NCBI GenBank assembly: GCA_002238825.1
Contig: MPNC01000002.1
Span: 549,180 to 613,179, forward strand
Direction of reading: 5' to 3'
From: SAR202 cluster bacterium bin87
Lineage (GTDB): Bacteria > Chloroflexota > Dehalococcoidia > Lucifugimonadales > UBA3495
DNA: 64,000 bases
Made by a program: the position numbers and the translations under genes. Below the pieces are notes generated by a model. It was not told where the DNA came from. It was given only the letters and a program-made list of their open reading frames with translations, and ran no database searches. Shown piece by piece: positions 1-64,000 of the stretch. Numbering within the stretch: position 1 is the first letter of the stretch; every line of letters begins with the position of its first letter.

Positions 1-69
1 GTGAAAACCGTGTTCGTTCAGCCCCTCGATTCCGTCAACGCCAACGACCCTTTGGTAGAATTGGAATAG
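1..69 (+). CDS. C-terminal end of a biotinyl/lipoyl-type domain protein (partial)
   Basis: Frame 1 is open from the window edge to a TAG at 67-69 and encodes 22 residues. The peptide, ending in DPLVELE, aligns without gaps in pattern to the last strands of biotin carboxyl carrier proteins (V-K-x-[IV]-x-V...V-x-x-x-x-P-L-[FV]-x-[IL]-E at the C-terminus). I infer the tail of a biotinyl or lipoyl domain, for example of an acyl-CoA carboxylase subunit. The MKM biotinylation site would lie outside the window, so this is only suggestive. The gene enters from the left edge, and the 150 bases to uvrA hold no other gene I can support. Confidence 0.4.
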   Translation: MKTVFVQPLDSVNANDPLVELE

Positions 70-219
70 CCAGAACTACCCCCGACTTGCCGCCGACCCA
101 GAACCACCAGCTAGGCGCAAGGTCCGGGAAAATACTGGAATCGGGCTACCGGACAATCCACACCACTCCCATTAAGTTCCAGCGTGCCCGTTCCATCAAC
201 CTGATCCGGTAAGGTCTTT

Positions 220-3200
220 ATGCCGCAGGAAGTCATCTTCATCAAGGGCGCTCGCGAGCACAACCTCAAGAACGTGGACGTGACGATCCCCCGGGACCGG
301 CTCGTGGTCATCACCGGCGTTTCCGGGTCAGGGAAGAGCAGCCTGGCATTCGACACCATCTACGCCGAGGGCCAGCGCCGATACGTGGAGTCGCTGTCCG
401 CCTACGCCCGCCAGTTCCTGGGGCGCATGGACAAGCCCGATGTCGACTACATCGAGGGCCTGTCGCCGGCCATCTCCATAGACCAGAAGGGCGTCTCCCA
501 CAACCCCCGCTCGACGGTGGGCACCGTTACGGAGATCTACGACTACCTGCGGCTCCTGTTTGCCCGTGTCGGCAAGCCGCACTGTCCCAAGTGCGGCAAC
601 CCGGTAGCCCGTCAGACGGTGCAGCAGATTGTCGATGCCATCCTCGGGTTGCCTGAGTCTTCCCGCATCACGCTGCTGGCCCCGAAAATCCGCCGCAAGA
701 AGGGCGAGCACCGGGAGGTTTTCGAGGCCGCTCGTCGGGGTGGGTTCGTACGGGTTCGCGTCAACGGCGAGGTGATGCTGGTTGAGGACACCGACACCCT
801 GGCCCTCGACAAGCAGAAGTGGCACTACATCGACATCGTGGTCGACCGCCTCATCATCCGCGGCGACACCGAACCCAGCCGCGTCACCGAATCGGTGGAA
901 ACCGCTCTGCGCGAGGGCGAGGGTGTCCTCACGGTGGGACGCGAGGACGAGGACGACCTGGTTTTCAGCGAGCAGTTCGCCTGCGTCGCCTGCGGCGTCA
1001 GCCTGCCCGAAATCGAGCCGCGCACCTTCAGCTTCAACAGCCCCCACGGCGCGTGCTCAACGTGCACCGGCTTGGGATACCAGTTGGAGGTCGACCCGTC
1101 GCTGGTGATCCAGAACCGCTCACTTTCGCTGCTGGAAGGCGCCATCGTACCGTGGGCCCGCTCCGGCGCGGCCAACGCCTGGTACGCCAGCATGATGGAG
1201 GCGGTGGCGCGCGAGTTCGACTTCTCGCCCCACGTTCCGGTGCGGGAACTGACCGACGAGCAGCTCAACATCGTGCTCTACGGCGCCGGCAAGCAGCAGG
1301 TGAAGGTGCGTCACCGCACCGGCCGCGGCCGTACCTACTCCTGGAACACCGCCTACGAAGGCGTAATCCCCAACCTGCAACGGCGCTACCGCGACACCGA
1401 GTCGGACCACACCCGCGGCGAAATCGAACGCTACATGGCCCAGCGGGCCTGTCGTTCCTGCAGCGGCGCGCGCCTGCGACCTGAAGCCCTGGGCGTGCTG
1501 ATTTGCGGTCGAAACATCATCGAGGTCACCGGTCTCACCATCGGGGAGGGCTTGAATTGGGTTCGCAGCATCAAACCGGTTGCAGACTCGCCGGACCAGT
1601 TCCCCGCCAACGGCAGCAACGGACATCACCCCTCAGAAGCATCGACCGATGTCGAGCCTCAGCCTTCCACCAACGGCGCTAACGGAAAGGGCCGGCGCAC
1701 CCGCCGCAACGGGCGCCGCTCCCCGGCCGAAGACATGCCACCCAACCTGACTCCGCGCGAAATGGTCATCGCCGATCAGATCCTCAAGGAAATCGAAGGA
1801 CGCCTGCATTTTCTGGACGGCATCGGGCTCGATTACGTGACCATGAACCGCACCGCCCGCACGCTGTCCGGCGGAGAGGCCCAGCGCGTCCGCCTCGCCA
1901 CCCAGATCGGCAGTGGCCTCACCGGGGTGCTGTACGTGTGCGACGAACCAACGGTCGGACTCCATCCCCATGACGACCATCGGCTCATCGGGACCTTGAC
2001 CCGCCTGCGTGATATGGGCAACACGGTCATCGTGGTCGAGCACGACGACGCCATGATGCGCGCCGCCGACCACATCGTTGACCTCGGGCCCGGAGCCGGT
2101 GAGCACGGGGGCAACATCGTGGCCACGGGCAACGTGGCCGAGGTCATGGCCAATGAAGCGTCGCTCACCGGCGCGTATCTCAGTGGCCGCAAGCGTATTC
2201 CCGTTCCTGAAGAGAGGCGTGAGGGCAACGGCAAGTCCATCGCCGTCGTGGGAGCCCGAGAGAACAACCTCCAGGGTATCGACGTTGAGTTCCCCCTGGG
2301 CCTGTTGGGGTGCGTCACCGGAGTGTCCGGCAGCGGGAAGAGCACCCTGGTGTACGACATCCTCTACAAGCGACTGGCGCAGGTCGTGGCCCAGGGTCGC
2401 GACCGACCCGGCGACCACGACGAGGTCACCGGCATCGAGCACATCGACAAGGTGGTGAACATTGACCAGTCCCCCATCGGACGGACCCCGCGCAGCAATC
2501 CGGCAACCTATACCGGCGCGTTCACTCCCATCCGGGAACTGTTTGCCTCGCTGCCCGAGGCTCGCATCCGGGGTTACAAGCCGGGTCGTTTCTCCTTTAA
2601 CGTGAAGGGTGGCCGCTGCGAATCATGCCAGGGCGAAGGCTACATCCAGATCGAGATGCAGTTCCTGCCCGACGTCACCGTGCCCTGCGAAATCTGCCAG
2701 GGTCGCCGTTATAACCGCGAGGCGCTGGAGGTGACGCTGCGTGATCAGTCCATAGCTGACGTGCTGGCGATGACCGTGGAAACGGCGCTGGACTTCTTCT
2801 GGAACTACAACCGCATTCGCAGCAAACTGGAAACGCTGCGCGACGTGGGGCTGGGTTACATTCGTCTCGGGCAGCCGGCGACGACGCTTTCCGGTGGGGA
2901 AGCGCAGCGGGTCAAGTTGGCGACGGAGCTATCCCGCCGCGCCACCGGCCGCACCCTGTATCTCCTGGACGAACCCACCACCGGCCTTTCTTTCGAGGAC
3001 TGCGCCGCTCTCCTCCGCGTCCTGCATCGTCTGGTGAACCAGGGCAACTCGGTGCTCCTCATCGAGCACAACCTGGACCTAATCAAGAATGCCGACTGGG
3101 TAATTGACCTGGGACCCGGGGCAGGTCATCAGGGCGGCAACCTGCTGGCCTGTGGCACCCCGGAAGCGCTGGCGCAAGCCGAACAGAGCCACACCGGCCG

Positions 3201-3252
3201 CTACTTGCGGGACGCCTTGGGCGTAGAAGCGCAGGTCGGCATAGCGGATTAG
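220..3252 (+). CDS. uvrA: UvrABC excinuclease subunit A
   Basis: DNA-damage recognition ATPase of nucleotide excision repair; a dimer hands lesions to UvrB. The protein has 1010 residues. It has two ABC ATPase halves: Walker A GVSGSGKSS at residues 33-41 and GVSGSGKST near 701-709, each followed by an LSGGEAQRV signature. There are two zinc modules: CxxC...CSTC in the first half, and CESC...CEIC in the second. The protein is somewhat longer than the usual 940-980 residues. The extra length is a hydrophilic Asn/Gly/Ser/Arg-rich insert at about residues 450-508, just before the first signature region, which looks like a disordered linker. The ATG at 220 gives the canonical N-terminus (IKGAREHNLKN). 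No uvrB or uvrC is in the window. Confidence 0.97.
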   Translation: MPQEVIFIKGAREHNLKNVDVTIPRDRLVVITGVSGSGKSSLAFDTIYAEGQRRYVESLSAYARQFLGRMDKPDVDYIEGLSPAISIDQKGVSHNPRSTVGTVTEIYDYLRLLFARVGKPHCPKCGNPVARQTVQQIVDAILGLPESSRITLLAPKIRRKKGEHREVFEAARRGGFVRVRVNGEVMLVEDTDTLALDKQKWHYIDIVVDRLIIRGDTEPSRVTESVETALREGEGVLTVGREDEDDLVFSEQFACVACGVSLPEIEPRTFSFNSPHGACSTCTGLGYQLEVDPSLVIQNRSLSLLEGAIVPWARSGAANAWYASMMEAVAREFDFSPHVPVRELTDEQLNIVLYGAGKQQVKVRHRTGRGRTYSWNTAYEGVIPNLQRRYRDTESDHTRGEIERYMAQRACRSCSGARLRPEALGVLICGRNIIEVTGLTIGEGLNWVRSIKPVADSPDQFPANGSNGHHPSEASTDVEPQPSTNGANGKGRRTRRNGRRSPAEDMPPNLTPREMVIADQILKEIEGRLHFLDGIGLDYVTMNRTARTLSGGEAQRVRLATQIGSGLTGVLYVCDEPTVGLHPHDDHRLIGTLTRLRDMGNTVIVVEHDDAMMRAADHIVDLGPGAGEHGGNIVATGNVAEVMANEASLTGAYLSGRKRIPVPEERREGNGKSIAVVGARENNLQGIDVEFPLGLLGCVTGVSGSGKSTLVYDILYKRLAQVVAQGRDRPGDHDEVTGIEHIDKVVNIDQSPIGRTPRSNPATYTGAFTPIRELFASLPEARIRGYKPGRFSFNVKGGRCESCQGEGYIQIEMQFLPDVTVPCEICQGRRYNREALEVTLRDQSIADVLAMTVETALDFFWNYNRIRSKLETLRDVGLGYIRLGQPATTLSGGEAQRVKLATELSRRATGRTLYLLDEPTTGLSFEDCAALLRVLHRLVNQGNSVLLIEHNLDLIKNADWVIDLGPGAGHQGGNLLACGTPEALAQAEQSHTGRYLRDALGVEAQVGIAD

Positions 3253-3451
3253 CGCCAGCACCCAGGCTTGCCGCACCTCCGGCCGTCTGGGCTTACGGTT
3301 GTTCCAGGCGTTTGACAGCAGGTGAGACACACCTGCGCGTCTCGTTTTTTCGCGAGGAATCGGTAGCCCTGCTCTCGCTGTCCGAGCAACGGAGAAGGCC
3401 CAGAATAACAATAATCGAGCAACGGAATATGATGATTTTGAAGGCGGAGTA

Positions 3452-3480
3452 TTGACATTATTGAACCGGGGACGTACCCT
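3452..3480 (+). promoter_or_regulatory. sigma-70-type promoter of the RdhA-like gene
   Basis: A perfect -35 hexamer TTGACA (3452-3457) is followed after exactly 17 bases by TACCCT (3475-3480). Transcription would start near 3487, giving a leader of about 40 bases ending in a strong Shine-Dalgarno AAGGAGGAG (3516-3524) four bases before the ATG at 3528. With the hairpin after the gene this makes the RdhA-like gene a monocistronic unit. Confidence 0.65.
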
Positions 3481-3527
3481 TCCCGGCAAATTAGGCTTGT
3501 CCACGCGATCCAACCAAGGAGGAGAAT

Positions 3528-4802
3528 ATGCTAAATATTGGACACGAGGTTCGGCGACCCGGTAAGTACCTGGGCGACGCGCCTGTCACCATCCCGGTGC
3601 CGGAAGAGCTCGAGACCACTCCTGGCATCCCCATGAACCAGCGCGAGGTTGACTGGTACTCCCGGGAATATCCCGTCGAGACCATGAACATCACCGAGCG
3701 CGCCTCCCGCGACTGGGCCAACACCCTGCGCGACCAGCACGCCGAGATGCGTGAGATCCGCAAGGAACACGACAAGCTCAATCGCAACCTCGTCATGGCC
3801 GCCCGCCTGACTGGCGAGCTGGAGCCCACGTCCGACGCCACTGGCGACGACGTCTCCGAAGCCATCAAGCAGAAGGCCCGCGAGCTCGGTTTCGTCGAAG
3901 TCGGCATCACCGCCTTTGACATCCGCTACGTGTACCAGAGCAAGAAGTCTTGGGTCCAGTTCCCGCACGTCATCTGCTTGGCCTACGAGCAGGACTTCGA
4001 GCCCACCCAGACCATCCCCAGCATCGACGCCGAGATCGTGCACTCCAGCACCTATCGGACCGAAGGCGCTGCCGGTCTCGAACTGGGCAACTTCATTCGC
4101 GGCCTCGGCTATCGCGCCCAGGTTCACAGCCCCAACGACAACACCGGCCCCTACATCCCGATGTTCGTCGCCGCCGGCCTCGGCCAGTTGGGCGCCTGCG
4201 GCTACCTGCTGACCCCCCACGTCGGCTCCCGCTGCCGCATCATGATGATCACCACCGACGCCAGCGTCACCTATGACGCGCCCGTCGACTACGGCATCCA
4301 CGCCTTCTGCCAGGTGTGTCAGGTCTGCGTGAACCGCTGCCCCGGCCGCGCGCTCATGCGTGACAAGATCTGGTGGCGCGGAATTGAGAAGAACAAGCTC
4401 TACTTCAAGCGCTGCCGCCCGGTCATGGCTCGCTACCTCGGCTGTGGCGTGTGCATGAAGGTCTGCCCGATCCAGAAGTACGGCATGAAGGCCACCATGG
4501 AGCACTACGCTGCCACTGGTCAGGTCCTCGGCAAGGGCACCCACGACCTCGAAGGTTACAACATCGAGGGCAAGGGCTACTTCGGCCCCGGCGAACTTCC
4601 GGTCTTCGAGCCCGGCTTCTTCGACATGCCTCACGGCGACACCGGCGAATGGGCCTTCGACGCCCTGAAAGACGCCGCCCGTGCCAACGGCAACGAAGTC
4701 ACCGATGAGATGCTGTCCGAGTTCAAGGCCCAGGTCGTCCGCGGCCTGAACCAGAGCACTGACAACGTCGACATGATGTACGAGGAGGAAGACTACATCT
4801 AA
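3528..4802 (+). CDS. Reductive dehalogenase-like 4Fe-4S protein, cytosolic
   Basis: The 424-residue protein ends in a bacterial ferredoxin-like module. One cluster motif is CxxCxxCxxxCP (C261, C264, C267, C271). The second is GCGVCMKVCP (C306, C309, C313), with an upstream Cys at about 294. The arrangement matches the RdhA/epoxyqueuosine-reductase superfamily, whose members use a corrinoid plus two 4Fe-4S clusters. The region FVEVGITAFDIRYVY...FPHVICLAYEQDF resembles the corrinoid-binding core of that family. There is no twin-arginine signal and no neighbouring rdhB anchor, so I infer a soluble enzyme, not a respiratory dehalogenase. Such soluble RdhA-like proteins are known from SAR202-type Chloroflexota. 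The substrate is unknown. The Shine-Dalgarno is the strongest I noticed in the window. Confidence 0.8.
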   Translation: MLNIGHEVRRPGKYLGDAPVTIPVPEELETTPGIPMNQREVDWYSREYPVETMNITERASRDWANTLRDQHAEMREIRKEHDKLNRNLVMAARLTGELEPTSDATGDDVSEAIKQKARELGFVEVGITAFDIRYVYQSKKSWVQFPHVICLAYEQDFEPTQTIPSIDAEIVHSSTYRTEGAAGLELGNFIRGLGYRAQVHSPNDNTGPYIPMFVAAGLGQLGACGYLLTPHVGSRCRIMMITTDASVTYDAPVDYGIHAFCQVCQVCVNRCPGRALMRDKIWWRGIEKNKLYFKRCRPVMARYLGCGVCMKVCPIQKYGMKATMEHYAATGQVLGKGTHDLEGYNIEGKGYFGPGELPVFEPGFFDMPHGDTGEWAFDALKDAARANGNEVTDEMLSEFKAQVVRGLNQSTDNVDMMYEEEDYI

Positions 4803-4844
4803 ATCGATGTAGCCTGCCAAATCGGTCGGTTCTTCGGAACGGTC

Positions 4845-4880
4845 CAAATAGGGGGAGGGCATACGCCTTCCCCCTATTTG
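4845..4880 (+). terminator. Strong hairpin terminator after the RdhA-like gene
   Basis: A 16-base stem (4845-4860 against 4865-4880; one G-T pair) closes an ATAC loop. It begins CAAATAGGGGG and ends CCCCCTATTTG, 42 bases after the stop codon. Only a short mixed T tract (CATTATT) follows on either strand, so it may work in both directions or act as a 3' stabiliser. Confidence 0.65.
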
Positions 4881-4955
4881 CATTATTGGACGACCCGATT
4901 TGGCGCACCGCGAAAGCGCATACATACTGCGACGCGCAGACCGGAGAATGGGCGA

Positions 4956-6101
4956 ATGAATAACTGGAAAATCATTGTCGCATCGATCCCTATTTTGGTA
5001 CTGGCAGCCTGCGCCACCGTCACCGACCCCATAGGGCAACCAACTACGCTTGGCGCCGAGAGCGCCGCCATCCACGGCGCCCATGTGGACGAAACCGCAT
5101 CCCGTAACCAGGGATCCTCGCGCCTGCAGCAAATCAGGGATCATGGCCACGTGGTTTGCGGCACTACCAACGATGTGGCGGGCTACGGCAGTCTGAGCAA
5201 TGAGGGAGCAAACGACGGATTCGAGATTGACCTGTGCCGGGCCGTTGCCGTCGCCGTATTCGGTGATCCCAAGGCGGTGGAGTTCCAAATCATTGGATCG
5301 GCGGCGGAGCGCGGGCCCGCGCTGGCGTCCGGCGAAATCGACATCCTGGCCTGGGTGAATACCTGGAGCACCAGCCGCGACGCAAATTGGGGCGGCAACT
5401 TCGTCCATACCACCCTGTACGACGGCCAGGGCTTCGCCGTGCCGGCGGATCTGGGCATCACCAGCGCTTACCAGTTGAAAGGCGCATCCGTATGCGTGGC
5501 ACAGGGGACCACGACGGAACTGAATCTCGAGGACTTCAACCGCGAGTATCAACTCGATATGAACGTTTCCACCTTCGAAACGTTCGAGGCGTCAATCGCC
5601 GCTTATGTGGCCGGGCAGTGCGACGCGTATACCACCGACCGCACCTTCCTGAAAGGCGAGATTATCGCGGCCGGCGGGGCCGAGGACGAGCACATCATCC
5701 TGCCGGAAACCATCTCGGAGGAACCCATCTCACTGGCCGTGCCCCACGGGGACGATCAGTGGTTTGACCTGGTAAAGTCCGTGATCGGCATCATCATATA
5801 TGCCGAAGCATACGACATTGCTTCTGGTAACGTGCCCAGCGCAAGCACTGGCAACACCGCGGTCGACAGGCTGTTCGGACTGGAAGGGTCCTGGGGCCAG
5901 GAGGACCTGGGCGTGAGCCAAACGGTGGCCCAGGACGTGGTTGGCGAATTGGGGAACTACGGAGAGATCTACGAACGGCATTTCGGATCCGGCGGGCTGG
6001 GCGTGCCGCGCCCGTCCGGCAGCCGCAACGCGCTCTGGGCCGACGCTCCCTGCCAGAACTGCCCCAAGGGTGGCCAGATTTACGCGCCGCCGTTCCGGTA
6101 G
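4956..6101 (+). CDS. AapJ-like amino-acid ABC transporter substrate-binding lipoprotein
   Basis: Extracytoplasmic solute-binding protein of the SBP_bac_3 family, 381 residues. I chose the ATG at 4956 because it directly precedes a lipoprotein signal (MNNWKIIVASIPILVLAAC, lipobox LAAC) and has GGAG at 4943-4946. Family-typical segments for the general L-amino-acid binding protein AapJ are visible: GFEIDLCRAVA, SGEIDILAWVNTWS, YDGQGFAV, ASVCVAQGTTTELNL, GDDQWFD, GNYGEIYER and the C-terminal IYAPPFR. No permease or ATPase gene lies beside it, so it is an orphan component. It is followed by a hairpin terminator at 6187-6208. Family assignment is firm; ligand range is inferred. Confidence 0.88.
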   Translation: MNNWKIIVASIPILVLAACATVTDPIGQPTTLGAESAAIHGAHVDETASRNQGSSRLQQIRDHGHVVCGTTNDVAGYGSLSNEGANDGFEIDLCRAVAVAVFGDPKAVEFQIIGSAAERGPALASGEIDILAWVNTWSTSRDANWGGNFVHTTLYDGQGFAVPADLGITSAYQLKGASVCVAQGTTTELNLEDFNREYQLDMNVSTFETFEASIAAYVAGQCDAYTTDRTFLKGEIIAAGGAEDEHIILPETISEEPISLAVPHGDDQWFDLVKSVIGIIIYAEAYDIASGNVPSASTGNTAVDRLFGLEGSWGQEDLGVSQTVAQDVVGELGNYGEIYERHFGSGGLGVPRPSGSRNALWADAPCQNCPKGGQIYAPPFR

Positions 6102-6186
6102 GCAAACAGGAGGCCACGGGCCGCCACCGTAGTTCGTTTCAACGCCAAGTGACCAAAGGCCAGCGCGAACTGCACGACAAGTTTGA

Positions 6187-6208
6187 GGGGCGACCGAACG
6201 GTCGCCCC
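6187..6208 (+). terminator. Hairpin terminator between convergent genes
   Basis: A 9-base perfect stem (GGGGCGACC / GGTCGCCCC) with a GAAC loop is followed by CTTTCCTT. It sits between the convergent AapJ-like gene (ends 6101) and the TIR-domain gene (ends 6236). Confidence 0.6.
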
Positions 6209-6235
6209 CTTTCCTTGGTCAAAGGATCCCGATGG

Positions 6236-7519
6236 CTACAGCTGAAGCGTGCGTGGGTCGACTTCCCGGCGAGGGGGAGCGGCCGCGCTGGCGGGCTGCT
6301 CTTCGCGGAGGTTGGTGATCAGATCTTCCAACGCGGCCTGGTACTCGGCGGAGTTATCGGACTGGCCGGTGAGGTCGAAGAAACGCAATTCCTCGGTCAT
6401 GAGGCGGGCGGCGCGGTTGCGGCCAGCGCCCATGACGCCATCGGCGTCGACGAGGAACATGGTCCAGCTATCTGCGGTTCTCTGCGCTTCGTGGGCGGAG
6501 GTGATATCGTTGCGGACGGTCTCGCTATCAAGGCCTCCGGCGCTGCACACTACGATAAGGCGGTCGTAGTGGCGGACCCAGCGTTCGATCTCCTCTTCGC
6601 CTGAGGTAGCGCGGCGGTCGACCAGGGGGTTGCCGCGGAATCCCTCAGCGAACACCCAGCTGCGCACTCCCTGGGCCCGCAGGTTCGCTTCAAGCTCGCG
6701 GGCGAAGGGCACATCCGCGTTGGCGCAGGATATGTGGACCTCAAGGGTGGTTACCGGCGCGTCGGCAACGCTGTCCTGGACGCCGGCAACCGCAATCGGA
6801 ACCCCGGAACCCAGGATGAAGGACCGCGGAAGCGCTCCACGTGAGCGGAGCAGCGTGTCCAGGCCGATGGTGCTGGGGGCGTCGTGGCGAACCTCTTCCA
6901 ACCCCACGGCGGTGTCGAGCGCGCAGTTCTGAAACACCGTGTAGCCGATGATGCAGTTGCGGAAATCGGCCTCGCCGGTGACGACGTCGTTGAGAATGGC
7001 TTCGTAGAAGTCGGCCCCGTTGAGAGTGCAGGAAGACAGGTTGGTGCGAGACAGGTTCGTGCCGTTGAAGCTGGCGCCGGTGAGGTTGGCGCCGGTAAGG
7101 TTGGCGCGGTCCAGGTTGGCGCGGTCCAGGTTAACGTTGGTCAGGTCCGCGCCGGACAGGTTGGCCTCGGACAGGGTGGCGCGGTCGAAGTTGGCGCCGG
7201 AGAGATTCGCGCTACGCAGGTCTGCGCCCCGAAGGTTGGCGCCGGGCGCAATCGCACGGCTGAGATTGGTTTCGCGGAGGTCGGCGCGGTAGAAGTGCGC
7301 GTCGTTGAGGTAACTGTTGGACAGGTCAGCGCGGCGGATCATCGCGCCCATGAAGTCGCCGTCGCGCATGTCGGCGCCCCGAAGGTTGACCATTGGGATG
7401 CGGGCATGGCTCATGTAGCACGCGTTGAGGTCCATCGGTTGGTTGGAGTGCTCTTCGCGCCAGGCGGCGACGGCGTCGCGCCCCTGCTTGACGATCTGCA
7501 CCAGTGCGATATCGGCCAT
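6236..7519 (-). CDS. Pentapeptide-repeat protein with C-terminal TIR domain
   Basis: A 427-residue protein. Residues about 45-205 are A(D/N)LxxxxL pentapeptide repeats, which form a right-handed quadrilateral beta-helix. Residues about 259-390 read as a TIR domain: EVHISCANADVPFARELEANL (strand A/helix A), GVRSWVF, IERWVRHYDRLIVVCS, then SETVRNDI. In NADase-type TIR domains the last segment normally carries the catalytic Glu (SxxWVxxE). Here the aligned residue is Asp338 and the Trp is Thr. Start chosen at the ATG at 7519 (GGAG upstream, typical N-terminus); in-frame codons extend further upstream. Pentapeptide-TIR fusions occur in bacteria and are suspected signalling or immunity effectors. 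No partner gene is seen. It is divergent from the lipoprotein gene at 7621. Confidence 0.8.
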   Translation of the reverse strand: MADIALVQIVKQGRDAVAAWREEHSNQPMDLNACYMSHARIPMVNLRGADMRDGDFMGAMIRRADLSNSYLNDAHFYRADLRETNLSRAIAPGANLRGADLRSANLSGANFDRATLSEANLSGADLTNVNLDRANLDRANLTGANLTGASFNGTNLSRTNLSSCTLNGADFYEAILNDVVTGEADFRNCIIGYTVFQNCALDTAVGLEEVRHDAPSTIGLDTLLRSRGALPRSFILGSGVPIAVAGVQDSVADAPVTTLEVHISCANADVPFARELEANLRAQGVRSWVFAEGFRGNPLVDRRATSGEEEIERWVRHYDRLIVVCSAGGLDSETVRNDITSAHEAQRTADSWTMFLVDADGVMGAGRNRAARLMTEELRFFDLTGQSDNSAEYQAALEDLITNLREEQPASAAAPPRREVDPRTLQL

Positions 7520-7620
7520 TTTTACACGTCTCCGTGGGGGATTCAGTCGCGATTTTAGCATACTATCGCACCCAATAAGGCCTCGGATCGAGGCCGCACC
7601 AACGACGCAGGAGAACGGAA

Positions 7621-8100
7621 ATGCGGGCTTTCCATGTGCTGGCGATAGCGGCCACGGCAATAATTCTGGCGGCGGGCTGCGCTGCCAATGACCGGGTCGC
7701 GCCCACCAACGACGGCGAAACGGCGCATATGGTCGCCGAGGCCAAATTGACCGCCCACTATATCGCGGCCGCACTGGAGGCGGGAAAGTCGCCGGAGGAA
7801 ATCAACGCGACGCTGATGGAAATCGCCAACACCAGCGTCATCGCCGAGTTCTGGGTGAGCGACGAGACGGGACGGGTAGAGTTCACCACCCAGCCCGGGC
7901 TGGACTTCGCATTTCCCACCGATCCCGATGCGGGCACGCAGGCGGCCCCCTTCGCGGACCTGCTGCTGGGCAACAAGCAGGTGGTTACGCAGGCCATGCA
8001 ACCCCGCGAGGCCGACGGCAAGCCGTTCCAGTACGTGGGTGTGACCGGAGTTGACCAGCCCAGGATCGTCCAGGTGGGCATCGCCGGGCCCGCGAAGTAG
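7621..8100 (+). CDS. Small lipoprotein, possible Cache-like sensor domain
   Basis: A 159-residue protein with a clear lipoprotein signal (hydrophobic residues 5-18, lipobox LAAGC at 16-20), so it should be anchored outside the cytoplasmic membrane. The mature part has an amphipathic helix (residues 34-70) followed by FWVSDETGRVEFTT and a late FQYVGVTG...IVQVGIAG segment. This order resembles single-Cache extracellular sensors, but there is no cytoplasmic output domain. AGGAG lies 8 bases before the ATG. The 101-base gap to the divergent TIR gene must hold both promoters. The Cache assignment is tentative. Confidence 0.7.
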   Translation: MRAFHVLAIAATAIILAAGCAANDRVAPTNDGETAHMVAEAKLTAHYIAAALEAGKSPEEINATLMEIANTSVIAEFWVSDETGRVEFTTQPGLDFAFPTDPDAGTQAAPFADLLLGNKQVVTQAMQPREADGKPFQYVGVTGVDQPRIVQVGIAGPAK

Positions 8101-8405
8101 TCAGGGGCGCCGCCCCTGGGTGACACAGGGGCACGGACAACCCCGAAAGACGACACGGCAATGTGCTGCAGACAGTGCGTCCCGGTGGGCACCGGGGCGA
8201 CTTCCCGGCCGCGTTGGGCTCGCGCCCAGACATGGCTATAACCAACGAATGACGCGGCACATGCCGATAAATGTGACAATTCGTAACGTCTGATTCACTT
8301 GGGAGCAGGAATTTGAACTGAAAATAGTTTGCGAGGAACGGTGTTGACATTTATAATGCCGCCGATGTGATGACTTGTTGAATCTCATCTGATAATTGGA
8401 TTTCC
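8101..8405. other. Intergenic region upstream of coaX: hairpin and promoter-like hexamers
   Basis: No gene is supported here. A hairpin at 8102-8118 (CAGGGGC / GCCCCTG) just after the lipoprotein stop is a plausible terminator without a T tract. AT-rich sequence at 8270-8360 contains a perfect TATAAT at 8353-8358 and a perfect TTGACA at 8344-8349. They lie too close to form one promoter (3 bases apart), so either overlapping promoters or chance. The leader to coaX at 8406 is short. Confidence 0.5.
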
Positions 8406-9260
8406 ATGCTCCTGACTATCGACATTGGCAATACGGCCGTGACCATTGGGGTGTTCCGGGAAGGGAGCGCCGCCGAGGGACGCGGAAACGGCTCCAATCC
8501 GGTGGAACGGCTGGTAACCACGCTGCGGGTGGCGACGGACTCACGGCGGCTGGCGGACGAATACGGAATCCTCCTGAAGAACCTGCTGGAGTTCCGAGGC
8601 ATCACGACGACGGACATCACGGCGGCGTGCATCTGCTCGGTCGTACCGCCCCTCACCGGCATGTTTGAGGATCTGTGCCGCAGGTTCTTTGGGGTGACAC
8701 CATTGCAGGTCACGTCGCAGATCGACCTGGGGATGCCGGTCCGCTATGACAATCCACGCGACGTGGGCGCCGACCGGGTCGTTGACGCGGTGGCGGCGGT
8801 TGAACTCTATGGAGCGCCCATGATCGTGGTGGACCTGGGAACGGCCACGGTGTTCGATGCCGTGTCCCGGGACCGGGAGTACCTGGGCGGAGCCATCGCA
8901 CCAGGGATCAACCTTTCGGCCGACGCGCTGTACTACAACACCTCCCAGTTGCGACGGGTGGAACTGGTGGCGCCGGCAGAGGCCGTGGGACGCAATACGA
9001 CGACTTCGCTGCAGTCGGGCATCGTGCTGGGTTATGCCGGGTTGGTCACTGCAATGGTCGGGCGGTTCAAGGCCGAAATCGGAGAAGACGCCAAGGTGGT
9101 AGGCACGGGCGGACTGGTAACCGTGATCGCCGACCACGCGCCGGTGTTCGACGACATCAACCAGGAACTGACGCTGGTCGGGCTCGACATCATCTTCCGG
9201 AAGAACGCGGCAGGTCTGCCCGTATCCGGCGCGCCGGAAGGGCTGAGCAGGGTGAGCTGA
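8406..9260 (+). CDS. coaX: Type III pantothenate kinase
   Basis: Phosphorylates pantothenate in the first step of coenzyme A synthesis. The 284-residue protein has the ASKHA-fold motifs of CoaX: phosphate-1 DIGNT at residues 5-9, GADRVVDAVAA near 120, the phosphate-2 DLGTATVFDAV near 141, and a GGAIAPGI segment. The stop is one base from the coaBC start at 9262, so the two consecutive CoA genes are translationally coupled. Type III kinases have high Km for ATP and no CoA feedback, which is family knowledge. Confidence 0.95.
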   Translation: MLLTIDIGNTAVTIGVFREGSAAEGRGNGSNPVERLVTTLRVATDSRRLADEYGILLKNLLEFRGITTTDITAACICSVVPPLTGMFEDLCRRFFGVTPLQVTSQIDLGMPVRYDNPRDVGADRVVDAVAAVELYGAPMIVVDLGTATVFDAVSRDREYLGGAIAPGINLSADALYYNTSQLRRVELVAPAEAVGRNTTTSLQSGIVLGYAGLVTAMVGRFKAEIGEDAKVVGTGGLVTVIADHAPVFDDINQELTLVGLDIIFRKNAAGLPVSGAPEGLSRVS

Positions 9261-9261
9261 G

Positions 9262-10461
9262 ATGGAATCTGCGCTGGCCGGCAAGAACATCGTGCTGGGG
9301 GTGACGGGCAGCATAGCCTGCTACAAGGCATTGGACCTGGCCAGCAAGTTGGTTCAGGCCGGAGCAAACGTTGAAACGATCCTCAGCTACGGCGCAACCC
9401 AGTTTGTAACTCCGCTGGCGTTCCGAAGCTTGACCCACCGGGCAGTGGTCACCGATACCTTCGACGCCGATTCCGAGCATAGCGTGGAGCACGTTGCGCT
9501 GGCGCGGTGGGCCGACATCGTGGTTATTGCGCCCGCCACGGTGCACTCCATCGCAAAGCTGGCCGCCGGCCTGGCGGACGACCCTCTCACCACGACGGTA
9601 ATCGCCACGGAGGCGCCGCTGCTGGTGGCGCCGGCCATGGACGCCAACATGTTCGACCATCCGGCGACGCGGGAGAACATCGCGCGCCTGCGCGGTCGGG
9701 GCGTGTTCCTGGCCGGACCGGCCCCCGGTCGGCTGGCCTCCGGGTTGATGGGCATGGGACGCCTGGTGGAACCGGCCGAGTTGCTGGGGCACATTGCGGC
9801 CGCGCTGGGAAAGGACGGGGATTTCCTGGGTCGGAAGGTGGTGGTCAGCGCGGGGGGCACCCAGGAAGCCCTGGACCCGGTTCGCGTGATAACGAACCAT
9901 TCGTCGGGTCGCATGGGCTACGCGGTGGCCGAGGCGGCACGGGACCGGGGAGCTGAGGTGGTGCTGGTGACCGCCCCGACGGCGTTGCCAGATCCGGCCC
10001 TGGTGCGGACGGTGCAGGTGAAGTCGGCGCAGGACATGTGCGATGCCGTGCTCGGGGAAACCGCAACGGCCGACGCGCTGATCATGGCGGCGGCGGTGGC
10101 GGATTACCGGCCAGCCGTCATGGCAGAGCAGAAGATCAAGAAGACGGCCGCGGACGAGCTGTCCATAGACCTGGAAAAGACGACTGACATCCTGGCGACG
10201 GCCAGAGGGCATTTCGTGCGGGTTGGGTTCTCGGCCGAGAGCGAAAACCTGGAGGCGAACGCCGCGGACAAAGTGCGGCGCAAAGAGTTGGACCTCATAG
10301 TCGCCAACGACATTACGGAAGAAGGCAGCGGATTTGGCGTGGACACCAACCGGGTGGTGCTGATTGACCGCGAGATGGAGGTCGAAAGGCTGCCATTGCT
10401 CACCAAATACGAGGTGGGCCACAGGATACTGGACCGCGTTGCGACGTTGCTCAGACCGTGA
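9262..10461 (+). CDS. coaBC: Bifunctional phosphopantothenoylcysteine decarboxylase/synthetase
   Basis: The 399-residue protein has an N-terminal flavoprotein decarboxylase (CoaC, residues 1-185) and a C-terminal PPC synthetase (CoaB, 188-399; VVVSAGGTQEALDPVRVITNHSSGRMG, MAAAVADYRP, KIKK). CoaC landmarks are GVTGSIACYKA for FMN binding and the His of HVALARWAD. Two positions differ from the E. coli textbook motifs: PAMD in place of PAMN, and LASG in place of LACG where the reactive Cys lies. Such variation occurs in other phyla, so I do not call it inactive. It overlaps the next gene by four bases. Confidence 0.94.
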   Translation: MESALAGKNIVLGVTGSIACYKALDLASKLVQAGANVETILSYGATQFVTPLAFRSLTHRAVVTDTFDADSEHSVEHVALARWADIVVIAPATVHSIAKLAAGLADDPLTTTVIATEAPLLVAPAMDANMFDHPATRENIARLRGRGVFLAGPAPGRLASGLMGMGRLVEPAELLGHIAAALGKDGDFLGRKVVVSAGGTQEALDPVRVITNHSSGRMGYAVAEAARDRGAEVVLVTAPTALPDPALVRTVQVKSAQDMCDAVLGETATADALIMAAAVADYRPAVMAEQKIKKTAADELSIDLEKTTDILATARGHFVRVGFSAESENLEANAADKVRRKELDLIVANDITEEGSGFGVDTNRVVLIDREMEVERLPLLTKYEVGHRILDRVATLLRP

Positions 10462-12080
10462 AATTCAACTATAGCCTCGACAATCTCCGCGGCGACATCT
10501 TCGGCGGCCTCACCTGCTCAGTGGTGGGACTGCCGGTCGCGCTGGCATTCGGCGTAGCGTCTGGGCTGGGCCCAACGGCCGGCATGTACGGCGCCATCGC
10601 CGTCGGCTTCTTCGCCGCAGTGTTTGGCGGCACGCGGTCGCAGATATCTGGCCCGACCGGCCCGATGTCTATCGCGATGGCGGTTATCGTAACCAGCCAC
10701 GCCAACAGCCTGGCGGAAGCGTTCACGATAGTGGTGCTGGCCGGGTTCATCCAGGCGGCGCTGGGACTGGCGCGAATCGGCCGATTCGTGGCCTACACTC
10801 CCTATTCGGTGATTTCGGGATTCATGACCGGGATCGGCGTGATCATCATGATCGTGCAGATCGCGCCGTTCTTGGGATCTCCGGTGGCGGTCGGCGGAGT
10901 GATTGGGGCGGTCAACGCGCTGGAGGACGTGTTTACAAGCGTCAACTTCCATGCCCTGGCGGTGGCCGCAGTCACACTGGTAGTGGGAATCCTGTGGCCG
11001 CGGCCCTTCCGCAGGGTCCTGCCAGCGCCTTTGGCGGCAATGGCGGTGGGCTGCGCGCTCGGCATCCTGTGGCTGAACGACCTTCCGGTCATCGGCGACG
11101 TGCCGACGGGGCTCCCGGCCCTGCACATCCCGGTGTTCTCGGTGGGGTTCATACTGGGCGCGCTGGAGCCGGCTCTGGTGCTGGCGCTGCTGGGTTCCAT
11201 CGACAGCCTGTTGACATCGCTGATCGCCGACTCGCTGACCCGTACACGACACAACCCCAACCGTGAACTGATCGGCCAGGGTATCGGGAACATGATCGCG
11301 GGGGTCATCGGCGGACTGCCGGGCGCGGGCGCGACGCTGGGCACAGTGGTCAACATCCGGTCCGGCGGGAACACGCAGCTTTCCGGGGCGATTCGTGCGG
11401 CAGTCCTTTTGGCGCTGGTCCTGGGCCTGGGCCGGTACGTCGAGGCGATACCTCACGCGGTCCTGGCCGGGATCCTCGTGAAGGTGGGCTGGGACATCAT
11501 GGACTGGCGGTTCGTGACACGCATCCACCAGATGCCCCGCGAACACCTTGTGGTCATGCTCATGACCTTCGTGCTCACCGTGTTCCTGGACCTGGTGACC
11601 GCCATCGCCATCGGGCTGATTGCGGCGGGCATGGCCAGCGCGCGCCTGCTGGAGCGACAGGAATTGGACAGCGTGGTGTCTGTCCCACTGCTGGACGCGA
11701 CTTTCCTCTCTCCCGAATTGGACGCCGACGAGGATGACGCGTTCTCTGCCCGGGTCGGTCTGGTGTCAATGCGCGGTCGATTCTCGGTGGCCTCTTCCAG
11801 CAACCTGGTGAGCACCATCGGGCAGGATATCCAGGAGCACGAGGTGGTGATATTTGACTTCACCGAGACCGCGTACATGGACGACAGCGCGGCAATGGTG
11901 GTGGAGCAGATGATTGACGTCGCGTTGGACGAGGACACGGAACCGATTGTGATGGGCCTTTCCGGGCCCGTGGAGCGGAACCTGCGAGCGTTGAACACCC
12001 TGCACCGGGTGCCGGCGGACCGTTTTGTCAGCAACCGGGACGAGGCGAGGGAAATCGCGGAGAGGATTCTGTCCGCGTAG
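10458..12080 (+). CDS. SulP-family anion permease with STAS domain
   Basis: A 540-residue membrane transporter. Residues about 15-400 hold the multi-helix SulP core (GLTCSVVGLPVALAFGVASG; SQISGPTGPMSIAM; GLPGAGATLGTVVNIRSGGNTQ). Residues about 435-540 form a cytoplasmic STAS domain with the conserved DDSAA loop near Ser477. SulP proteins carry sulfate, bicarbonate or dicarboxylates; sequence alone does not decide. The start is the GTG at 10458, which shares GTGA with the coaBC stop, so it is probably cotranslated with the CoA genes. A bicarbonate role (BicA-like) would be a guess. Confidence 0.9.
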   Translation: MKFNYSLDNLRGDIFGGLTCSVVGLPVALAFGVASGLGPTAGMYGAIAVGFFAAVFGGTRSQISGPTGPMSIAMAVIVTSHANSLAEAFTIVVLAGFIQAALGLARIGRFVAYTPYSVISGFMTGIGVIIMIVQIAPFLGSPVAVGGVIGAVNALEDVFTSVNFHALAVAAVTLVVGILWPRPFRRVLPAPLAAMAVGCALGILWLNDLPVIGDVPTGLPALHIPVFSVGFILGALEPALVLALLGSIDSLLTSLIADSLTRTRHNPNRELIGQGIGNMIAGVIGGLPGAGATLGTVVNIRSGGNTQLSGAIRAAVLLALVLGLGRYVEAIPHAVLAGILVKVGWDIMDWRFVTRIHQMPREHLVVMLMTFVLTVFLDLVTAIAIGLIAAGMASARLLERQELDSVVSVPLLDATFLSPELDADEDDAFSARVGLVSMRGRFSVASSSNLVSTIGQDIQEHEVVIFDFTETAYMDDSAAMVVEQMIDVALDEDTEPIVMGLSGPVERNLRALNTLHRVPADRFVSNRDEAREIAERILSA

Positions 12081-12131
12081 CGCCGCAAACAGGTTTGGCT
12101 AGCCTCGCCGAGCGGTACATGGAGGGCGACA

Positions 12132-13064
12132 ATGCGTATCGGAGTATTTGTTGGGGCGTCGACAGCCGACCTGATGAGCCTGGACGAACTGATCGGGCGG
12201 ATCAAGCAGGCTGAAGAGGACGGGTTCGACAGCTTCTGGGTGCCTCACATCTCCGCGCGGGGCTACGACGCGCTGACGGTGTTGGCCCTGGCCGGGGCGC
12301 AGACCAGCCGGATCGAGCTGGGCGTCGGCGTCGTGCCCACGTATCCGAGGCATCCCGTCGCCATGGCCCAACAGGCCCTGACCACGGCGGCGGCCACCAG
12401 TGAACGCTTCCTGTTGGGGCTGGGTCCATCACACCGGCCGGGCATTGAGGGCAGCTTTGGCCTGGCCTACGACCGGCCGGCGCTGCACGTGCGCGAATAC
12501 CTGTCGGTGCTGCGACCGTTGATGGAGGAAGGCCGGGTCCAGTTTTCCGGCGAATTCTACAACGTGAACGCGGAACTGGACGTGCTGGACCGCCCGAAGT
12601 GTCCGGTGCTGATCTCGGCCCTGGCGCCACAGATGCTGCGACTGGCCGGGGAACGCGCCGACGGGACCATCACCTGGATGGCAGGACCGCGAACGATACG
12701 CGAGCACATCACTCCGCGTATCAGCCAATCAGCCGATGCCAGCGGCCGCGATGCACCCCGGGTATGCGTTGGACTCCCAACAACGGTATGCGACGACGAA
12801 GCGGTGGGCCGGCGACAGGCGGCCGAGGCCTACGAACGGTACGGGCAGCTGGTGAACTACCGCCGGGTGCTGGATATCGAGGGCGTCGAAGGGCCGTCGG
12901 AGGTTGCGGTGATCGGCAACGAGGACTCGCTGCGCCTTCAACTGGAGGCGTTCGCCGCCGGCGGGGCAACTGATTTCATGGCCAACATCTTCGCCGGCGA
13001 AGGCGACAGCGAATCCGGCCCACGTACCTACGCGGCGCTGAAAGCGCTGGTTGGAAAAGTCTGA
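12132..13064 (+). CDS. LLM-class flavin/F420-dependent oxidoreductase
   Basis: A 310-residue luciferase-like TIM-barrel protein. The family pattern is clear: N-terminal MRIGVFVGAS, IKQAEEDGFDSFWVPH, IELGVGVVPTYPRHPVAMAQQALT, RFLLGLGPSH, and the late LAGERADGTITWMAGPRTI. The AlaGlu/Asp-rich first strands and the TYPRHP motif resemble F420-dependent members more than bacterial luciferase. Substrate unknown. It starts 51 bases after the SulP gene and may be cotranscribed. One of four LLM proteins in this window (also 14364, 53796, 58387). Confidence 0.85.
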   Translation: MRIGVFVGASTADLMSLDELIGRIKQAEEDGFDSFWVPHISARGYDALTVLALAGAQTSRIELGVGVVPTYPRHPVAMAQQALTTAAATSERFLLGLGPSHRPGIEGSFGLAYDRPALHVREYLSVLRPLMEEGRVQFSGEFYNVNAELDVLDRPKCPVLISALAPQMLRLAGERADGTITWMAGPRTIREHITPRISQSADASGRDAPRVCVGLPTTVCDDEAVGRRQAAEAYERYGQLVNYRRVLDIEGVEGPSEVAVIGNEDSLRLQLEAFAAGGATDFMANIFAGEGDSESGPRTYAALKALVGKV

Positions 13065-13078
13065 CCTGCTCCTGACCC

Positions 13079-13555
13079 TCAGCCGGTCCCGGCGGCAGTC
13101 TCTGGGATTTCAGCGGTTCCCAGCGGGGTCACCGTGGAACGCCGGCCCGAGGGGTTGGTCCCGATCAACCGCGTCAAATCCTCTTGTGAGTACGTCTGGT
13201 CGGACCACTCAACCTTGATGGTGTGGCGATCATGCGGATTCCTGTCGCGGAATTCGTAGCCGCCGGCCACCCTCCCGATCGACCATTTCCGGTCGCTCCG
13301 GGTCACCCTTGCCGCGGCGCCCGTGACCACCAGCGAGCCTATGGGCGTACCGAACAAGAGACGCCTGAACTGGCCGGCCACCTGTGTACTTTGATCGAAT
13401 TGCTTAACCACCTCAACGACCTCGTCTTCGGACATTCCGGTCAGGTCTGTGGTGACGCCGAAATCGATCCCCGCGATGCCCTGGCGCAAAAAACCCCAGT
13501 GGCGCATCGGGTCGGCCGCCCATATGAGCGTTACTTGTGATTCGTGGTCGGACAT
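13079..13555 (-). CDS. Hypothetical protein resembling the N-terminal domain of Mrr-type (COG4127) nucleases
   Basis: A 158-residue soluble protein from the ATG at 13555; an upstream in-frame ATG at 13597 would add 14 residues. The order of segments (HWGFLRQGIAGIDFGVTTDLTGMSEDEVVEVV, then GQFRRLLFGTPIGSLVVT, then WSIGRVAGGYEFRDRNPHDRHTIKVEW) recalls the small substrate- or DNA-reading module before the Mrr nuclease in COG4127-type restriction enzymes. No nuclease domain follows, so if related it is a stand-alone reader. It ends 15 bases from the convergent LLM gene. Family placement is a pattern guess. Confidence 0.55.
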   Translation of the reverse strand: MSDHESQVTLIWAADPMRHWGFLRQGIAGIDFGVTTDLTGMSEDEVVEVVKQFDQSTQVAGQFRRLLFGTPIGSLVVTGAAARVTRSDRKWSIGRVAGGYEFRDRNPHDRHTIKVEWSDQTYSQEDLTRLIGTNPSGRRSTVTPLGTAEIPETAAGTG

Positions 13556-13714
13556 AATTCGTACCCCTGTTGCGGAGTCAGCACCGGACCGGGCCATGCC
13601 GCTATCTGATCATTCACACGTTGCTTTTGCACAATTTACGTCGTTTTCCGTACGTTATGTTCGGTTAATGATAATCCGAGGAAAACCAATGCCCTGAATA
13701 CGCGCTATGGTTGC

Positions 13715-14218
13715 TCATCGGTTTTCTTCCCAGGTGAGCACATAGTCCCGCTGCTCCAGAGTTTCGGGGGATTTCCTGTACCTGGATTTGGGGCATTGCC
13801 GCCAGAGCTCTTCGAGACGTCCCAAACCCGCCTCGCCGGGGTACCCATGACGAGCCAGCCAACAGCCGACGATGGTTCCGGTTCGGCCGATGCCTCCCCA
13901 GCAATGCAGGTACACGGTTCGGCCTTCAGAGATGTGGTGGTCGATGGCGTCAAGGATTTCGGTGGTCAGCGATGGAGACCCTGGTATGGACGCGTCCACC
14001 ACTGCAAACCGTTGGTGGGACGCCCCATTCAGCCACTGGGCGTATGGAGCCAGTTCGCCGGCTTCGGTCAGATCTATGAAGGCGGAGACACCGGCGTCCG
14101 TGAGACGGGCGATTTTCTGCGGCGACGAAGCGTCATCCAGGTTACGGGGGTATTCACCGGCCAGCAGTTTGCCGGGAACCACCCAGTAACAATTGTCTAT
14201 CGGGGGAGCCGCCATCAT
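13715..14218 (-). CDS. Protein tyrosine/dual-specificity phosphatase
   Basis: A 167-residue cysteine phosphatase. The P-loop HCWGGIGRTG (HCxxGxxRTG) places the nucleophile at Cys106 and the phosphate-binding Arg at 112. The upstream FIDLTEAGELAPYAQWL and RTVYL segments fit the DSP/PTP fold. The general acid is probably in the DASIPGSPS stretch. Start codons at 14218 and 14215 (ATG) and 14221 (TTG) are adjacent; 14218 is arbitrary among them. Probably a soluble phosphatase of unknown target. Confidence 0.88.
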   Translation of the reverse strand: MMAAPPIDNCYWVVPGKLLAGEYPRNLDDASSPQKIARLTDAGVSAFIDLTEAGELAPYAQWLNGASHQRFAVVDASIPGSPSLTTEILDAIDHHISEGRTVYLHCWGGIGRTGTIVGCWLARHGYPGEAGLGRLEELWRQCPKSRYRKSPETLEQRDYVLTWEENR

Positions 14219-14310
14219 CAAATAACTCGCTCTGTTCGGTCACTCATGCTGAAGCGTCGACAACCTCCTGGATAACACTGGCCAAGGTTGCGCCGCCCGA
14301 AGCAATGGCA

Positions 14311-14332
14311 GGGGCGAATCATGATTCGCCCC
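14311..14332. terminator. Perfect palindromic hairpin between convergently placed transcripts
   Basis: GGGGCGAAT and ATTCGCCCC flank a CATG loop; TTTAT follows on the plus strand. It lies 31 bases past the end of the minus-strand LLM gene (14364), and could end transcripts from either side. Confidence 0.5.
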
Positions 14333-14363
14333 TTTATCCCACCGTGCATACGTCGATAGTTCC

Positions 14364-15230
14364 CTAACTGACGGCTTCCTTGAAGCGGCGGATGGCTTCA
14401 ATGTGCTGGTCGGGGCCCTTGAGTCCGGCACGCATGGTGTTTACGGAGAAATGGGACGCGCCGGCGTCGCTCCAGTCAGCAGCAAGCTTGTTCCAGTCGT
14501 CAGGGTTGTTGCTGTCGGCCAGGGAGGCGCGGCCTTCGACGCCGATCGCCGCCGGGTCTCGGCCGTAGCCGCGCGCCAGTTCGCGCATCTCCTCCAGGCG
14601 TTCTCGACCCGCGCCGTCGGGCTGGAACTGCGGGAACCAGCCGTCCCCCGTACGGGCGATGCGCCGCACCACCTGGGGAGCGCCTCCGCCGAACCAGACC
14701 GGGATGGGTCGTTGTACGGGCAGGGGGTTGATGCCGGCATGGGTGATCTTGTGGTAGCGCCCTTCGTAGTTCACGACCTCCTGGGTCCAGAGCATCCGCA
14801 TGACTTCGATCTGCTCGGCAGAGCGGCGACCACGGTTCTCCCAGTTTTCACCCAACGCCTCGTACTCAACCTCGTTCCAGCCCACACCGATGCCGAGGCG
14901 CAGGCGGCCGTTGGTAAGTACGTCGACCTCTGCCGTCTGCTTGGCGACCAGCGCCGTCTGCCGCTGGGGCAGGATGATGATGCCGGTGCAGAATTCGATC
15001 TTCTCAGTGAGCGCGGCGAGGTAACCGAACATCACGAAAGGCTCGTGGAACATGTCGTCCTTGTTGTAGGGTCGGTTCCACTCGGCGCGCTGAGTGTGGT
15101 CGGCTCCGAGCACATGGTCAAAAACCAGCAGGTGTTCGTATCCCAGGGCCTCGGCGGCCTGGGCAAAATCCTTGACGGCGATGGGGTCGGCGCCGATTTC
15201 AGTCTGGGGGAATATGGCTCCGAGTTGCAT
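14364..15230 (-). CDS. LLM-class F420-dependent oxidoreductase
   Basis: A 288-residue luciferase-like protein with the hallmark strings of the TIGR03619-type F420 group: MQLGAIFPQTEIGADP, AAEALGYEHLLVFDHVLG, IEFCTGIIILPQRQTALVAKQTAEVDVL, GRLRLGIGVGWNEVEYEALG, RRIARTGDGWFPQF. The start at 15230 is preferred over the ATG nine codons upstream because GGAG lies 9 bases before it and the family begins at this Met. The gene stands alone on the minus strand, downstream of the first DppBC operon. Confidence 0.9.
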   Translation of the reverse strand: MQLGAIFPQTEIGADPIAVKDFAQAAEALGYEHLLVFDHVLGADHTQRAEWNRPYNKDDMFHEPFVMFGYLAALTEKIEFCTGIIILPQRQTALVAKQTAEVDVLTNGRLRLGIGVGWNEVEYEALGENWENRGRRSAEQIEVMRMLWTQEVVNYEGRYHKITHAGINPLPVQRPIPVWFGGGAPQVVRRIARTGDGWFPQFQPDGAGRERLEEMRELARGYGRDPAAIGVEGRASLADSNNPDDWNKLAADWSDAGASHFSVNTMRAGLKGPDQHIEAIRRFKEAVS

Positions 15231-15414
15231 GGTGGTTGCTCCTTGGTCAGGCGGCACGCGCGAAGATGGGAGTATTGTATAGGCCGGGTGGGTTCGACGC
15301 TATCGCCGGGCGCACGTATGGAAACGAGGGCGGTCCCGGTGGGGAGCCTGCCCTCGTCGCCGTGTCGTAACGGGTTGCCTCGCTGTTCCCGCAGTGACTG
15401 CCTGATCGCAACCC

Positions 15415-16347
15415 CTACACCTGGCGCTGCTTGGGGTCCAGGCGGTCCCGCAGCCAGTCGCCCAGGAGGTTCATGCTGAGCACGACCAGCATGATGGCCA
15501 GACCGGGGAACAGGGAAACCCACCAGCCCTGGGCCGATGCGATGAGCACCCGGCCATCGGCGACCATGAGACCCCACGCCGGCTGTGGCGGCGGGATGCC
15601 GGCACCGAGGAAACTCAGCGTGGCCTCCAGGATGATGACGAACCCGACGTTCAGAGTCGCCAGCACGATGATGCTGTTGAACACGTTGGGAAAGACGTGA
15701 CGGATCATGATCCGCCGGTGGGACGCTCCGGACACGCGAGCGCGAGCGATGAAGTCCTGGACGCGGACGGCAAGGGTTTCGCCGCGAACCAGGCGCGCGT
15801 ACCGGGACCACATGAGCAGCACGAGTACGGTGATCACCGTGGCCATGCTGGGCTTGGTCGCCGCCACGATCACGAGAGCCAGGAGGATGATGGGGATGGA
15901 CAACGAAATGTCCACCAGACGCATCACCACGGCGTCGACCCAGCCTCCCCAGTACCCGGCGGCGATGCCCAACGAGGTACCCAGCACGCCCGCAATGCAG
16001 ATGGCAACGGCGGCAATGACGACGGAAACCCGGGCGCCGTGCATGATTCTCGACAGGATGTCGCGGCCGACCCGATCTGTTCCCAACAGATGCTCCGTGG
16101 AACCGCCTTCCATCCAGGCTGGCGGCTGCAACTTGGAGGACAAGCTACCCAGTTTCGCATCGTGGGGCGCGATCCAGTCGGCGCCGATGGCCGGGATGAC
16201 CATGACGACCAGGAGCAGAACAATGGGGAAGAGCGGATAGCGCCGGGCTTCGAGCCAGACGCGGGCCAGACGGCCGGGCTGGGCAACCGCGCCGTAGTCG
16301 GGTGCCTCGGCTATTTGCGGGCTGGCGACGGGGTTTTCGGCAGCCAT
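15415..16347 (-). CDS. Peptide/nickel-type ABC permease, DppC family (operon 1)
   Basis: A 310-residue inner-membrane permease with six predicted helices. The BPD_transp_1 EAA-loop is visible as [21 protein letters not shown]. The N-terminal extension and the periplasmic loop with [16 protein letters not shown] are typical of DppC/OppC. It starts 12 bases after the partner permease. Its close paralogue is 24168-25103, with the same C-terminus DPKQRQV. Because the upstream binding-protein gene is broken by a transposon, expression from the native promoter at 23828-23856 is likely interrupted. Confidence 0.92.
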
Positions 16348-16359
16348 ACGGGAAATCTC

Positions 16360-17283
16360 CTAACTGAAGCGGATCCTGGGGTCTACGTAGGCGTAGGCGA
16401 TGTCCACCAGCAGGTTGGCAATGATGTAGACCATACAGAATGTGATCACCACGGCCTGCACCACTGGGAAATCCTTGGTCACCGCCGAGTCCACTGCCAA
16501 CCGCCCAACGCCGGGCCAGGCGAAGACAAACTCGATGGACACGGAGCCGACCATCAGGGATCCGATGATGAGGGCGAAGTAGGTGAAGGGAGCGATTGCG
16601 GCGTTCCGCAGGCAGTGCTTCCAGATCACCTTCCACTCGACGACGCCCTTGATGCGGGCGAGCTTGACGTATTCGGTGTCCAGCACGTCCAGCATTGAAG
16701 AGCGGACCAGGCGCATGAGCGCGGCGACCTGGAACCAGCCGATGGCTACTGCGGGCAGTATGTAGGACAGGGCTCCCTGTTCCTTTCCGGACACGGGGAA
16801 CCAGCCCAGTTGCGCGGCAAACACCCACATCAGCATGAGGCCCAACCAGAAGGCCGGCAGGGACTGGCCGAACAAGGCGATCACCTTGCCCACGTAGTCG
16901 AAGGGCGTATCCTTTTTCACCGCCGATAGCACGCCGATGGGAACGGCGATTACGATAGCCACGATGATGGCGACGCCGGCCAGGGCCGCCGTGTTGGGGA
17001 GCCGCTCCAGAACCAGGCTCATGGCAGTGCGCCCGCGAACCCGCAGGGAGTCGCCGAAATCGCCGGTGAGGGCGTTCCCCAGGAAGGTGAAATACTGGAT
17101 GTGCACCGGCCGGTCCAGACCCCAGGCGGCGCGCAGCCGCTCGGCGTCCTCGTTAGTGGCTTCCAGCGGAAGCAGCACATCCAGCGGGTCTCCGGACAGG
17201 CGGGCCAGCGAGAACACGATAACGGTCAACACCAGCAGGGTGAGGACCGACTGGCCGATGCGGAACAAAATATAACGCTGCAC
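16360..17283 (-). CDS. Peptide/nickel-type ABC permease, DppB family (operon 1)
   Basis: A 307-residue permease. It begins MQRYILFRIGQSVLTLLVL (first helix) and carries the DppB-type DPLDVLLPLEATNEDAERLR periplasmic start and an EAA loop (YVKLARIKGVVEWKVIWKHCLRNA). Paralogue of 25169-26089. In the ancestral order it follows the binding-protein gene, with a hairpin between them (17306-17335). No ATPase (DppD/DppF) genes are in the window, so the complex must recruit an ATPase encoded elsewhere. Confidence 0.92.
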   Translation of the reverse strand: MQRYILFRIGQSVLTLLVLTVIVFSLARLSGDPLDVLLPLEATNEDAERLRAAWGLDRPVHIQYFTFLGNALTGDFGDSLRVRGRTAMSLVLERLPNTAALAGVAIIVAIVIAVPIGVLSAVKKDTPFDYVGKVIALFGQSLPAFWLGLMLMWVFAAQLGWFPVSGKEQGALSYILPAVAIGWFQVAALMRLVRSSMLDVLDTEYVKLARIKGVVEWKVIWKHCLRNAAIAPFTYFALIIGSLMVGSVSIEFVFAWPGVGRLAVDSAVTKDFPVVQAVVITFCMVYIIANLLVDIAYAYVDPRIRFS

Positions 17284-17305
17284 GGTGGAATACCTTGTTA
17301 CAAGG

Positions 17306-17335
17306 CGTAGGGGCTACCCGTGAGCAGCCCCTACG
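17306..17335 (-). promoter_or_regulatory. Intercistronic hairpin between binding-protein and permease genes (operon 1)
   Basis: A perfect 10-base stem (CGTAGGGGCT / AGCCCCTACG) with a 10-base loop lies between the SBP stop (17361) and the dppB-like start (17283). A similar hairpin sits at the same place in operon 2 (26113-26136). Such hairpins commonly protect the upstream mRNA so that more binding protein than permease is made. Confidence 0.55.
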
Positions 17336-17360
17336 GATTGTACCAGCAGTTGCTGATGGC

Positions 17361-17529
17361 CTAGTTGGAGGCCGGAGTGATGTACTCGGTGTGGGTGAAG
17401 CTGGCGTTGATGTTGCCGGGCCAGGCCATCTCACCGATCTCGGCCGGGTTCACCACTATCTGGGCCGGCAGCCACACGATGGGTACCTCGGAATAGAGGT
17501 CGAACTTGAGGTCGCCAAGGTCGCGGAGG
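17361..17529 (-). pseudogene. 3' fragment of the transposon-split peptide-binding protein gene
   Basis: Reading the minus strand from 17529 gives LGDLKFDLYSEVPIVWLPAQ and continues to SFTHTEYITPASN and a TAG at 17361-17363. It matches the C-terminus of the intact paralogue at 26165-27997 (GDIKFDLYAEVPIVWLPSQI...HMEYITTAQ). The other part of this gene is 22067-23762. The two parts, minus the 8-base duplication, sum to 1857 bases (619 codons), so excising the transposon would restore one open frame. Confidence 0.93.
17522..17529. repeat. Left target-site duplication of the transposon
   Basis: CGCGGAGG, repeated identically at 22067-22074 on the other side of the element. Eight bases is the duplication length typical of IS6-type and some related DDE transposases. 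Confidence 0.88.
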
Positions 17530-17568
17530 GGTTCCGTTTGTTTGTGCGTGATGGGTATGGTAGCATCG
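17530..17568 (+). repeat. Left terminal inverted repeat (39 bp)
   Basis: Begins GGTTCCGTTTGTTTGTGCG and ends GGTAGCATCG; exact reverse complement of 22028-22066. It contains TATGGT (17556-17561), a possible -10 for the HNH gene that starts at 17597. Confidence 0.95.
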
Positions 17569-17596
17569 GGTTGGCCGCCGGCACAAGGAGATCAAA

Positions 17597-18193
17597 ATGA
17601 CATCAAAAATGGTGAAGGGCACCCTCACAAACTTGCTGGGTTCTTATTGTCAAGGCTGCGGTTTGGACCCTCGCGTAGAGTCTGTGGAATTGCAGATAGA
17701 TCACATGTCCCCCCGTGCCGATGGCGGTCCTGACAATATCAGCAATCTGACATTGCTATGTCCAGGGTGCAATCAAAAAAAGAGCTCACATCTCACTTTG
17801 GCCGGGTTGCGAGCAATGAACCGAAAGGGCGGGCATATGGTTGATGAGGCGCGGTTGCATGACTACCGGAAGCACGGAAACCCTGCCATTACAAGAAAGG
17901 TTTCCCCCGCCCGCATCATTGAATACAGCCATTCCGAGTCAACAGTCCGTGCCATCGCAGAATGGATAAGGTCGGCGGAAGTACGCGATTCCGCAGATTG
18001 TGAATGCCACGGTTGCCTTTGGACAATGGTTATGGAGCACTTGGCTTTTTTGCAGGTCGGTTGCGCTGATAAGGATGAGATCGTAGGCATTACATCCTAT
18101 GCCTACGATCAGTACCACGCCCCCGGCGTGCTAGAGTTAGCTGGCTCTGTCCTTTCCTACATGGGAGGTATGGCAGCAGATGATCCTTGTTAG
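17597..18193 (+). CDS. HNH endonuclease (transposon cargo)
   Basis: A 198-residue protein. Residues about 18-75 form an HNH module: CQGCG (C18, C21), the DH pair at 35-36 (LQIDHMSPR), NLTLLCPGCNQKK, then LTLAGLRAMNRKGGHM. This module closely resembles the C-terminal HNH of the methyltransferase at the other end of the element (CQGCG, DPRV, VDHINPR, NLTLLCPPCN, TLIGLQEVNR), so the two are probably duplicates. Residues 80-198 form a second part with a CECHGC motif that I do not recognise. AAGGAG at 17585-17590 supports the start. Base composition is lower in GC than in the flanking operons. Confidence 0.82.
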   Translation: MTSKMVKGTLTNLLGSYCQGCGLDPRVESVELQIDHMSPRADGGPDNISNLTLLCPGCNQKKSSHLTLAGLRAMNRKGGHMVDEARLHDYRKHGNPAITRKVSPARIIEYSHSESTVRAIAEWIRSAEVRDSADCECHGCLWTMVMEHLAFLQVGCADKDEIVGITSYAYDQYHAPGVLELAGSVLSYMGGMAADDPC

Positions 18194-18389
18194 ATTGACC
18201 ACTCCCGCGCACATCTACATCTCGCCACCCCCGTTAAATGACGGCATACGGGGCGAATTGTGGACAGAAGGCCACCGTTACGACGATTGGTTGATTCACG
18301 GCTGGGAGGAAGTGAAAGGGTGCGCTGGTGCCTCACCGCCGAGGTACCGCTTGGAGAGGCCCGGGTTCATGGTGTACGAGACATCCTAG
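18180..18389 (+). CDS. Small hypothetical protein (transposon cargo)
   Basis: A 69-residue product overlapping the HNH gene by 14 bases. It has no signal peptide or transmembrane segment and several aromatic residues (YDDWLIHGWEE). I recognise no family. Its overlap with the preceding gene and the absence of a competing frame make it a plausible coupled gene. Confidence 0.4.
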   Translation: MILVRLTTPAHIYISPPPLNDGIRGELWTEGHRYDDWLIHGWEEVKGCAGASPPRYRLERPGFMVYETS

Positions 18390-18405
18390 GCCAACCCCTC
18401 TTGAT

Positions 18406-18906
18406 ATGACTAACGACTGGGTACCCTGTGCCCGTTGCAAGATTAACAGCGTGCCGAAGTGGCGCTTTAAATCAGGGAAACGATGGTGCCTCCGCTGTTC
18501 ATTCAACAAAGAGGATGAACAGGGGTGGAAACAACATGGAATGGTCTGGCCATGGTCATTGCGCCCGCCGACTACTGAACAAATTGTCTGGTTGCGTGAG
18601 CTCCAAAACGACCGTTGCGGGATATGCGGGAAGGACCTGTCCACGTTGAGCCACGGGTCATGGGTATTGGACCACGATCACGCGACAGGTTACGTTCGAG
18701 GATTACTCTGTCAACCTTGCAATTCATCCGAAGGGAAGCGGGAGTACCGGGATGTCCCTGAATTTGAGAACTACAGACGTGCCCCCCCTTCGATGATGGG
18801 CAAATCGGGGTTTCAAATACTACTGGTCCCATATACCCAGACCCGGAGCACCTTGGATAGGCAAAAAAAAGCCAGCGAACGTGTGATAACATCCAGCCAT
18901 GGCTAA
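18406..18906 (+). CDS. Recombination endonuclease VII-like HNH protein (transposon cargo)
   Basis: A 166-residue protein. The N-terminus carries a zinc ribbon (CARC...CLRC). The middle has the phage T4 endonuclease VII family signature: CGICGK, then LDHDHATGYVRGLLCQPCN (His-Asn catalytic core with four zinc cysteines). T4 endonuclease VII resolves branched DNA; here it could act on transposition intermediates or on invading DNA, which is inference. The start at 18406 is the first Met before the ribbon. It overlaps the transposase start by 8 bases. Confidence 0.85.
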   Translation: MTNDWVPCARCKINSVPKWRFKSGKRWCLRCSFNKEDEQGWKQHGMVWPWSLRPPTTEQIVWLRELQNDRCGICGKDLSTLSHGSWVLDHDHATGYVRGLLCQPCNSSEGKREYRDVPEFENYRRAPPSMMGKSGFQILLVPYTQTRSTLDRQKKASERVITSSHG

Positions 18907-20176
18907 ATTCACCGAAACCGTAACCCGCACCGTCGCCTGCCCGTACTGCTCCCATGACAAGGTTGTCAAGAACGGTAGGAACGCCAACGGGAAGCAGACC
19001 TACCGCTGCAAGCAGTGTTCCAAGCGGTTCCTGCACACGGGGCAAGTAGGTGGACACCGGGCCACCGCCGAGCAGATCGGGATGGCGGTCAGGATGTACT
19101 ACGGCGGAACGTCGTACAAGCAGACCGCCGAGACGATGGCTGACGGGCACGACATTGCCGAACCGTCCAAAGAGACGCTGTACCGCTGGGTCACCGAATA
19201 TACCGAGATCGCCAAAGACATCCTCGACGACCACCCGGCGCACACGTCGGGCAAGTGGGTAGCCGACGAAGTTCAGGTCAGGGTCGGCGGCGAGAAGTAT
19301 TGGCTGTGGAACGTGATGGACGCCGGCACCCGCTACGCGCTGGCGGTTCACCTGTCGCCCAACCGCGACCAACGCGCCGCCGTAGCCGTGATGCGAAAGG
19401 CGATGGCGTCGGCGGACGCGCCGCCCAGGTCAATCACCACCGACAAGCTCGGCAGTTACACCAGCGCGATCAAGGCGGTGTTCCCGGAGGCGGACCATAT
19501 CCAGTCCGAGGGCATTCGTGCGCGGGTGAATAACAATCTGTCGGAACGGTTGCAGGGCACCATCCGAGACCGTGAAAAGACGCTGCGCGGACTGGACGGG
19601 ATGGAGTCGGGTCAGCGGTACTTTGACGGGTGGGCCGTCAACTACAACGTCATCAGGGAACACGAGGGCATCGACTTTCAGACGCCGGCGGAAATGGCCG
19701 GCGTCAATCCGCCGTTCACCGAATGGGCGGACGTTGTGCGGGTTGCGGCCACGGACGACAAGCGCAAGGGCGACGCGCCCGACATGGCGGAAGTTGCGGA
19801 CCGGGCGGAACGGCACGGGGAATCCACGGCGCCGCCGACAACTCACTTTGTGCCGGACCCGACGAGGCGCACCCGCCCAAAAGGTGAGACGGACACCGAC
19901 GATCCCGATGAGGATTGGCCCCCGACGCCGGCGACGGTGGCGCGGTGGCGGGCGGATGATGAGGACGCGCCGGTTCCCAGCGTCGAGCGACGGGTTGTAA
20001 CGCAGCGCACCGACATCGGGCGGGTTTTCGCGGGGCGACAGACTGGCAGCGGGCGGCGTGTTCGCCAGCCCTTGCCCAAAGGCAAGATCGTCAAGCCGAA
20101 AAAGCAGCGCACGACTGCAAAGCACGACTCGCTGCAAAAGGCGTTGAGCAAGCGCGGACGCGCTCGGAGGCGATGA
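18899..20176 (+). CDS. DD34E transposase with N-terminal zinc ribbon
   Basis: The 425-residue protein begins with an InsA-like zinc ribbon (C14, C17, C37, C40), then a helix-turn-helix region (TSYKQTAETMADGHDI). The RNase H-fold core follows, with D123 (WVADEVQV), D182 (ITTDKLGSY) and E216 (NNLSERLQ). The D-E spacing of 34 residues is typical of IS6/IS240-type enzymes, as are the 8-base duplications. After about residue 275 there is a 150-residue acidic then Arg/Lys-rich tail that looks disordered and is longer than plain IS6 enzymes. The catalytic triad is intact, so the element may still be active. Confidence 0.9.
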   Translation: MAKFTETVTRTVACPYCSHDKVVKNGRNANGKQTYRCKQCSKRFLHTGQVGGHRATAEQIGMAVRMYYGGTSYKQTAETMADGHDIAEPSKETLYRWVTEYTEIAKDILDDHPAHTSGKWVADEVQVRVGGEKYWLWNVMDAGTRYALAVHLSPNRDQRAAVAVMRKAMASADAPPRSITTDKLGSYTSAIKAVFPEADHIQSEGIRARVNNNLSERLQGTIRDREKTLRGLDGMESGQRYFDGWAVNYNVIREHEGIDFQTPAEMAGVNPPFTEWADVVRVAATDDKRKGDAPDMAEVADRAERHGESTAPPTTHFVPDPTRRTRPKGETDTDDPDEDWPPTPATVARWRADDEDAPVPSVERRVVTQRTDIGRVFAGRQTGSGRRVRQPLPKGKIVKPKKQRTTAKHDSLQKALSKRGRARRR

Positions 20177-20391
20177 TGGTTCTCGGTGTTACGGCGGACT
20201 TTATTTACGGTGTGCTGATAGCGCAGATACCCTACGTTGCATTTTTTATTTTCGTGGGAGTAGCGTATTCTCGATGGAAACGGCGACATCTGCTATCAAA
20301 CCCACAAGCCATCCAAGAGATATTGCGGCAAACACTACCAACGCAGCCATCGCGAGAACCGACAGCAAAAAATGTGTCGGAGACTGACTAG
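20173..20391 (+). CDS. Small single-span membrane protein (transposon cargo)
   Basis: A 72-residue product with one hydrophobic segment (about residues 9-32), then a basic stop-transfer (SRWKRRH) and a polar tail. It shares ATGA with the transposase stop, indicating translational coupling. No family recognised; an opposing ORF on the other strand makes this a moderate call. Confidence 0.45.
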   Translation: MMVLGVTADFIYGVLIAQIPYVAFFIFVGVAYSRWKRRHLLSNPQAIQEILRQTLPTQPSREPTAKNVSETD

Positions 20392-20483
20392 CGAACCGCA
20401 GCGCCCAAATCAGCAAGTCCATATCCATCCTCTGCATCCTCGCCGGTCGCGTCGCCAAACAGTCGCCGGCGGGGATGTTCGTT

Positions 20484-21996
20484 TTACCGCCGACGCCGTC
20501 CGCGTCGGCCTTGCGCCCTGCCCATCCGCAGGTTGTTTTCGTTCTTCATCCAACCATTGGCCCGATTGACTTCCTGCAAGCCGATCAGCGTGTAGCGGTC
20601 ACGCTTTTCCTTGTTGCACGGCGGGCACAGCAGGGTCAGATTTTCGTAGGCGTCGGTTCCGCCCTGTGAGCGTGGGTTGATGTGGTCAACTTCGAGCACT
20701 CGCGGGTCAAACTGGTAGTCCGCGCCGCAGCCCTGACAGAAGGCCCCGATGTCGGTCAACAGCCGCCCGTGATGCGTCCGAGGGGCGGGATAGCGCAATG
20801 CGCGGCCTGTGGGCGTCCGCAGCGTCAACGTGGCCGGTTCGCCGCCGTCTGTCCGCTGCGGCGGGTTTTGGGAGTAGGTGATTTCCTGACGCGGGTTGAA
20901 CAGTAGTTGGCGGTTCAGCTCCAGCCGCCGGATAACCTGCTCGTGCGCCCCTTCCCAAATGTCCATGCCGACCCACTGCCGGCCCAACCGTTCGGCGGCA
21001 ACCGGCGTCGTGGCGCAGCCGCAGAACGGGTCAAGCACCAGATCGCCGGGATTGCTGCTGGCAAGGATGATGCGCTCGTAGAGCGGTAGCGGTTTCTGTG
21101 TCGGGTATCCGGTATCTTCGTTGCCGCGGGTTTCGTTGATGTCATCCCATAGCGCGTTGCGGATGCGCCCTGCTTTCGGGCGGATTTTGCGCCACAGTTC
21201 GCCGCGCTCGATTACCAGTTCGCCGGCGGCGTCCAACGCTTCCATCGTCGCCAAGCCGACTTTCCAGCCTGAAGGATGGGGGGGGGGTGAAGCCGCGATA
21301 CTCATAGCACAGGTTCGGCCTCGGGCTTGCGCTGGGGCGGTTGTAGGCCAAGTCCAGGTAGTACGGGCCGGTGTCGTCTCTGAAGCGGAACGAATCCATG
21401 TAGCCGGGCTCGTAGGGTTCCAGTACGCGGGTCTGGTCAAAGAATGCGTCGGCAGTCTTGCCGTAGAACAGGATGGTATCGGTATTCGAGTTATACCGCT
21501 TGGCCTTGAATTGGGAACCCTTGAACCCGCGCCGTGTCCGTTTCCACACAACCGCGTTGCGGAAGTTGCTCCGGCCAAAGATGGCGTCCAGGAGGCATTT
21601 GCCCCAAGCGCCGGCGGTGTCGTCCAGGTGGAGATAAAGGCTCCCGTCGCCGGCCAGAACCCGGTGCATCTCCAAAATGCGGACACCGAGCCAGCACAGG
21701 TACGCGGCCATGTCGTCGCCGTAGGCGGTCTTGGCGGCGGTGATTACCGCCCACACTTCGGGTTGGTCGCGTTGTATGGCGACAAGCCAGTCGTCGTGAA
21801 CGTCCTCATCCCATCGCCAGCGGTCTTGAAACCGCGCGTCTTTGGCGGTGCTGTCCGGCGTGGCGTGGAAGTCGCGGCCCTTGTTGAACGGGGGGTCGGT
21901 GGCGATCAGGTTGACCGTTCCGGTGTTCATACCGCGCAGAAAGTCGAGGCTGTCGCCGTGGTAGAGCGTGCGGTTCGAGTAGTTCCGTTCTGGCAT
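20484..21996 (-). CDS. DNA methyltransferase fused to C-terminal HNH, frameshifted at a C10 tract
   Basis: The first part (from 21996) carries motif IV DPPFN (LIATDPPFNKGRD), LYLHLDDTAGAWGKCLLD and VVWKRTRRG. After the shift come TQKPLPLYERII and motif I DPFCGCATTPVAAE. The order motif IV before motif I is the beta-class amino-methyltransferase layout. The last ~90 residues are an HNH module (CQGCG, VDHINPR, NLTLLCPPCN). The frames meet at a run of ten C (minus strand; 21278-21287). With nine C the reading GFTPPHPSGWKVG is continuous and the gene is 504 codons. The extra base may be assembly error, a real mutation, or a phase-variable tract. A methyltransferase-nuclease fusion beside an HNH paralogue suggests modification or restriction activity. 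Confidence 0.82.
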
Positions 21997-22027
21997 GGTG
22001 ACCGCCCCGTTGCCTTATAGTTCGGGG

Positions 22028-22066
22028 CGATGCTACCATACCCATCACGCACAAACAAACGGAACC
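22028..22066 (-). repeat. Right terminal inverted repeat (39 bp)
   Basis: Exact reverse complement of 17530-17568. The methyltransferase start (21996) lies 31 bases inside, a spacing nearly equal to that of the HNH gene at the left end (28 bases), which suggests a promoter within the repeat. Confidence 0.95.
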
Positions 22067-22074
22067 CGCGGAGG
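22067..22074. repeat. Right target-site duplication of the transposon
   Basis: CGCGGAGG, identical to 17522-17529. In the reconstructed host gene this encodes the ALR-D junction of the binding protein. Confidence 0.88.
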
Positions 22075-23762
22075 GCCTGGGCCTTGACCTCGGGATCAAC
22101 GCTCTGGGTGGCCGTGTCATAGAGCACATCGGTCATGGGGTCCACGGAGGTGCGCCAGAAGCCGGCGTTGCCGCTGCGGTTGTAGAACCGGAGGGTGATG
22201 TCAGCGGGGCGATAGGTGCCGCGAGTGGCGGCCAGGGTGCCGTGGGTCTTGCCGGGGCGGTAGTACTTGGCGCGGTAGTCGGACCACTTGATGGCCTCGG
22301 TTTCCACATCAATGCCGATCTGGGTCAGGTAGGTAAAGGCGGCCTCGCCCATGGGGATCATTTCGGGGACGCCGGGAAGCTCAGTAAGCAGCAGGTTGAG
22401 CTTGTAGCCCTTATGGCCGGACTCTTCGAGGAGTTGGGCAGCCAGTTCGGGATCAAAGCCGTACTTGTCGTCGAATTCCTCGGTCCAGCGCGGGCTGTAG
22501 CCCGGGAGAGCCGGGTGGTATCCCCACACGGTGTGCTGGCGTCCGATTCCGCCGAACAGTTCCCGATTGATTTCCTCGCGGTTGATGGAGCGGTTGATCG
22601 CCTCGCGGACCTTGGGGTCCAGGTGAGGTTCATCGGCTTGGTAGAAGCAGTTTTCGAACCCTTCCGCGAGGCAGGGCCCGGCTTCTTCAGGGTTGTACAC
22701 GCCGCCGATGATGAAGGCGACCTGGATGGAAGGCAGCTCGCTCTGGAGCACTTCCAGTCCGGAACCCTGCGCGTCAGTGTGCAGCTCACGGCTGATCTCG
22801 CCGATCTGGACCTGTCCGGTCTGAAGCTGGGCCAGGCGCGTGGTTTCCTCGGGGATCAGGACGTACTCCATCTCATCGAAGAAGGGGGAGCGGCGATAGT
22901 GGTCAGCGTTACGCGAGTAAAGGATGTTGACGTCGACGGTGCGCTCCTCGAATACCCAGGGGCCGACGCCAGCGGGCTTGAGCTGTAGTTGCTCTATGCC
23001 CTCGGCCTCATACTGGGCCTTGGAGTAGACAAAGAGGTTGCCCTGCTGGGCTCCGGCAAAGAAATCCATCAGGGAGTTGGGGGTCTTGAGGTTGAATTGG
23101 ATGGTGTTGTCATCCAGAGCCACGATGTTGGTCGCAAGTTCCTCTTCGTTATCGCCGAAGAGACCACGGAAGAGGCCGGTGTCGGTGGCGATGGCATCCT
23201 CGCGGACGATGAACCCGGCGCTAACCAGCACGTCGTGGGCGGTGAAAGCGCCCCAATCGCCGTGGAAGTTCACGTCGTCGCGCAGCTGGAAGGTCCACTG
23301 CGTTCCATCCTCGTTGGCCTCCCAACTGGTGGCCAATCCCGGCACCAGGGAGCCGTCGAAACGGTCAGTGTGGACCAGCGGGTCGGTGAAAGGCCTGACC
23401 TGGGTGTTGGCCGAGGTAGTGGTGCCCAGCCAACTGCCCGTGAGTTGCTGCACCGGCGGGATCGTCGCGATGCGCAGGCGGCCGCCGAGCGCCGTGGTCT
23501 CCTGGGCTGCAGTGGGCGTGTTGGTGGGGCTGGGTGTCGCGGTCGCCACAACCGTGGGAATGGCTGTCGGCGGTTCCGACGCGGTGGGTTCAGCGGCGGC
23601 GGGCGCCTGCTGCTGACCCTGCTGGGTTTGCTGCTGCTCGGACGAAGGCTGCGAAGCCGGCGCCGCAGGAGCGGCCGGAGTTTCGCTGGCGCCGCCACAG
23701 GCGATGCCGATCGCCAGCAGCAAGGCCCCGGCGAGGGCGAAAACTATCGTAGGTTTAACCAA
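22067..23762 (-). pseudogene. 5' part of a transposon-split peptide-binding lipoprotein gene (SBP_bac_5)
   Basis: Extracytoplasmic binding protein of the DppA/OppA family. The TTG at 23762 is the likely start (GGGAGGG upstream). It is followed by a lipoprotein signal ending IGIACGG, then a Pro/Gln/Ala-Thr linker (residues ~25-75) and the SBP_bac_5 core (DGTQWTFQLRDDVNFHGDWG; DPKVREAINRSINREEI). It is close to the intact paralogue at 26165-27997. It stops matching at the transposon (ALR); reading runs on into the inverted repeat and adds about 45 foreign residues. The last ~55 native residues are at 17361-17529. Loss of the C-terminal strand probably inactivates the protein. Confidence 0.93.
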
Positions 23763-23827
23763 TTTGTTCCCTCCCAGAAACGATGACAATATGGCCGTCG
23801 CGGACGCGACCACAACGACGAGGGCGA

Positions 23828-23856
23828 AGTATAAGGATTGAATACCGCCCGGTCAA
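23828..23856 (-). promoter_or_regulatory. Promoter of the split SBP-DppBC operon 1
   Basis: On the minus strand TTGACC (23851-23856) and TATACT (23828-23833) are separated by exactly 17 bases. A start near 23821 gives a leader of about 60 bases to the TTG at 23762. Upstream, an inverted repeat CGTAATT / AATTACG (23893-23899 and 23906-23912) could be an operator. Nothing else was seen in the rest of the gap up to the operon 2 terminator. Confidence 0.65.
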
Positions 23857-24112
23857 AAGCATGGTAAGCGATAATCTTGCTGGCTTACTGTACGTAATTC
23901 GTAACAATTACGTTCGTGATATTACGCATAATGCGACAACTACGGATGTGATTCTGCGATCTTATGCCATGAAATCGACACCACCAGCGTCGGGATTGGT
24001 CGATTTATCGCTCTGGTGCGCCGGATTACGGACGCGCCCCGGACACGCTGACCGACCAACAACCACGGGAGGCCCGGGCGGTGGCCGTGTCAATGCGACC
24101 GGCCAACACGAA

Positions 24113-24137
24113 AACGCCCGTGCGGCGCACGGGCGTT
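24113..24137 (-). terminator. Rho-independent terminator of operon 2
   Basis: An 11-base perfect stem (AACGCCCGTGC / GCACGGGCGTT) with a 3-base loop lies 31 bases past the DppC-like stop. On the minus strand it is followed by TTTCGTGTT, a T-rich run in the correct direction. Confidence 0.7.
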
Positions 24138-24167
24138 GCATATTCGCAGGATCAGGCCCGCAGAATG

Positions 24168-25103
24168 CTAAACCTGGCGCTGCTTGGGGTCCAGGCGGTC
24201 GCGCAACCAGTCGCCGAGAAGATTCATGCTGAGCACCACCAGCATGATAGCCATGCCGGGCAGCAGGGAGACCCACCAACCCTTTTCGGACGCCACCAAC
24301 TCGCGGCCGTCGGCAACCATGAGGCCCCACGCCGGGTTGGGCCGGGGAACTCCCGCGCCCAGGAAGCTCAGGGTGCTTTCAAGGATGATGACGAAGCCCA
24401 CCTGCAGCGTCGCCAGCACCACCAGGCTGTTGAAAACGTTGGGCAGGATGTGCTTGAACATGATGCGAATGTGCCCGGAACCGGCGACCTGGGCCCGGGA
24501 GACAAAGTCCTGCACGCGCACCGCCAGCGTTTCGCCACGGGCCAGGCGGGCATAGCGCGACCACAGCAGCACGACAATGACTCCAATGACCGTGCTGGTC
24601 CGGGGCCCCAGCGCCGCCACCAGCACCAGACCCAGCAGGATGATCGGGATGGATAACGAGATATCCACCAGGCGCATGATGAGCGCGTCGACCCAACCGC
24701 CCCAGTATCCGGCCGTGATGCCGAGAGCGGTGCCTATTACCCCGCTTACGACTATGGCGATCATCGCGATGATGACTGAAATGCGGCTCCCGTATATGAT
24801 CCGGGTCAAGATGTCTCGACCCACCTTGTCGGTGCCCAGGAGGTGCTCGGAATTGCCACCTTCCTGCCAGACCGGGGGTTGCAAGCGGCTGCTGAGGCTA
24901 CCCCGGGTTGGATCATGCGGAGCGATCTGGTTGGCGAAGACGGCCGGAATGACCAGCACCACCAGCAGGATCACCACTGGGAACCACGGCGCACGCCGCA
25001 GTTCCGCGATCCCCAGGCTGAGGCGAGACTGCTGAGTCAGGGAATCCCCGGCGCTCTGCTCTGGGGCGGCGGGAACCGGGCTGGTGCGATCTTCAGCGGC
25101 CAT
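24168..25103 (-). CDS. Peptide/nickel-type ABC permease, DppC family (operon 2)
   Basis: A 311-residue permease, close paralogue of 15415-16347 throughout the core ([53 protein letters not shown], final DPKQRQV). It has the DppC-specific [16 protein letters not shown] loop and six predicted membrane helices. It ends the intact SBP2-DppB2-DppC2 operon. The N-terminal ~25 residues differ from the paralogue, which suggests older duplication. Confidence 0.93.
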
Positions 25104-25168
25104 ATCGGAACGATCTCCTCGTTTGAACCCGGCGGTCGGCGGGACAGATCACACCGGATATCAGCAGA

Positions 25169-26089
25169 CTAGCTGAATCGGATCCGGGGGTCGACGTAGG
25201 CGTACGCGATGTCCACCAGCAGGTTCGCCGTGATGTAGACCAGGCAGAAGACGATGACCACCGCCTGGATGACGGGGAAGTCCCTGGCAATTGTGCTGTC
25301 CACTGCCAGCAGGCCGACGCCGGGCCAGGCGAAGACGAACTCGATGCTTACGCTCCCGACCATGAGGGAACCCATGATCAGCGCGAAGTAGGTGAACGGC
25401 GCTATGGCCGCGTTGCGCAGGCAGTGCTTCCAGACGACCTTGCGCTCGGATACGCCCTTGATGCGGGCCAGCTTGACGTATTCGGTATCCAGAACGTCCA
25501 GCATCGAAGACCGAACCAGACGCATCAGGGCGGCAACCTGAAACCATCCGATGGCGATGGCCGGCAGGATGAAAGACCTGATGCCCGATTTGCCCGAGGT
25601 GGGCACCAGTTCGAGATGGACGGCGAAAATCCACATCAACACCAGGCCCAACCAGAAAGCCGGCAGCGATTGGCCGGTAAGAGCCAGTACTTTCCCCGCG
25701 TAGTCGAAGAAAGTGTCCTTCTTGACCGCCGACAGCACACCCACGGGAACGGCGATCAGCGTTGCCACCAGCAACGCCAACCCGGCCAACTGGGCCGTAG
25801 CGGGCAATCGGTCCAGGACCAGGCCGATTGCCTGCTGATCCCGGTGCTTGATGGACTCGCCGAAATCACCGGTCAACGCGTTACCCAGGAACTTGAAGTA
25901 CTGGATGTAGAGCGGCTTGTCCAGACCCCAAGCCGCGCGGACACGCTCGGCGTCTTCCACCGTGGCTTCCAGGGGGAGCAGCACGTCCAGCGGATCCCCG
26001 GCGATGCGGGCGAGGCTGAACACAATCACCGTCAGCACCAGCAGGGCCAGGATGGATTGGACGATCCGTATCAGGATGTAGCGTTGCAC
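25169..26089 (-). CDS. Peptide/nickel-type ABC permease, DppB family (operon 2)
   Basis: A 306-residue permease with MQRYILIRIVQSILALLVL as first helix, IAGDPLDVLLPLEATVEDAE, GQSLPAFWLGLVLMW, and an EAA loop (YVKLARIKGVSERKVVWKHC). Partner of the DppC-like protein 65 bases downstream. Paralogue of 16360-17283 with strong identity. No ATPase gene is adjacent. Confidence 0.93.
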   Translation of the reverse strand: MQRYILIRIVQSILALLVLTVIVFSLARIAGDPLDVLLPLEATVEDAERVRAAWGLDKPLYIQYFKFLGNALTGDFGESIKHRDQQAIGLVLDRLPATAQLAGLALLVATLIAVPVGVLSAVKKDTFFDYAGKVLALTGQSLPAFWLGLVLMWIFAVHLELVPTSGKSGIRSFILPAIAIGWFQVAALMRLVRSSMLDVLDTEYVKLARIKGVSERKVVWKHCLRNAAIAPFTYFALIMGSLMVGSVSIEFVFAWPGVGLLAVDSTIARDFPVIQAVVIVFCLVYITANLLVDIAYAYVDPRIRFS

Positions 26090-26112
26090 AATCAGTCGCC
26101 TTATCGATGGTC

Positions 26113-26136
26113 AGGGGCGAATATACATTCGCCCCT
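26113..26136 (-). promoter_or_regulatory. Intercistronic hairpin between binding-protein and permease genes (operon 2)
   Basis: A perfect 10-base stem (AGGGGCGAAT / ATTCGCCCCT) with an ATAC loop sits between the SBP2 stop (26165) and the DppB2 start (26089). It corresponds in position, not sequence, to 17306-17335. Confidence 0.55.
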
Positions 26137-26164
26137 CCGTATACGCCGGGAAATTGGCGGCCTG

Positions 26165-27997
26165 CTACTGGGCGGTGGTGATGTACTCCATGTGGGTGAT
26201 GGCGGTGTTGATGTTGCCGGGCCAGATGAACTCGCCGACCTCATTGGGGTTGACGCCAATTTGGCTGGGCAGCCAAACAATTGGAACCTCGGCGTACAGG
26301 TCAAACTTAATGTCGCCGGCGTTCCGCAGCGCCGTGGATTTCACGTCGGGGTTGACGGCGGAGATGGCTTCCGCGTAGAGCTCGTCGAGCTGGGGATCTG
26401 GGACGATGCGCTGGAAGCCTTCGGGACCGCTGACGTTGTAGAAGCGTAGAGTTACCTCGGCGGGGCGCAGCGTCCCGCGAATAGGAGCTATGGTTCCGTG
26501 GGTGTTGCCGGGAACGTAGAAATCGGCACGGAATCGGGCCCATTCCATCTCCTCGGCTTCCACATCGATTCCGACATCCTGCAAGTAGGTGAATGCGGCT
26601 TCGGCCATGGTAATCATTTCCGGCACGCCCGAAAGCTGGGTAATGATCAGCTTCAGCGGGTAGCCTTCATGACCGGATTCCTTGATCAGCTCGCGAGCGC
26701 GGTCAGGGTCAAAGCCGTACTTATCGTCGAACTCCTCAGCCCAGCGAGAGTTCCAGCCAGGCAAGCTGGGGTGGAATCCCCAGACCGGATGCGGCGAACC
26801 GTATCCACTGAACAGTTCTTTGTTGATTTCTTCCCGGTCAATGGCCCGGTTGATGGCTTCCCGAACCCGAACGTCCAGATGCGGATCGGTCGGGTCGTGA
26901 TAGGGGCTGAGCGGGGAATAGATGCCGCCCATTACGAAAGCGACCTGAATGGAGGGCAGTTCGCTCTCCACGATTATCATTCCGCCGTCTTTGGCCTCGG
27001 GGTGAAGGTCGCGGTTGACCTCAGCGATTTGTACCTGGCCAGTCAGGAGATTGGCCAACCTGGTGGCCGGCTCCGGCGTGTTGATCTGTTCCAGCTCAGC
27101 CCAGTGCGGCGTCTGGCGCCAGTGGTCTTCGACGCGGGAGTAAACAATGTTACCGCCCACGCCCAACTGGCGACTCTCAAACTGCCAGGGGCCGTTGCCG
27201 GCGGCGCCGGCAATGTAGCCTTCGAAACCCTCGGTGTCCCATTGGTCCTTGCTGTACATGAAGTAGTTGCCCTGTTGCGCCGAAACCACGAAATCCATCG
27301 CAGCCTCAGGGCGCAGCAGGTTGAACTCCACGGTGTAATCGTCCACCACCCGGATGTTCTCCAAGAGTTCCTCCTGGGTCTGGCCGAACAGCCCGCGGAA
27401 GAGGCCAGTGTCGGTGGCAATTGCTTCTTCCTGGGTGATCATTGCTGCAGAGTGGGGCACGTCGTGGGCGGTAAATTCGCCCCAATCGCCGTGGAAGGGA
27501 ACGCCTTCGCGCAGGCGGAACACCCATTGAGTGCCGTCCGGCTTGGAGATTTCCCACTCAGTGGCCAATCCGGGCTGGAGCGAACCGTCGAAACGGTCAG
27601 TGTGTACGAGAGGCTCCGCGAATGGGCGCACCTGAGCGTTGGCCGAAGTGGTGGTGCCGAGCCAGCCGCGCACCAGCTCCTGTACCGGGGGAGTTACGGC
27701 GATCTTAAGGCGACCTCCCACGGACTGCGACGCTTGCGCGGCCGATGGAGTGTTGGTCGGGCTGGGGGTGGCGGTGGCTATGATGGCGGGAACAGCAGTG
27801 GCTTGAGCGCCCGACGGCGCCGGCGCTGCCGGAGCTTCAGTCGCAGCGGGAGCGGCGGCCTGCTGGGACGCCGGAGCCGCAGTCGGCTGCGCCGCGGCTG
27901 GAGCGGCGGGAGCAGCTTCTTCAGCGCCACCGCAGGCGATGCCCACGACCAGGAGAAGCGAAGCAGCGATGGTGAGCACAATCGTTGGTTTCAGCAC
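26165..27997 (-). CDS. Peptide-type ABC substrate-binding lipoprotein, SBP_bac_5 family
   Basis: A 610-residue extracytoplasmic binding protein and intact paralogue of the transposon-split gene. The GTG at 27997 is preferred (AGGAGG seven bases upstream) and starts a lipoprotein signal ending VVGIACGG. An Ala/Pro-rich linker (residues ~25-75) precedes the core (DGTQWVFRLREGVPFHGDWG; VREAINRAIDREEINKELF; PEMITMAEAAFTYL). The family binds peptides, nickel complexes, sugars or opines. The ligand cannot be read here. It heads the operon SBP2-DppB2-DppC2. Confidence 0.93.
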   Translation of the reverse strand: MLKPTIVLTIAASLLLVVGIACGGAEEAAPAAPAAAQPTAAPASQQAAAPAATEAPAAPAPSGAQATAVPAIIATATPSPTNTPSAAQASQSVGGRLKIAVTPPVQELVRGWLGTTTSANAQVRPFAEPLVHTDRFDGSLQPGLATEWEISKPDGTQWVFRLREGVPFHGDWGEFTAHDVPHSAAMITQEEAIATDTGLFRGLFGQTQEELLENIRVVDDYTVEFNLLRPEAAMDFVVSAQQGNYFMYSKDQWDTEGFEGYIAGAAGNGPWQFESRQLGVGGNIVYSRVEDHWRQTPHWAELEQINTPEPATRLANLLTGQVQIAEVNRDLHPEAKDGGMIIVESELPSIQVAFVMGGIYSPLSPYHDPTDPHLDVRVREAINRAIDREEINKELFSGYGSPHPVWGFHPSLPGWNSRWAEEFDDKYGFDPDRARELIKESGHEGYPLKLIITQLSGVPEMITMAEAAFTYLQDVGIDVEAEEMEWARFRADFYVPGNTHGTIAPIRGTLRPAEVTLRFYNVSGPEGFQRIVPDPQLDELYAEAISAVNPDVKSTALRNAGDIKFDLYAEVPIVWLPSQIGVNPNEVGEFIWPGNINTAITHMEYITTAQ

Positions 27998-28309
27998 GAT
28001 AAATCCTCCTGACGAACGCCGCGCGCCGTTGAGCGCACCAATAAATGCGGTATCCGAAATATAACGCGGCACAACACAGGGCCGCATTATATGCGAAAGA
28101 TTTCACGATTGCACTATGGCCGTTGCGAACGACATACTATATCGTTCATTATTGCGCTATTGATATCATTCGCGCCAAATTATCACGTATTTCGTAGAGG
28201 CAGATTTCGAACCAACACGTGCACGGGGCGCAAATATTCTCCAGCAGACGTCCACAGACGTTAATCCGCGGGCGAAAACGCGAAGGAAAAAACGCTCGCC
28301 AGGAAGCGG
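27998..28309. other. Intergenic region upstream of SBP2: promoter-like TATAAT
   Basis: AT-rich between 28080 and 28200. On the minus strand a perfect TATAAT lies at 28086-28091. The hexamer 17 bases upstream (GTGCAA, 28109-28114) is a weak -35, so promoter strength is unclear. No gene is supported here, and no clear terminator for the helicase gene (which ends at 28310). Confidence 0.4.
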
Positions 28310-30865
28310 CTAGCCGCGTTCCAGTCGAGCCAGGCTAACCAGCAGCCGTTTCAACCCGGCGCCGGGAAAGTTGACGGTGACCTGTTCCGTTTCGCCGCTC
28401 CCCTCAACCTCCTGCACGACACCGTCGCCGAAGGTGGGATGGCGAACGATTTCGCCCACCGCCAGGGGAACGCGCTCCGGTTCCGGTTTGGACGCGGCGC
28501 GACGGCTCGTCGTCCACTCGGTAAGGCGCTCGTCGATGTTGCCGCGGAGACGCCCGCGCGTGGCCTCACCGCCGGTTCCCGAACCATCCCCAAGCCGGGT
28601 GCGGGAAGCGCGCCGCTCCTGTGCGTAGGAACCACCGATCACTACGTCCGAGTTGCCGGAGGAGCGCGACGGGCCGAGACCGTGGGAGTTGGCCCGTGAC
28701 CCGGGCGGCCGGTCCAGAGATGGAGAAGCGAGCATTTCCTGGGGAAGCTCTTCGAGGAAGCGGGAGGGCAGCGTGACGCCGCCCGACGACGGATAACGCC
28801 GGCGGAAAGCTCGAAGGAGGTAAAGGCGCTCTTTGGCGCGGGTCATGCCGACGTAACACAGGCGGCGTTCCTCCTCGACCTCAGCCAGGGTGTCCATGGA
28901 GCGGCTGTGGGGCAGCAGACCCTCCTCCATGCCGGCCATCATCACCACGGGGAACTCGAGGCCCTTGGCCTGGTGCAGGGTTATGAGCGTCAGCGAGTCC
29001 TCGGACTGCTCATAGTCGTCCACGTCGGAAACCAGCGATACCCGCTCGAGGAACGCGCTGAGACCGTCGGCGTTGCCGTCGCCGGAGGGACCGTAATCTT
29101 CAGCCAGGCCGCGGAGTTCGAGGATGTTCTCCCAGCGCTCGTCGCCGTCGTCCTGGGCATTGATATGCTTGGCCAAACCCGACATATCCAGGGTGCGGTC
29201 CAGCAAATCAGCAACACCCAGCTCACGGGAAGCCTCAGTGAGGCGGTCCAGCGTGACGGAAAGATCGGCCATGGCGCGGACAGCGCGGGCGGTGACGTCG
29301 ATGGGACACGGCAGCTTTTCGGCTCGGGCGGTGGCTACCTCCCGCATGGCCTGGCGGCTGGTCAGTCCGCGTTGGGCGGCGAAGGCGGTGAGCTGCTGGA
29401 CCGACTTGGCGCCGAGGCCGCGCGGCGGCTGGTTGATGACCCGCTGCAGGCTGACCTCGTCGTCCGGATTGAAGATGACGCGCAGATAGCAGACCGTGTC
29501 CTTGATCTCCTTGCGGTGGTAGAAGCGCACCCCGCCCACGAGCCGGTAGGGGATGCCCTGCCGCATGCACTGGTCCTCGAAGGCCCGGCTCTGGGCATTG
29601 ATGCGATACATGATGGCGCAGTCGCCGTTGCGGAACCGCCCGGTGCGGGCAAGTCGCGATACTTCGTCCACCGCCCACAGGGCCTCGTCCTCCTCGCTGA
29701 AGGCTTCGTGGAGAGTGACCGGGTCGCCGGTGGGATTGCTGGTGAACAGTTCCCGTTCGATCCGCTCCGTGTTGGATGAGATGACGCTGGACGCGGCGTT
29801 GAGGATGTTCTTGGTGGAGCGGTAGTTTTCGCCGAGGCTGATAACCGTTGCGCCGGCAAAGTCGCTCTGAAAACTCAGAATGTTTCCGATGTCTGCATTG
29901 CGCCAGGCGTAGATGCTCTGGTCGGGGTCGCCGACGACGCACAGGTTCCGGTGCGAGCCCGTCAGCAGTTGGGCCAGGCGATACTGGGCAACGTTGGTGT
30001 CCTGGAACTCGTCGATCAGCAGATATCGGTAGCGCTGGTGGTATTGCTCCTGAACCTCCGAGTGCTGCTCCAGGAGATGCGTGGTGCGCACCAGCAGATC
30101 GTCAAAGTCCAAGGCGTTCTGCCGGGTCAACGCCTCCTCGTAGTACCGATAGACGCGGGCGCAGGTGTCGACCCAGTGCGCGCCGTACTCGTCGTCGCTG
30201 TCGTAGGCGGCCCGGGCCATGGCGTGGGAATCCTGCAGGACGCTCTTGGCTGCGGAGATGCGTGACAGGACCGCCCGCGGGTTGTAGCGCTTGGTGTCCA
30301 CATCGGCCAACTGCATGGCCGATTTGAGGGCGTCGATCTGGTCGTCCTGGTCATAGATCGTGAAATTGCGGTCCAAACCCACCCGCTCACCGTGGCGGCG
30401 CAGGATGCGGGCGCACACCGCGTGGAAGGTGCCCATGGTGACATCCGCGCTGCGACTCAGCAGCAGGCGGTCGAGGCGGTCGCGCATCTCGCGGGCGGCC
30501 TTGTTGGTGAAGGTAACGGCGAGGATCTGCCAGGGATGCACTCCGCACTCGCCCACCAGATAGGCGATGCGGTGGGTGATAACCCGGGTCTTGCCGGATC
30601 CCGGACCGGCCACGATCAGCAGGGGGCCCTCGGTAGTGATGACGGCCTGCTGCTGGGGCTCGTTGAGGCCCTGCAGGATCGCCGGAGCGCCGCCGGACGT
30701 CGGCTCGGGTTGGGTTATTCCAACCTCCAGATCGGCCAACTCAGGGGCGTCCCAATAGGGAGACGACGCCGGTTCCTCCCAGTAAGGCGACGACGCCGGC
30801 CCGTCGTGACGGGCCGGCGCGTTTTCCTGGATAGGGGGTTGCGGAAAGCTGGACTGTAGTGACAT
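28310..30865 (-). CDS. pcrA: UvrD/PcrA-type superfamily I DNA helicase
   Basis: A 3'-5' ATP-dependent helicase of repair and replication, 851 residues. Motifs: Q (LNEPQQQAV), Walker A AGPGSGKTR, Ia (VTFTNKAAREMRDR), II (LLIDEFQDTN), III (GDPDQSIYAWR), IV, V (LITLHQAKGLEFP), VI (YVGMTRAKERLYLL). The C-terminal ~70 residues end in the GDGVVQEVEGSG...VNFPGAGLKRLL Tudor-like segment of PcrA that contacts RNA polymerase. A ~65-residue N-terminal extension contains a short duplication (ASSPYW, twice, residues ~25-40). It lies 6 bases downstream of the VOC gene and is probably cotranscribed. Confidence 0.95.
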   Translation of the reverse strand: MSLQSSFPQPPIQENAPARHDGPASSPYWEEPASSPYWDAPELADLEVGITQPEPTSGGAPAILQGLNEPQQQAVITTEGPLLIVAGPGSGKTRVITHRIAYLVGECGVHPWQILAVTFTNKAAREMRDRLDRLLLSRSADVTMGTFHAVCARILRRHGERVGLDRNFTIYDQDDQIDALKSAMQLADVDTKRYNPRAVLSRISAAKSVLQDSHAMARAAYDSDDEYGAHWVDTCARVYRYYEEALTRQNALDFDDLLVRTTHLLEQHSEVQEQYHQRYRYLLIDEFQDTNVAQYRLAQLLTGSHRNLCVVGDPDQSIYAWRNADIGNILSFQSDFAGATVISLGENYRSTKNILNAASSVISSNTERIERELFTSNPTGDPVTLHEAFSEEDEALWAVDEVSRLARTGRFRNGDCAIMYRINAQSRAFEDQCMRQGIPYRLVGGVRFYHRKEIKDTVCYLRVIFNPDDEVSLQRVINQPPRGLGAKSVQQLTAFAAQRGLTSRQAMREVATARAEKLPCPIDVTARAVRAMADLSVTLDRLTEASRELGVADLLDRTLDMSGLAKHINAQDDGDERWENILELRGLAEDYGPSGDGNADGLSAFLERVSLVSDVDDYEQSEDSLTLITLHQAKGLEFPVVMMAGMEEGLLPHSRSMDTLAEVEEERRLCYVGMTRAKERLYLLRAFRRRYPSSGGVTLPSRFLEELPQEMLASPSLDRPPGSRANSHGLGPSRSSGNSDVVIGGSYAQERRASRTRLGDGSGTGGEATRGRLRGNIDERLTEWTTSRRAASKPEPERVPLAVGEIVRHPTFGDGVVQEVEGSGETEQVTVNFPGAGLKRLLVSLARLERG

Positions 30866-30871
30866 GGGCGA

Positions 30872-31309
30872 TCAGTAGTGGCGGAGCTCGACGACGTTGT
30901 CGTCCGGATCGTAGATGTACAGGGATATGCCGTCCCCGTGGGAGCCCCAGCGCTTGCCCGGCCCGGCCTGGATGTCGATGCCGGCATCTTCGAAGCGGGC
31001 TTTGAGGGCATCCATGTCGGTCTCGTCGATGACCATGCAGAAATGGTCCTGGTTGCGAACATCATCGCGGCCGCTGGGAATTTCGTCGGATGCAAAGAAA
31101 TCAATGATGGTGTCGGCGTTGATCCGGGCCGACGGGAATCGCACCTCACCGGCGCGCCACTGCTCGACGCGTTCGGCCTGCAGCCCCAGGACCTCGGTGT
31201 AGAAACGGAGAGATTCTTCCACGTCCGTGGTGCGCAGAACGATGTGGTCCATTTCGGTGATCTTGACCAGGGGTTGGGTGATCCGTTCGAACCTGGTTGC
31301 GGTTGCCAT
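30872..31309 (-). CDS. VOC/glyoxalase-family protein
   Basis: A 145-residue vicinal-oxygen-chelate fold protein: MDHIVLRTTDVEESLRFYTEVLGL opens the first beta-alpha-beta-beta-beta module and the second ends in YIYDPDDNVVELRHY. The metal ligands are probably H18, H67 and the late Glu. The start at 31309 is set by AGGAGG six bases upstream. The family includes glyoxalases, dioxygenases and antibiotic-binding proteins; this one cannot be placed more closely. First gene of a likely two-gene unit with the helicase. Confidence 0.88.
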   Translation of the reverse strand: MATATRFERITQPLVKITEMDHIVLRTTDVEESLRFYTEVLGLQAERVEQWRAGEVRFPSARINADTIIDFFASDEIPSGRDDVRNQDHFCMVIDETDMDALKARFEDAGIDIQAGPGKRWGSHGDGISLYIYDPDDNVVELRHY

Positions 31310-31513
31310 GACGGGCCTCCTGACGGGTGGTGCCGGGTTATTCAACGCTGTGGCTGCATTATATGGGGCGCCCGGAAGAAAGTCATCCGACGCATGACGA
31401 TGGGCCGCCGGGTTCCGGGGCCGAGCCAGAGCGATGTCTGATACAATAAATGAGCGTCAACCAACGCTGCTTTTGGGCCCCGCCGGCACCGCTTCGGCAG
31501 GGCCGCACGATAC

Positions 31514-31604
31514 GGAGAGGTGGCCGAGTGGTTGAAGGCGCCGGTCTCGAAAACCGGTATACCCCTCTGGGGTATCGCGGGTTCGAATCCCGCCCTCTCC
31601 GCCA
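31514..31604 (+). tRNA. tRNA-Ser (anticodon CGA), CCA encoded
   Basis: Acceptor stem GGAGAGG (31514-31520) pairs with CCTCTCC (31594-31600), followed by discriminator G and an encoded CCA (31602-31604). The anticodon stem CCGGT / ACCGG encloses CTCGAAA, giving anticodon CGA (reads UCG). A long variable arm (TACCCCTCTGGGGTA) identifies the class II serine tRNA. The T arm is GCGGGTTCGAATCCCGC. Confidence 0.96.
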
Positions 31605-31748
31605 GCGAATTGAACTCAGTTGATCTGAGCAGGCAACGGCCAGCAGTCGGAAGCTGGACAGCCGAATACCCGACCCGGCGCAGTGGTTTCCCGATAGTAC
31701 GACGGAACCGGGCGGAATCGAACCTCATCCCAAGCCCTTTTGCTGTTG

Positions 31749-32362
31749 TTACTGGCTATCGCCTTGTTGAGCATCGGTCCCCCCTCGTCTCCAGGGCCTG
31801 CCAGCGAAGCTTCTGGCGAACGCCGGCGGGGCTTCTGCATCATCCCCATACCCGGTGGAGCACTGCAGGGAGTGAAGAACGGGGCGACCGTTTAACAGCA
31901 CCAGAACGCGGTGGATTGGACGGTCCCACCAATCATCGAAGACGGTTACTTGATCGCCGAAGCGACGGTCGAACGAAACAAGGATCTGGCCAACAATCCA
32001 CCGGGCGGCTTTGCGACTTTCGCGCTCAAGCATTGCGACACGGACATCAACATCGCAGCTGTCGTCAGACCGTTGATTGGTCTGGGCACGACCAAAGTAC
32101 CGTGCCTGGCGGATTCCCAACTGGACCAGTCGCGCCAACTGGCTGGGCACTACCCTGGTACGACTGTTGTCCGGACAATACAGCTCGGCGAAGTCGGTAT
32201 CGCGAAACAACTTGCCCCGCAGCGACGCCACCAATCCATTGAAGGTGTCCCGACCCACCGCCTCCGGGTACAGATGGTCCGATTCCCACCGACCCCTCTG
32301 GTCCGATCGTTCGCCCAGCGTCGATTCACTCCACTCCGCAAACTCAAATGGCCCGGAGTGTA
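31749..32362 (-). pseudogene. Degraded N-terminal part of an IS1182-type transposase
   Basis: Minus-strand translation from about 32362 reads LGERSDQRGRWESDHLYPEAVGR (split here into parts), then GLVASLRGKLFRDTDFAELY and CPDNSRT...PSQLAR. This is the N-terminal pattern of IS1182-family transposases (DxFYGFLAxxxxxLFxDxDFAELYCxxNGRPSxPPSxLA). After about 32080 the similarity fades and no DDE core follows. No terminal repeats were found. It lies 145 bases after tRNA-Ser. I read it as an old IS remnant. Confidence 0.5.
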
Positions 32363-32400
32363 ATCGGCTGCCCCATCAGCTGGGGTTTCCCGCCGAATGT

Positions 32401-34104
32401 CTAGGCGTGATCGGTGTCGGGCCGCACGCGCAGGAACAACGCGGCGACGAAGGATAGCGCCACGGCGACCCATAGCAAGGTGAACACGTCGCTCAGCGCT
32501 TCCGTCAGGGCCAGGTTGAGCGAGTTCAGCAAGCTTTCCGCCACCGCAACGTCTCCACCGCCCATCTCGGCTAGCCTTTCCTTCAACGCCTGGGCGGTGG
32601 CGGGGTCCAATAGCGCCCGGGGGTCTTGCTTCACCGAATCAAGCAGCCCGTCCGGAAGGGCGGCTCTGACATCGTCGGGAACCGTGGCATCGGTTTGGGA
32701 ACGGAAGCCCAGCACCATCACTGGGCCCGTCACGGCCAGACCCACCATGCCGCCCAGAGAGCGGCAGAATTGCAGCGCCGCCGTCGCAACACCGACGTTC
32801 CGGAACGGAACTGCGTTCTGCACCGCCACCGAGAGAACGGCCACGACGCCGCCGAACCCGAGCGCCGTGATTATGAGATAAATCTGGCTGAAGAGAATGG
32901 ATCTGCTCCGGGCGAGGCTTTCACCATCGCCCATGGTGGAAAACAGGTACATACCCAACGCCATCAGCGCGGTACTTACCAGCAACTGCACCCTGTAATG
33001 GCTCCCGGCCCGGGAGAGCAGCTGGCCGGCCAGAATCGCTCCCACCACCATCCCCAACAGCATTGGCGCCAGCATCGTGCCGGCCTGGGTCACGGAAACT
33101 CCCAGCGCTACCTGGAAGTACAGCGGCAGAAAGAGCACGAAACCCTGCAGGCTCACGCTGGTCATCAGAGTCACGATCATGGCGACGGCGACCGCGGGGC
33201 TTCGGTAGATATCCAGGGGCATGATCGGCGATCCGGACCTGAACTCAATCACCACGAAGAGCGCCGCCATCGCCAATCCGAAAGCCAGCAAACCGATACT
33301 CTGTGGAGCATCCCAGGCATGCAGGACGCCGGCGGACGACAGGGCCAACGCCAGCGGGACCACGGCCAACACCAGCGCCACCATGCCGGGGTAATCCAAC
33401 CCCCGCTGCTGCGGGAGCGAATTCGGCCTCGGATAAATCCGCACCGTCAGCGCCAGCGTCGGCACGCCGGCCGCCGCGATGAACAGGAACACCCAGTGCC
33501 AGGACAGCCACTCGGCGACGAACGCGCCCATGACTGGCCCGACCACGGTCGCCACCGCGTATATGGCGCCCAGGATGCCGATGAACTTGCCCCGGTCTTC
33601 AGGTCTAAACAGGTCGGCGATGGAAACGTAACTGCAGGTCATCACGATGCCCCCGCCGATGCCCTGCACCAGACGGAAGCCGATGACCTGGTTCATGGAC
33701 GCGCTGACTCCCACCAACGCCGAGCCGACGATGAACGTCGCGATACCCGCGATGAGGAACATCCGGCGACCGTAGATGTCGCTGAGCCGGCCCACTATGG
33801 GGTATGCCACCGTGGCTGCTACCAAATACGACGTAGCCGGCCAGGCGTAACGGTCGAACCCGCCCAGGTCGGCGACGATAGGGGCCATGATGCTGGCGAC
33901 CACGGTCTGGCTGAGGGCGGCGAGGAACATCGCCAGCCCAACGCACGCCAGCGACAGCCTGACCTGACGGGGCGGCGGCGGCGCGAAGTCTGCCGCCGAG
34001 CCTTGGTCGGCATTCCCCGCCGGCGCTGCGTCGGCGGCAGAAGATTCGTCCACCGCGGCTTGGCGGTCCCGGTCGCCGTCGGCGCGGCCACCGTCGCCGT
34101 TCAT
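32401..34104 (-). CDS. MFS multidrug exporter, DHA2 (14-helix) family
   Basis: A 567-residue proton-coupled antiporter. The start at 34104 overlaps the kinase stop (ATGA). After a ~45-residue acidic N-terminal tail come the family motifs: ASIMAPIVADLGGFDRYAW (motif D1-like), GRLSDIYGRRMFLIAG (motif A), GIGGGIVMTCSYVSIADL, and the export-specific motif C GAIYAVATVVGPVMGAF. About 14 hydrophobic segments can be counted. Drug or metabolite export is inferred from the family and from the upstream kinase and P450 genes. Confidence 0.9.
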   Translation of the reverse strand: MNGDGGRADGDRDRQAAVDESSAADAAPAGNADQGSAADFAPPPPRQVRLSLACVGLAMFLAALSQTVVASIMAPIVADLGGFDRYAWPATSYLVAATVAYPIVGRLSDIYGRRMFLIAGIATFIVGSALVGVSASMNQVIGFRLVQGIGGGIVMTCSYVSIADLFRPEDRGKFIGILGAIYAVATVVGPVMGAFVAEWLSWHWVFLFIAAAGVPTLALTVRIYPRPNSLPQQRGLDYPGMVALVLAVVPLALALSSAGVLHAWDAPQSIGLLAFGLAMAALFVVIEFRSGSPIMPLDIYRSPAVAVAMIVTLMTSVSLQGFVLFLPLYFQVALGVSVTQAGTMLAPMLLGMVVGAILAGQLLSRAGSHYRVQLLVSTALMALGMYLFSTMGDGESLARSRSILFSQIYLIITALGFGGVVAVLSVAVQNAVPFRNVGVATAALQFCRSLGGMVGLAVTGPVMVLGFRSQTDATVPDDVRAALPDGLLDSVKQDPRALLDPATAQALKERLAEMGGGDVAVAESLLNSLNLALTEALSDVFTLLWVAVALSFVAALFLRVRPDTDHA

Positions 34105-35315
34105 GCGGCGCGCTTCCGGCGCGGCATCAGGCGAAGGGCCAGCCGGTATGGCGGATAGGCGCACCGCGACAGCGTCGAAAAGCCCCATCCGTGCGCCAGA
34201 AACGGCTCGCGAGGAGGGATGAACTCCCACGAGTCCAAATCGGTGATGGCGGTCAGCGCCCGACTCAGCAGTTCCCGCGTCTGGCTCACCAGCTGAGGAT
34301 CGCTCATGTCCAGCGCGCCGCAGCCGATGACCATGGGCATGAGGGTGCCCAGCATGTTCTGCCGATAGCTGCGCCAACAGTCCTCGCGGGTGTAGTTCCG
34401 CGCGCCCGAACGACACACGATATCGCGGTACTCGTCCAGGGCGTCGCGCTGGATGCCGCGGCGGACGTCGCTGGTGACGCTGGTTGCGAAAAAGAAGGCG
34501 ACGTCGTACATCCCGCACCCGATGCCGAAACCCTGCCAGTCGATCAAGGCAGGGTCGTCCTGTCCTTCGCCGCCGAACAGCATATTGTCGGCCCGAAAGT
34601 CGCCGTGCACGACGGTCTTCGGGCCTTCCGCAAGGGCGGAGAAATGCGCGGCTACTCGAAACCCGAACTCCCGAGCAAATCGGCGCATTTCGTCAGTGAA
34701 CAGATCACCGAAGCGGTCAAGCGCCGCCGGCAGGGTCAGCAGATAGACCGTCTGCATGATGCGGCTTTCCCTGGTGGTGAGAAAATCGCCGCAAGCGGAC
34801 AGGACTGGCTCATCGGCAACCTCCCAGAAGCGTCCGTGCAGCCCGGCGAGGTGTTGTATGGCGTGACGTGCCCGCACACCGTCCAAGCCAACGCTCTGCG
34901 GTATCCCCTGCATGTGGCCCAGGTCTTCCAGCACCAGGACGAAGCGGTTGCTGTCCGCATCGTAGTCGCCGTAGAACAATTTGGGCGCCCGCACGTAGCC
35001 ATGCGGCGCGATGTCCCGGTAGAACACGTGCTCCCGCCGGTGCAGCGACAACCACCTGCTGAACCGAAAGGCCATGGGATCGGAACTGGGCAGCTTGACG
35101 ATGACTGAAGCGGGATCGGCTGGCTGGCCGTCCCCGCCGATGAGCCGACAGCGATAGAGATTGCCCAGCGCGTTGGTGACGTCGGACAGTTGCTGGACGT
35201 CGACGGCGGTGATCTCCCGTGCATCGGACGACTGGCCGGCGGCCAGCGCCTGCCGCATCCATTCCACGGTGATCCCTCCGGAATCCGTGATCAATGGAAT
35301 GCGTTGCGTGTCCAT
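34101..35315 (-). CDS. APH/ecdysteroid-kinase-like phosphotransferase
   Basis: A 404-residue small-molecule kinase fold. The Brenner-type catalytic loop is HGDFRADNMLF (catalytic Asp in HGD) and the metal-binding Asp is in LIDWQGFGIGCGMYDVAFF. The N-lobe has SVIVKLPSSDP (Lys) and FVLVLEDLGHM (hinge). The long form and the DWQ/YDVAF motif match the ecdysteroid-kinase/CHK-like branch of the APH superfamily rather than classical aminoglycoside kinases. It is 51 bases downstream of the P450 gene and overlaps the exporter by four bases. Target unknown; a hydroxylated product of the P450 is an attractive guess. Confidence 0.85.
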   Translation of the reverse strand: MDTQRIPLITDSGGITVEWMRQALAAGQSSDAREITAVDVQQLSDVTNALGNLYRCRLIGGDGQPADPASVIVKLPSSDPMAFRFSRWLSLHRREHVFYRDIAPHGYVRAPKLFYGDYDADSNRFVLVLEDLGHMQGIPQSVGLDGVRARHAIQHLAGLHGRFWEVADEPVLSACGDFLTTRESRIMQTVYLLTLPAALDRFGDLFTDEMRRFAREFGFRVAAHFSALAEGPKTVVHGDFRADNMLFGGEGQDDPALIDWQGFGIGCGMYDVAFFFATSVTSDVRRGIQRDALDEYRDIVCRSGARNYTREDCWRSYRQNMLGTLMPMVIGCGALDMSDPQLVSQTRELLSRALTAITDLDSWEFIPPREPFLAHGWGFSTLSRCAYPPYRLALRLMPRRKRAA

Positions 35316-35366
35316 TGTTTACCCGGCGGTGGGCACGATCAAAGACGGCCGCCAGCAGGCCCAGCG

Positions 35367-37382
35367 TCAGCGGGTCCGGCGACGCACCAGGCGCATGCGG
35401 ACCGAGTCATCGGGGTGGGCCGCCGGCGAGCGCTTGATCTTCAGCGGGCGGTCCGGCCGTTCCAGCTCCAGGTCGGCCTCGCGGACGATGGTTGCCAGGG
35501 TGAGGATGATCTGCAATTCCGCCAGGCTGCTGCCGATGCAGCGGTGCCGGTCGACGCCGAAGGGGGCAAATGCTCCGGGTTGCAGGTGCTCCGATCGGTC
35601 TCTCGAATAGCGCTCGATGTCGAAGCGGTCGGGCTCCGGGAAGTATTCCGGCAGGTGGTGACCCACCGTGGTGCCCAGCATCACCTGGGCGCCGGCCGGT
35701 ACCCGGTATCCCTCAAATTCGAACGAGTTGGACACGGTGCGCGTGAGGGCCGGAATAACTGGATACATCCGCATCGTCTCCAGGGCGACCCGGCGCGTAA
35801 CATCCAGCTTGCGCAACCCTTCCGGAGTCGGCGGCCCGTCCTCATACATCTCTTCCACCTCCGCTCGCATCCGCTCCAGTATCTCGGGATGTTTGAGGAG
35901 AGCGTAGAGCATGAACGCACAAACGCTGGCGGATGTGTCCATCCCCACCAGATAGGGAGCGAGAACGTTCGCAAACAGGTCCGTCTCCGGCAGGAACTGG
36001 GGATCCGTCTGGCTCGCTTCCAGAAGCTCATCAACAAAGTCCAGCGGTTCGTCCGGGCCCCTTTCCCGCTGATGGGTCTCCATGATCCGTTGGTAAAGCT
36101 CCGTGACCCGTCGCTTGGCACGGCGGAACCTGGGCAAGCGCTCCATCGCCTTGGGCAGACGCTTCGTGGTGTTCACCTGGATTACTATCGCCAGGAAGTA
36201 GATCAGGTCCTCGATGTACTCTTCGGATGACAGGCCACTGCAGAACATGCCGATCTGTTCGGTGATGATCTGTTGCATGACGTGCTGAATCCCGATGGGC
36301 TGACCCGGTGGCCACTCGTCGATTGCGCGCCGGGTGATATCGTGGACGAGGTCGAGATTGGACTCCAGCGTCCTGGGGGAATATCCCTTCACCAACAGGC
36401 GGCGCATGCGCAGATGCTCCGGTCCGTCCATGGACAGGAGGACGCGGTGGGCGCCCAGCGCGGCGCTGAACTCGTGGTAGGGTTCCCAGGACCGGAAGTG
36501 CGTGGGCGAGATCTGGGTCGCGAAGACGTTGGCTTCAGGACCAACGAGTGCGACCCATTTGTGATGCAGTGCCCGCACCCTGAAAATCGGCCCGTGCTGC
36601 CGGTATTCCCGCAACAGGAAGGCTCTGAGATCTCCCGCCATGCCGAAAACGTTGCCCAGCAGCGGTAACCCGTCCGCCTGGGGAATCTGATCGGTGGGGC
36701 GTGCGGCCGGTGGCGCCGGTGGAGGCACGGCCTCCACCTCCCGTATGGCCGCCGCAACCTCCCGGCCAATGAGGTCCATCCGGCCGATAAGGTCGATTCT
36801 TCCCTGGACCTGGGCCAGTTCGTCCTGAGAGAGGATGCTCTCGAATACTCCGCAGGCCGCAGCGAGGCTTATGATGACAATGTCCCGGGGGTCCGGGATA
36901 TCGTCACTGAAAAGGGTCCGCATGATGCGGAGTTGCACTTCCTCCGTGATAGTACCGTCCGGGGTCGTGTACCTGCGGATACGGGAAACACCGGGGGAAA
37001 GATAGACCTGACCACCGGTGTCGCCTTCCAGGTAACCCCGCTCGATCAAGCGCGTGAGGGCCCTCTCGCGGATCTGGTCGCTCTGCCCGGCCAGATGAGT
37101 GATCCAAAAGGCGGCGTCGCGGGGATTATCGCCAGATTGCGCGATTTCCGCGAGGATGGGGTCGAGCAGTTCGTTTCCCAACGGTGAGGGGTCGGTGACG
37201 ATGAGTTGGTCAACGTTGGTATCGATGCGGTTTTCCAGCGCCAGGTCCATCAACACTGCGCCGGCAAAGGCAACGGCGCGGGAATGCAGAGGGAACCGGT
37301 GGCGAATCTCCCCGTTATCGGTGTCGAGGATCAGCAGCAGTATCTCTTCAACCGCTCGCAGTTCTTCGGTTACTTGCAACAT
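35367..37382 (-). CDS. GPP34-domain / cytochrome P450 fusion protein
   Basis: A 671-residue protein. Residues about 1-215 match the GPP34 (Golgi phosphoprotein 3/Vps74-like) pattern: AVEEILLLILDTDNGEI, AGAVLMDLALENRI, RERALTRLIERGYL, PDPRDIVIISLAAACGVF. Residues about 230-671 are a complete P450: I-helix LVGMDTSASV, K-helix ETMR, and the heme loop FGVDRHRCIG with Cys615 as ligand. Eukaryotic GPP34 binds PI4P at membranes; bacterial GPP34 function is unclear. The fusion could tether the oxygenase to membrane or to a polyketide/lipid substrate. No redox partner (ferredoxin) is adjacent. First gene of the P450-kinase-exporter run. Confidence 0.88.
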   Translation of the reverse strand: MLQVTEELRAVEEILLLILDTDNGEIRHRFPLHSRAVAFAGAVLMDLALENRIDTNVDQLIVTDPSPLGNELLDPILAEIAQSGDNPRDAAFWITHLAGQSDQIRERALTRLIERGYLEGDTGGQVYLSPGVSRIRRYTTPDGTITEEVQLRIMRTLFSDDIPDPRDIVIISLAAACGVFESILSQDELAQVQGRIDLIGRMDLIGREVAAAIREVEAVPPPAPPAARPTDQIPQADGLPLLGNVFGMAGDLRAFLLREYRQHGPIFRVRALHHKWVALVGPEANVFATQISPTHFRSWEPYHEFSAALGAHRVLLSMDGPEHLRMRRLLVKGYSPRTLESNLDLVHDITRRAIDEWPPGQPIGIQHVMQQIITEQIGMFCSGLSSEEYIEDLIYFLAIVIQVNTTKRLPKAMERLPRFRRAKRRVTELYQRIMETHQRERGPDEPLDFVDELLEASQTDPQFLPETDLFANVLAPYLVGMDTSASVCAFMLYALLKHPEILERMRAEVEEMYEDGPPTPEGLRKLDVTRRVALETMRMYPVIPALTRTVSNSFEFEGYRVPAGAQVMLGTTVGHHLPEYFPEPDRFDIERYSRDRSEHLQPGAFAPFGVDRHRCIGSSLAELQIILTLATIVREADLELERPDRPLKIKRSPAAHPDDSVRMRLVRRRTR

Positions 37383-39129
37383 TGTTGGCTGTTCCTGGTA
37401 CTAATATGTTTGCCTGATAGTCGATCAGATTACCAACGATGTCCGCAATTCTACACGCTGCCCGATTGTGCAGCGTGGCTGCCGGCGTCCCATTTATTGC
37501 AGTGTTCCCGACAGTGTTGCCATCTGGCAAATCCCGCTCCTGACGATGCGTGTCAGTCCCCGTAGCTGGGGTATTGAAAATCATGGCAGGAGAGTTGCGC
37601 GGCGGGATGGCGCGACGCACTTCGCAATGGGGTTGACGATCGCAATGGGGTTGAGATTTCAACCGTCGGAAACTGGCCTGACGGCAGTCACGCTGGTCGC
37701 CTTGTTCCACGTTGCCTTCACCGCCGGCGTGCTCGCCGTGAACCGCATCACCGCAGTCGGCTACAAGTCCGGCGCCGAGACCCTGGGCGCCGTAGAGGCC
37801 ATCACCCCCGCCACCATGCGGCCCTTGGGATCTGGCGGCGAGGTGAAGTGTTCGAGATCTCGGAGTGCCAGATCGCCCGGCGGGTGCAGGCGCTCGCGAA
37901 GGTCACTGGCCTTGCGGACTGGCGTTCTTCAACGGGCGTGTGGTCATGGCCTACCCCATGGCCCGCAACCGTGCGCCACCCACGAGATCAACTGATCGAG
38001 ACCAACGAAAAAGCCGCGAGAAACGGCGTCAGCCCACAACCTGGGAAATTCCACCAAGCCGTCATGCGTAGGAACCGATCTGTTTGAACAACGTCGCCGG
38101 CTGATACAGCGGTGGGCAAAGTTCGTGGTGTTCCGCAACGGATGAATTGCTATTTCCGGTGTCCAACGCCCCAGGCTGATGGGTGTTGTTTGCCCTATGC
38201 GGCCCGCGCAGGATCCGACCCTGAGTGACCAATAGCCCCGCCCGCGTGCAATCGGCATCAGATTTAGCGAACCACGTGGGGCGGCACTACCAATGGTCAA
38301 TTGCGGTTGATGATTACATGGTTCCCTGCGGTTACAGAGAGACCACCGTAACGACTACCCTTACCAACGGCGTCGCAACCCAGCATATCGCCAGCCGACA
38401 GGGTAGGGGCGTTGGTTGTAGTCCGGGCGTTACAGGATGCGGCCGACGCATGCATGGAACGTTGAGCGACGCCTGCTCGGCAACGCCGACAGGGGCATAC
38501 GGAAGATCCGGGCGTTGGTTTGGCTGGCGCGACCCTGAGATGCTGGCGCTGGCCGGCGCGTTATCGATCACCGGGCCCGCGATGATTGACGATTGTTGGG
38601 AAAGCGGCAGCCGCTGGCCGGCGTGGGAGAAATACGGGGCTCCGGCGGTAGTTTCCAAGTGGATGCAACGCCGTTTTGCGGGTAGAATGGCGACTACGCA
38701 AACCCATCCAGGAGTAGCCAATGCAGCCAGGAGATATGCGCCGGGCAAGCCAATGATTAGCCTGCAGGACACGGTCAGCGCCGGCATTCGGAAGTATCCT
38801 GACTACATCGGGCGGGCGCTCCGGCGGCGTATTGGCGAAGGGTGCTGGCTATCAAAATGGTCAGCTTGGAGCTGAGTGCGGCGGACGTTCCCATCGCATC
38901 CCTCCTCGATTCGGATGTCTGTACTGCGTTTCAATCTATGTTGAGGGGTTGGCGATTACGATTTCCCAGCTTTGCGGTGACAACCTGCAGCACGGACGCC
39001 AAACGCACGAGTGGCTGATCTGATCCAATCCGATCCAATGCAGTCCCGACCCGCGAGCGCGGGTCGAGCCGGCGCCACTCACATATGCTGCGCTGTAATT
39101 CAGTCGCGTGAAAAATTTGGAGACAAGCA
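37383..39129. other. 1.7-kb gene-poor region with probable decayed gene fragments
   Basis: No intact gene is supported. Plus-strand fragments in different frames read like remains of proteins: 37690-37850 (FTAGVLAVNRITAVGYKSG, then GAETLGAVEAITPATM), continuing in another frame at 37848-37920 (EISECQIARRVQALAKVTG), and again at 37920-37980 (FFNGRVVMAYPMARNRAP). I do not recognise the family. At 38682-38760 a TAGAAT box, an AGGAG and an ATG (38720) open an 11-codon ORF, which looks like a truncated gene start. The rest shows no features. Confidence 0.5.
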
Positions 39130-39540
39130 ATGCCCAAGATAATCCCGGTACCAGATGAACTCAGCCAGCCCTTCTGGGACGCGGTGAACGAACGACGCCT
39201 GGTGATCCAGAACTGTACCGCCTGCGACAAGCTCCAGTACCCGCCCCAGGCAGTCTGCCAGATATGCGGCTCCTCCGACTGGCTGGAGTGGCAAGAGCCG
39301 GAAGGCAAGGGCCACATCGCCGCCTACATCGTCATCGAGGACGGCCGCCTCAACCGCCGGATGCCCGACCAGCCCTACAATCTGGCCCTGGTGACGCTGG
39401 ATCAGGACCCGACGGTTAACTTCTACTCCAACCTGCCGGGCGTCCCGGCCTACGAAGTACCCGTTGGCGCGGCGGTGGAGCTCACCTTCGAGGAAGTGGC
39501 CCCCGGCCAGTTGATACACGAGTGGCGGGTGGTCGAATAA
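39130..39540 (+). CDS. DUF35 zinc-ribbon/OB-fold protein (acyl-CoA associated)
   Basis: A 136-residue protein: N-terminal helix (PFWDAVNERRLVIQ), zinc ribbon with C29, C32, C43, C46 (CTACDK...CQIC), and a C-terminal OB-fold (GHIAAYIVIEDG...LALVTLD...VELTFEEV). DUF35 proteins bind acyl-CoA and pair with thiolases or with enoyl-CoA hydratases of steroid degradation. The thiolase-like gene begins 52 bases downstream, the usual arrangement. GGAGA precedes the ATG by about 8 bases. Confidence 0.88.
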   Translation: MPKIIPVPDELSQPFWDAVNERRLVIQNCTACDKLQYPPQAVCQICGSSDWLEWQEPEGKGHIAAYIVIEDGRLNRRMPDQPYNLALVTLDQDPTVNFYSNLPGVPAYEVPVGAAVELTFEEVAPGQLIHEWRVVE

Positions 39541-39592
39541 CCACCATTGAACATTCGCGCTCATACGTGGATAAGCGACAAAAGGACGGACT

Positions 39593-40909
39593 ATGACCAG
39601 CAGCAATGACTTCCAGTGGCGCAGGGACCAGGACGGGTTGGGCGTGTGGGAACACCGGGGCCAGGTGGCCATCGCCGGCTACGGCCATTCGCCGGTGGAC
39701 CGGCGGTGGGATGAAAAGAACCTGGATACCTCGCTGGGCGCTTACACCATCATGGCCTGCGAAAAAGCCATGGAGCAGGCCGGCGTCACCATCGACCAGG
39801 TGGACGGCATCGTCTGCTGTGACAGCCACATCGCCGGCGGCAGCGGCGGGACCGCCTCCCAGTGGGCGCCCCGGCCCTACTTCGACCCGCCCTACGACTC
39901 CGAGTACGGCCTGACTCTGATTAATGCCCAGTGGCTCATCGACAACATGGGCTTCAAGAACGTCAAATTCGCCCCCACCGGGGTTCCGACCATCGGCGAG
40001 ATGGTGGGCATGGCCTCCCAGGCCGTGGGCGACGGTGTTTGTTCCACCTGTCTGGTTATCTATCCCACCGGCAACATGGAAGGCCGGTACCGGCGCGGCG
40101 GCGAGAATGCCGACGACTACGCCCGGGGCGCACGCCAGTGGACCGTGCCGTGGGGCAACCACGGCGGCAACGACTTCATCAACATCTTCCCCCATCGTCA
40201 GTACCTGATGAAGTACGGCGGCGAACATGAGGACCTCGTCCACTTCGTCCGCAACCAGCACAAGAACGGGATGCTAACCCCCTGGGGGTACAACGCCACC
40301 CATAACATCCAGCCCATATCGGTGGAAGACTACATCGGCTCCCGGCCAATCTTGAATCCCCTGCGCATCTGGGACTGCGACCGTCCCGTCAACGCCTCGG
40401 CGGCCTACCTGTTCACCACCAGCGAGCGGGCGCGGGATATGAAATCCCAACCCGTGTACGTGCTCAACCATTCCCAGCACAACTTCCGGTTCCGCACCAC
40501 CCAGCCGGACCTGGATGAAGTGGAGATGTGGACCGACCGACAGGCCGCACGCATGTACGAAGGCGCCGGTCTGGGCCCCGCCGACGTGGACATCTTCAAC
40601 CCCTACGACGGCTACTCCATAATGACCCAGTTCTTCCTGGAGGGCTTCCAGTGGCACGGGGTCAAGCGCGGCGAAGCCCTGTCTTTCTACGCCGGGGACA
40701 TCAGCGTCAAGGGTCCCCACCCCTTCAGTTCCAGTGGCGGCAACCTGGGCAACGGCCGCACCCGCACCGCCATGTACACCGACAGCATCGAGCAACTGCG
40801 GGGCACCGCCGGCGACCGGCAGGTAACCGTCCGCGCCGAGACCGCACTGTGCGCCTTCACCACCCCCAGCAGCGGCGGCTGGCTGATGCTGGGCAAGTAC
40901 CCTTCGTGA
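39593..40909 (+). CDS. Thiolase-like (SCP-x type) acyl-CoA acetyltransferase
   Basis: A 438-residue thiolase-superfamily protein. Segments QVAIAGYGHSPVDRR, ACEKAMEQAGVTIDQVDGIV and AGLGPADVDIFNPYDGYSIM fit the SCP2/lipid-transfer thiolase branch that partners with DUF35 proteins. Typical motifs are altered: the C-terminal glycine-rich loop is SSSGGNLGNGRTR, not GGxLxxGHPxG, and the expected nucleophile Cys region is GVCSTCLVIYPTGN. It may be non-decarboxylating, or a structural partner like the Ltp2 aldolase of sterol side-chain degradation. Cotranscribed with the DUF35 gene. Confidence 0.82.
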   Translation: MTSSNDFQWRRDQDGLGVWEHRGQVAIAGYGHSPVDRRWDEKNLDTSLGAYTIMACEKAMEQAGVTIDQVDGIVCCDSHIAGGSGGTASQWAPRPYFDPPYDSEYGLTLINAQWLIDNMGFKNVKFAPTGVPTIGEMVGMASQAVGDGVCSTCLVIYPTGNMEGRYRRGGENADDYARGARQWTVPWGNHGGNDFINIFPHRQYLMKYGGEHEDLVHFVRNQHKNGMLTPWGYNATHNIQPISVEDYIGSRPILNPLRIWDCDRPVNASAAYLFTTSERARDMKSQPVYVLNHSQHNFRFRTTQPDLDEVEMWTDRQAARMYEGAGLGPADVDIFNPYDGYSIMTQFFLEGFQWHGVKRGEALSFYAGDISVKGPHPFSSSGGNLGNGRTRTAMYTDSIEQLRGTAGDRQVTVRAETALCAFTTPSSGGWLMLGKYPS

Positions 40910-41316
40910 TCACTCCAGGCGCCAAGTGAAGACACAGCGGCGCCCCAACAACGTCATTGCGGCGCGGGGCCGAAATCCAAAACCGGAGAGACAGATTACG
41001 GCTTGCACCGCAATGAATGCGTTCTGGCGGATAGGGCGGCTTATTCAGAGGCCCCCCGGATCCGCGGTTGCGGAGCGTCGTCGCCAACTGAACCCGGCCG
41101 GCATTGTCCTGACTCCCAAATATTGATCCGGGATCGACGCCAGTTCCCAGGAGAGGGCGAGACACAATATGTGCCGGTAAGGAACCGCATGGCCGAGGCC
41201 ATGGCCACAATCTGGTCAAGCGGAGTTGATCATCGCCTCGGGTGGCCCCGTGCGGGCGCTCCGCTGCATTGCCCCCTGCCAACGGTCCTCGTCTCGGTCC
41301 CGGTAAAGGTGCAGCC
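40910..41316. other. Gap between convergent genes, no feature seen
   Basis: About 400 bases between the thiolase-like stop and the end of the minus-strand CoA-transferase. No coherent coding frame, no strong hairpin with a T tract, and no repeat noticed. Confidence 0.4.
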
Positions 41317-42579
41317 CTAGCCGGAGTCTACCTGTCTGCGTCGTCTTGCCCCCGGGGACTCGTACAACACGCCGGCGTCAATCAACGCCGTCACATCATG
41401 GGCCGAGTAATCCAGGTGCCTGGCCAACACCTCGTGATTGTGCTCCCCCAACTGCGGCGCCGGACCGCTGACTGACGCCGGCGTCGCCGAAAAACGATAC
41501 GGCGGCGACACCACCCCCACCGGCCCGACCTCAGGGTATTCGATCTCCTGGAACACGCCACGCGCCCGATAGTGCGGGTGACGCCAGATCTCCTCCTGCG
41601 ACAGCACCGGCCCGGATGAGATCCGCGCCTCCGCCAGTACGAGCAGCGCCGCCTCGTCGTCCGGCAGGGTCTGCAGCCACTCCTCGATGATGCCGACGAT
41701 CTCGTCGCGCCGCTCCACCCGGTCGTCGTCCGTCAGATAGCGCGGATCATCGATCAGGTCCTCCCGCCCCATGCACTCGCACAGCCGGCCCCACGCGCTG
41801 TTGGGTCCCTGCCCCGGCGCCTGCAGCGAGATATAGCCGTCCCTGGCTTTCAGTATGCCCATGGGGAAAGTGTAGGTGTTTTGCTCCCCATTCCGGTAGT
41901 GCAGCGGAACCCCGTGGTTGGCCGCCACGTGGGGCATCGCCAGCGAGTCCAGGAACAGCAGGCTGTCGATCATGGACAGGTCGATGTATTGGCCCTCGCC
42001 AGTGCGCTGCCGGTGAAACAGCGCATATCCCACGGCCATCGCCCCGGTCATGCCGGTGACGGTGTCGCCGATGCCCCCGCCGATGGTGTAAGGAGCGCCG
42101 TCCCGCTCGCCGGTGATCCAGTTGAGGCCGCTCACCGCCTGCGCCACCGGATCGGTGCACACGTGCTCCGGATTGTGCGCGAACCCCTCCTGTCCGTAAC
42201 CCGTCATGGAGCACATGATGATGCCCGGGTTCAATTTGCGCAGGTTGGGATAGTCCAGACCGTAGCTCCGCACGACGTGGGGCGTGTAGTTCTCCACGAA
42301 CACGTCGGCGCGTTTCACCAGCCCGTGAACGATCTCCAGCCCGGCATCGGTTTTCAGGTCCACGCACAGGCTCTTCTTGCCGCCGTTCAGGTGCAGATAC
42401 GGCACGCCGTTGCGCGTGGGCAGCGACTCCGGCGTGAACCTTTCGTCCTGGTCCGCCGCCGGCCGCTCGATCTTGATCACCTCGGCGCCCATATCGGCCA
42501 TGATCCGGCTGCAAAAGGGCCCTACAAATGCCGCCGTAAAATCCAGAACCGTAACCCCAGCCAGCAGTCCCGCAGTCAT
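41317..42579 (-). CDS. CaiB/BaiF family (class III) CoA-transferase
   Basis: A 420-residue class III CoA-transferase, moving CoA between carboxylic acids. Typical strings: VTVLDFTAAFVGPFCSRIMADMGAEVIKIERP at the N-terminus, ADVFVENY, KLNPGIIMCSMTGYGQEG, and GIGDTVTGMTGAMAVGYAL with the catalytic Asp at 172, followed by RTGEGQYIDLSM. The start at 42579 has AGGAGG nine bases upstream and removes 32 improbable upstream residues. Likely dimeric and soluble. Substrate unknown; the thiolase/DUF35 pair opposite suggests a shared acyl-CoA pathway. Confidence 0.92.
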   Translation of the reverse strand: MTAGLLAGVTVLDFTAAFVGPFCSRIMADMGAEVIKIERPAADQDERFTPESLPTRNGVPYLHLNGGKKSLCVDLKTDAGLEIVHGLVKRADVFVENYTPHVVRSYGLDYPNLRKLNPGIIMCSMTGYGQEGFAHNPEHVCTDPVAQAVSGLNWITGERDGAPYTIGGGIGDTVTGMTGAMAVGYALFHRQRTGEGQYIDLSMIDSLLFLDSLAMPHVAANHGVPLHYRNGEQNTYTFPMGILKARDGYISLQAPGQGPNSAWGRLCECMGREDLIDDPRYLTDDDRVERRDEIVGIIEEWLQTLPDDEAALLVLAEARISSGPVLSQEEIWRHPHYRARGVFQEIEYPEVGPVGVVSPPYRFSATPASVSGPAPQLGEHNHEVLARHLDYSAHDVTALIDAGVLYESPGARRRRQVDSG

Positions 42580-43231
42580 GAGCAACCTCCTCATACGCCG
42601 GTACCCGATTGTACACGCCAGGGATGACCAGACCCCGGAATGGAGCAGAGCCCCGCCCGTGGTGTAGTGGAGCATCGGCCAGCTACCGGACCAGGCGGTG
42701 GAAAGTTTCCCGGACCGGTCCCAGGATGACGGCCCTTGTCCTTATCACCCGCCCTATGGATTCCCGCGAATTAACTTCACCTACGGTGATGCAAATTGCG
42801 ATTATCGACCGGACGTGATCGCATCGCGTTGGTTCGATCCCCCGGAGCCCTCGAAGCCGTCGGGCAACGCGCGCAGATATTCCGGCTCAAAGTCCACACA
42901 TCCGACGGAACTACGCTTGCGTAATGGCTGGACTGAGTCCATTATGTTGGTGACCACCGTCGTTCTCCCGGTTCTGTTTAGTGACCGTCGGGCAAGGATG
43001 ATGCGGTGGTCTAACTTTGGCTACGGGGATTTTGGGCAATGGGGATTCTTGGGCACCACCTGCCGGTACGCCACCCGCGCCCTCGACCTTCGCGAGCCAC
43101 ACGACCCTACTGCCAAAGGCAAGCCGGACAAAATCCCGAAGCTGGCGGGCCGGCAGATCACCCAAACACCCGGGGCAACCCCGGCGTCCAATCGGCAGGT
43201 CCGCGTGGACGAGGAGTTTTACTGAACTGAT
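42580..43231. other. 650-base gap upstream of the desaturase, no supported gene
   Basis: An open plus-strand frame spans 42698-43225, but its composition (Pro/Arg-rich, no domain) is not convincing. Pieces near 42760-42860 and 43000-43100 may be relics. No promoter with two good hexamers was found. Confidence 0.4.
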
Positions 43232-44356
43232 ATGCAGGATCCTACCAACCTCTCTCCCAACCCAACGAAAACCCAACCAACCACGCCGGCCGGCGCGGTG
43301 GCCGATTTCGCCGAACTGCCCCGCATGATTCGTGAAAGCGGGCTGCTTGACCGGCAGCTCCGCTATTACACCCTCAAGATAGTGTCCACGTTGGCCATGC
43401 TCATCCTGAGCATCGCGCTGCTGATCGTGGTGGACAACTTCTGGTTTCAGATTGCCAACGCCGCATTCCTGGCCTTTGTGTTCGGGCAGATCGGCTACAT
43501 CGGCCACGACGCCGGACACCAGGGAGTCTGCCGGTCGGTTCGCGGGAACCGACTCATCGGATACGGCGTCTGCTCGCTGCTGGGCATGAGCCAGTCCTGG
43601 TGGCTTACCCAGCACAATCAGCACCACCGCAGTCCCAACGACCTTGATGACGACCCGCATACCATGATCCCGGTATTGGCCTTCTCGGAAGAAAAAGCCA
43701 GTGACATCCGGGACGTCCGGCGGTTTCTGGTGGCGTACCAGGCCTTCTACTTCGTACCAATCCTGACCTTGGAGAGCCTGGCTCTCCGGTTTTCCAGCGC
43801 TCAGTTCCTGGTCGGAGCGCGCCGGCCCAACACCTACCTCCCGGAATTGGGGCTGATGGCGGTGCACTTTGCGCTCTACTTTGGGCTGTTGCTCTATGCG
43901 CTCAATCCATGGCAGGCATTGGTCTTCGCCCTGATTCACCAGGCGCTCTTTGGGTTGTATTACGGGTTGGTGTTCGCACCGAACCACAAGGGGATGTTGA
44001 TCCTGGACAAGGACAATCCGCTGGACTTCGTTCGAACCCAGGTACTGACCACCCGCAACGTCAAGCCCAACTTTCTGGTCGACTTTCTTTACGGCGGACT
44101 GAACTACCAGATTGAGCACCACCTGTTCACCATGATTCCGAGGAACAGATTGGGAAAGGCCAGGCCCATTGTCAAGGAATTCTGCCGGCAGCGGGGTATC
44201 CCCTATTACGAAACCGGCACGTTCACGTCGTACCGGGAGATTCTCAGCCACATGCATGAGGTGTCCGCCGTTCTTAGAAAACGCTCGAAACCGCCGGCGA
44301 ATATCGCAAGCGGCAATCTGTCCGCGGTCAAGTCCGGGGTCAACGCCACCGGGTAG
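43232..44356 (+). CDS. Membrane fatty-acid desaturase
   Basis: A 374-residue integral membrane di-iron enzyme. The three histidine boxes are present: HDAGH (92-96), HNQHH (128-132) and QIEHH (293-297). QxxHH at box 3 is typical of front-end and DesA3-like acyl desaturases; there is no fused cytochrome b5. Hydrophobic pairs at about 50-85 and 205-250 give four membrane spans. It would introduce a double bond into membrane acyl chains and need an external electron donor. No neighbouring partner; the regiochemistry is not readable. Confidence 0.92.
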   Translation: MQDPTNLSPNPTKTQPTTPAGAVADFAELPRMIRESGLLDRQLRYYTLKIVSTLAMLILSIALLIVVDNFWFQIANAAFLAFVFGQIGYIGHDAGHQGVCRSVRGNRLIGYGVCSLLGMSQSWWLTQHNQHHRSPNDLDDDPHTMIPVLAFSEEKASDIRDVRRFLVAYQAFYFVPILTLESLALRFSSAQFLVGARRPNTYLPELGLMAVHFALYFGLLLYALNPWQALVFALIHQALFGLYYGLVFAPNHKGMLILDKDNPLDFVRTQVLTTRNVKPNFLVDFLYGGLNYQIEHHLFTMIPRNRLGKARPIVKEFCRQRGIPYYETGTFTSYREILSHMHEVSAVLRKRSKPPANIASGNLSAVKSGVNATG

Positions 44357-44475
44357 GACGGTTCCATGTCTCGCGCCGCAAACCGCAGACCACTACGTCG
44401 GAACCCACCTTCAATCGCAGTCCCGGCTTTCGGCGCGCCGACCATCGGATACGCTAAGCATCGGATACCACGATC

Positions 44476-46602
44476 ATGACTGATACGGCTGTCTGCCAAA
44501 TTGCACGTGAGTTTCGGTTGGCCGATGCGCAGGTGGAAGCCGCGGTGGGCTTGCTTGACGATGGCGCCACGGTGCCGTTCATCGCTCGGTACCGCAAGGA
44601 GAGCACGGGCAGCCTTGACGAGGTGGCGATCTCCGGCATCCGAGACCGGCTGGCGCAACTCCGGGAGCTCAGCGAGCGACGGGAGACGATCCTGGATTCG
44701 CTGGAGAAGCGGGGTCTGCTCAGCGAAGAATTGCAGACGGCTATTCGATCTGCCGAATCAATGGCCGCCCTGGAGGACACTTACCTGCCGTACCGGCCCA
44801 GGAGGCGCACGCGCGCAGGCATCGCCAGAGAAAGGGGACTGGAATCCCTGGCCCTGCGGCTCTGGGAACAGGGGGACTTTGACATCGACCGGGCCGCACG
44901 GGAGTACGTCCATCCCGACGCCGGGGTGGCAAACGCCAAAGAGGCGCTGAGCGGAGCCAGGGATATCATCGCCGAGTGGATCAGCGAAGACTCCGCCGCA
45001 CGGCGCGAGATCCGCGAGTTGTTCTGGTCGCAGGGCGCTATTTCGGCAAAGGTGGCTTCGGGCAAGCACACGGAAGCGGCCAAGTACCAGGACTACTTTG
45101 ACTGGCGGGAACCGATCGCGAGGGTGCCTTCCCACCGAATACTGGCCATGCTGCGAGGCGAAAAGGAATCGCTGCTGTCGGTCCGGATCGCGCCGCTGGC
45201 AGCGACGGCGACGTCTGTTCTGGACCGGCTTTTCGTCAAGCGCAAGACGGCGGCAGCCGCGCAGATCCGGCAAGCCATCCGGGAACGCTACAAGGCGCTG
45301 CTGGAATCCGCTATGGAAACGGAGGTCCGCAAAGCGGCCAGAGTACGAGCCGAGGACACGGCCATCGGAGTATTCGCCGACAACTTGCGGGAGTTACTGC
45401 TCGCGCCGGCGCTGGGCCAGAAGAAAATCCTCGCGCTGGACCCCGGGTTCCGTTCCGGTTGCAAACTCGTATGCCTGGACCAGCAGGGCCACCTGCTGCA
45501 CCACGATACCGTCTATCCGCTGCTCGGAGAACGGGATGCCGGCGAGGCCGCCGGGAAGATACGTCTGTTGTGCGACCAATACCAGGTTGAGGCCATCGCC
45601 GTGGGCAACGGCACCGGCGGCCGGGAGACTGAGGTTTTTCTAAGGACCCTGGAATTGGGCCCGCAGATTTCGGTCGTCATGGTCAACGAGAGCGGGGCCT
45701 CGGTGTATTCGGCGTCGGACGTGGCGCGTGCCGAGTTCCCGGAGCACGACATCACCGTGCGCGGCGCCGTGTCCATCGGTCGCCGGCTCATGGACCCGCT
45801 GGCCGAACTGGTCAAGATAGATCCCAAGTCCATCGGCGTGGGCCAGTACCAGCACGATGTCGACCAAAAGGCCCTGAAGCAACGTCTGGACGATGTGGTG
45901 ATCAGCTGCGTAAACCAGGTTGGGGTTGAACTGAACACCGCCAGCCCGGAGTTGCTGTCGTACGTTTCGGGCCTGGGCCCACGTCTGGCCAACGCCATTG
46001 TGGAGTACCGGAACCGCAACGGTCCCTTCGCCTCCCGGGACGCCCTGAAACAAGTGCCGCGTCTGGGCCCCAAAGCCTTTGAACAGGCGGCGGGTTTTTT
46101 GCGCATCAGCGGGGGAGCCCAGCCCCTGGACGCCACTGCGGTGCATCCCGAGTCCTACCCGGTGGTGGCCGAAATCGCCAGGGATCTCAGCCGACCGGTG
46201 GAGCTGCTGCTGGAAGACGCTTCAATCGGCGATCAGATTGACCTCCACCGCTACGTCAGTGATCGCGTCGGACTGCCGACGCTGCAAGACATAGTGGAAG
46301 AACTGGCACGTCCGGGGCGGGACCCGCGCCAGGAATTTGAGCCTTTCGACTTCGCGGCGGGCATCCACCGGATCGAGGACCTGACTGCGGGAATGAGACT
46401 GCCCGGCGTGATAACCAATGTCACCGGTTTCGGAGCGTTCGTCGATGTCGGCGTACACCAGGACGGGCTGGTCCACATCAGCCAGATGGCGGAGGGGTAC
46501 GTCAACAATCCGTCGGATGTTGTCAAAGTGCAGCAGCGGGTGTGGGTGACGGTGCTTGAGGTAGACCTTGAGCGCAAACGAATATCCCTGTCGCTGAAGT
46601 AA
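44476..46602 (+). CDS. tex: Tex-family S1 RNA-binding transcription accessory protein
   Basis: A 708-residue nucleic-acid-binding protein related to Spt6. Domains in order: Tex_N helical region (1-190; LLDDGATVPFIARYRKESTGSLDE), a YqgF/RNase H-like domain (about 315-440; ILALDPGFRSGCKLVCLD), helix-hairpin-helix motifs (about 490-560; LNTASPELLSYVSGLG, LGPKAFEQAAGFLRI), and a C-terminal S1 domain (about 640-706; GVITNVTGFGAFVDVGVHQDG). Length is slightly short of the 750-780 usual. Start at the ATG of MTDTAV. Confidence 0.95.
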   Translation: MTDTAVCQIAREFRLADAQVEAAVGLLDDGATVPFIARYRKESTGSLDEVAISGIRDRLAQLRELSERRETILDSLEKRGLLSEELQTAIRSAESMAALEDTYLPYRPRRRTRAGIARERGLESLALRLWEQGDFDIDRAAREYVHPDAGVANAKEALSGARDIIAEWISEDSAARREIRELFWSQGAISAKVASGKHTEAAKYQDYFDWREPIARVPSHRILAMLRGEKESLLSVRIAPLAATATSVLDRLFVKRKTAAAAQIRQAIRERYKALLESAMETEVRKAARVRAEDTAIGVFADNLRELLLAPALGQKKILALDPGFRSGCKLVCLDQQGHLLHHDTVYPLLGERDAGEAAGKIRLLCDQYQVEAIAVGNGTGGRETEVFLRTLELGPQISVVMVNESGASVYSASDVARAEFPEHDITVRGAVSIGRRLMDPLAELVKIDPKSIGVGQYQHDVDQKALKQRLDDVVISCVNQVGVELNTASPELLSYVSGLGPRLANAIVEYRNRNGPFASRDALKQVPRLGPKAFEQAAGFLRISGGAQPLDATAVHPESYPVVAEIARDLSRPVELLLEDASIGDQIDLHRYVSDRVGLPTLQDIVEELARPGRDPRQEFEPFDFAAGIHRIEDLTAGMRLPGVITNVTGFGAFVDVGVHQDGLVHISQMAEGYVNNPSDVVKVQQRVWVTVLEVDLERKRISLSLK

Positions 46603-46689
46603 TCGCCGTCCGCGCCGCGCCGGACTGACGACGCTGGCGAGCCGGACTGGCAACCCAATCACGGCGGCAATGACGTAAAGTATCAGAAG

Positions 46690-46718
46690 TTGGCATGATA
46701 GTGCTGGTACACTATTAG
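46690..46718 (+). promoter_or_regulatory. Promoter and long leader of the DEAD-box helicase gene
   Basis: TTGGCA (46690-46695) and TATTAG (46713-46718) are spaced by 17 bases, each close to consensus. A start near 46725 would give an untranslated leader of about 125 bases, with a hairpin (GCGACGC / GCGTCGC, near 46743-46766), before AAGGAG at 46839-46844. Long structured leaders are common on cold-shock DEAD-box genes. Confidence 0.5.
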
Positions 46719-46849
46719 ACATAGTGAAGGACTGGACGCCGGCGACGCGCCGATTTGGGCGTCGCGGAGTGTTTGAGGCAGCGGGCCCACAACATCTTCG
46801 CCCGCAGAGCCCGCGCCATTCAGATCCCCCGCTCGACGAAGGAGACATT

Positions 46850-48304
46850 ATCAGTACACAAACCCCGTCCCGGTCTAACCGCCGACGATCCCATAACCGA
46901 GCCCGATCCAACAGGCCGCAGGACAATTGGGCGCCACCGAGTCAGGCCCAGCAAAACCGGCCGCGACACGCCGCGACCTGCGTCAATTGCCGAGCGCGCA
47001 CCACGGTCCCGTTCCGGCCAAGTCCCGAACGACCGGTGTATTGCTCCGAATGCTGGAAAACCCGCCGGAGCGGCGAAACCTCCGCGCACCGTGCGCCGGC
47101 GGCTGACCCGCCGGCGACAGAAGAAACAGCCGAAGAAACTGCGCCGGACCATGCCGGCGCCCACGCTGAGGTCTTTCCAGAGATCGACTTGAAACCCGCT
47201 ACCCGGGCCGCGATAGGTCGCATGAACATCGTGAAGCCCACGCCAATCCAGGAACGGTCCATACCCTGTCTCCTGGACGGGCGGGACCTGATCGGGCAGG
47301 CGCGCACCGGCTCCGGCAAGACGCTGGCCTACGCAGTCCCAATGGTGGAACGATGCGACCCGTCGGAACGCGCCGTGCAGGCGCTGGTCCTGGTGCCCAC
47401 CCGCGAACTCGCCATCCAGGTGGCCAGCGTGGTGGAGAACCTCGTGGCGCGGCAGCGTCTGCGCGTGACGTTGCTGTACGGCGGCCGATCGTTGCGGCCA
47501 GAACAGGCGGCCCTGCGCGACGGCGCCCACATCATCATCGGCACGCCGGGGCGTACGCTGGACCACCTGCGCCAGAGAACGCTTGACCTGAGCGCCGTCA
47601 GGTTCCTGGTCCTCGACGAGGCCGACGAAATGCTTGACCTGGGATTCGCCAAGGACGTTGACGCGATCCTCAGCCGCACGCCCTCCGGCCGTCAGACGGC
47701 GCTGCTGTCCGCGACGATGCCGGAATGGGTGGCCGGAACCTCCAAAAAGCACCTGAAAGACCCGGTCACCGTGGAGGTGGACGCGGACCTGCGGGCCCTG
47801 CCCACCGTGGAACACCGCGTGTACAGCATCCAGAAGGTCGACAAGATGTCGGCGCTGCGAACCCTGCTGGATCAGCGCGGTGACGCGCCGATCCTCGTGT
47901 TCGGAAAGACCAAGCGCGGGGTGAAACAGCTGGCACAGAAACTCGAGATGTTCGGCTATCCCGCAGGAGCATTGCAGGGAAACCTCAGCCAACCCGCGCG
48001 CGAACGCGTGATGCGGGGCTTTCGTTCCGGCGACGTGCCGATATTGGTGGCCACTAACGTTGCGGCCCGCGGCCTGGACGTGGCTGGGATCGCTCAGGTG
48101 ATCAACTTTGACCTCCCGGATTCCGAGGAGTTGTTCACGCACAGGGTGGGGCGCACCGGCCGTATGGGCCAAGATGGCGAGGTGATAACTTTCATCACTC
48201 CGGATGACGGTCGCAAGTGGCGCGAGATTCAACGCAACCTGGGACACCGTTTCACCGTCAGGTCGTGGAACAAGGAAGCGAAACGAGCGCAACTGAAACA
48301 ATAG
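46850..48304 (+). CDS. DEAD-box RNA helicase with N-terminal CxxC zinc ribbon; probable ATC start
   Basis: ATP-dependent RNA helicase. Motifs: Q (KPTPIQERSIP), I (ARTGSGKT), Ia (PTRELA), II (DEAD), III (SAT), V (VATNVAARGLD), VI (HRVGRTGR). Before the core is a basic stretch and a zinc ribbon CVNC...VPFRPSPERPVYCSEC. Start choice: a GTG at 46724 is in frame but sits at the predicted transcription start without Shine-Dalgarno. The only good Shine-Dalgarno (AAGGAG, 46839-46844) is followed five bases later by ATC at 46850, giving (M)STQTPSRSN, a natural N-terminus. I therefore prefer the ATC, a rare start codon; 484 residues. The alternative is 526 residues from the GTG. Confidence 0.88.
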   Translation: MSTQTPSRSNRRRSHNRARSNRPQDNWAPPSQAQQNRPRHAATCVNCRARTTVPFRPSPERPVYCSECWKTRRSGETSAHRAPAADPPATEETAEETAPDHAGAHAEVFPEIDLKPATRAAIGRMNIVKPTPIQERSIPCLLDGRDLIGQARTGSGKTLAYAVPMVERCDPSERAVQALVLVPTRELAIQVASVVENLVARQRLRVTLLYGGRSLRPEQAALRDGAHIIIGTPGRTLDHLRQRTLDLSAVRFLVLDEADEMLDLGFAKDVDAILSRTPSGRQTALLSATMPEWVAGTSKKHLKDPVTVEVDADLRALPTVEHRVYSIQKVDKMSALRTLLDQRGDAPILVFGKTKRGVKQLAQKLEMFGYPAGALQGNLSQPARERVMRGFRSGDVPILVATNVAARGLDVAGIAQVINFDLPDSEELFTHRVGRTGRMGQDGEVITFITPDDGRKWREIQRNLGHRFTVRSWNKEAKRAQLKQ

Positions 48305-48320
48305 GATCGCCGGTCCCGCA

Positions 48321-48362
48321 CAGCCGCCGGCCGGGTGTCCCCAAAGAGGCCGGCCGCGGCTG
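48321..48362 (+). terminator. GC-rich hairpin after the helicase gene
   Basis: CAGCCGC (48321-48327) pairs with GCGGCTG (48356-48362), extended inside by CGGCC/GGCCG pairs. It begins 17 bases past the stop codon. There is no T tract, so it may be a 3' stability element instead. Confidence 0.4.
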
Positions 48363-48566
48363 AGCGATGTGATCCCGGTCCAGGCCGGGGCGGCGAAACC
48401 CGTTGTGGGCCGGCGACTTCGTCCGGACCGGGACCCATAACGGTCGCGTGGCGCGCCGCAGATCATCATCGACGGTCAAATCGGGGAGTGTTTGACCCTT
48501 ACGAAAAGGTCTTTGGGTTATGTGGCTCCAAAAGGCGTTCATCAACCACCACGTCACCCGCCGCCT

Positions 48567-49400
48567 TCAGACCGGTTTCGTGACCACGAAAAGCGCCCAA
48601 CCAATGTTGCCGGCGTTTGCAGAGTCGACCCAGAAGGACAGCGCGTCCACGGTGCGGTCGATGGTTTCATAACCGATGCGGGGAGCCAGGGTTTCCCGGT
48701 TTTCCCGGAGACGGTCGCGCACCCAGGCATAGGAGCGGGCGACGTGTTGGGACCAGTCCTCTTCCCGGGCCACGGGCAGTTCCAGTCGTGACAACGCCTG
48801 CAGGTAGTCGTCCAGATCCCACATATCGGGCGACTGTACTCGATCATAAATCCGCTCACGGTCCGCTTCCGGAGTGCTTCGGCGCACCAGGATATCCGTG
48901 AAGACAAGGCTGCCGCCGGGCCTGACCACGCGCCGGCATTCCGACAGCACGGCGTTCTTGTCCACTGCGTGCAGAAAGGCTTCCTGGCTCCAGACGACGT
49001 CGTAGGATTCGTCGCCGTAGGCGAGGTGGTGAAAGTCCCCGTATTCGAAGGACAGCCGGTCGTCCAGACCGGCCTCGGCAGCCCGTGAGCGGGCCAATTC
49101 CAACTCCTTCTCGCTGATGTTGGCGCCGGTTACCGCGCAGCCGAAGTTCGCCGCCAGGTATCGGGCGGTGGACCCGTAGCCGCACCCCAGGTCCAGCACA
49201 CGCATCTCCGGCGTCAGCGAAACCGCGTTGGCCATGATTTCGTTGGTATGCTCCATCGCATCGGGATGCGGACAGTCGGGGCTGCAGGGCACGCCCAGAT
49301 GCAGATTGTCACCCCAGATGGTGCGGTATATCTCGTCGGCAGGGCCGTCGTAATAGGCCTGGGTGCTGGCTACGATGGCGCCAACGTCTCTTTCGTTCAT
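48567..49400 (-). CDS. sdmt: Sarcosine/dimethylglycine N-methyltransferase (betaine synthesis)
   Basis: A 277-residue SAM-dependent methyltransferase. YYDGPADEIYRTIWGDNLHLG at the N-terminus, VLDLGCGYGSTARYLA as SAM motif I, SYDVVWSQEAFLHAVDKNAVL and RRVVRPGGSLVFTDIL match the SDMT enzymes of halophiles that methylate sarcosine and dimethylglycine to betaine. Start at 49400 (MNERDVG). It follows the glycine/sarcosine methyltransferase gene by 111 bases on the same strand, so both steps of the glycine-to-betaine route are encoded together. Confidence 0.82.
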   Translation of the reverse strand: MNERDVGAIVASTQAYYDGPADEIYRTIWGDNLHLGVPCSPDCPHPDAMEHTNEIMANAVSLTPEMRVLDLGCGYGSTARYLAANFGCAVTGANISEKELELARSRAAEAGLDDRLSFEYGDFHHLAYGDESYDVVWSQEAFLHAVDKNAVLSECRRVVRPGGSLVFTDILVRRSTPEADRERIYDRVQSPDMWDLDDYLQALSRLELPVAREEDWSQHVARSYAWVRDRLRENRETLAPRIGYETIDRTVDALSFWVDSANAGNIGWALFVVTKPV

Positions 49401-49511
49401 GGCGAGTGTCTCCGTTGGTTCGGTTTGGATTGCGACCGGCCCCACGAGGATCCCGGGCGGCGCAAGGGCAAGCCGCGGAACGCCGTGCCACAAACCAGTC
49501 CTGGCTCACGC

Positions 49512-50282
49512 CTATTTCCTGGCGAGCTGGATCACGAAATCCGGGTCGTAGCGGTCGTAGCCCGCTTCGAAATCGCCGTAACGCTCCACACTCCGGAAAC
49601 CGGTACTGAGCAAAAGGTCGGTCAGGTAGTCCTGCCGGATGGGGAATATGGTCAGAAAATGAACCTCCCCGTCGCTGTATTCATACCGCATCTTGACGAC
49701 ATCTTCGGTCAGTTCTTCAGGTTTGACGTCGACGGTTTCACCCAGATAGTACGATTGGTGCTTGCTGCTGAAACCGTTATCCAGGATGGCATCATAGTTG
49801 CGCTGGTCAATGATGGCGATCCCATCGTTGTTGAGCAGGCGGTACACCTCGCCAAGGGACTGGATGCGATCCGATTCGTCAAACAGGTGGGTGAACGCGT
49901 TGCCCAGGCAAATCACGGCGTCAAACCGCTCGCCGCCAAAGGATTCGCTCAGCCTGGTCCACTCGGCCTCCACGACGCGAAGGTCGTCGATCCCGAAGCG
50001 TTCGGCGTTCTCCCTGGCCTGCACCACCATGTTGGGCGCGCCATCGGCGGCGGTTACGTCGAAACCGTCGGCTTTCAGAGTAACGGCATGAAATCCCGTG
50101 CCGCAGGCGATGTCCAGCACGGTCTCGGCTCCATGATCCCTCAGGATATTCTGGAAGAAGTTGTTTTCCGCCTCCGCCCGGCGCCGCCAGTCAATCAATT
50201 CGTCCCACCGTCCGACGAACTCGGGCGAATACTGCTCCTTGTACAGGTCCTTGGGGACGATGATGTTTTCGGCTCCAGACAT
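49512..50282 (-). CDS. gsmt: Glycine/sarcosine N-methyltransferase (betaine synthesis)
   Basis: A 256-residue SAM-dependent enzyme. It matches halophile GSMT along its length: RWDELIDWRRRAEAENNFF, VLDIACGTGFHAVTL (motif I), VTAADGAPNMV, FDAVICLGNAFTHLFDESDR, GIAIIDQRNYDAILDNGFSS, and a final YGDFEAGYDRYDPDFVI. It methylates glycine to sarcosine and dimethylglycine; the downstream enzyme completes betaine, an osmolyte. Together they imply osmotic stress in the habitat. Confidence 0.9.
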   Translation of the reverse strand: MSGAENIIVPKDLYKEQYSPEFVGRWDELIDWRRRAEAENNFFQNILRDHGAETVLDIACGTGFHAVTLKADGFDVTAADGAPNMVVQARENAERFGIDDLRVVEAEWTRLSESFGGERFDAVICLGNAFTHLFDESDRIQSLGEVYRLLNNDGIAIIDQRNYDAILDNGFSSKHQSYYLGETVDVKPEELTEDVVKMRYEYSDGEVHFLTIFPIRQDYLTDLLLSTGFRSVERYGDFEAGYDRYDPDFVIQLARK

Positions 50283-50369
50283 GCCATCACTCCTGGTTTA
50301 TTGAAATCGATTGACCTGGGGACTCCACCCCTGGTCTGTCCGAGATGCGTTCCGGCGAACGCCGTTGAC

Positions 50370-50398
50370 AGCGGCGACGTCCGTCGGGCGTCGCCGCT
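50370..50398 (-). terminator. Hairpin separating the GlcG-like and betaine genes
   Basis: A perfect 10-base stem (AGCGGCGACG / CGTCGCCGCT) with a 9-base loop, 39 bases past the GlcG-like stop and 88 bases before the gsmt start. No T tract follows. Confidence 0.4.
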
Positions 50399-50436
50399 TC
50401 TGCTCCACTCCCGGAATTTGGGCGGACCCGTCGCCG

Positions 50437-50850
50437 TCAGATCCCCAGCGCCGCTACCCCAGCTTTGGCGATGGCTTCGTCGTCGAACCCGCTGGGCAGG
50501 CCACCCACGCCGATGGCGCCGACCACCACGCCGTCGTGGAACACGGCTACTCCCCCGGGCAGTGCTATCAACTGGGCGTCGCCAAAGGACTCCAGCGACC
50601 TGCCCGTGCTGCTGAGTTGCTCGGCGAAGGCGGCGGTATCCATCGAGCGGACCGCCGATGTGTAGGCCTTGCGGATGGCGAAGGTCGGCCTGAGGCACCG
50701 GTCCATCCGGGCGTAGGCCAGCAGGTTTCCGGCATCATCCACTACCGCCATATCGACCTTGCGCCGGTCCGTATCCCGGTTGAAATCGGCGATCATGGCC
50801 GTGATGGCGTTCTGGGCCTGTTCCAGGCTGATCATGGATTTGTTGTACAT
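50437..50850 (-). CDS. GlcG/HbpS-family (DUF336) protein
   Basis: A 137-residue protein of the GlcG/HbpS fold: VDMAVVDDAGNLLAYARMDR, SIDTAAFAEQ-like central region, then GVAVFHDGVVVGAIGVGGLPSG and a final DEAIAKAGVAAL. Homologues include the heme-binding HbpS and the cofactor-associated GlcG/PduO C-terminal domain. There is no secretion signal, so it is cytosolic. GGAGG seven bases before the ATG supports the start. Role with the betaine genes unknown. Confidence 0.85.
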   Translation of the reverse strand: MYNKSMISLEQAQNAITAMIADFNRDTDRRKVDMAVVDDAGNLLAYARMDRCLRPTFAIRKAYTSAVRSMDTAAFAEQLSSTGRSLESFGDAQLIALPGGVAVFHDGVVVGAIGVGGLPSGFDDEAIAKAGVAALGI

Positions 50851-51110
50851 GGTTAGACCTCCATGAATCTGTAATTGAGGGTTTCCGGTGCCGTGAACGG
50901 GTCAATGCCTCCAAGGCCCGACGGCTAAGCATTGCCTGCTACCATACGTGAGGTGGAAGTAACTCAGTAGTTCCGGGTTCAATGCCTCAGGCAACCTCGT
51001 TTGAACCATCGTTCCAACAATAGCCTGTTGAAGTCGAAATCCGTATACTACGCTCATTTCCACACGCTGTGGCTACGGGAGTCGCCCGTTGCAAGTGGCA
51101 GGAGGAACAA

Positions 51111-52037
51111 TTGGCAACGAGGACCGTATTATTCTACGAAATCCGGGCTACCCGCGCGGCCGACGTAGCGTGGCGCTTGGATGTCCCTGGTTTGGTGGCC
51201 GAATTAACCGCCCTTCCCGACGCACAACGGATTCGACTGATTGAAAGTGACGCTGGGGACTCGTACGAGTTCGTGCAAGTCCTCGAGAATGGGGGGAATC
51301 CTGCCATAGTCTACGTTCGTTGCAGAGATCATGGCCTTCCAATGCTAGCACAGGCAGCAACATTGGAGCCGCTTAACATTGCCGCTGGGCGGCAACTTGC
51401 TGAGTTAACCCATACGGTCTTCTTCGACCGCCACATCGTGGGTAGTGAGTATAACCACTACGGGCCGAGGCTTCCTGCTCTTGCTGGATACCTCGCAGAC
51501 AAAGTTCCCCAATGTCTGCCTCCAAACAATAAAATACGGATAGTCCCTCTGATAAATGAGGATCGGCTCGAACTACTCCGCAACGCTAGGTCCATCAAAG
51601 GGCTCTCTCTCAAGATGGCGCCTGAGTTGTTGGATGTCGTTGATGCTATTCAGCATTTGAATGACGGTCGTGAAGCTCTCAAGGCATTGTCCACTGGATA
51701 TGGTGTACAACGGATTGGTCTGGACCTGCAAAACCGCAACGGATTGAATAAGGATCAAGTTGTCGCGCTGGTTGACTGGGCATTTGAACAAGGCGCTGGA
51801 TTGTTGAGTACTGCGTATGCAGTAGTGCAACTTGATGATGGTACTACGCAACCCATTAATCTGTTAAAAACCCGATTGGGCGTGGAACGAGAAATGGAGT
51901 TGATAGGTGCCAACGCGAGATCGATAGATCATGGTTCGGCTCAGACCCAAATTGTGGACGCATACCATTTTCTTGAAGACCAACTCCACGCAGCATCAAC
52001 TGTGTGGGGTGAGGGACCGGAAGAAGATGGCAACTAA
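51111..52037 (+). CDS. Hypothetical cytosolic protein of a two-gene module (possible DUF6731-like)
   Basis: A 308-residue soluble protein from a TTG start (GGAGG five bases before 51111), beginning (M)ATRTVLFYEIRATR. Visible segments are FFDRHIVGSEYNHYGPRLPALAGYLADKVP, IRIVPLINEDRLELLRNARSIKGL and LVDWAFEQGAGLLSTAYAVV. The FYEIR start and the DN/R-x-x-x-G-x-E-x-N-H-x-G-P-R pattern recall DUF6731-like proteins found in phage-defence neighbourhoods, but I am not certain of the family. The DNA is noticeably richer in A+T and in rare codons than its neighbours, suggesting horizontal arrival. It overlaps the next gene by 11 bases. Confidence 0.65.
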   Translation: MATRTVLFYEIRATRAADVAWRLDVPGLVAELTALPDAQRIRLIESDAGDSYEFVQVLENGGNPAIVYVRCRDHGLPMLAQAATLEPLNIAAGRQLAELTHTVFFDRHIVGSEYNHYGPRLPALAGYLADKVPQCLPPNNKIRIVPLINEDRLELLRNARSIKGLSLKMAPELLDVVDAIQHLNDGREALKALSTGYGVQRIGLDLQNRNGLNKDQVVALVDWAFEQGAGLLSTAYAVVQLDDGTTQPINLLKTRLGVEREMELIGANARSIDHGSAQTQIVDAYHFLEDQLHAASTVWGEGPEEDGN

Positions 52038-52512
52038 AGTTTGGGGCTCATACCAACGCAACCATCGCATAGTCGATGCTATCTCACTAGGCGTAATAGC
52101 TGCTGCGTTGATTTGGGCATGGGAGTTCGACCATCTGCCAGGGGAATCAGCGTCGAGAAGCGTGACGCTTTTTGCTACGATCGCCGGGCTGTCCGGAACG
52201 TTGCTAGGGTTCGCCATAACATCAATAGCAATATTGATTGGGTTGTTTCAATCCCCTGAGTTTGGGCCCCTACGGAAAAACAGCGCCTACGGGTCTCTAT
52301 TTTCGGACTATAAGTTCGCCATCGTTTTGCTCGCGGCTACCACATTGTTTGCCCTTGGCGCAGCGGTTGCGGCTGCGGCGCGCTTTTGCAGTCCAATCAT
52401 CCTAGGGGTCGCTTTAGGAATGGTGGCATGGAGTTCGGTAACGATGTTTCATGCCGTGGAAATCCTCTGGCTAGCAATCAGAACCCACGTAAGGGCTGAA
52501 CAGGATTTATGA
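52027..52512 (+). CDS. Four-helix membrane protein coupled to the upstream hypothetical
   Basis: A 161-residue protein with hydrophobic segments at about residues 18-35, 46-72, 95-118 and 121-145, a short soluble N-terminus, and a charged C-terminal tail. It starts inside the upstream gene (11-base overlap, different frame), so the two are surely cotranslated. I know no family name. A soluble protein plus a small multi-span membrane protein is a layout seen in abortive-infection systems, where the membrane protein is the effector. That is inference only. Confidence 0.65.
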   Translation: MATKVWGSYQRNHRIVDAISLGVIAAALIWAWEFDHLPGESASRSVTLFATIAGLSGTLLGFAITSIAILIGLFQSPEFGPLRKNSAYGSLFSDYKFAIVLLAATTLFALGAAVAAAARFCSPIILGVALGMVAWSSVTMFHAVEILWLAIRTHVRAEQDL

Positions 52513-52859
52513 TCCGTTTGTCGTTACAGAATGAAGCTGAAACCAGCACTTGGTGAGCGAAACAGATAATTTTGCAGAAGTGCCTTTGCGGAGAAGCACT
52601 GCGTCTTGATTTGTTCTGACCTCGCCGCTCCCACGGATTGAAGAGCGACAGTCCGGAGCCGCGGGCACAAATTAGGCCGGGTAGCTGGGCCGTCGTTGCT
52701 AAGATTACCGATGACCCTGGCGTAAACCCCGGAGCGGCGTCTCTGCCTACTCCTCATAATCACACCTGCTCCAACGAGAGGATACCGGGTGTGTGACCGG
52801 TGGTAAACTCGGCGCGACGTCGAGCCTCAAATCCGGGCCGACGGCAGGAGGCAGTTCGA
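52513..52859. other. Gap with no supported gene
   Basis: About 350 bases after the two-gene module. A minus-strand frame at 52524-52763 has no domain and no Shine-Dalgarno. The AGGAGG at 52847-52852 belongs to the following gene. No repeat recognised. Confidence 0.4.
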
Positions 52860-53786
52860 ATGCGCATCGCGGTACCCGACCTGGTGTCCAACTCCTATTT
52901 CCCGGCGGTCGCCGCCGTGGAATTGGGGTTCTTCAAGTCCCAGGGGATGGATGTGGAGTTGGAGATGGTGTTCCCGGTGGGACGGGCCATGCAGGCATTG
53001 CGAGACGGCGATGTGGACTTCGTGGCAGGTCCTGCCCATGCGACCCCATCCGCTTTCACCGACTGGCGCGGCGCCAGGTTGCTGGCCGCGCTGTCCCAGC
53101 ATACCTTCTGGGTGCTGGTGTTGCGCGCCGACCTGGGAGTTCAACCCGGCGACGTTGCCGCGATCAAGGGCCTGCGTATCGGTGCGGCCCCTGGCCCCGA
53201 CGCTGCCTTGCGCCGGCTGCTGGTCGAAGCGGGTGTTGATCCAGAGGGAGACGGTGTCGCGCTGGGTCCGGTGCCCGGTAGCGGCGAGGCCGGCGTGTCC
53301 TTCGGCGTCCATGCCGCCCAGGCCCTGCGGGAAGGGATCATCGACGGGTTCTGGGCCAACGCCATGGGAGCGGAGGTGGCAATACGCAGCGGCGTGGGCG
53401 CAGTGGCCCTGGATCCCAGGCAGGGTCTCGGCCCGCCGCCCGCCCGCGACTTCACCTTCGCCGCGCTGGTCGCCACCGAAAGGTTGATTGAACAAACTCC
53501 CGCCGCAGCCCAGGGGGCCGTGCTCGCCATCGTGGCGGCGCAAAGGGCGCTGCGGGCCGATCCATCGCTGGCAGTGGATGTTGGCCGGCGGCTGTTCCCG
53601 CCCGACGAGGCCCAGTTGATCGAGGACCTGGTGCGGCGGGACTCTCCCTATTACACCGCCGAAATAGCCCCGGACTCGGTAGCCAGCCTCAATGATTTCT
53701 GCCGCAGTCTCGGCTCGCTCTCCGCGGACGTAGCCTATGACCAGGTGGTAGCCGTCGACTTCGCCCATCTCTGGACCCAGCGGTAG
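52860..53786 (+). CDS. NMT1/SsuA-like periplasmic-binding-fold protein without signal peptide
   Basis: A 308-residue protein of the NMT1/THI5-like type: VSNSYFPAVAAVELGFFKSQGMDVELEMV, ALRDGDVDFVAGPAHA, GLRIGAAPGPDAALRRLL, and AQALREGIIDGFWAN. It begins directly at MRIAVPDL after AGGAGG, with no signal peptide or lipobox, so it should stay in the cytoplasm unless another start exists. Sulfonate/thiamine-precursor transporters use this fold; a cytosolic version could be an enzyme or sensor. It is 9 bases from the LLM gene. Confidence 0.8.
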   Translation: MRIAVPDLVSNSYFPAVAAVELGFFKSQGMDVELEMVFPVGRAMQALRDGDVDFVAGPAHATPSAFTDWRGARLLAALSQHTFWVLVLRADLGVQPGDVAAIKGLRIGAAPGPDAALRRLLVEAGVDPEGDGVALGPVPGSGEAGVSFGVHAAQALREGIIDGFWANAMGAEVAIRSGVGAVALDPRQGLGPPPARDFTFAALVATERLIEQTPAAAQGAVLAIVAAQRALRADPSLAVDVGRRLFPPDEAQLIEDLVRRDSPYYTAEIAPDSVASLNDFCRSLGSLSADVAYDQVVAVDFAHLWTQR

Positions 53787-53795
53787 GTGAGTGTG

Positions 53796-54788
53796 ATGAG
53801 GGTGGATATCAGGGTGCCCGTCGGCCTGCCGCTCCCCGAGACTGCCGATTTCATCGCCAAATGCGAAGAGGCCGGCTTCTCGGGTGTTGGCGTCCATGAC
53901 CATCAGCACAGCGGGCGGGACGTGTTTCTCACGCTGGCCCTGGCCGCCGAGCGAACCTCCCGGCTCACGTTGTACCCGGCGACCTCCAACCCGGTCACCC
54001 GTCACCCGATGGTGCTGGCCTCGCTGGCCCACTCACTGGAGGAGATTGCGCCCGAGCGCGTGCGCCTGACCGTGGCTCCCGGCTACCTCGCCGTCGGCAA
54101 TATCGGGCGGCCCCGGGCCACCGTCGCGGCCATGCGTCGGTCCATCCTCACCATCCGCCGCCTGCTGAGAGGCGAGACCGTGGAGTTCAATGGGGTCGAG
54201 ACCCGGCTGCGCAATGTCAGCGACCCGCCCACGCCGGTGCTCATGACCGCCGCCGGCCCGCGGATGGTTGAACTGGCCGGCGAGGTCGCCGACGGCGCGC
54301 TGCTGCTGGTCGGCCTCCATCCCAAAGCGGTCAATGCCGCCCGCCGCCGACTGGAGTTCGGAGCGGCAAGGTCGGGACGCAGCCTCGAGGGTTTCCAGAC
54401 GATCTTCATCACCCCGACCACGGTGTCGGATGATGGGCCGGCCGCCCGTCGCTTCCCCCAACAACGGTTCCGCCCAGATCAGCCGTACCTGAAGTATCCC
54501 AGCGACTCCAACCTGGTCTGGCTGCGAGAGGCCGGCATCGACCTGGCCGACGACTTTGTCCCTGAAAGCATCAGCAACACCCAGGCGGACGAAATATGCG
54601 ACGCCTTCGGTCTCTTCGGCACACCCGAGGAATGCCGGGCCCGACTTCAGCGGGCCCGGGACGAATCGGGCATCGACCACGTCTTCATCTTTCCCACCCA
54701 CACCCAGGAGGGTGGCTACGACATGCCGCAAGCCGAGGTGGACGCCTTCCGGGAGATCATCATGCCGGGCTTGGGCCGGCTTTCGTAA
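53796..54788 (+). CDS. LLM-class flavin-dependent oxidoreductase
   Basis: A 330-residue luciferase-like protein: FIAKCEEAGFSGVGVHDHQHSGRD, RLTLYPATSNPVTRHPMVLASLAHSLEEI, RVRLTVAPGYLAVGNIG, and a late FGLFGTPEECRARL (the usual 'GTPEE' loop). I prefer the ATG at 53796 with AGGTGAG just upstream; a GTG at 53787 is also possible. Pairing an SsuA-fold gene with an LLM monooxygenase recalls SsuA-SsuD sulfonate use, but there is no reductase or permease here, so that is a weak hint. Confidence 0.87.
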   Translation: MRVDIRVPVGLPLPETADFIAKCEEAGFSGVGVHDHQHSGRDVFLTLALAAERTSRLTLYPATSNPVTRHPMVLASLAHSLEEIAPERVRLTVAPGYLAVGNIGRPRATVAAMRRSILTIRRLLRGETVEFNGVETRLRNVSDPPTPVLMTAAGPRMVELAGEVADGALLLVGLHPKAVNAARRRLEFGAARSGRSLEGFQTIFITPTTVSDDGPAARRFPQQRFRPDQPYLKYPSDSNLVWLREAGIDLADDFVPESISNTQADEICDAFGLFGTPEECRARLQRARDESGIDHVFIFPTHTQEGGYDMPQAEVDAFREIIMPGLGRLS

Positions 54789-54920
54789 CGGCGCTCCGTC
54801 CGTCCAGGCGAGCCAACCACTACACCGCTATATGGCGTGCATACCGATAAAGCGGCCTTGAGCAATGTATCGAACGCGGACCGCAAGCGTGCCATCATCG
54901 ACGTGCAAGGTCAGATGGTC

Positions 54921-55105
54921 CTCACGCGTACCCAGTTTGATCAGAACCGTCATTGCGAGCGCAGCATGGCAATCTCGTTGGGAACAGAACCGTCATTGCG
55001 AGCGCAGCGTGGCAATCTTGTTGGGGCCAGGATCGTCGCCGCATCAACGGTATTGCCGCGTCGCTCCTCGCAATGACCAGTTTGCGGAAACTGGGTACGC
55101 ATGAG
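54921..55105. mobile_element. MITE-like element, 185 bp, with 9-bp target duplication
   Basis: Terminal inverted repeats of 18 bases (CTCACGCGTACCCAGTTT at 54921-54938; reverse complement of 55088-55105 with one mismatch). Flanking direct repeats CAGATGGTC lie at 54912-54920 and 55106-55114. Inside are two tandem 40-base copies beginning CAGAACCGTCATTGCGAGCG (54942-54981 and 54985-55024) and an inverted partner near 55051-55078 (TCGCTCCTCGCAATGACC). There is no coding capacity, so it must be moved by a transposase elsewhere. Confidence 0.8.
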
Positions 55106-55273
55106 CAGATGGTCGCGGCACCCTGGCATCGGTCAGGAGCACAGGGGTTATGAGGTTGTGGGCCGGAACATAGGGGTTGTCGTGGGCGATTGTCGCGTTG
55201 ACAGCCCTATGCACGCGGACTACACTCGCCCCCGCTGAACTACGGACAATCCAACGTACCAGACGGACCGATA

Positions 55274-56305
55274 ATGCTCTCCACCGACGTTTCTGATGCC
55301 ATCGAGTTGATGTTCGAGACCGGGTGGACCGATGGCCTGCCGGTCGTGCCACCATCCGAAGACCTGGTCCGCAAGTTCGTGGAGAGCGCCGGCCGCGGAG
55401 GCGACGAACTCGTCGCGGAACTGCCGCCCCTGGGCGGACGCGCCACCGTCGAGCGCATCGCGGTCAACGCGGTCATGGCCGGCTGCCGGCCGGAGCACAT
55501 GCCCGTGATCATCACCGCCCTGGAGGCGATGATGGATGAGCGGTTCAACCTGCGGGGCGTGATGTGCTCCACCGGCATCCACACGCCGCTGTTGATCGTC
55601 AACGGCCCCATCGTCAAGGAACTGGACATCAACGGCGGTTACAACTGCTTCGGCTCCGGCTGGCGGGCCAACGCCACCATTGGCCGCGCGGTCAAGCTCG
55701 CCCTGCTCAACCTGGGTGGAGCCATCCCTGGCGAGACCAACAAGGCCACCTTCGGCCACCCCGGCGCCTACACTTACTGCGTTGCCGAAGACGAGGACGC
55801 CAACCCCTGGGAGCCGATGCACGTCGAGTTGGGCTTTGCCCCGACCGACAGCACGGTGTCGGTGTTCCCGGCGGAGGCGCCCCACAACATCATGTACCAC
55901 GCCTCCCACTCGCGGAACTTCCTGTCCGTGCTCGCCGACACCATGTGCACCCTGGGGAACGTCCAGATGTACGTCATGGGTGACACCTTCGTGGTCATCG
56001 GCCCCGAGCACGCCAAGTTCCTCCACCGCGACGGCTGGAACAAACGGGACATCCGCCAGTTCCTTTACGAGAACGCCCGCAAGCCGGTGCGAAAACTCCG
56101 TCAGGGCGGCCCTCCCCAAGGCGACTCTCGCCGCGGCCACTTCTGGCCCAGGTACATCGACGCCGATGACGACGACCAGATGGTGCCGGTGGTCCGCGCC
56201 CCGGACCGCATCAACATTTTCGTCGCCGGCGGCGCCGGCGGCCCCCACTCGGCCTACCTGCCCGGCTGGGGCTCTCGCCGGGTCACGCGAAAGATCCAAC
56301 GTTGA
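55274..56305 (+). CDS. Conserved protein of the UGSC-selenoprotein neighbourhood
   Basis: A 343-residue soluble protein: FETGWTDGLPVVPPSEDLV near the start, ERIAVNAVMAGCRPEHMPVIITALEAM, TPLLIVNGPIVKELDINGG, RANATIGRAVKLALLNLGG, and a Met/His-rich HNIMYHASHSR. I recall this family occurring beside or fused to UGSC (seleno)proteins, which fits the next gene, but its activity is not known to me. The conserved WTDGLPVVPP and GSGxRANATIGR strings suggest a substrate-binding role. The gene is separated from the selenoprotein gene by a short palindromic element. Confidence 0.75.
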   Translation: MLSTDVSDAIELMFETGWTDGLPVVPPSEDLVRKFVESAGRGGDELVAELPPLGGRATVERIAVNAVMAGCRPEHMPVIITALEAMMDERFNLRGVMCSTGIHTPLLIVNGPIVKELDINGGYNCFGSGWRANATIGRAVKLALLNLGGAIPGETNKATFGHPGAYTYCVAEDEDANPWEPMHVELGFAPTDSTVSVFPAEAPHNIMYHASHSRNFLSVLADTMCTLGNVQMYVMGDTFVVIGPEHAKFLHRDGWNKRDIRQFLYENARKPVRKLRQGGPPQGDSRRGHFWPRYIDADDDDQMVPVVRAPDRINIFVAGGAGGPHSAYLPGWGSRRVTRKIQR

Positions 56306-56310
56306 TTAGA

Positions 56311-56446
56311 TTGTGTTGACATTCCAGTCATTCCCGCTTTCGCGGGAATCCAGAGAGTACAAATAAAGCCAACGTTTCGGTCGCAAGGCTTTTCTGGGTT
56401 CCTGCTTTCGCAAGAACGACGGTGTACTTTCAAAATATCAACACAA
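56311..56446. repeat. Palindromic MITE-like repeat, 136 bp
   Basis: Ends TTGTGTTGACATT and its reverse complement (AATATCAACACAA, one mismatch) bound an inner pair, CATTCCCGCTTTCGCGGGAATCC against CTGGGTTCCTGCTTTCGCAAGAACGAC. No clear target duplication was found. It lies between two genes that likely form one operon. Confidence 0.7.
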
Positions 56447-56469
56447 CTTGGCGAATAGTAGAGGGAACG

Positions 56470-57027
56470 ATGACTGTAACGAATTACCAAGACCGGATGC
56501 GGGAATTGGGCTTGGCCCTGCCCATCGACCCGGACGCCGCGTCCCGCTGGCGGGCCGCGCCTCGGCTGGACACGCTGCACGACAAGGTCGGTGGCTTTCT
56601 GGGCAACCGCAAGGCCAACGCCGACCTCCTGTTGCGCAACATCGGTGAGCGGATGGCAAAAGACCTGGAACTGGGCGACATCGTCGCCGTGGACAAGTAC
56701 GTCTATTCCCGGCCGGCCGCCGATGAGATTATCAGCGATCTCTCCGAGCGCTGCGACTTCGTGGTTACCGCGATTGCCGATTGAGGCTCCTGCACCGCGT
56801 GCAGTGTGCACGACGCAATGGCGCTGGAGAACCTCGGCATCCCCACGGTGGTGCTCTGCACTGACCCGTTCCTGAACTCGGCCTTCCTCCATGCCCGCAC
56901 CTTTGGCCGCCCTGAGTTCCACCCACTCGGCATTCCTCATCCCCTGGGTGGACTGACGCCCGACCAGGTCTCGGTACGCGCCGGGCAGCTGGAACAGGCG
57001 GTAATCGACACGCTGACAACCTACTAG
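56470..57027 (+). CDS. UGSC-family selenoprotein with in-frame UGA (Sec105)
   Basis: A single frame runs from the ATG at 56470 to a TAG-type stop at 57027 except for TGA at 56782-56784. Reading the TGA as selenocysteine gives AIAD-U-GSCTACSVHDAMAL, i.e. the UGSC motif, in a 185-residue protein with coding sequence on both sides (after the UGA: LENLGIPTVVLCTDPFLNSA and EQAVIDTLTTY). Family knowledge: UGSC/CGSC proteins relate to the redox subunits of the glycine/sarcosine reductase group, and may carry Sec or Cys. A hairpin suitable as SECIS lies 13-31 bases after the UGA. The organism would need SelA, SelB, SelC, SelD, which are not in this window. Redox activity is inferred. Confidence 0.85.
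56797..56815 (+). promoter_or_regulatory. Candidate bacterial SECIS hairpin downstream of the UGA
   Basis: GCGTGCA (56797-56803) pairs with TGCACG plus a bulged A and CGC (56807-56816), closing a GTG loop at 56804-56806. The loop begins 19 bases after the UGA, within the usual 16-37 base window, and its first two bases G,U fit the bacterial consensus. A competing hairpin (CTGCAC/GTGCAG, 56790-56804) overlaps it. Confidence 0.5.
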
Positions 57028-57100
57028 AGCGACCAACAACCTGCTCCCGGGGTCACCGGGCGTGAATGCCCGTGCGTCCCCCAGTTTCCGGCGGAGAAAC

Positions 57101-57210
57101 GTCAGAACCAGGATTTTCAAGATTTAGGGATCACCAGGATTGGAGCCGTTCCGTGATGGAGATCGCCCAATCCTGCCCAATCATAAAATCCCGTAAACCT
57201 TGATTCGGAC
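57101..57210. repeat. Palindromic repeat, 110 bp
   Basis: GTCAGAACCAGGATTTTCA at the left and its near reverse complement (CCTTGATTCGGAC) at the right, with an inner CCAGGATTGG/CCAATCCTG pair. This type of ACCAGGATTTTCAGGATT repeat is dispersed in many Chloroflexota and other genomes. No coding capacity. Confidence 0.65.
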
Positions 57211-57258
57211 AATTTACGGATGTAAGTACGCACGAAGCGCAATCGAGGAGGCGAGGAC

Positions 57259-58152
57259 ATGGTCACCGTCGGCAGTGGCAAGTACACGTACGAGCAGGTC
57301 GAGAACTGGGAGAAGCTGCCCGACGGATGGGCGTTGGGTCAAACCGCCATCGTCACCGACTCCGAGGACCGGGTGTATCTCTTCAACCGCGGCGAACACC
57401 CGCTGATCGTTCTTGACCGTGACGGCAACTTTCTCGCCTCCTGGGGCGAAGGCACCCTCCCCGACGCCCACGGCATGTTCATCGACGACGACGAGAACCT
57501 CTACATGCCGGTCAAGAACAGCCACGTGGTCCTTAAGTACGACCCCAGCGGCAACCTGCTGATGACCATGGGCGAGTGGGACAAGCCCTCGGACACCGGC
57601 TGGTCGGGGAACTACAGCGACCCGGTGGTCAGGGCAGCCGGGCCATTCAACAGCCCCAGCGACGTCGCCATTTCCCCGGACGGTCTCCTGTATATTTCCG
57701 ATGGCTACGGCAACGCCCGGGTGCACCGGTTCACCCCCGACGGCGAGCTGGTGGACTCCTGGGGCGCGCCGGGTAAAACCGGTCCCGGCGAATTCCACGT
57801 CCCTCACGGGGTCTGGGTGCACACCGACGGGCGGGTGTTCGTGGCCGACCGCGAGAACAACCGCATGCAGATATTCGACTCCCAGGGCAACTTCCTGGAG
57901 CAGTGGACGGACCTGGCGCGGCCCTGCGACATCTACATCGACGACGATCTGGCGGTGTATGTGCCCGAGCTGGACGGTTTCATGTCCATCCTGGACATCG
58001 AGGGCAACGTCCTGGCCCGCTGGGGCAGCCCTCGTGACGCAGGGTGGGGCAACGGCGCCCACGCCGTCTGGGTCGACTCCCACGGCGACATCTACGTGAA
58101 CCAGAACCTCGAGGGCGAGCGGCTGATCAAGTACCGCCACGTCGGCGGCTAG
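57259..58152 (+). CDS. NHL-repeat six-bladed beta-propeller protein
   Basis: A 297-residue propeller without a signal peptide. NHL repeats recur about every 45-50 residues (PSDVAISPDGLLYISDGYGNARVHRF; PHGVWVHTDGRVFVADRENNRMQIF). The overall type resembles the lyase half of peptidylglycine alpha-amidating monooxygenase, but that family needs metal ligands I cannot place here. Such propellers often bind small molecules or proteins. AGGAGGCGAGG precedes the ATG. It lies after the selenoprotein operon. Confidence 0.82.
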   Translation: MVTVGSGKYTYEQVENWEKLPDGWALGQTAIVTDSEDRVYLFNRGEHPLIVLDRDGNFLASWGEGTLPDAHGMFIDDDENLYMPVKNSHVVLKYDPSGNLLMTMGEWDKPSDTGWSGNYSDPVVRAAGPFNSPSDVAISPDGLLYISDGYGNARVHRFTPDGELVDSWGAPGKTGPGEFHVPHGVWVHTDGRVFVADRENNRMQIFDSQGNFLEQWTDLARPCDIYIDDDLAVYVPELDGFMSILDIEGNVLARWGSPRDAGWGNGAHAVWVDSHGDIYVNQNLEGERLIKYRHVGG

Positions 58153-58229
58153 TAGCCAGCCCGCTTGAGCCTGGTCTCAGGGAAAGTTCAAGCGGCCCTT
58201 TCCGCAGGCAGGACTTGTGAAAAGCCCCT

Positions 58230-58305
58230 CCTCCCATCATGGTGAGCTTGTCGAACCACAACGCCGGCAACGACAGCATCCTTCGACAGGCTCAGGATGT
58301 GCGGA
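58230..58305. repeat. Short palindromic repeat (CTTCGACAGGCTCAGGATG type)
   Basis: GGTGAGCTTGTCGAACCAC near 58239-58258 and CATCCTTCGACAGGCTCAGGATG near 58277-58299 are the two arms of a dispersed inverted repeat type common in environmental genomes. It occupies most of the gap between the NHL gene and the next LLM gene. Confidence 0.5.
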
Positions 58306-58386
58306 AACCAAGGAAGCCCATTACTTTGCACAAGCCCTGTTCCGTAGGGACAGGCGACCCGCGTCAACGCAGGTCGGGGTGAGGAT

Positions 58387-59400
58387 ATGCGCGTTGGTTA
58401 TCAGGTCGGGCACGTGGTGCAGCGGGACAGCATCGACCATCAGCAACAGTGGCAAAACCACCTGGAGCAGTTCCGGGCCTCGCGCGACGCCGGGTTCGAC
58501 ATCTATTGCTGGGGCCACCATTACCTGATCGATCCCTTCCAGCACTTCCAGCCCTGGCCGGTGCTGGCGCGGCTGGCTGCTGAGCCGGGAAACATGCAAC
58601 TGGCCACATCGGTCCTGTTGCTGCCGCTGCTGAACCCGGTGGACGTCGCCGAGCAGGCGGCGACCCTGGACCACATCGCGGAAGGGCGCTTTATCCTTGG
58701 CATTGGCCTGGGCTACCGGCCGGAGGAGTTTGAGGCGTTCGGAACCAGCCTGTCCCATCGCGGCGCCCGTTGCACCGAAGCTCTCGGGCTGATGCGCCGC
58801 CTGTGGACCGAAGATGAGGTCACCCACCACGGCCGCCACTTCCACGTCACCGGAGCGCGTCCCACCGCCCGACCCTACCAGCAGCCACACCCCAAGATCT
58901 GGCAGGCCGCGATGAGCGATCCGGCAGTGCGGCGGGTCGCCCGGAGCGGCGACATCCTCTACGTCGGGCCCGCCCAGTCCAACGCTGCCATCCGGCGCCA
59001 GATATCTCTGTACCATGAGACCCTCGAGGAAAACGGCCACGACATCCCCGAGGATATGGTCATCGTGCGCGAGTTCTACTGCGCCCCCACCCACGAGGAG
59101 GCACTGGAACGGGCCAGCGCCAAGCTCGCGAGGAAATACGAGGTCTACGCCCAACACGGTCTCCACGGCGCCGACGATGAGCTAACCAGCAAGGTGACCG
59201 GCGACCTGGAAACGCTGATGGACGACACCTTCCTGGTGGGCAGCCCCGAGGACTGCGTCGAGCAGATCGCCGCCTACCATGAGATGGGGTTTACCGACGT
59301 TGCTCTGAGGTTGTTCTACCCGGATATGTCCCAGGCGGAGGTGCTGGAGCACATCGACCTGGTGGGCCGCGAGGTCATCCCGGCGCTGCACGCCCTGTAG
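58387..59400 (+). CDS. LLM-class flavin-dependent oxidoreductase
   Basis: A 337-residue luciferase-like protein: HLEQFRASRDAGFDIYCWGHHY, NMQLATSVLLLPLLNPVDVAEQAATLDHI, GRFILGIGLGYRPEEFEAFG, FLVGSPEDCVEQI. The strings match the bacterial alkanal-monooxygenase-like branch of LLM enzymes, with FMN or F420 as cofactor. Substrate unknown. It stands alone between repeats and a membrane protein gene. Confidence 0.88.
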   Translation: MRVGYQVGHVVQRDSIDHQQQWQNHLEQFRASRDAGFDIYCWGHHYLIDPFQHFQPWPVLARLAAEPGNMQLATSVLLLPLLNPVDVAEQAATLDHIAEGRFILGIGLGYRPEEFEAFGTSLSHRGARCTEALGLMRRLWTEDEVTHHGRHFHVTGARPTARPYQQPHPKIWQAAMSDPAVRRVARSGDILYVGPAQSNAAIRRQISLYHETLEENGHDIPEDMVIVREFYCAPTHEEALERASAKLARKYEVYAQHGLHGADDELTSKVTGDLETLMDDTFLVGSPEDCVEQIAAYHEMGFTDVALRLFYPDMSQAEVLEHIDLVGREVIPALHAL

Positions 59401-59483
59401 TCCGCTTCGTGGTTACGCGGGCCGGTCTTGAAACGCCGCCCACTTGTTGTAATCAGCGGCGGCAAAACGCCCACGTTGATGCG

Positions 59484-60143
59484 ATGAGCAGCACAGACTT
59501 AACCGGGAGCGACTCGCCGACAAGCAAGCGCTGGATCGTCGTCGCCCTCGCCGTTTTCTATCCCCTGGTCCTGTTTGGCGGCGCGGCGCTGAAGGCTGAA
59601 TACAGTCATCTGAGCCAGTACATCAGCGAGCTCAACGCCACGGGCTCGGCGTGGAGTTGGCAAATAGGCTTCCTCGGGTTTCTCCCCCTGGGTTTCCTTG
59701 GCGCTGTCCTGTTGCTGGTGGTTGCGCCACGCGCAGGACTGCAAGGGATTAGCAAAATTGGCTGCTGGCTACTTATCGCCGAACCCATAACCTACATCGG
59801 TTCAGCTTTCGCGCCTTGCGATTTGGGTTGTCCAAGCACCGGGAGTCTTTCCCAGAACGTACACAATATTTTGTCCGTGGTCACTCTTCCAATCACTACG
59901 CTTGGACTAGTGTTCTTGTCCTGTAACAGTAGACTTATCTTGGTACAACGGGTGGGCTGGTTGGTCTTGGCTGCGAGCTTCATCACGCTCTACATGGTGG
60001 CGTTGGTACCCGATGTCGCTCATTGGCGAGGATTGCTACAGCGTCTCGCAGAAGGTGTACTCTATGGCTGTCTGTGCATTATCAGTTGGAAGTTGTTGGC
60101 GGGTTGTCGCCGCGCGACCGAGCTGCACGAGGAAAGCGATTGA
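59484..60143 (+). CDS. DUF998-family membrane protein
   Basis: A 219-residue protein with six hydrophobic segments (about 17-37, 55-80, 92-112, 126-146, 156-176, 185-205). The string SHLSQYISELNATGSAWSW after the first helix and the CDLGCPSTGS loop are the DUF998 pattern (SxYISELGATG; CDPGCPS). The family is uncharacterised. Start at 59484 is the first Met after an implausible upstream stretch. The DNA is richer in A+T towards the 3' end. Confidence 0.82.
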   Translation: MSSTDLTGSDSPTSKRWIVVALAVFYPLVLFGGAALKAEYSHLSQYISELNATGSAWSWQIGFLGFLPLGFLGAVLLLVVAPRAGLQGISKIGCWLLIAEPITYIGSAFAPCDLGCPSTGSLSQNVHNILSVVTLPITTLGLVFLSCNSRLILVQRVGWLVLAASFITLYMVALVPDVAHWRGLLQRLAEGVLYGCLCIISWKLLAGCRRATELHEESD

Positions 60144-60173
60144 ATTCGCTCTGCCGGTCGAAAAGGAGGAAAC

Positions 60174-61382
60174 ATGACTACCCAGCCGACCCTGCTGACC
60201 ATTGGAGACTACGAAGCCCTGGCCAGGCAGACCATGCCCCAGGCCCTGTTCGACCGGCTGTTCGGCGACCTGGGCGCGCCCGACTGGATAATCAACACCA
60301 ACAACGTCCAGGCCATGAGCGAAGTCAAGCCGCGTCCCCGGATCCTGGTGGACGTCACCGAGCGGGACATGACCACCACGGTCCTGGGCGAAGAGATCAG
60401 CATGCCGGTGATGCTGGCCCCCACCAGCGGGCCCACCCCATGGGCGAGTTGGCTTCCACCCGGGCCGCCGGCGGCGCGGGAACCATTCTGGGGCTCAGCA
60501 CCGCCTCCAGCTACAGCATTGAGGAAGTTGCCGAGGCTGCCACCAATTCCCTTTGGTTTCAACTCTACTTCTTCGAGAACCGGGAGCTGACCGAGATCCT
60601 GGTGCGCCGGGCGGAAAACGCGGGCTACAAGGCCATGATGCTCACGGTGGACAACCTGGGCGCCAACTCCCGGGAGCGGGAATACCGCTACGCCTACATC
60701 CTGGACCAGGAACCCACCCTGAAGAACTGCCAGGGAATCCAGCTGCCCAACCTGCCCGCGCGGGAGAACTTCGCCGAGAGCTTCGAGTCGGGCCTGAACT
60801 GGTCCGACTTGGAGTGGCTGCGCTCCATCACCTTCGATGCCGCTGGTCATCAAGGGCGTGCAAACGGCCGAGGACGCCCGGCTTTGCGCCGAGTACGGCT
60901 GCGAGGCGCTGGTGGTCTCGAACCACGGCGGCCACGCCTTGCAGGGCACGGAGGGCACCATCGAGATGCTGCCCAAGATCGCAGACGCCGTGGGCGACCG
61001 GCTGGAGGTCTACTTCGACGGCGGCCTCCGCAAGGGCGCGGACGTGCTGAAGGCGCTGGCCCTGGGCGCCCGGGCGGTCTTCGTGGGCCTGCCCATCTTC
61101 TGGGGGCTGTCGGTCAACGGCGAAGAGGGGGTCCGCCACTGCCTGGAGATCCTGCGCACCGAGCTCAGCGTGACCATAGGCCTCTGCGGCGTGACCGACG
61201 TGAAGCGGGTGGATCGCTCCGTTGCCCAGGACCCGGCCTCGGGCAGCGCCGGCGGCGTGGTGGGTGAGCATGGCGACGATCTCGTGGGGAGACAAGACGA
61301 CGCTCAGACAGCGGGACTGCCGGATGCGTCGAAGATCGGGCTGCATTCCCGGCGACGACAACCCGGGTATGCGCGAGGGTAG
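60174..61382 (+). pseudogene. FMN-dependent alpha-hydroxy-acid dehydrogenase, two frameshifts
   Basis: The gene begins MTTQPTLLTIGDYEALARQ in one frame. At about 60430-60440 it moves to another frame (GELASTRAAGGAGTILGLST, LYFFENRELTEILVRRAE), then at about 60833-60840 back to the first (MPLVIKGVQTAEDARLCAEY, LVVSNHGGHALQGT, EVYFDGGLRKGADVLKALAL, GLCGVTDVKRVDRS). The two shifts compensate. The middle segment keeps good family sequence, so the frameshifts are recent or are sequencing errors. The active-site string is SNHGGHAL where most relatives have SNHGGRQL (Arg replaced by His). The last ~50 residues after VDRS do not match the family and end exactly at a MITE insertion. Confidence 0.75.
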
Positions 61383-61535
61383 GTAACTGTTCAGGATGTT
61401 GTCATTGCGAGGCGCTTGCGCCGTGGCAATCTCGATGCCGTAGCAGCCACGCCTGTCCCGAAGGACTCTCATGCGCCAACGGGATTGCCGCGCTTCGCTC
61501 GCAATGACACTTTCACCGCAACTCTGAACAGTTAC
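61383..61535. mobile_element. MITE-like element, 153 bp, with 8-bp target duplication
   Basis: Perfect 12-base terminal repeats GTAACTGTTCAG (61383-61394) and CTGAACAGTTAC (61524-61535), with direct repeats GAGGGTAG at 61375-61382 and 61536-61543. Inside is an inverted pair TTGTCATTGCGAGGCGC and TTCGCTCGCAATGACA, the same family of sequence as in 54921-55105. The left duplication creates the TAG stop of the preceding frame. Confidence 0.85.
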
Positions 61536-61639
61536 GAGGGTAGTCCTGCGGTTGACCTCTGAGTTCGGCGAACGTACATTATGTCGGCCCGCATGGGCCC
61601 TATGCCAAAACCCTGCGAAAACGGGATGTGCGCTCCAAT

Positions 61640-62893
61640 ATGACCCTCCGATTTGTTCATGCTGCTGACCTCCACCTGGACAGCCCGTTCACGGGGATCA
61701 GGGCAGCCGCTCCCGAAAATGTCGCCACAACGCTGTACTCGGCTACGTTTGACTCCTATCAAAACATCGTAGATCTCTGCATCACCGAAGGCGTGGATGC
61801 GCTGCTCGTCGCCGGAGACATTTACGACAGCGCCGACCGCAGCCTGCGTGCCCAGCGCGCCTTCATCGACGGTCTGCAAAGGCTGGACGCCGCCGGCATC
61901 CGGTCGTTCGTTTGCCACGGAAACCACGACCCGCTGGATGGCTGGGAGGCGCGGCTGTCCTATCCGGATGGCTGCCACCGGTTTGGCTCCGAATTCTCGC
62001 CGGCGCCCGTTTTCCCCGATGATCCGGAGCGTGCCCTGGTATACGGCATCAGCTATCCCACCCGGGATGTGTACGACAACCTGGTCTCGCGTCTCGGGCG
62101 GGTGGACGATGGCGCGTTGGCCATCGGCCTGCTGCACGCCAACGTCGGCGGCAACACCGACCACGCGCTGTACGCGCCCTGCTCGCTGGACGACCTGGCG
62201 CAGTCGGGGATCGACTACTGGGCGCTGGGCCACGTTCACACCCGCCAGGTCCTGCGCCAGCACGCTCCGACGGTGGTGTATCCCGGCAATCCTCAGGGCC
62301 GGCACCCCAACGAGACCGGCGCCCGGGGCGTCTACCTGGTTGAATTCGACGATAACCGCAACATCAGCCTGGATTTCCGACCGACCGACACGGTCCGGTG
62401 GGAGCAGGCCAGCATCGACATCAGTGCGCTGGAGACCGAGCAGGACCTGCTCAACGCAATAGACGACGCCTTGCAAAGCCTGCTCGATAGCTCGGAAGGC
62501 AGGTCTGTGGTCGCCCGCGTGACCCTGACTGGCCGGGGCGAGCTGAACCGGTTCCTTCGCCAGCCGGCCGCGCCGGATGATCTACTGGCGAGTGTCAACG
62601 ACCAATGGGCCCAACGGCTGCCGTTCGTGTGGTGCGAACGTATCCAGGACCAAACCGCGGCGGCCGTAGACCGCGACGCCATGCGTTCCGGCGAGGACTT
62701 CCTGGCCGAGGTCCTGCGCACCGCCGATCAGATCAGGGAAGATCCCGCGACGCTACGGGATGGACTGGCTGAACTCTACCAACAGCGGCGATTCGGACAG
62801 CATCTTGCCGCTCTGACCGAAGAGGAGATTGCCGTGCTGCTCGATGAGGCGGAGGCGCTGGCCGTGAACCTGCTTGCCGCGGACGACCGCTGA
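61640..62893 (+). CDS. SbcD/YhaO-type DNA exonuclease subunit
   Basis: A 417-residue calcineurin-like phosphoesterase: FVHAADLHLDSPF (motif I, D-x-H), LLVAGDIYDSADRS (GDxxD), CHGNHDPLDGW (GNHD), and GHVHTRQVL (GHxH). It is the nuclease of a Mre11-type pair; the partner ATPase starts at 62893 with a one-base overlap (TGATG). The length and the C-terminal extension resemble Bacillus YhaO more than E. coli SbcD. The ATG at 61640 is preferred; a GTG at 61628 is possible. Role: processing of DNA ends and hairpins. Confidence 0.9.
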   Translation: MTLRFVHAADLHLDSPFTGIRAAAPENVATTLYSATFDSYQNIVDLCITEGVDALLVAGDIYDSADRSLRAQRAFIDGLQRLDAAGIRSFVCHGNHDPLDGWEARLSYPDGCHRFGSEFSPAPVFPDDPERALVYGISYPTRDVYDNLVSRLGRVDDGALAIGLLHANVGGNTDHALYAPCSLDDLAQSGIDYWALGHVHTRQVLRQHAPTVVYPGNPQGRHPNETGARGVYLVEFDDNRNISLDFRPTDTVRWEQASIDISALETEQDLLNAIDDALQSLLDSSEGRSVVARVTLTGRGELNRFLRQPAAPDDLLASVNDQWAQRLPFVWCERIQDQTAAAVDRDAMRSGEDFLAEVLRTADQIREDPATLRDGLAELYQQRRFGQHLAALTEEEIAVLLDEAEALAVNLLAADDR

Positions 62894-64000
62894 TGAAAAT
62901 AACCAGCCTGCACATTGACGGTTTCGGACGGTTCGCCGACCGCAGTTTCGGCCCGTTGGAGCGTCCCGTGACCGTCTTCTACGGCCCCAACGAAGCGGGC
63001 AAGAGCACGCTCCTCGAGTTCGTCCGGCGGGTCCTGTTTGGATTCCCGAACCGTCGCGGCCGAACCAACGAGTACCCTCCCCTGGCCGGGGGCCGGCACG
63101 GCGGCAGGGTCACCATCGCCACCGACGCTGGGGAAGTCATCACCATTGACCGGGCGCCGGGACGTGGAGCCGGTCCCGTGTCCCTCTCCACCGGCGCCGG
63201 CGAAACGCTTCCGGCCGGCGAGTTGCCGAGGTTGCTGGGGAATCATACGCAGAGCGTTTTCCAGAACATCTTCGCGTTCACGCTGGATGAGCTGAACGAC
63301 GAAAACACCCTGGACGACGACAGCGTCAACCTGCAGATCTACAGCGCCGGCATCGGAGCGATGAAGTTGCCGGGCGCCCTCAGCGCCCTGGATCGCCAGA
63401 AGCGCGAGATTTTCGTGCCACGTGGCAGCAGCCAATCGATCCCGAAGATCGCGAGCGAGATCGAACGGACCAACTCCGAGTTGCAGCAGATCGCCGCCTA
63501 CGCAACGGAGTATCGACGCCACTCGGACCGCCTGGCCGAGATCGAACGGGAATCGAGCGACGTGAGCGCCTGCCGCCTGCAAACCGCGTCGGAACAGGAT
63601 CGTCTCGAAAACCTGGAGCGGGCCTGGGAACCCTGGAACGAACTGATCAGCGCAGAACAACGGCTGTCGAATCTGCCTGCGGTTGAAGCGTTCCCGGAGA
63701 ACGGCGCAATCCGTTTGGAAACGTTGGAGGCGCAGGCCGAGACTGCCCGCGATGAACTGGCCTCTGCCGACGAACGGGTAAAGCGCATCAAGGCCAGTTT
63801 TGAGACGGAGATCGAGCACCTGACTATTTTGGAACAGTCGAGCAAGGTTCGCGATTTGACGTATGCTCGTAGCGCATTCGACCAGTCGGTCAAGGACCTG
63901 CCCGAGCGGCGGGCGGAGCTCGCCAGCAAGCGCTCCGAGCTGGAATCATCGCTGGCAAACCTGGGTCCCGATTGGGACACGGACCGCCTGACCGGGTTTG
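62893..64000 (+). CDS. SbcC/YhaN-like SMC-type ATPase (partial, runs off the window)
   Basis: The gene starts at the ATG overlapping the nuclease stop and remains open to the window end (369 codons seen). N-terminus MKITSLHIDGFGRFADRSFG is typical of YhaN; Walker A is GPNEAGKST (about residues 36-44). From about residue 185 the sequence is a long charged coiled coil (EIERTNSELQQIAAYATE, LENLERAWEPWNELISAEQ). The full protein should have a second ABC lobe beyond the window. It forms the ATP-driven clamp with the YhaO-like nuclease. Confidence 0.9.
   Translation, partial: MKITSLHIDGFGRFADRSFGPLERPVTVFYGPNEAGKSTLLEFVRRVLFGFPNRRGRTNEYPPLAGGRHGGRVTIATDAGEVITIDRAPGRGAGPVSLSTGAGETLPAGELPRLLGNHTQSVFQNIFAFTLDELNDENTLDDDSVNLQIYSAGIGAMKLPGALSALDRQKREIFVPRGSSQSIPKIASEIERTNSELQQIAAYATEYRRHSDRLAEIERESSDVSACRLQTASEQDRLENLERAWEPWNELISAEQRLSNLPAVEAFPENGAIRLETLEAQAETARDELASADERVKRIKASFETEIEHLTILEQSSKVRDLTYARSAFDQSVKDLPERRAELASKRSELESSLANLGPDWDTDRLTGF

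Follow-up and report, generated by a model that had tools for sequence, protein, structure and literature searches.

A gene in the window, the 64,000-nucleotide stretch of DNA analysed here, encodes a GPP34 (GOLPH3/Vps74-like) domain joined to a complete cytochrome P450. With moderate confidence, the product is best explained as a membrane-docked, lipid-modifying monooxygenase. The gene lies on the minus strand at 35367..37382 with the stop included (coding span 37382-35370) and is read as one open frame of 671 aa, M...TR*; the plus strand at the same coordinates is interrupted by stops. The initial annotation had located the gene correctly and overlooked its reading direction.

Exactly two domains, GPP34 and p450, were found in the window protein by Pfam profile search, both far above the cut-offs, which bears out the earlier proposal of a GPP34 domain and a complete P450 in one protein. 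PF05719 matches the N-terminal part at residues 12-216 (36735..37349, minus strand; E 1.2e-31) with 110.8 bits against the curated cut-off of 29.1, covering profile positions 3-201 of 201. PF00067 matches residues 236-651 (35430..36677, minus strand; E 1.1e-59) with 202.8 bits against a cut-off of 22.8. Between the two, residues 217-235 (36678..36734, minus strand) form a Pro/Ala-rich linker, VPPPAPPAARP..., which sits where eukaryotic P450s carry an anchor or hinge. Among the aligned homologues from independent assemblies, 28/28 match both families.

A frame artefact had been named as a concern, and the probability that two genes were joined by an assembly or frame error is practically nil. 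A few homologues are indeed interrupted by a stop codon or a shift of frame (L087, L095, and L097), the only hint of such an error. The joined architecture, however, is kept in 65 loci and recurs in tens of independent assemblies, and selection acts in frame through both halves. Compared with a homologue from the same genus (L020; 90% amino-acid identity), dS is ~0.6 and dN ~0.05 in the GPP34 half and the P450 half alike, with dN/dS of ~0.07 and ~0.10, respectively. Both halves are under purifying selection, and the artefact reading is refuted. AlphaFold2 prediction for 28 fused homologues yielded a mean pLDDT of 83.4 and a pTM of 0.72.

Distribution was examined using 99 relatives, 400 genomes of the window's phylum (Chloroflexota), and named genomes. 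GPP34 and p450 lie within one open frame in the 65 fetched loci, the named ones being spread across seven phyla, so that the fusion is not rare as had been supposed. The 30 named loci of the window type (group A) belong to Acidobacteriota (10), Gemmatimonadota (6), Chloroflexota (5), Latescibacterota (4), Binatota (2), Pseudomonadota (2), and Deinococcota (1), counting the three split loci and one cut by a contig end (L088). In group B (L016, L017, L018, L032, and others), the P450 part is 37-40% identical to that of the window. Group C is ~30% identical, and V-Y replaces the I-helix acid/Thr. In members such as L022:1459-3483 and L027:1456-3483, the Cys and ExxR are kept while V-Y and a YLGD stretch occupy the acid/Thr site. 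As the oxygen-activating pair is missing, group C proteins may not be ordinary monooxygenases. The jk18x bins, whose origin is stated in the text of their report, come from Ircinia sponges (PMC9531527). The fusion carriers appear to be mostly sponge-derived; this is checked against published text for the jk18x bins, and many others bear genome names in the style of sponge projects, which may indicate the same source.

Incidentally, the window genome holds a second fusion gene, of group B (L061, contig C64, 1394-4793), disrupted by a transposase-bearing insertion element with inverted ends CAGGGTGTTGAAA and CTAG flanks. Stand-alone GPP34 proteins of ~225 aa, 48-54% identical to the window domain (L107, L108, L111-L128, L130-L138, and L140-L160), occur in Chloroflexota, Gemmatimonadota, Latescibacterota, Pseudomonadota, and Actinomycetota.

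In the P450 tree, 36/36 fused rows fall in one clade (100/99), with one unfused protein, L071, nested within it. In the GPP34 tree, a single branch separates fused from stand-alone rows (88/70). These sequence trees fit a single fusion event for either half, followed by one or more losses of GPP34. Several independent fusions were first suspected because the window GPP34 is closer to the stand-alone proteins (46-54% identity) than to the group-B and group-C domains, but this was rejected as both trees keep the fused rows together. A split form consisting of a stand-alone GPP34 and a separate P450 was also rejected, as no homologous P450 was found beside the stand-alone loci. Phyla are intermixed in the fused clade, Truepera grouping with Caldilineaceae and Gemmatimonadota with Latescibacterota, Binatota, and Pseudomonadota, which indicates horizontal spread. 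The closest unfused P450s all come from the window's phylum, the only one from which unfused P450s were sampled.

A single fusion event would also suit a GPP34 domain that was attached once and has since been carried as baggage with no effect on the P450. Unfused P450s at L071:7297-8715 and L072:3032-4450 lie inside the fused clade, and this lineage seems to retain only a stub of the domain. By eye, the N-terminus of L071, MSRVSSIGQSVTRAVRK, is similar to the final GPP34 helix in fused relatives, SRLEMISRSVTDGIRN, as though a piece of a lost domain had stayed behind. On the other hand, the GPP34 half is selected as strongly as the P450 half, and almost every member in the seven phyla retains the domain, making baggage very improbable.

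The predicted GPP34 domain (pLDDT 84.3) superposes on GOLPH3 (9qpq_B) with Z 19.4 and an rmsd of 2.8 over 195 aligned residues and on Vps74 with Z 18.0, against Z 3.7 for the best unrelated fold. The bacterial domain thus shares the fold of GOLPH3 and Vps74 (PF05719), a family of peripheral adaptors that place enzymes at the membrane, at only ~24% identity. In GOLPH3, the PI4P ligands are W81, R90, R171, and R174 (PMC13408441). In the alignment, the window protein has P31 for W81, A40 for R90, and D/Q for R171, with R174 alone kept as R105. With 20 K/R vs 37 D/E, the domain has a net acidic composition. Because three of the four ligands are replaced, PI4P-dependent targeting in its literal form is rejected and the phosphoinositide link drawn in the initial annotation is unsupported, leaving membership in the GPP34 family unaffected. 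The bilayer-entering element of GOLPH3 is a hydrophobic beta-hairpin at 190-201. A putative counterpart is a hairpin predicted at residues 118-128 of the window protein with V-Y-L at its tip, the tip being FF in group B, FW in group C, and FLW in stand-alone GPP34.

Every P450 landmark previously claimed is present in the alignment: the haem-ligand Cys615 within FGVDRHRCIG (35538..35540), the ExxR motif E535-T-M-R538 (35769..35780), and the I-helix acid/alcohol pair D482-T483 (35934..35939), all on the minus strand. Judged by sequence and predicted fold, the catalytic core is intact and competent. By fold, the closest structures are the sterol and retinoid enzymes CYP51, CYP46A1, and CYP120A1 (Z ~36-38). 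CYP102, at Z ~36, is effectively tied with them, so that closeness to CYP51 cannot fix the substrate. Membership in CYP51 was rejected by identity, which is 23-25% to bacterial and 18-21% to eukaryotic CYP51 chains where ~40% is needed, and by motif, as the window has VGMDTSA in place of the GxHTS I-helix signature. HT at that I-helix position is found only in the Acidobacteriota rows of the alignment. Pfam detects no ferredoxin or flavin reductase domain in the window protein or in 28/28 homologues, so this is not a self-sufficient P450, and no redox partner gene adjoins the fusion.

The neighbouring genes provide the strongest functional clue. In the window, a gene for an EcKL/APH-type kinase (404 aa; 34101..35315, minus strand; PF01636 E 1.3e-14, PF02958 EcKL E 1.6e-13) starts 51 nt downstream of the fusion, followed by one for an MFS exporter (MFS_1, TRI12-like; 32401..34188, minus strand; PF07690 E 5.9e-49; start codon uncertain). 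Orthologues of the kinase and of the MFS protein (54-55% identical) adjoin the fusion in L082 (Caldilineaceae) and L083 (Truepera), although the fusion comes last there and first in the window (fusion, EcKL, MFS).

Neighbours elsewhere were surveyed using homology clusters and tblastn, with flanks that vary in length by locus and many loci that are closely related. A hydroxyl-conjugating enzyme is adjacent in 24/31 group-A loci (13 sulfotransferase, 8 acyltransferase-3, and 3 EcKL), and an acyltransferase is adjacent in 6/7 group-B loci. Beside stand-alone GPP34, none of the neighbour families of this survey, those of the Acidobacteriota and group-C loci included, was found (0/53 loci). The Gemmatimonadota genome SB0661_bin_36 has three fusions, each with its own conjugating partner: a sulfotransferase, an acyltransferase, and an ankyrin-bearing acyltransferase plus a sulfotransferase. 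At L104:8085-9692, an acyltransferase-3 with ankyrin repeats in mid-protein lies between a fusion gene and a sulfotransferase. The Acidobacteriota cassette includes a squalene-hopene cyclase (SHC) with DCDDTAE, located upstream in Holophagales and L139 and downstream in L103, so that one gene set appears in two orders, SHC-fusion-sulfotransferase (Holophagales) and fusion-SHC-sulfotransferase (L103). Near group-C fusions, a KshA-like Rieske oxygenase and an MMPL/Patched-type transporter are found in 4/5 loci.

Kinase, sulfotransferase, and acyltransferase all use a hydroxyl, the product of the P450, and they interchange beside the fusion. Together with GPP34 in the anchor position, these neighbours make hydroxylation and then conjugation of a membrane-dissolved substrate the best-supported model. 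No transmembrane segment is evident in the fusion protein; the top 19-residue hydropathy is 1.84, within a GPP34 core helix. Three observations agree with the earlier suggestion that the domain may bring the P450 to the membrane or to a lipid-like substrate: the missing transmembrane anchor, a P450 fold closest to sterol types, and neighbours that include a triterpene cyclase, a sulfotransferase, the EcKL kinase, and a membrane acyltransferase.

We propose that GPP34 plays, in cis, the part that GOLPH3 plays in trans toward Golgi enzymes. Sitting on the inner membrane face, it would substitute for the absent transmembrane anchor, and the docked P450 channel would take a hydrophobic, probably polycyclic-isoprenoid, substrate out of the bilayer. 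The P450 would then add a hydroxyl using the electrons of a separate partner. In the window, the EcKL kinase would phosphorylate the new hydroxyl and the MFS protein would export the product, while in other lineages a sulfotransferase or membrane acyltransferase would perform the conjugation step. In Acidobacteriota, the dedicated cyclase would provide the skeleton; outside them, hopanoid of the cell itself or a host lipid may serve as substrate.

GPP34 could instead serve as an oligomerisation or protein-docking module that joins the P450 to its redox partner or to the next enzyme of the pathway. GOLPH3/Vps74 binds proteins, enzyme tails and COPI among them (PMC13408441, PMC12494035); most of the PI4P ligands are missing here, and a redox partner that is not encoded next door needs recruiting. 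Protein docking is nevertheless distinctly unlikely, because the neighbours imply membrane-lipid substrates and the P450 has no other anchor.

The main rival to the membrane-docked, lipid-modifying enzyme is a detoxification cassette, in which the P450 hydroxylates lipophilic toxins of the sponge or its symbionts, the neighbouring enzyme attaches phosphate, sulfate, or an acyl group, and export follows through the MFS protein, GPP34 merely holding the enzyme where hydrophobic toxins partition. The P450, EcKL, and drug-exporter-type MFS protein of the window follow a phase I/II/III logic; this cassette occurs in three lineages, the family is patchy across phyla, and a triterpene cyclase is missing from most carriers. 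The dedicated cyclase of the Acidobacteriota cassette, however, argues for biosynthesis, as does the presence of acyltransferase-3 enzymes, which usually build rather than clear molecules. Overall, detoxification is a possible but somewhat unlikely account.

If the substrate is a lipid, it could be self-made in some carriers. The window genome has an SHC (Pfam) in what reads as a hopanoid operon, with HpnA/C/D/E/G/H-like neighbours, so that a hopanoid substrate is possible there, and the three surveyed Acidobacteriota genomes with the cyclase cassette have 2 or 3 SHCs each. Across named group-A fusion genomes, an SHC or OSC is present in 7/23, no more commonly than in control genomes with stand-alone GPP34 (8/23). 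A self-made triterpenoid therefore cannot be the general substrate, and the candidacy of hopanoid as a universal one is weakened. In the Chloroflexota sample, a cyclase is present in 19/25 fusion genomes vs ~48/375 others, a comparison confounded by the dominance of one family. These counts make a host sterol, another isoprenoid, and lipophilic toxins live alternatives.

For the obscure bacterial GPP34 family, a search of the open-access literature yielded experimental work from only one group, on SCO4440 of Streptomyces coelicolor, a GOLPH3-like protein that affects the formation of wall-deficient cells (PMC12402492). SCO4440 is likewise a bacterial GPP34 protein, but it stands alone, beside a D-Ala-D-Ala carboxypeptidase and with no P450 (PMC12402492). 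Whereas GOLPH3 and Vps74 serve many enzymes in trans, through their tails, the fused GPP34 would act in cis on one.

Among P450 fusions, the CYP51-ferredoxin of Methylococcus capsulatus (7jj1, 7snm, and 6mcw) is also bacterial and is the closest P450 structure (E 1.6e-37 by sequence, Z 37.9 by fold). Its substrate is a sterol and its partner a redox ferredoxin, in contrast to the N-terminal membrane adaptor of the window fusion, and the two P450s differ in the identity and I-helix signature described above. Self-sufficient fusions of the CYP102A1 (P450 BM3) type also have a P450 within a multidomain polypeptide, but the window fusion has no reductase domain and its accessory domain carries no electrons. 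Microsomal class-II P450s (CYP3A and CYP46A1) have a similar fold and are held at the membrane with hydrophobic substrates, as the fusion protein may be; they use an N-terminal transmembrane helix, whereas the proposed anchor here is a folded peripheral domain. In Ircinia symbionts, steroid clusters of ERG24-CYP51-LSS are horizontally shared among about ten phyla (PMC9531527). They too place isoprenoid-modifying P450 genes in sponge symbionts, and their phyla overlap those of the fusion, but the P450s are annotated as CYP51 and lie beside lanosterol synthase and ERG24 in a different order (PMC9531527). No ERG24 occurs among the identified neighbours of the fusion, and GPP34 is unmentioned in that report.

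Both domains are already known, and their joint architecture with its neighbours was not found described: a search of the open-access literature, outside which fall most subscription papers and the domain-architecture databases, returned no account of the GPP34-P450 architecture, its single origin, its spread, or its conjugating neighbours. Known P450 fusions mostly pair the oxygenase with an electron supply. The novelty here is a P450 joined to a membrane-adaptor fold instead, which gives bacterial GPP34 proteins a concrete, testable function. If the docking is true, the enzyme-placing principle of GOLPH3 in the Golgi is displayed in cis, in bacteria. The family also signals a module for lipid or toxin modification that is passed horizontally, chiefly among sponge symbionts, and whose conjugating enzymes are interchangeable.

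A bolder reading, in which the fusion is a 'Rosetta stone' for all bacterial GPP34 proteins, makes a joint claim, to which we attach a rather low probability: that the ancestral, pre-Golgi job of the GOLPH3 fold was to hold enzymes that modify lipids and the envelope at the inner face of the membrane, and that sponge symbionts of many phyla exchange a modular lipid-decorating system of GPP34-P450 plus an interchangeable phospho-, sulfo-, or acyltransferase. If so, previously unseen conjugated polycyclic lipids would be expected, perhaps mimicking or altering host sterols.

Elsewhere in the window genome (L178, contig C32:66000-77000), a cluster encodes a P450, a sulfotransferase, an MFS-like protein, an APS kinase, and another P450. 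It follows a hydroxylate-sulfate-export logic with no GPP34.
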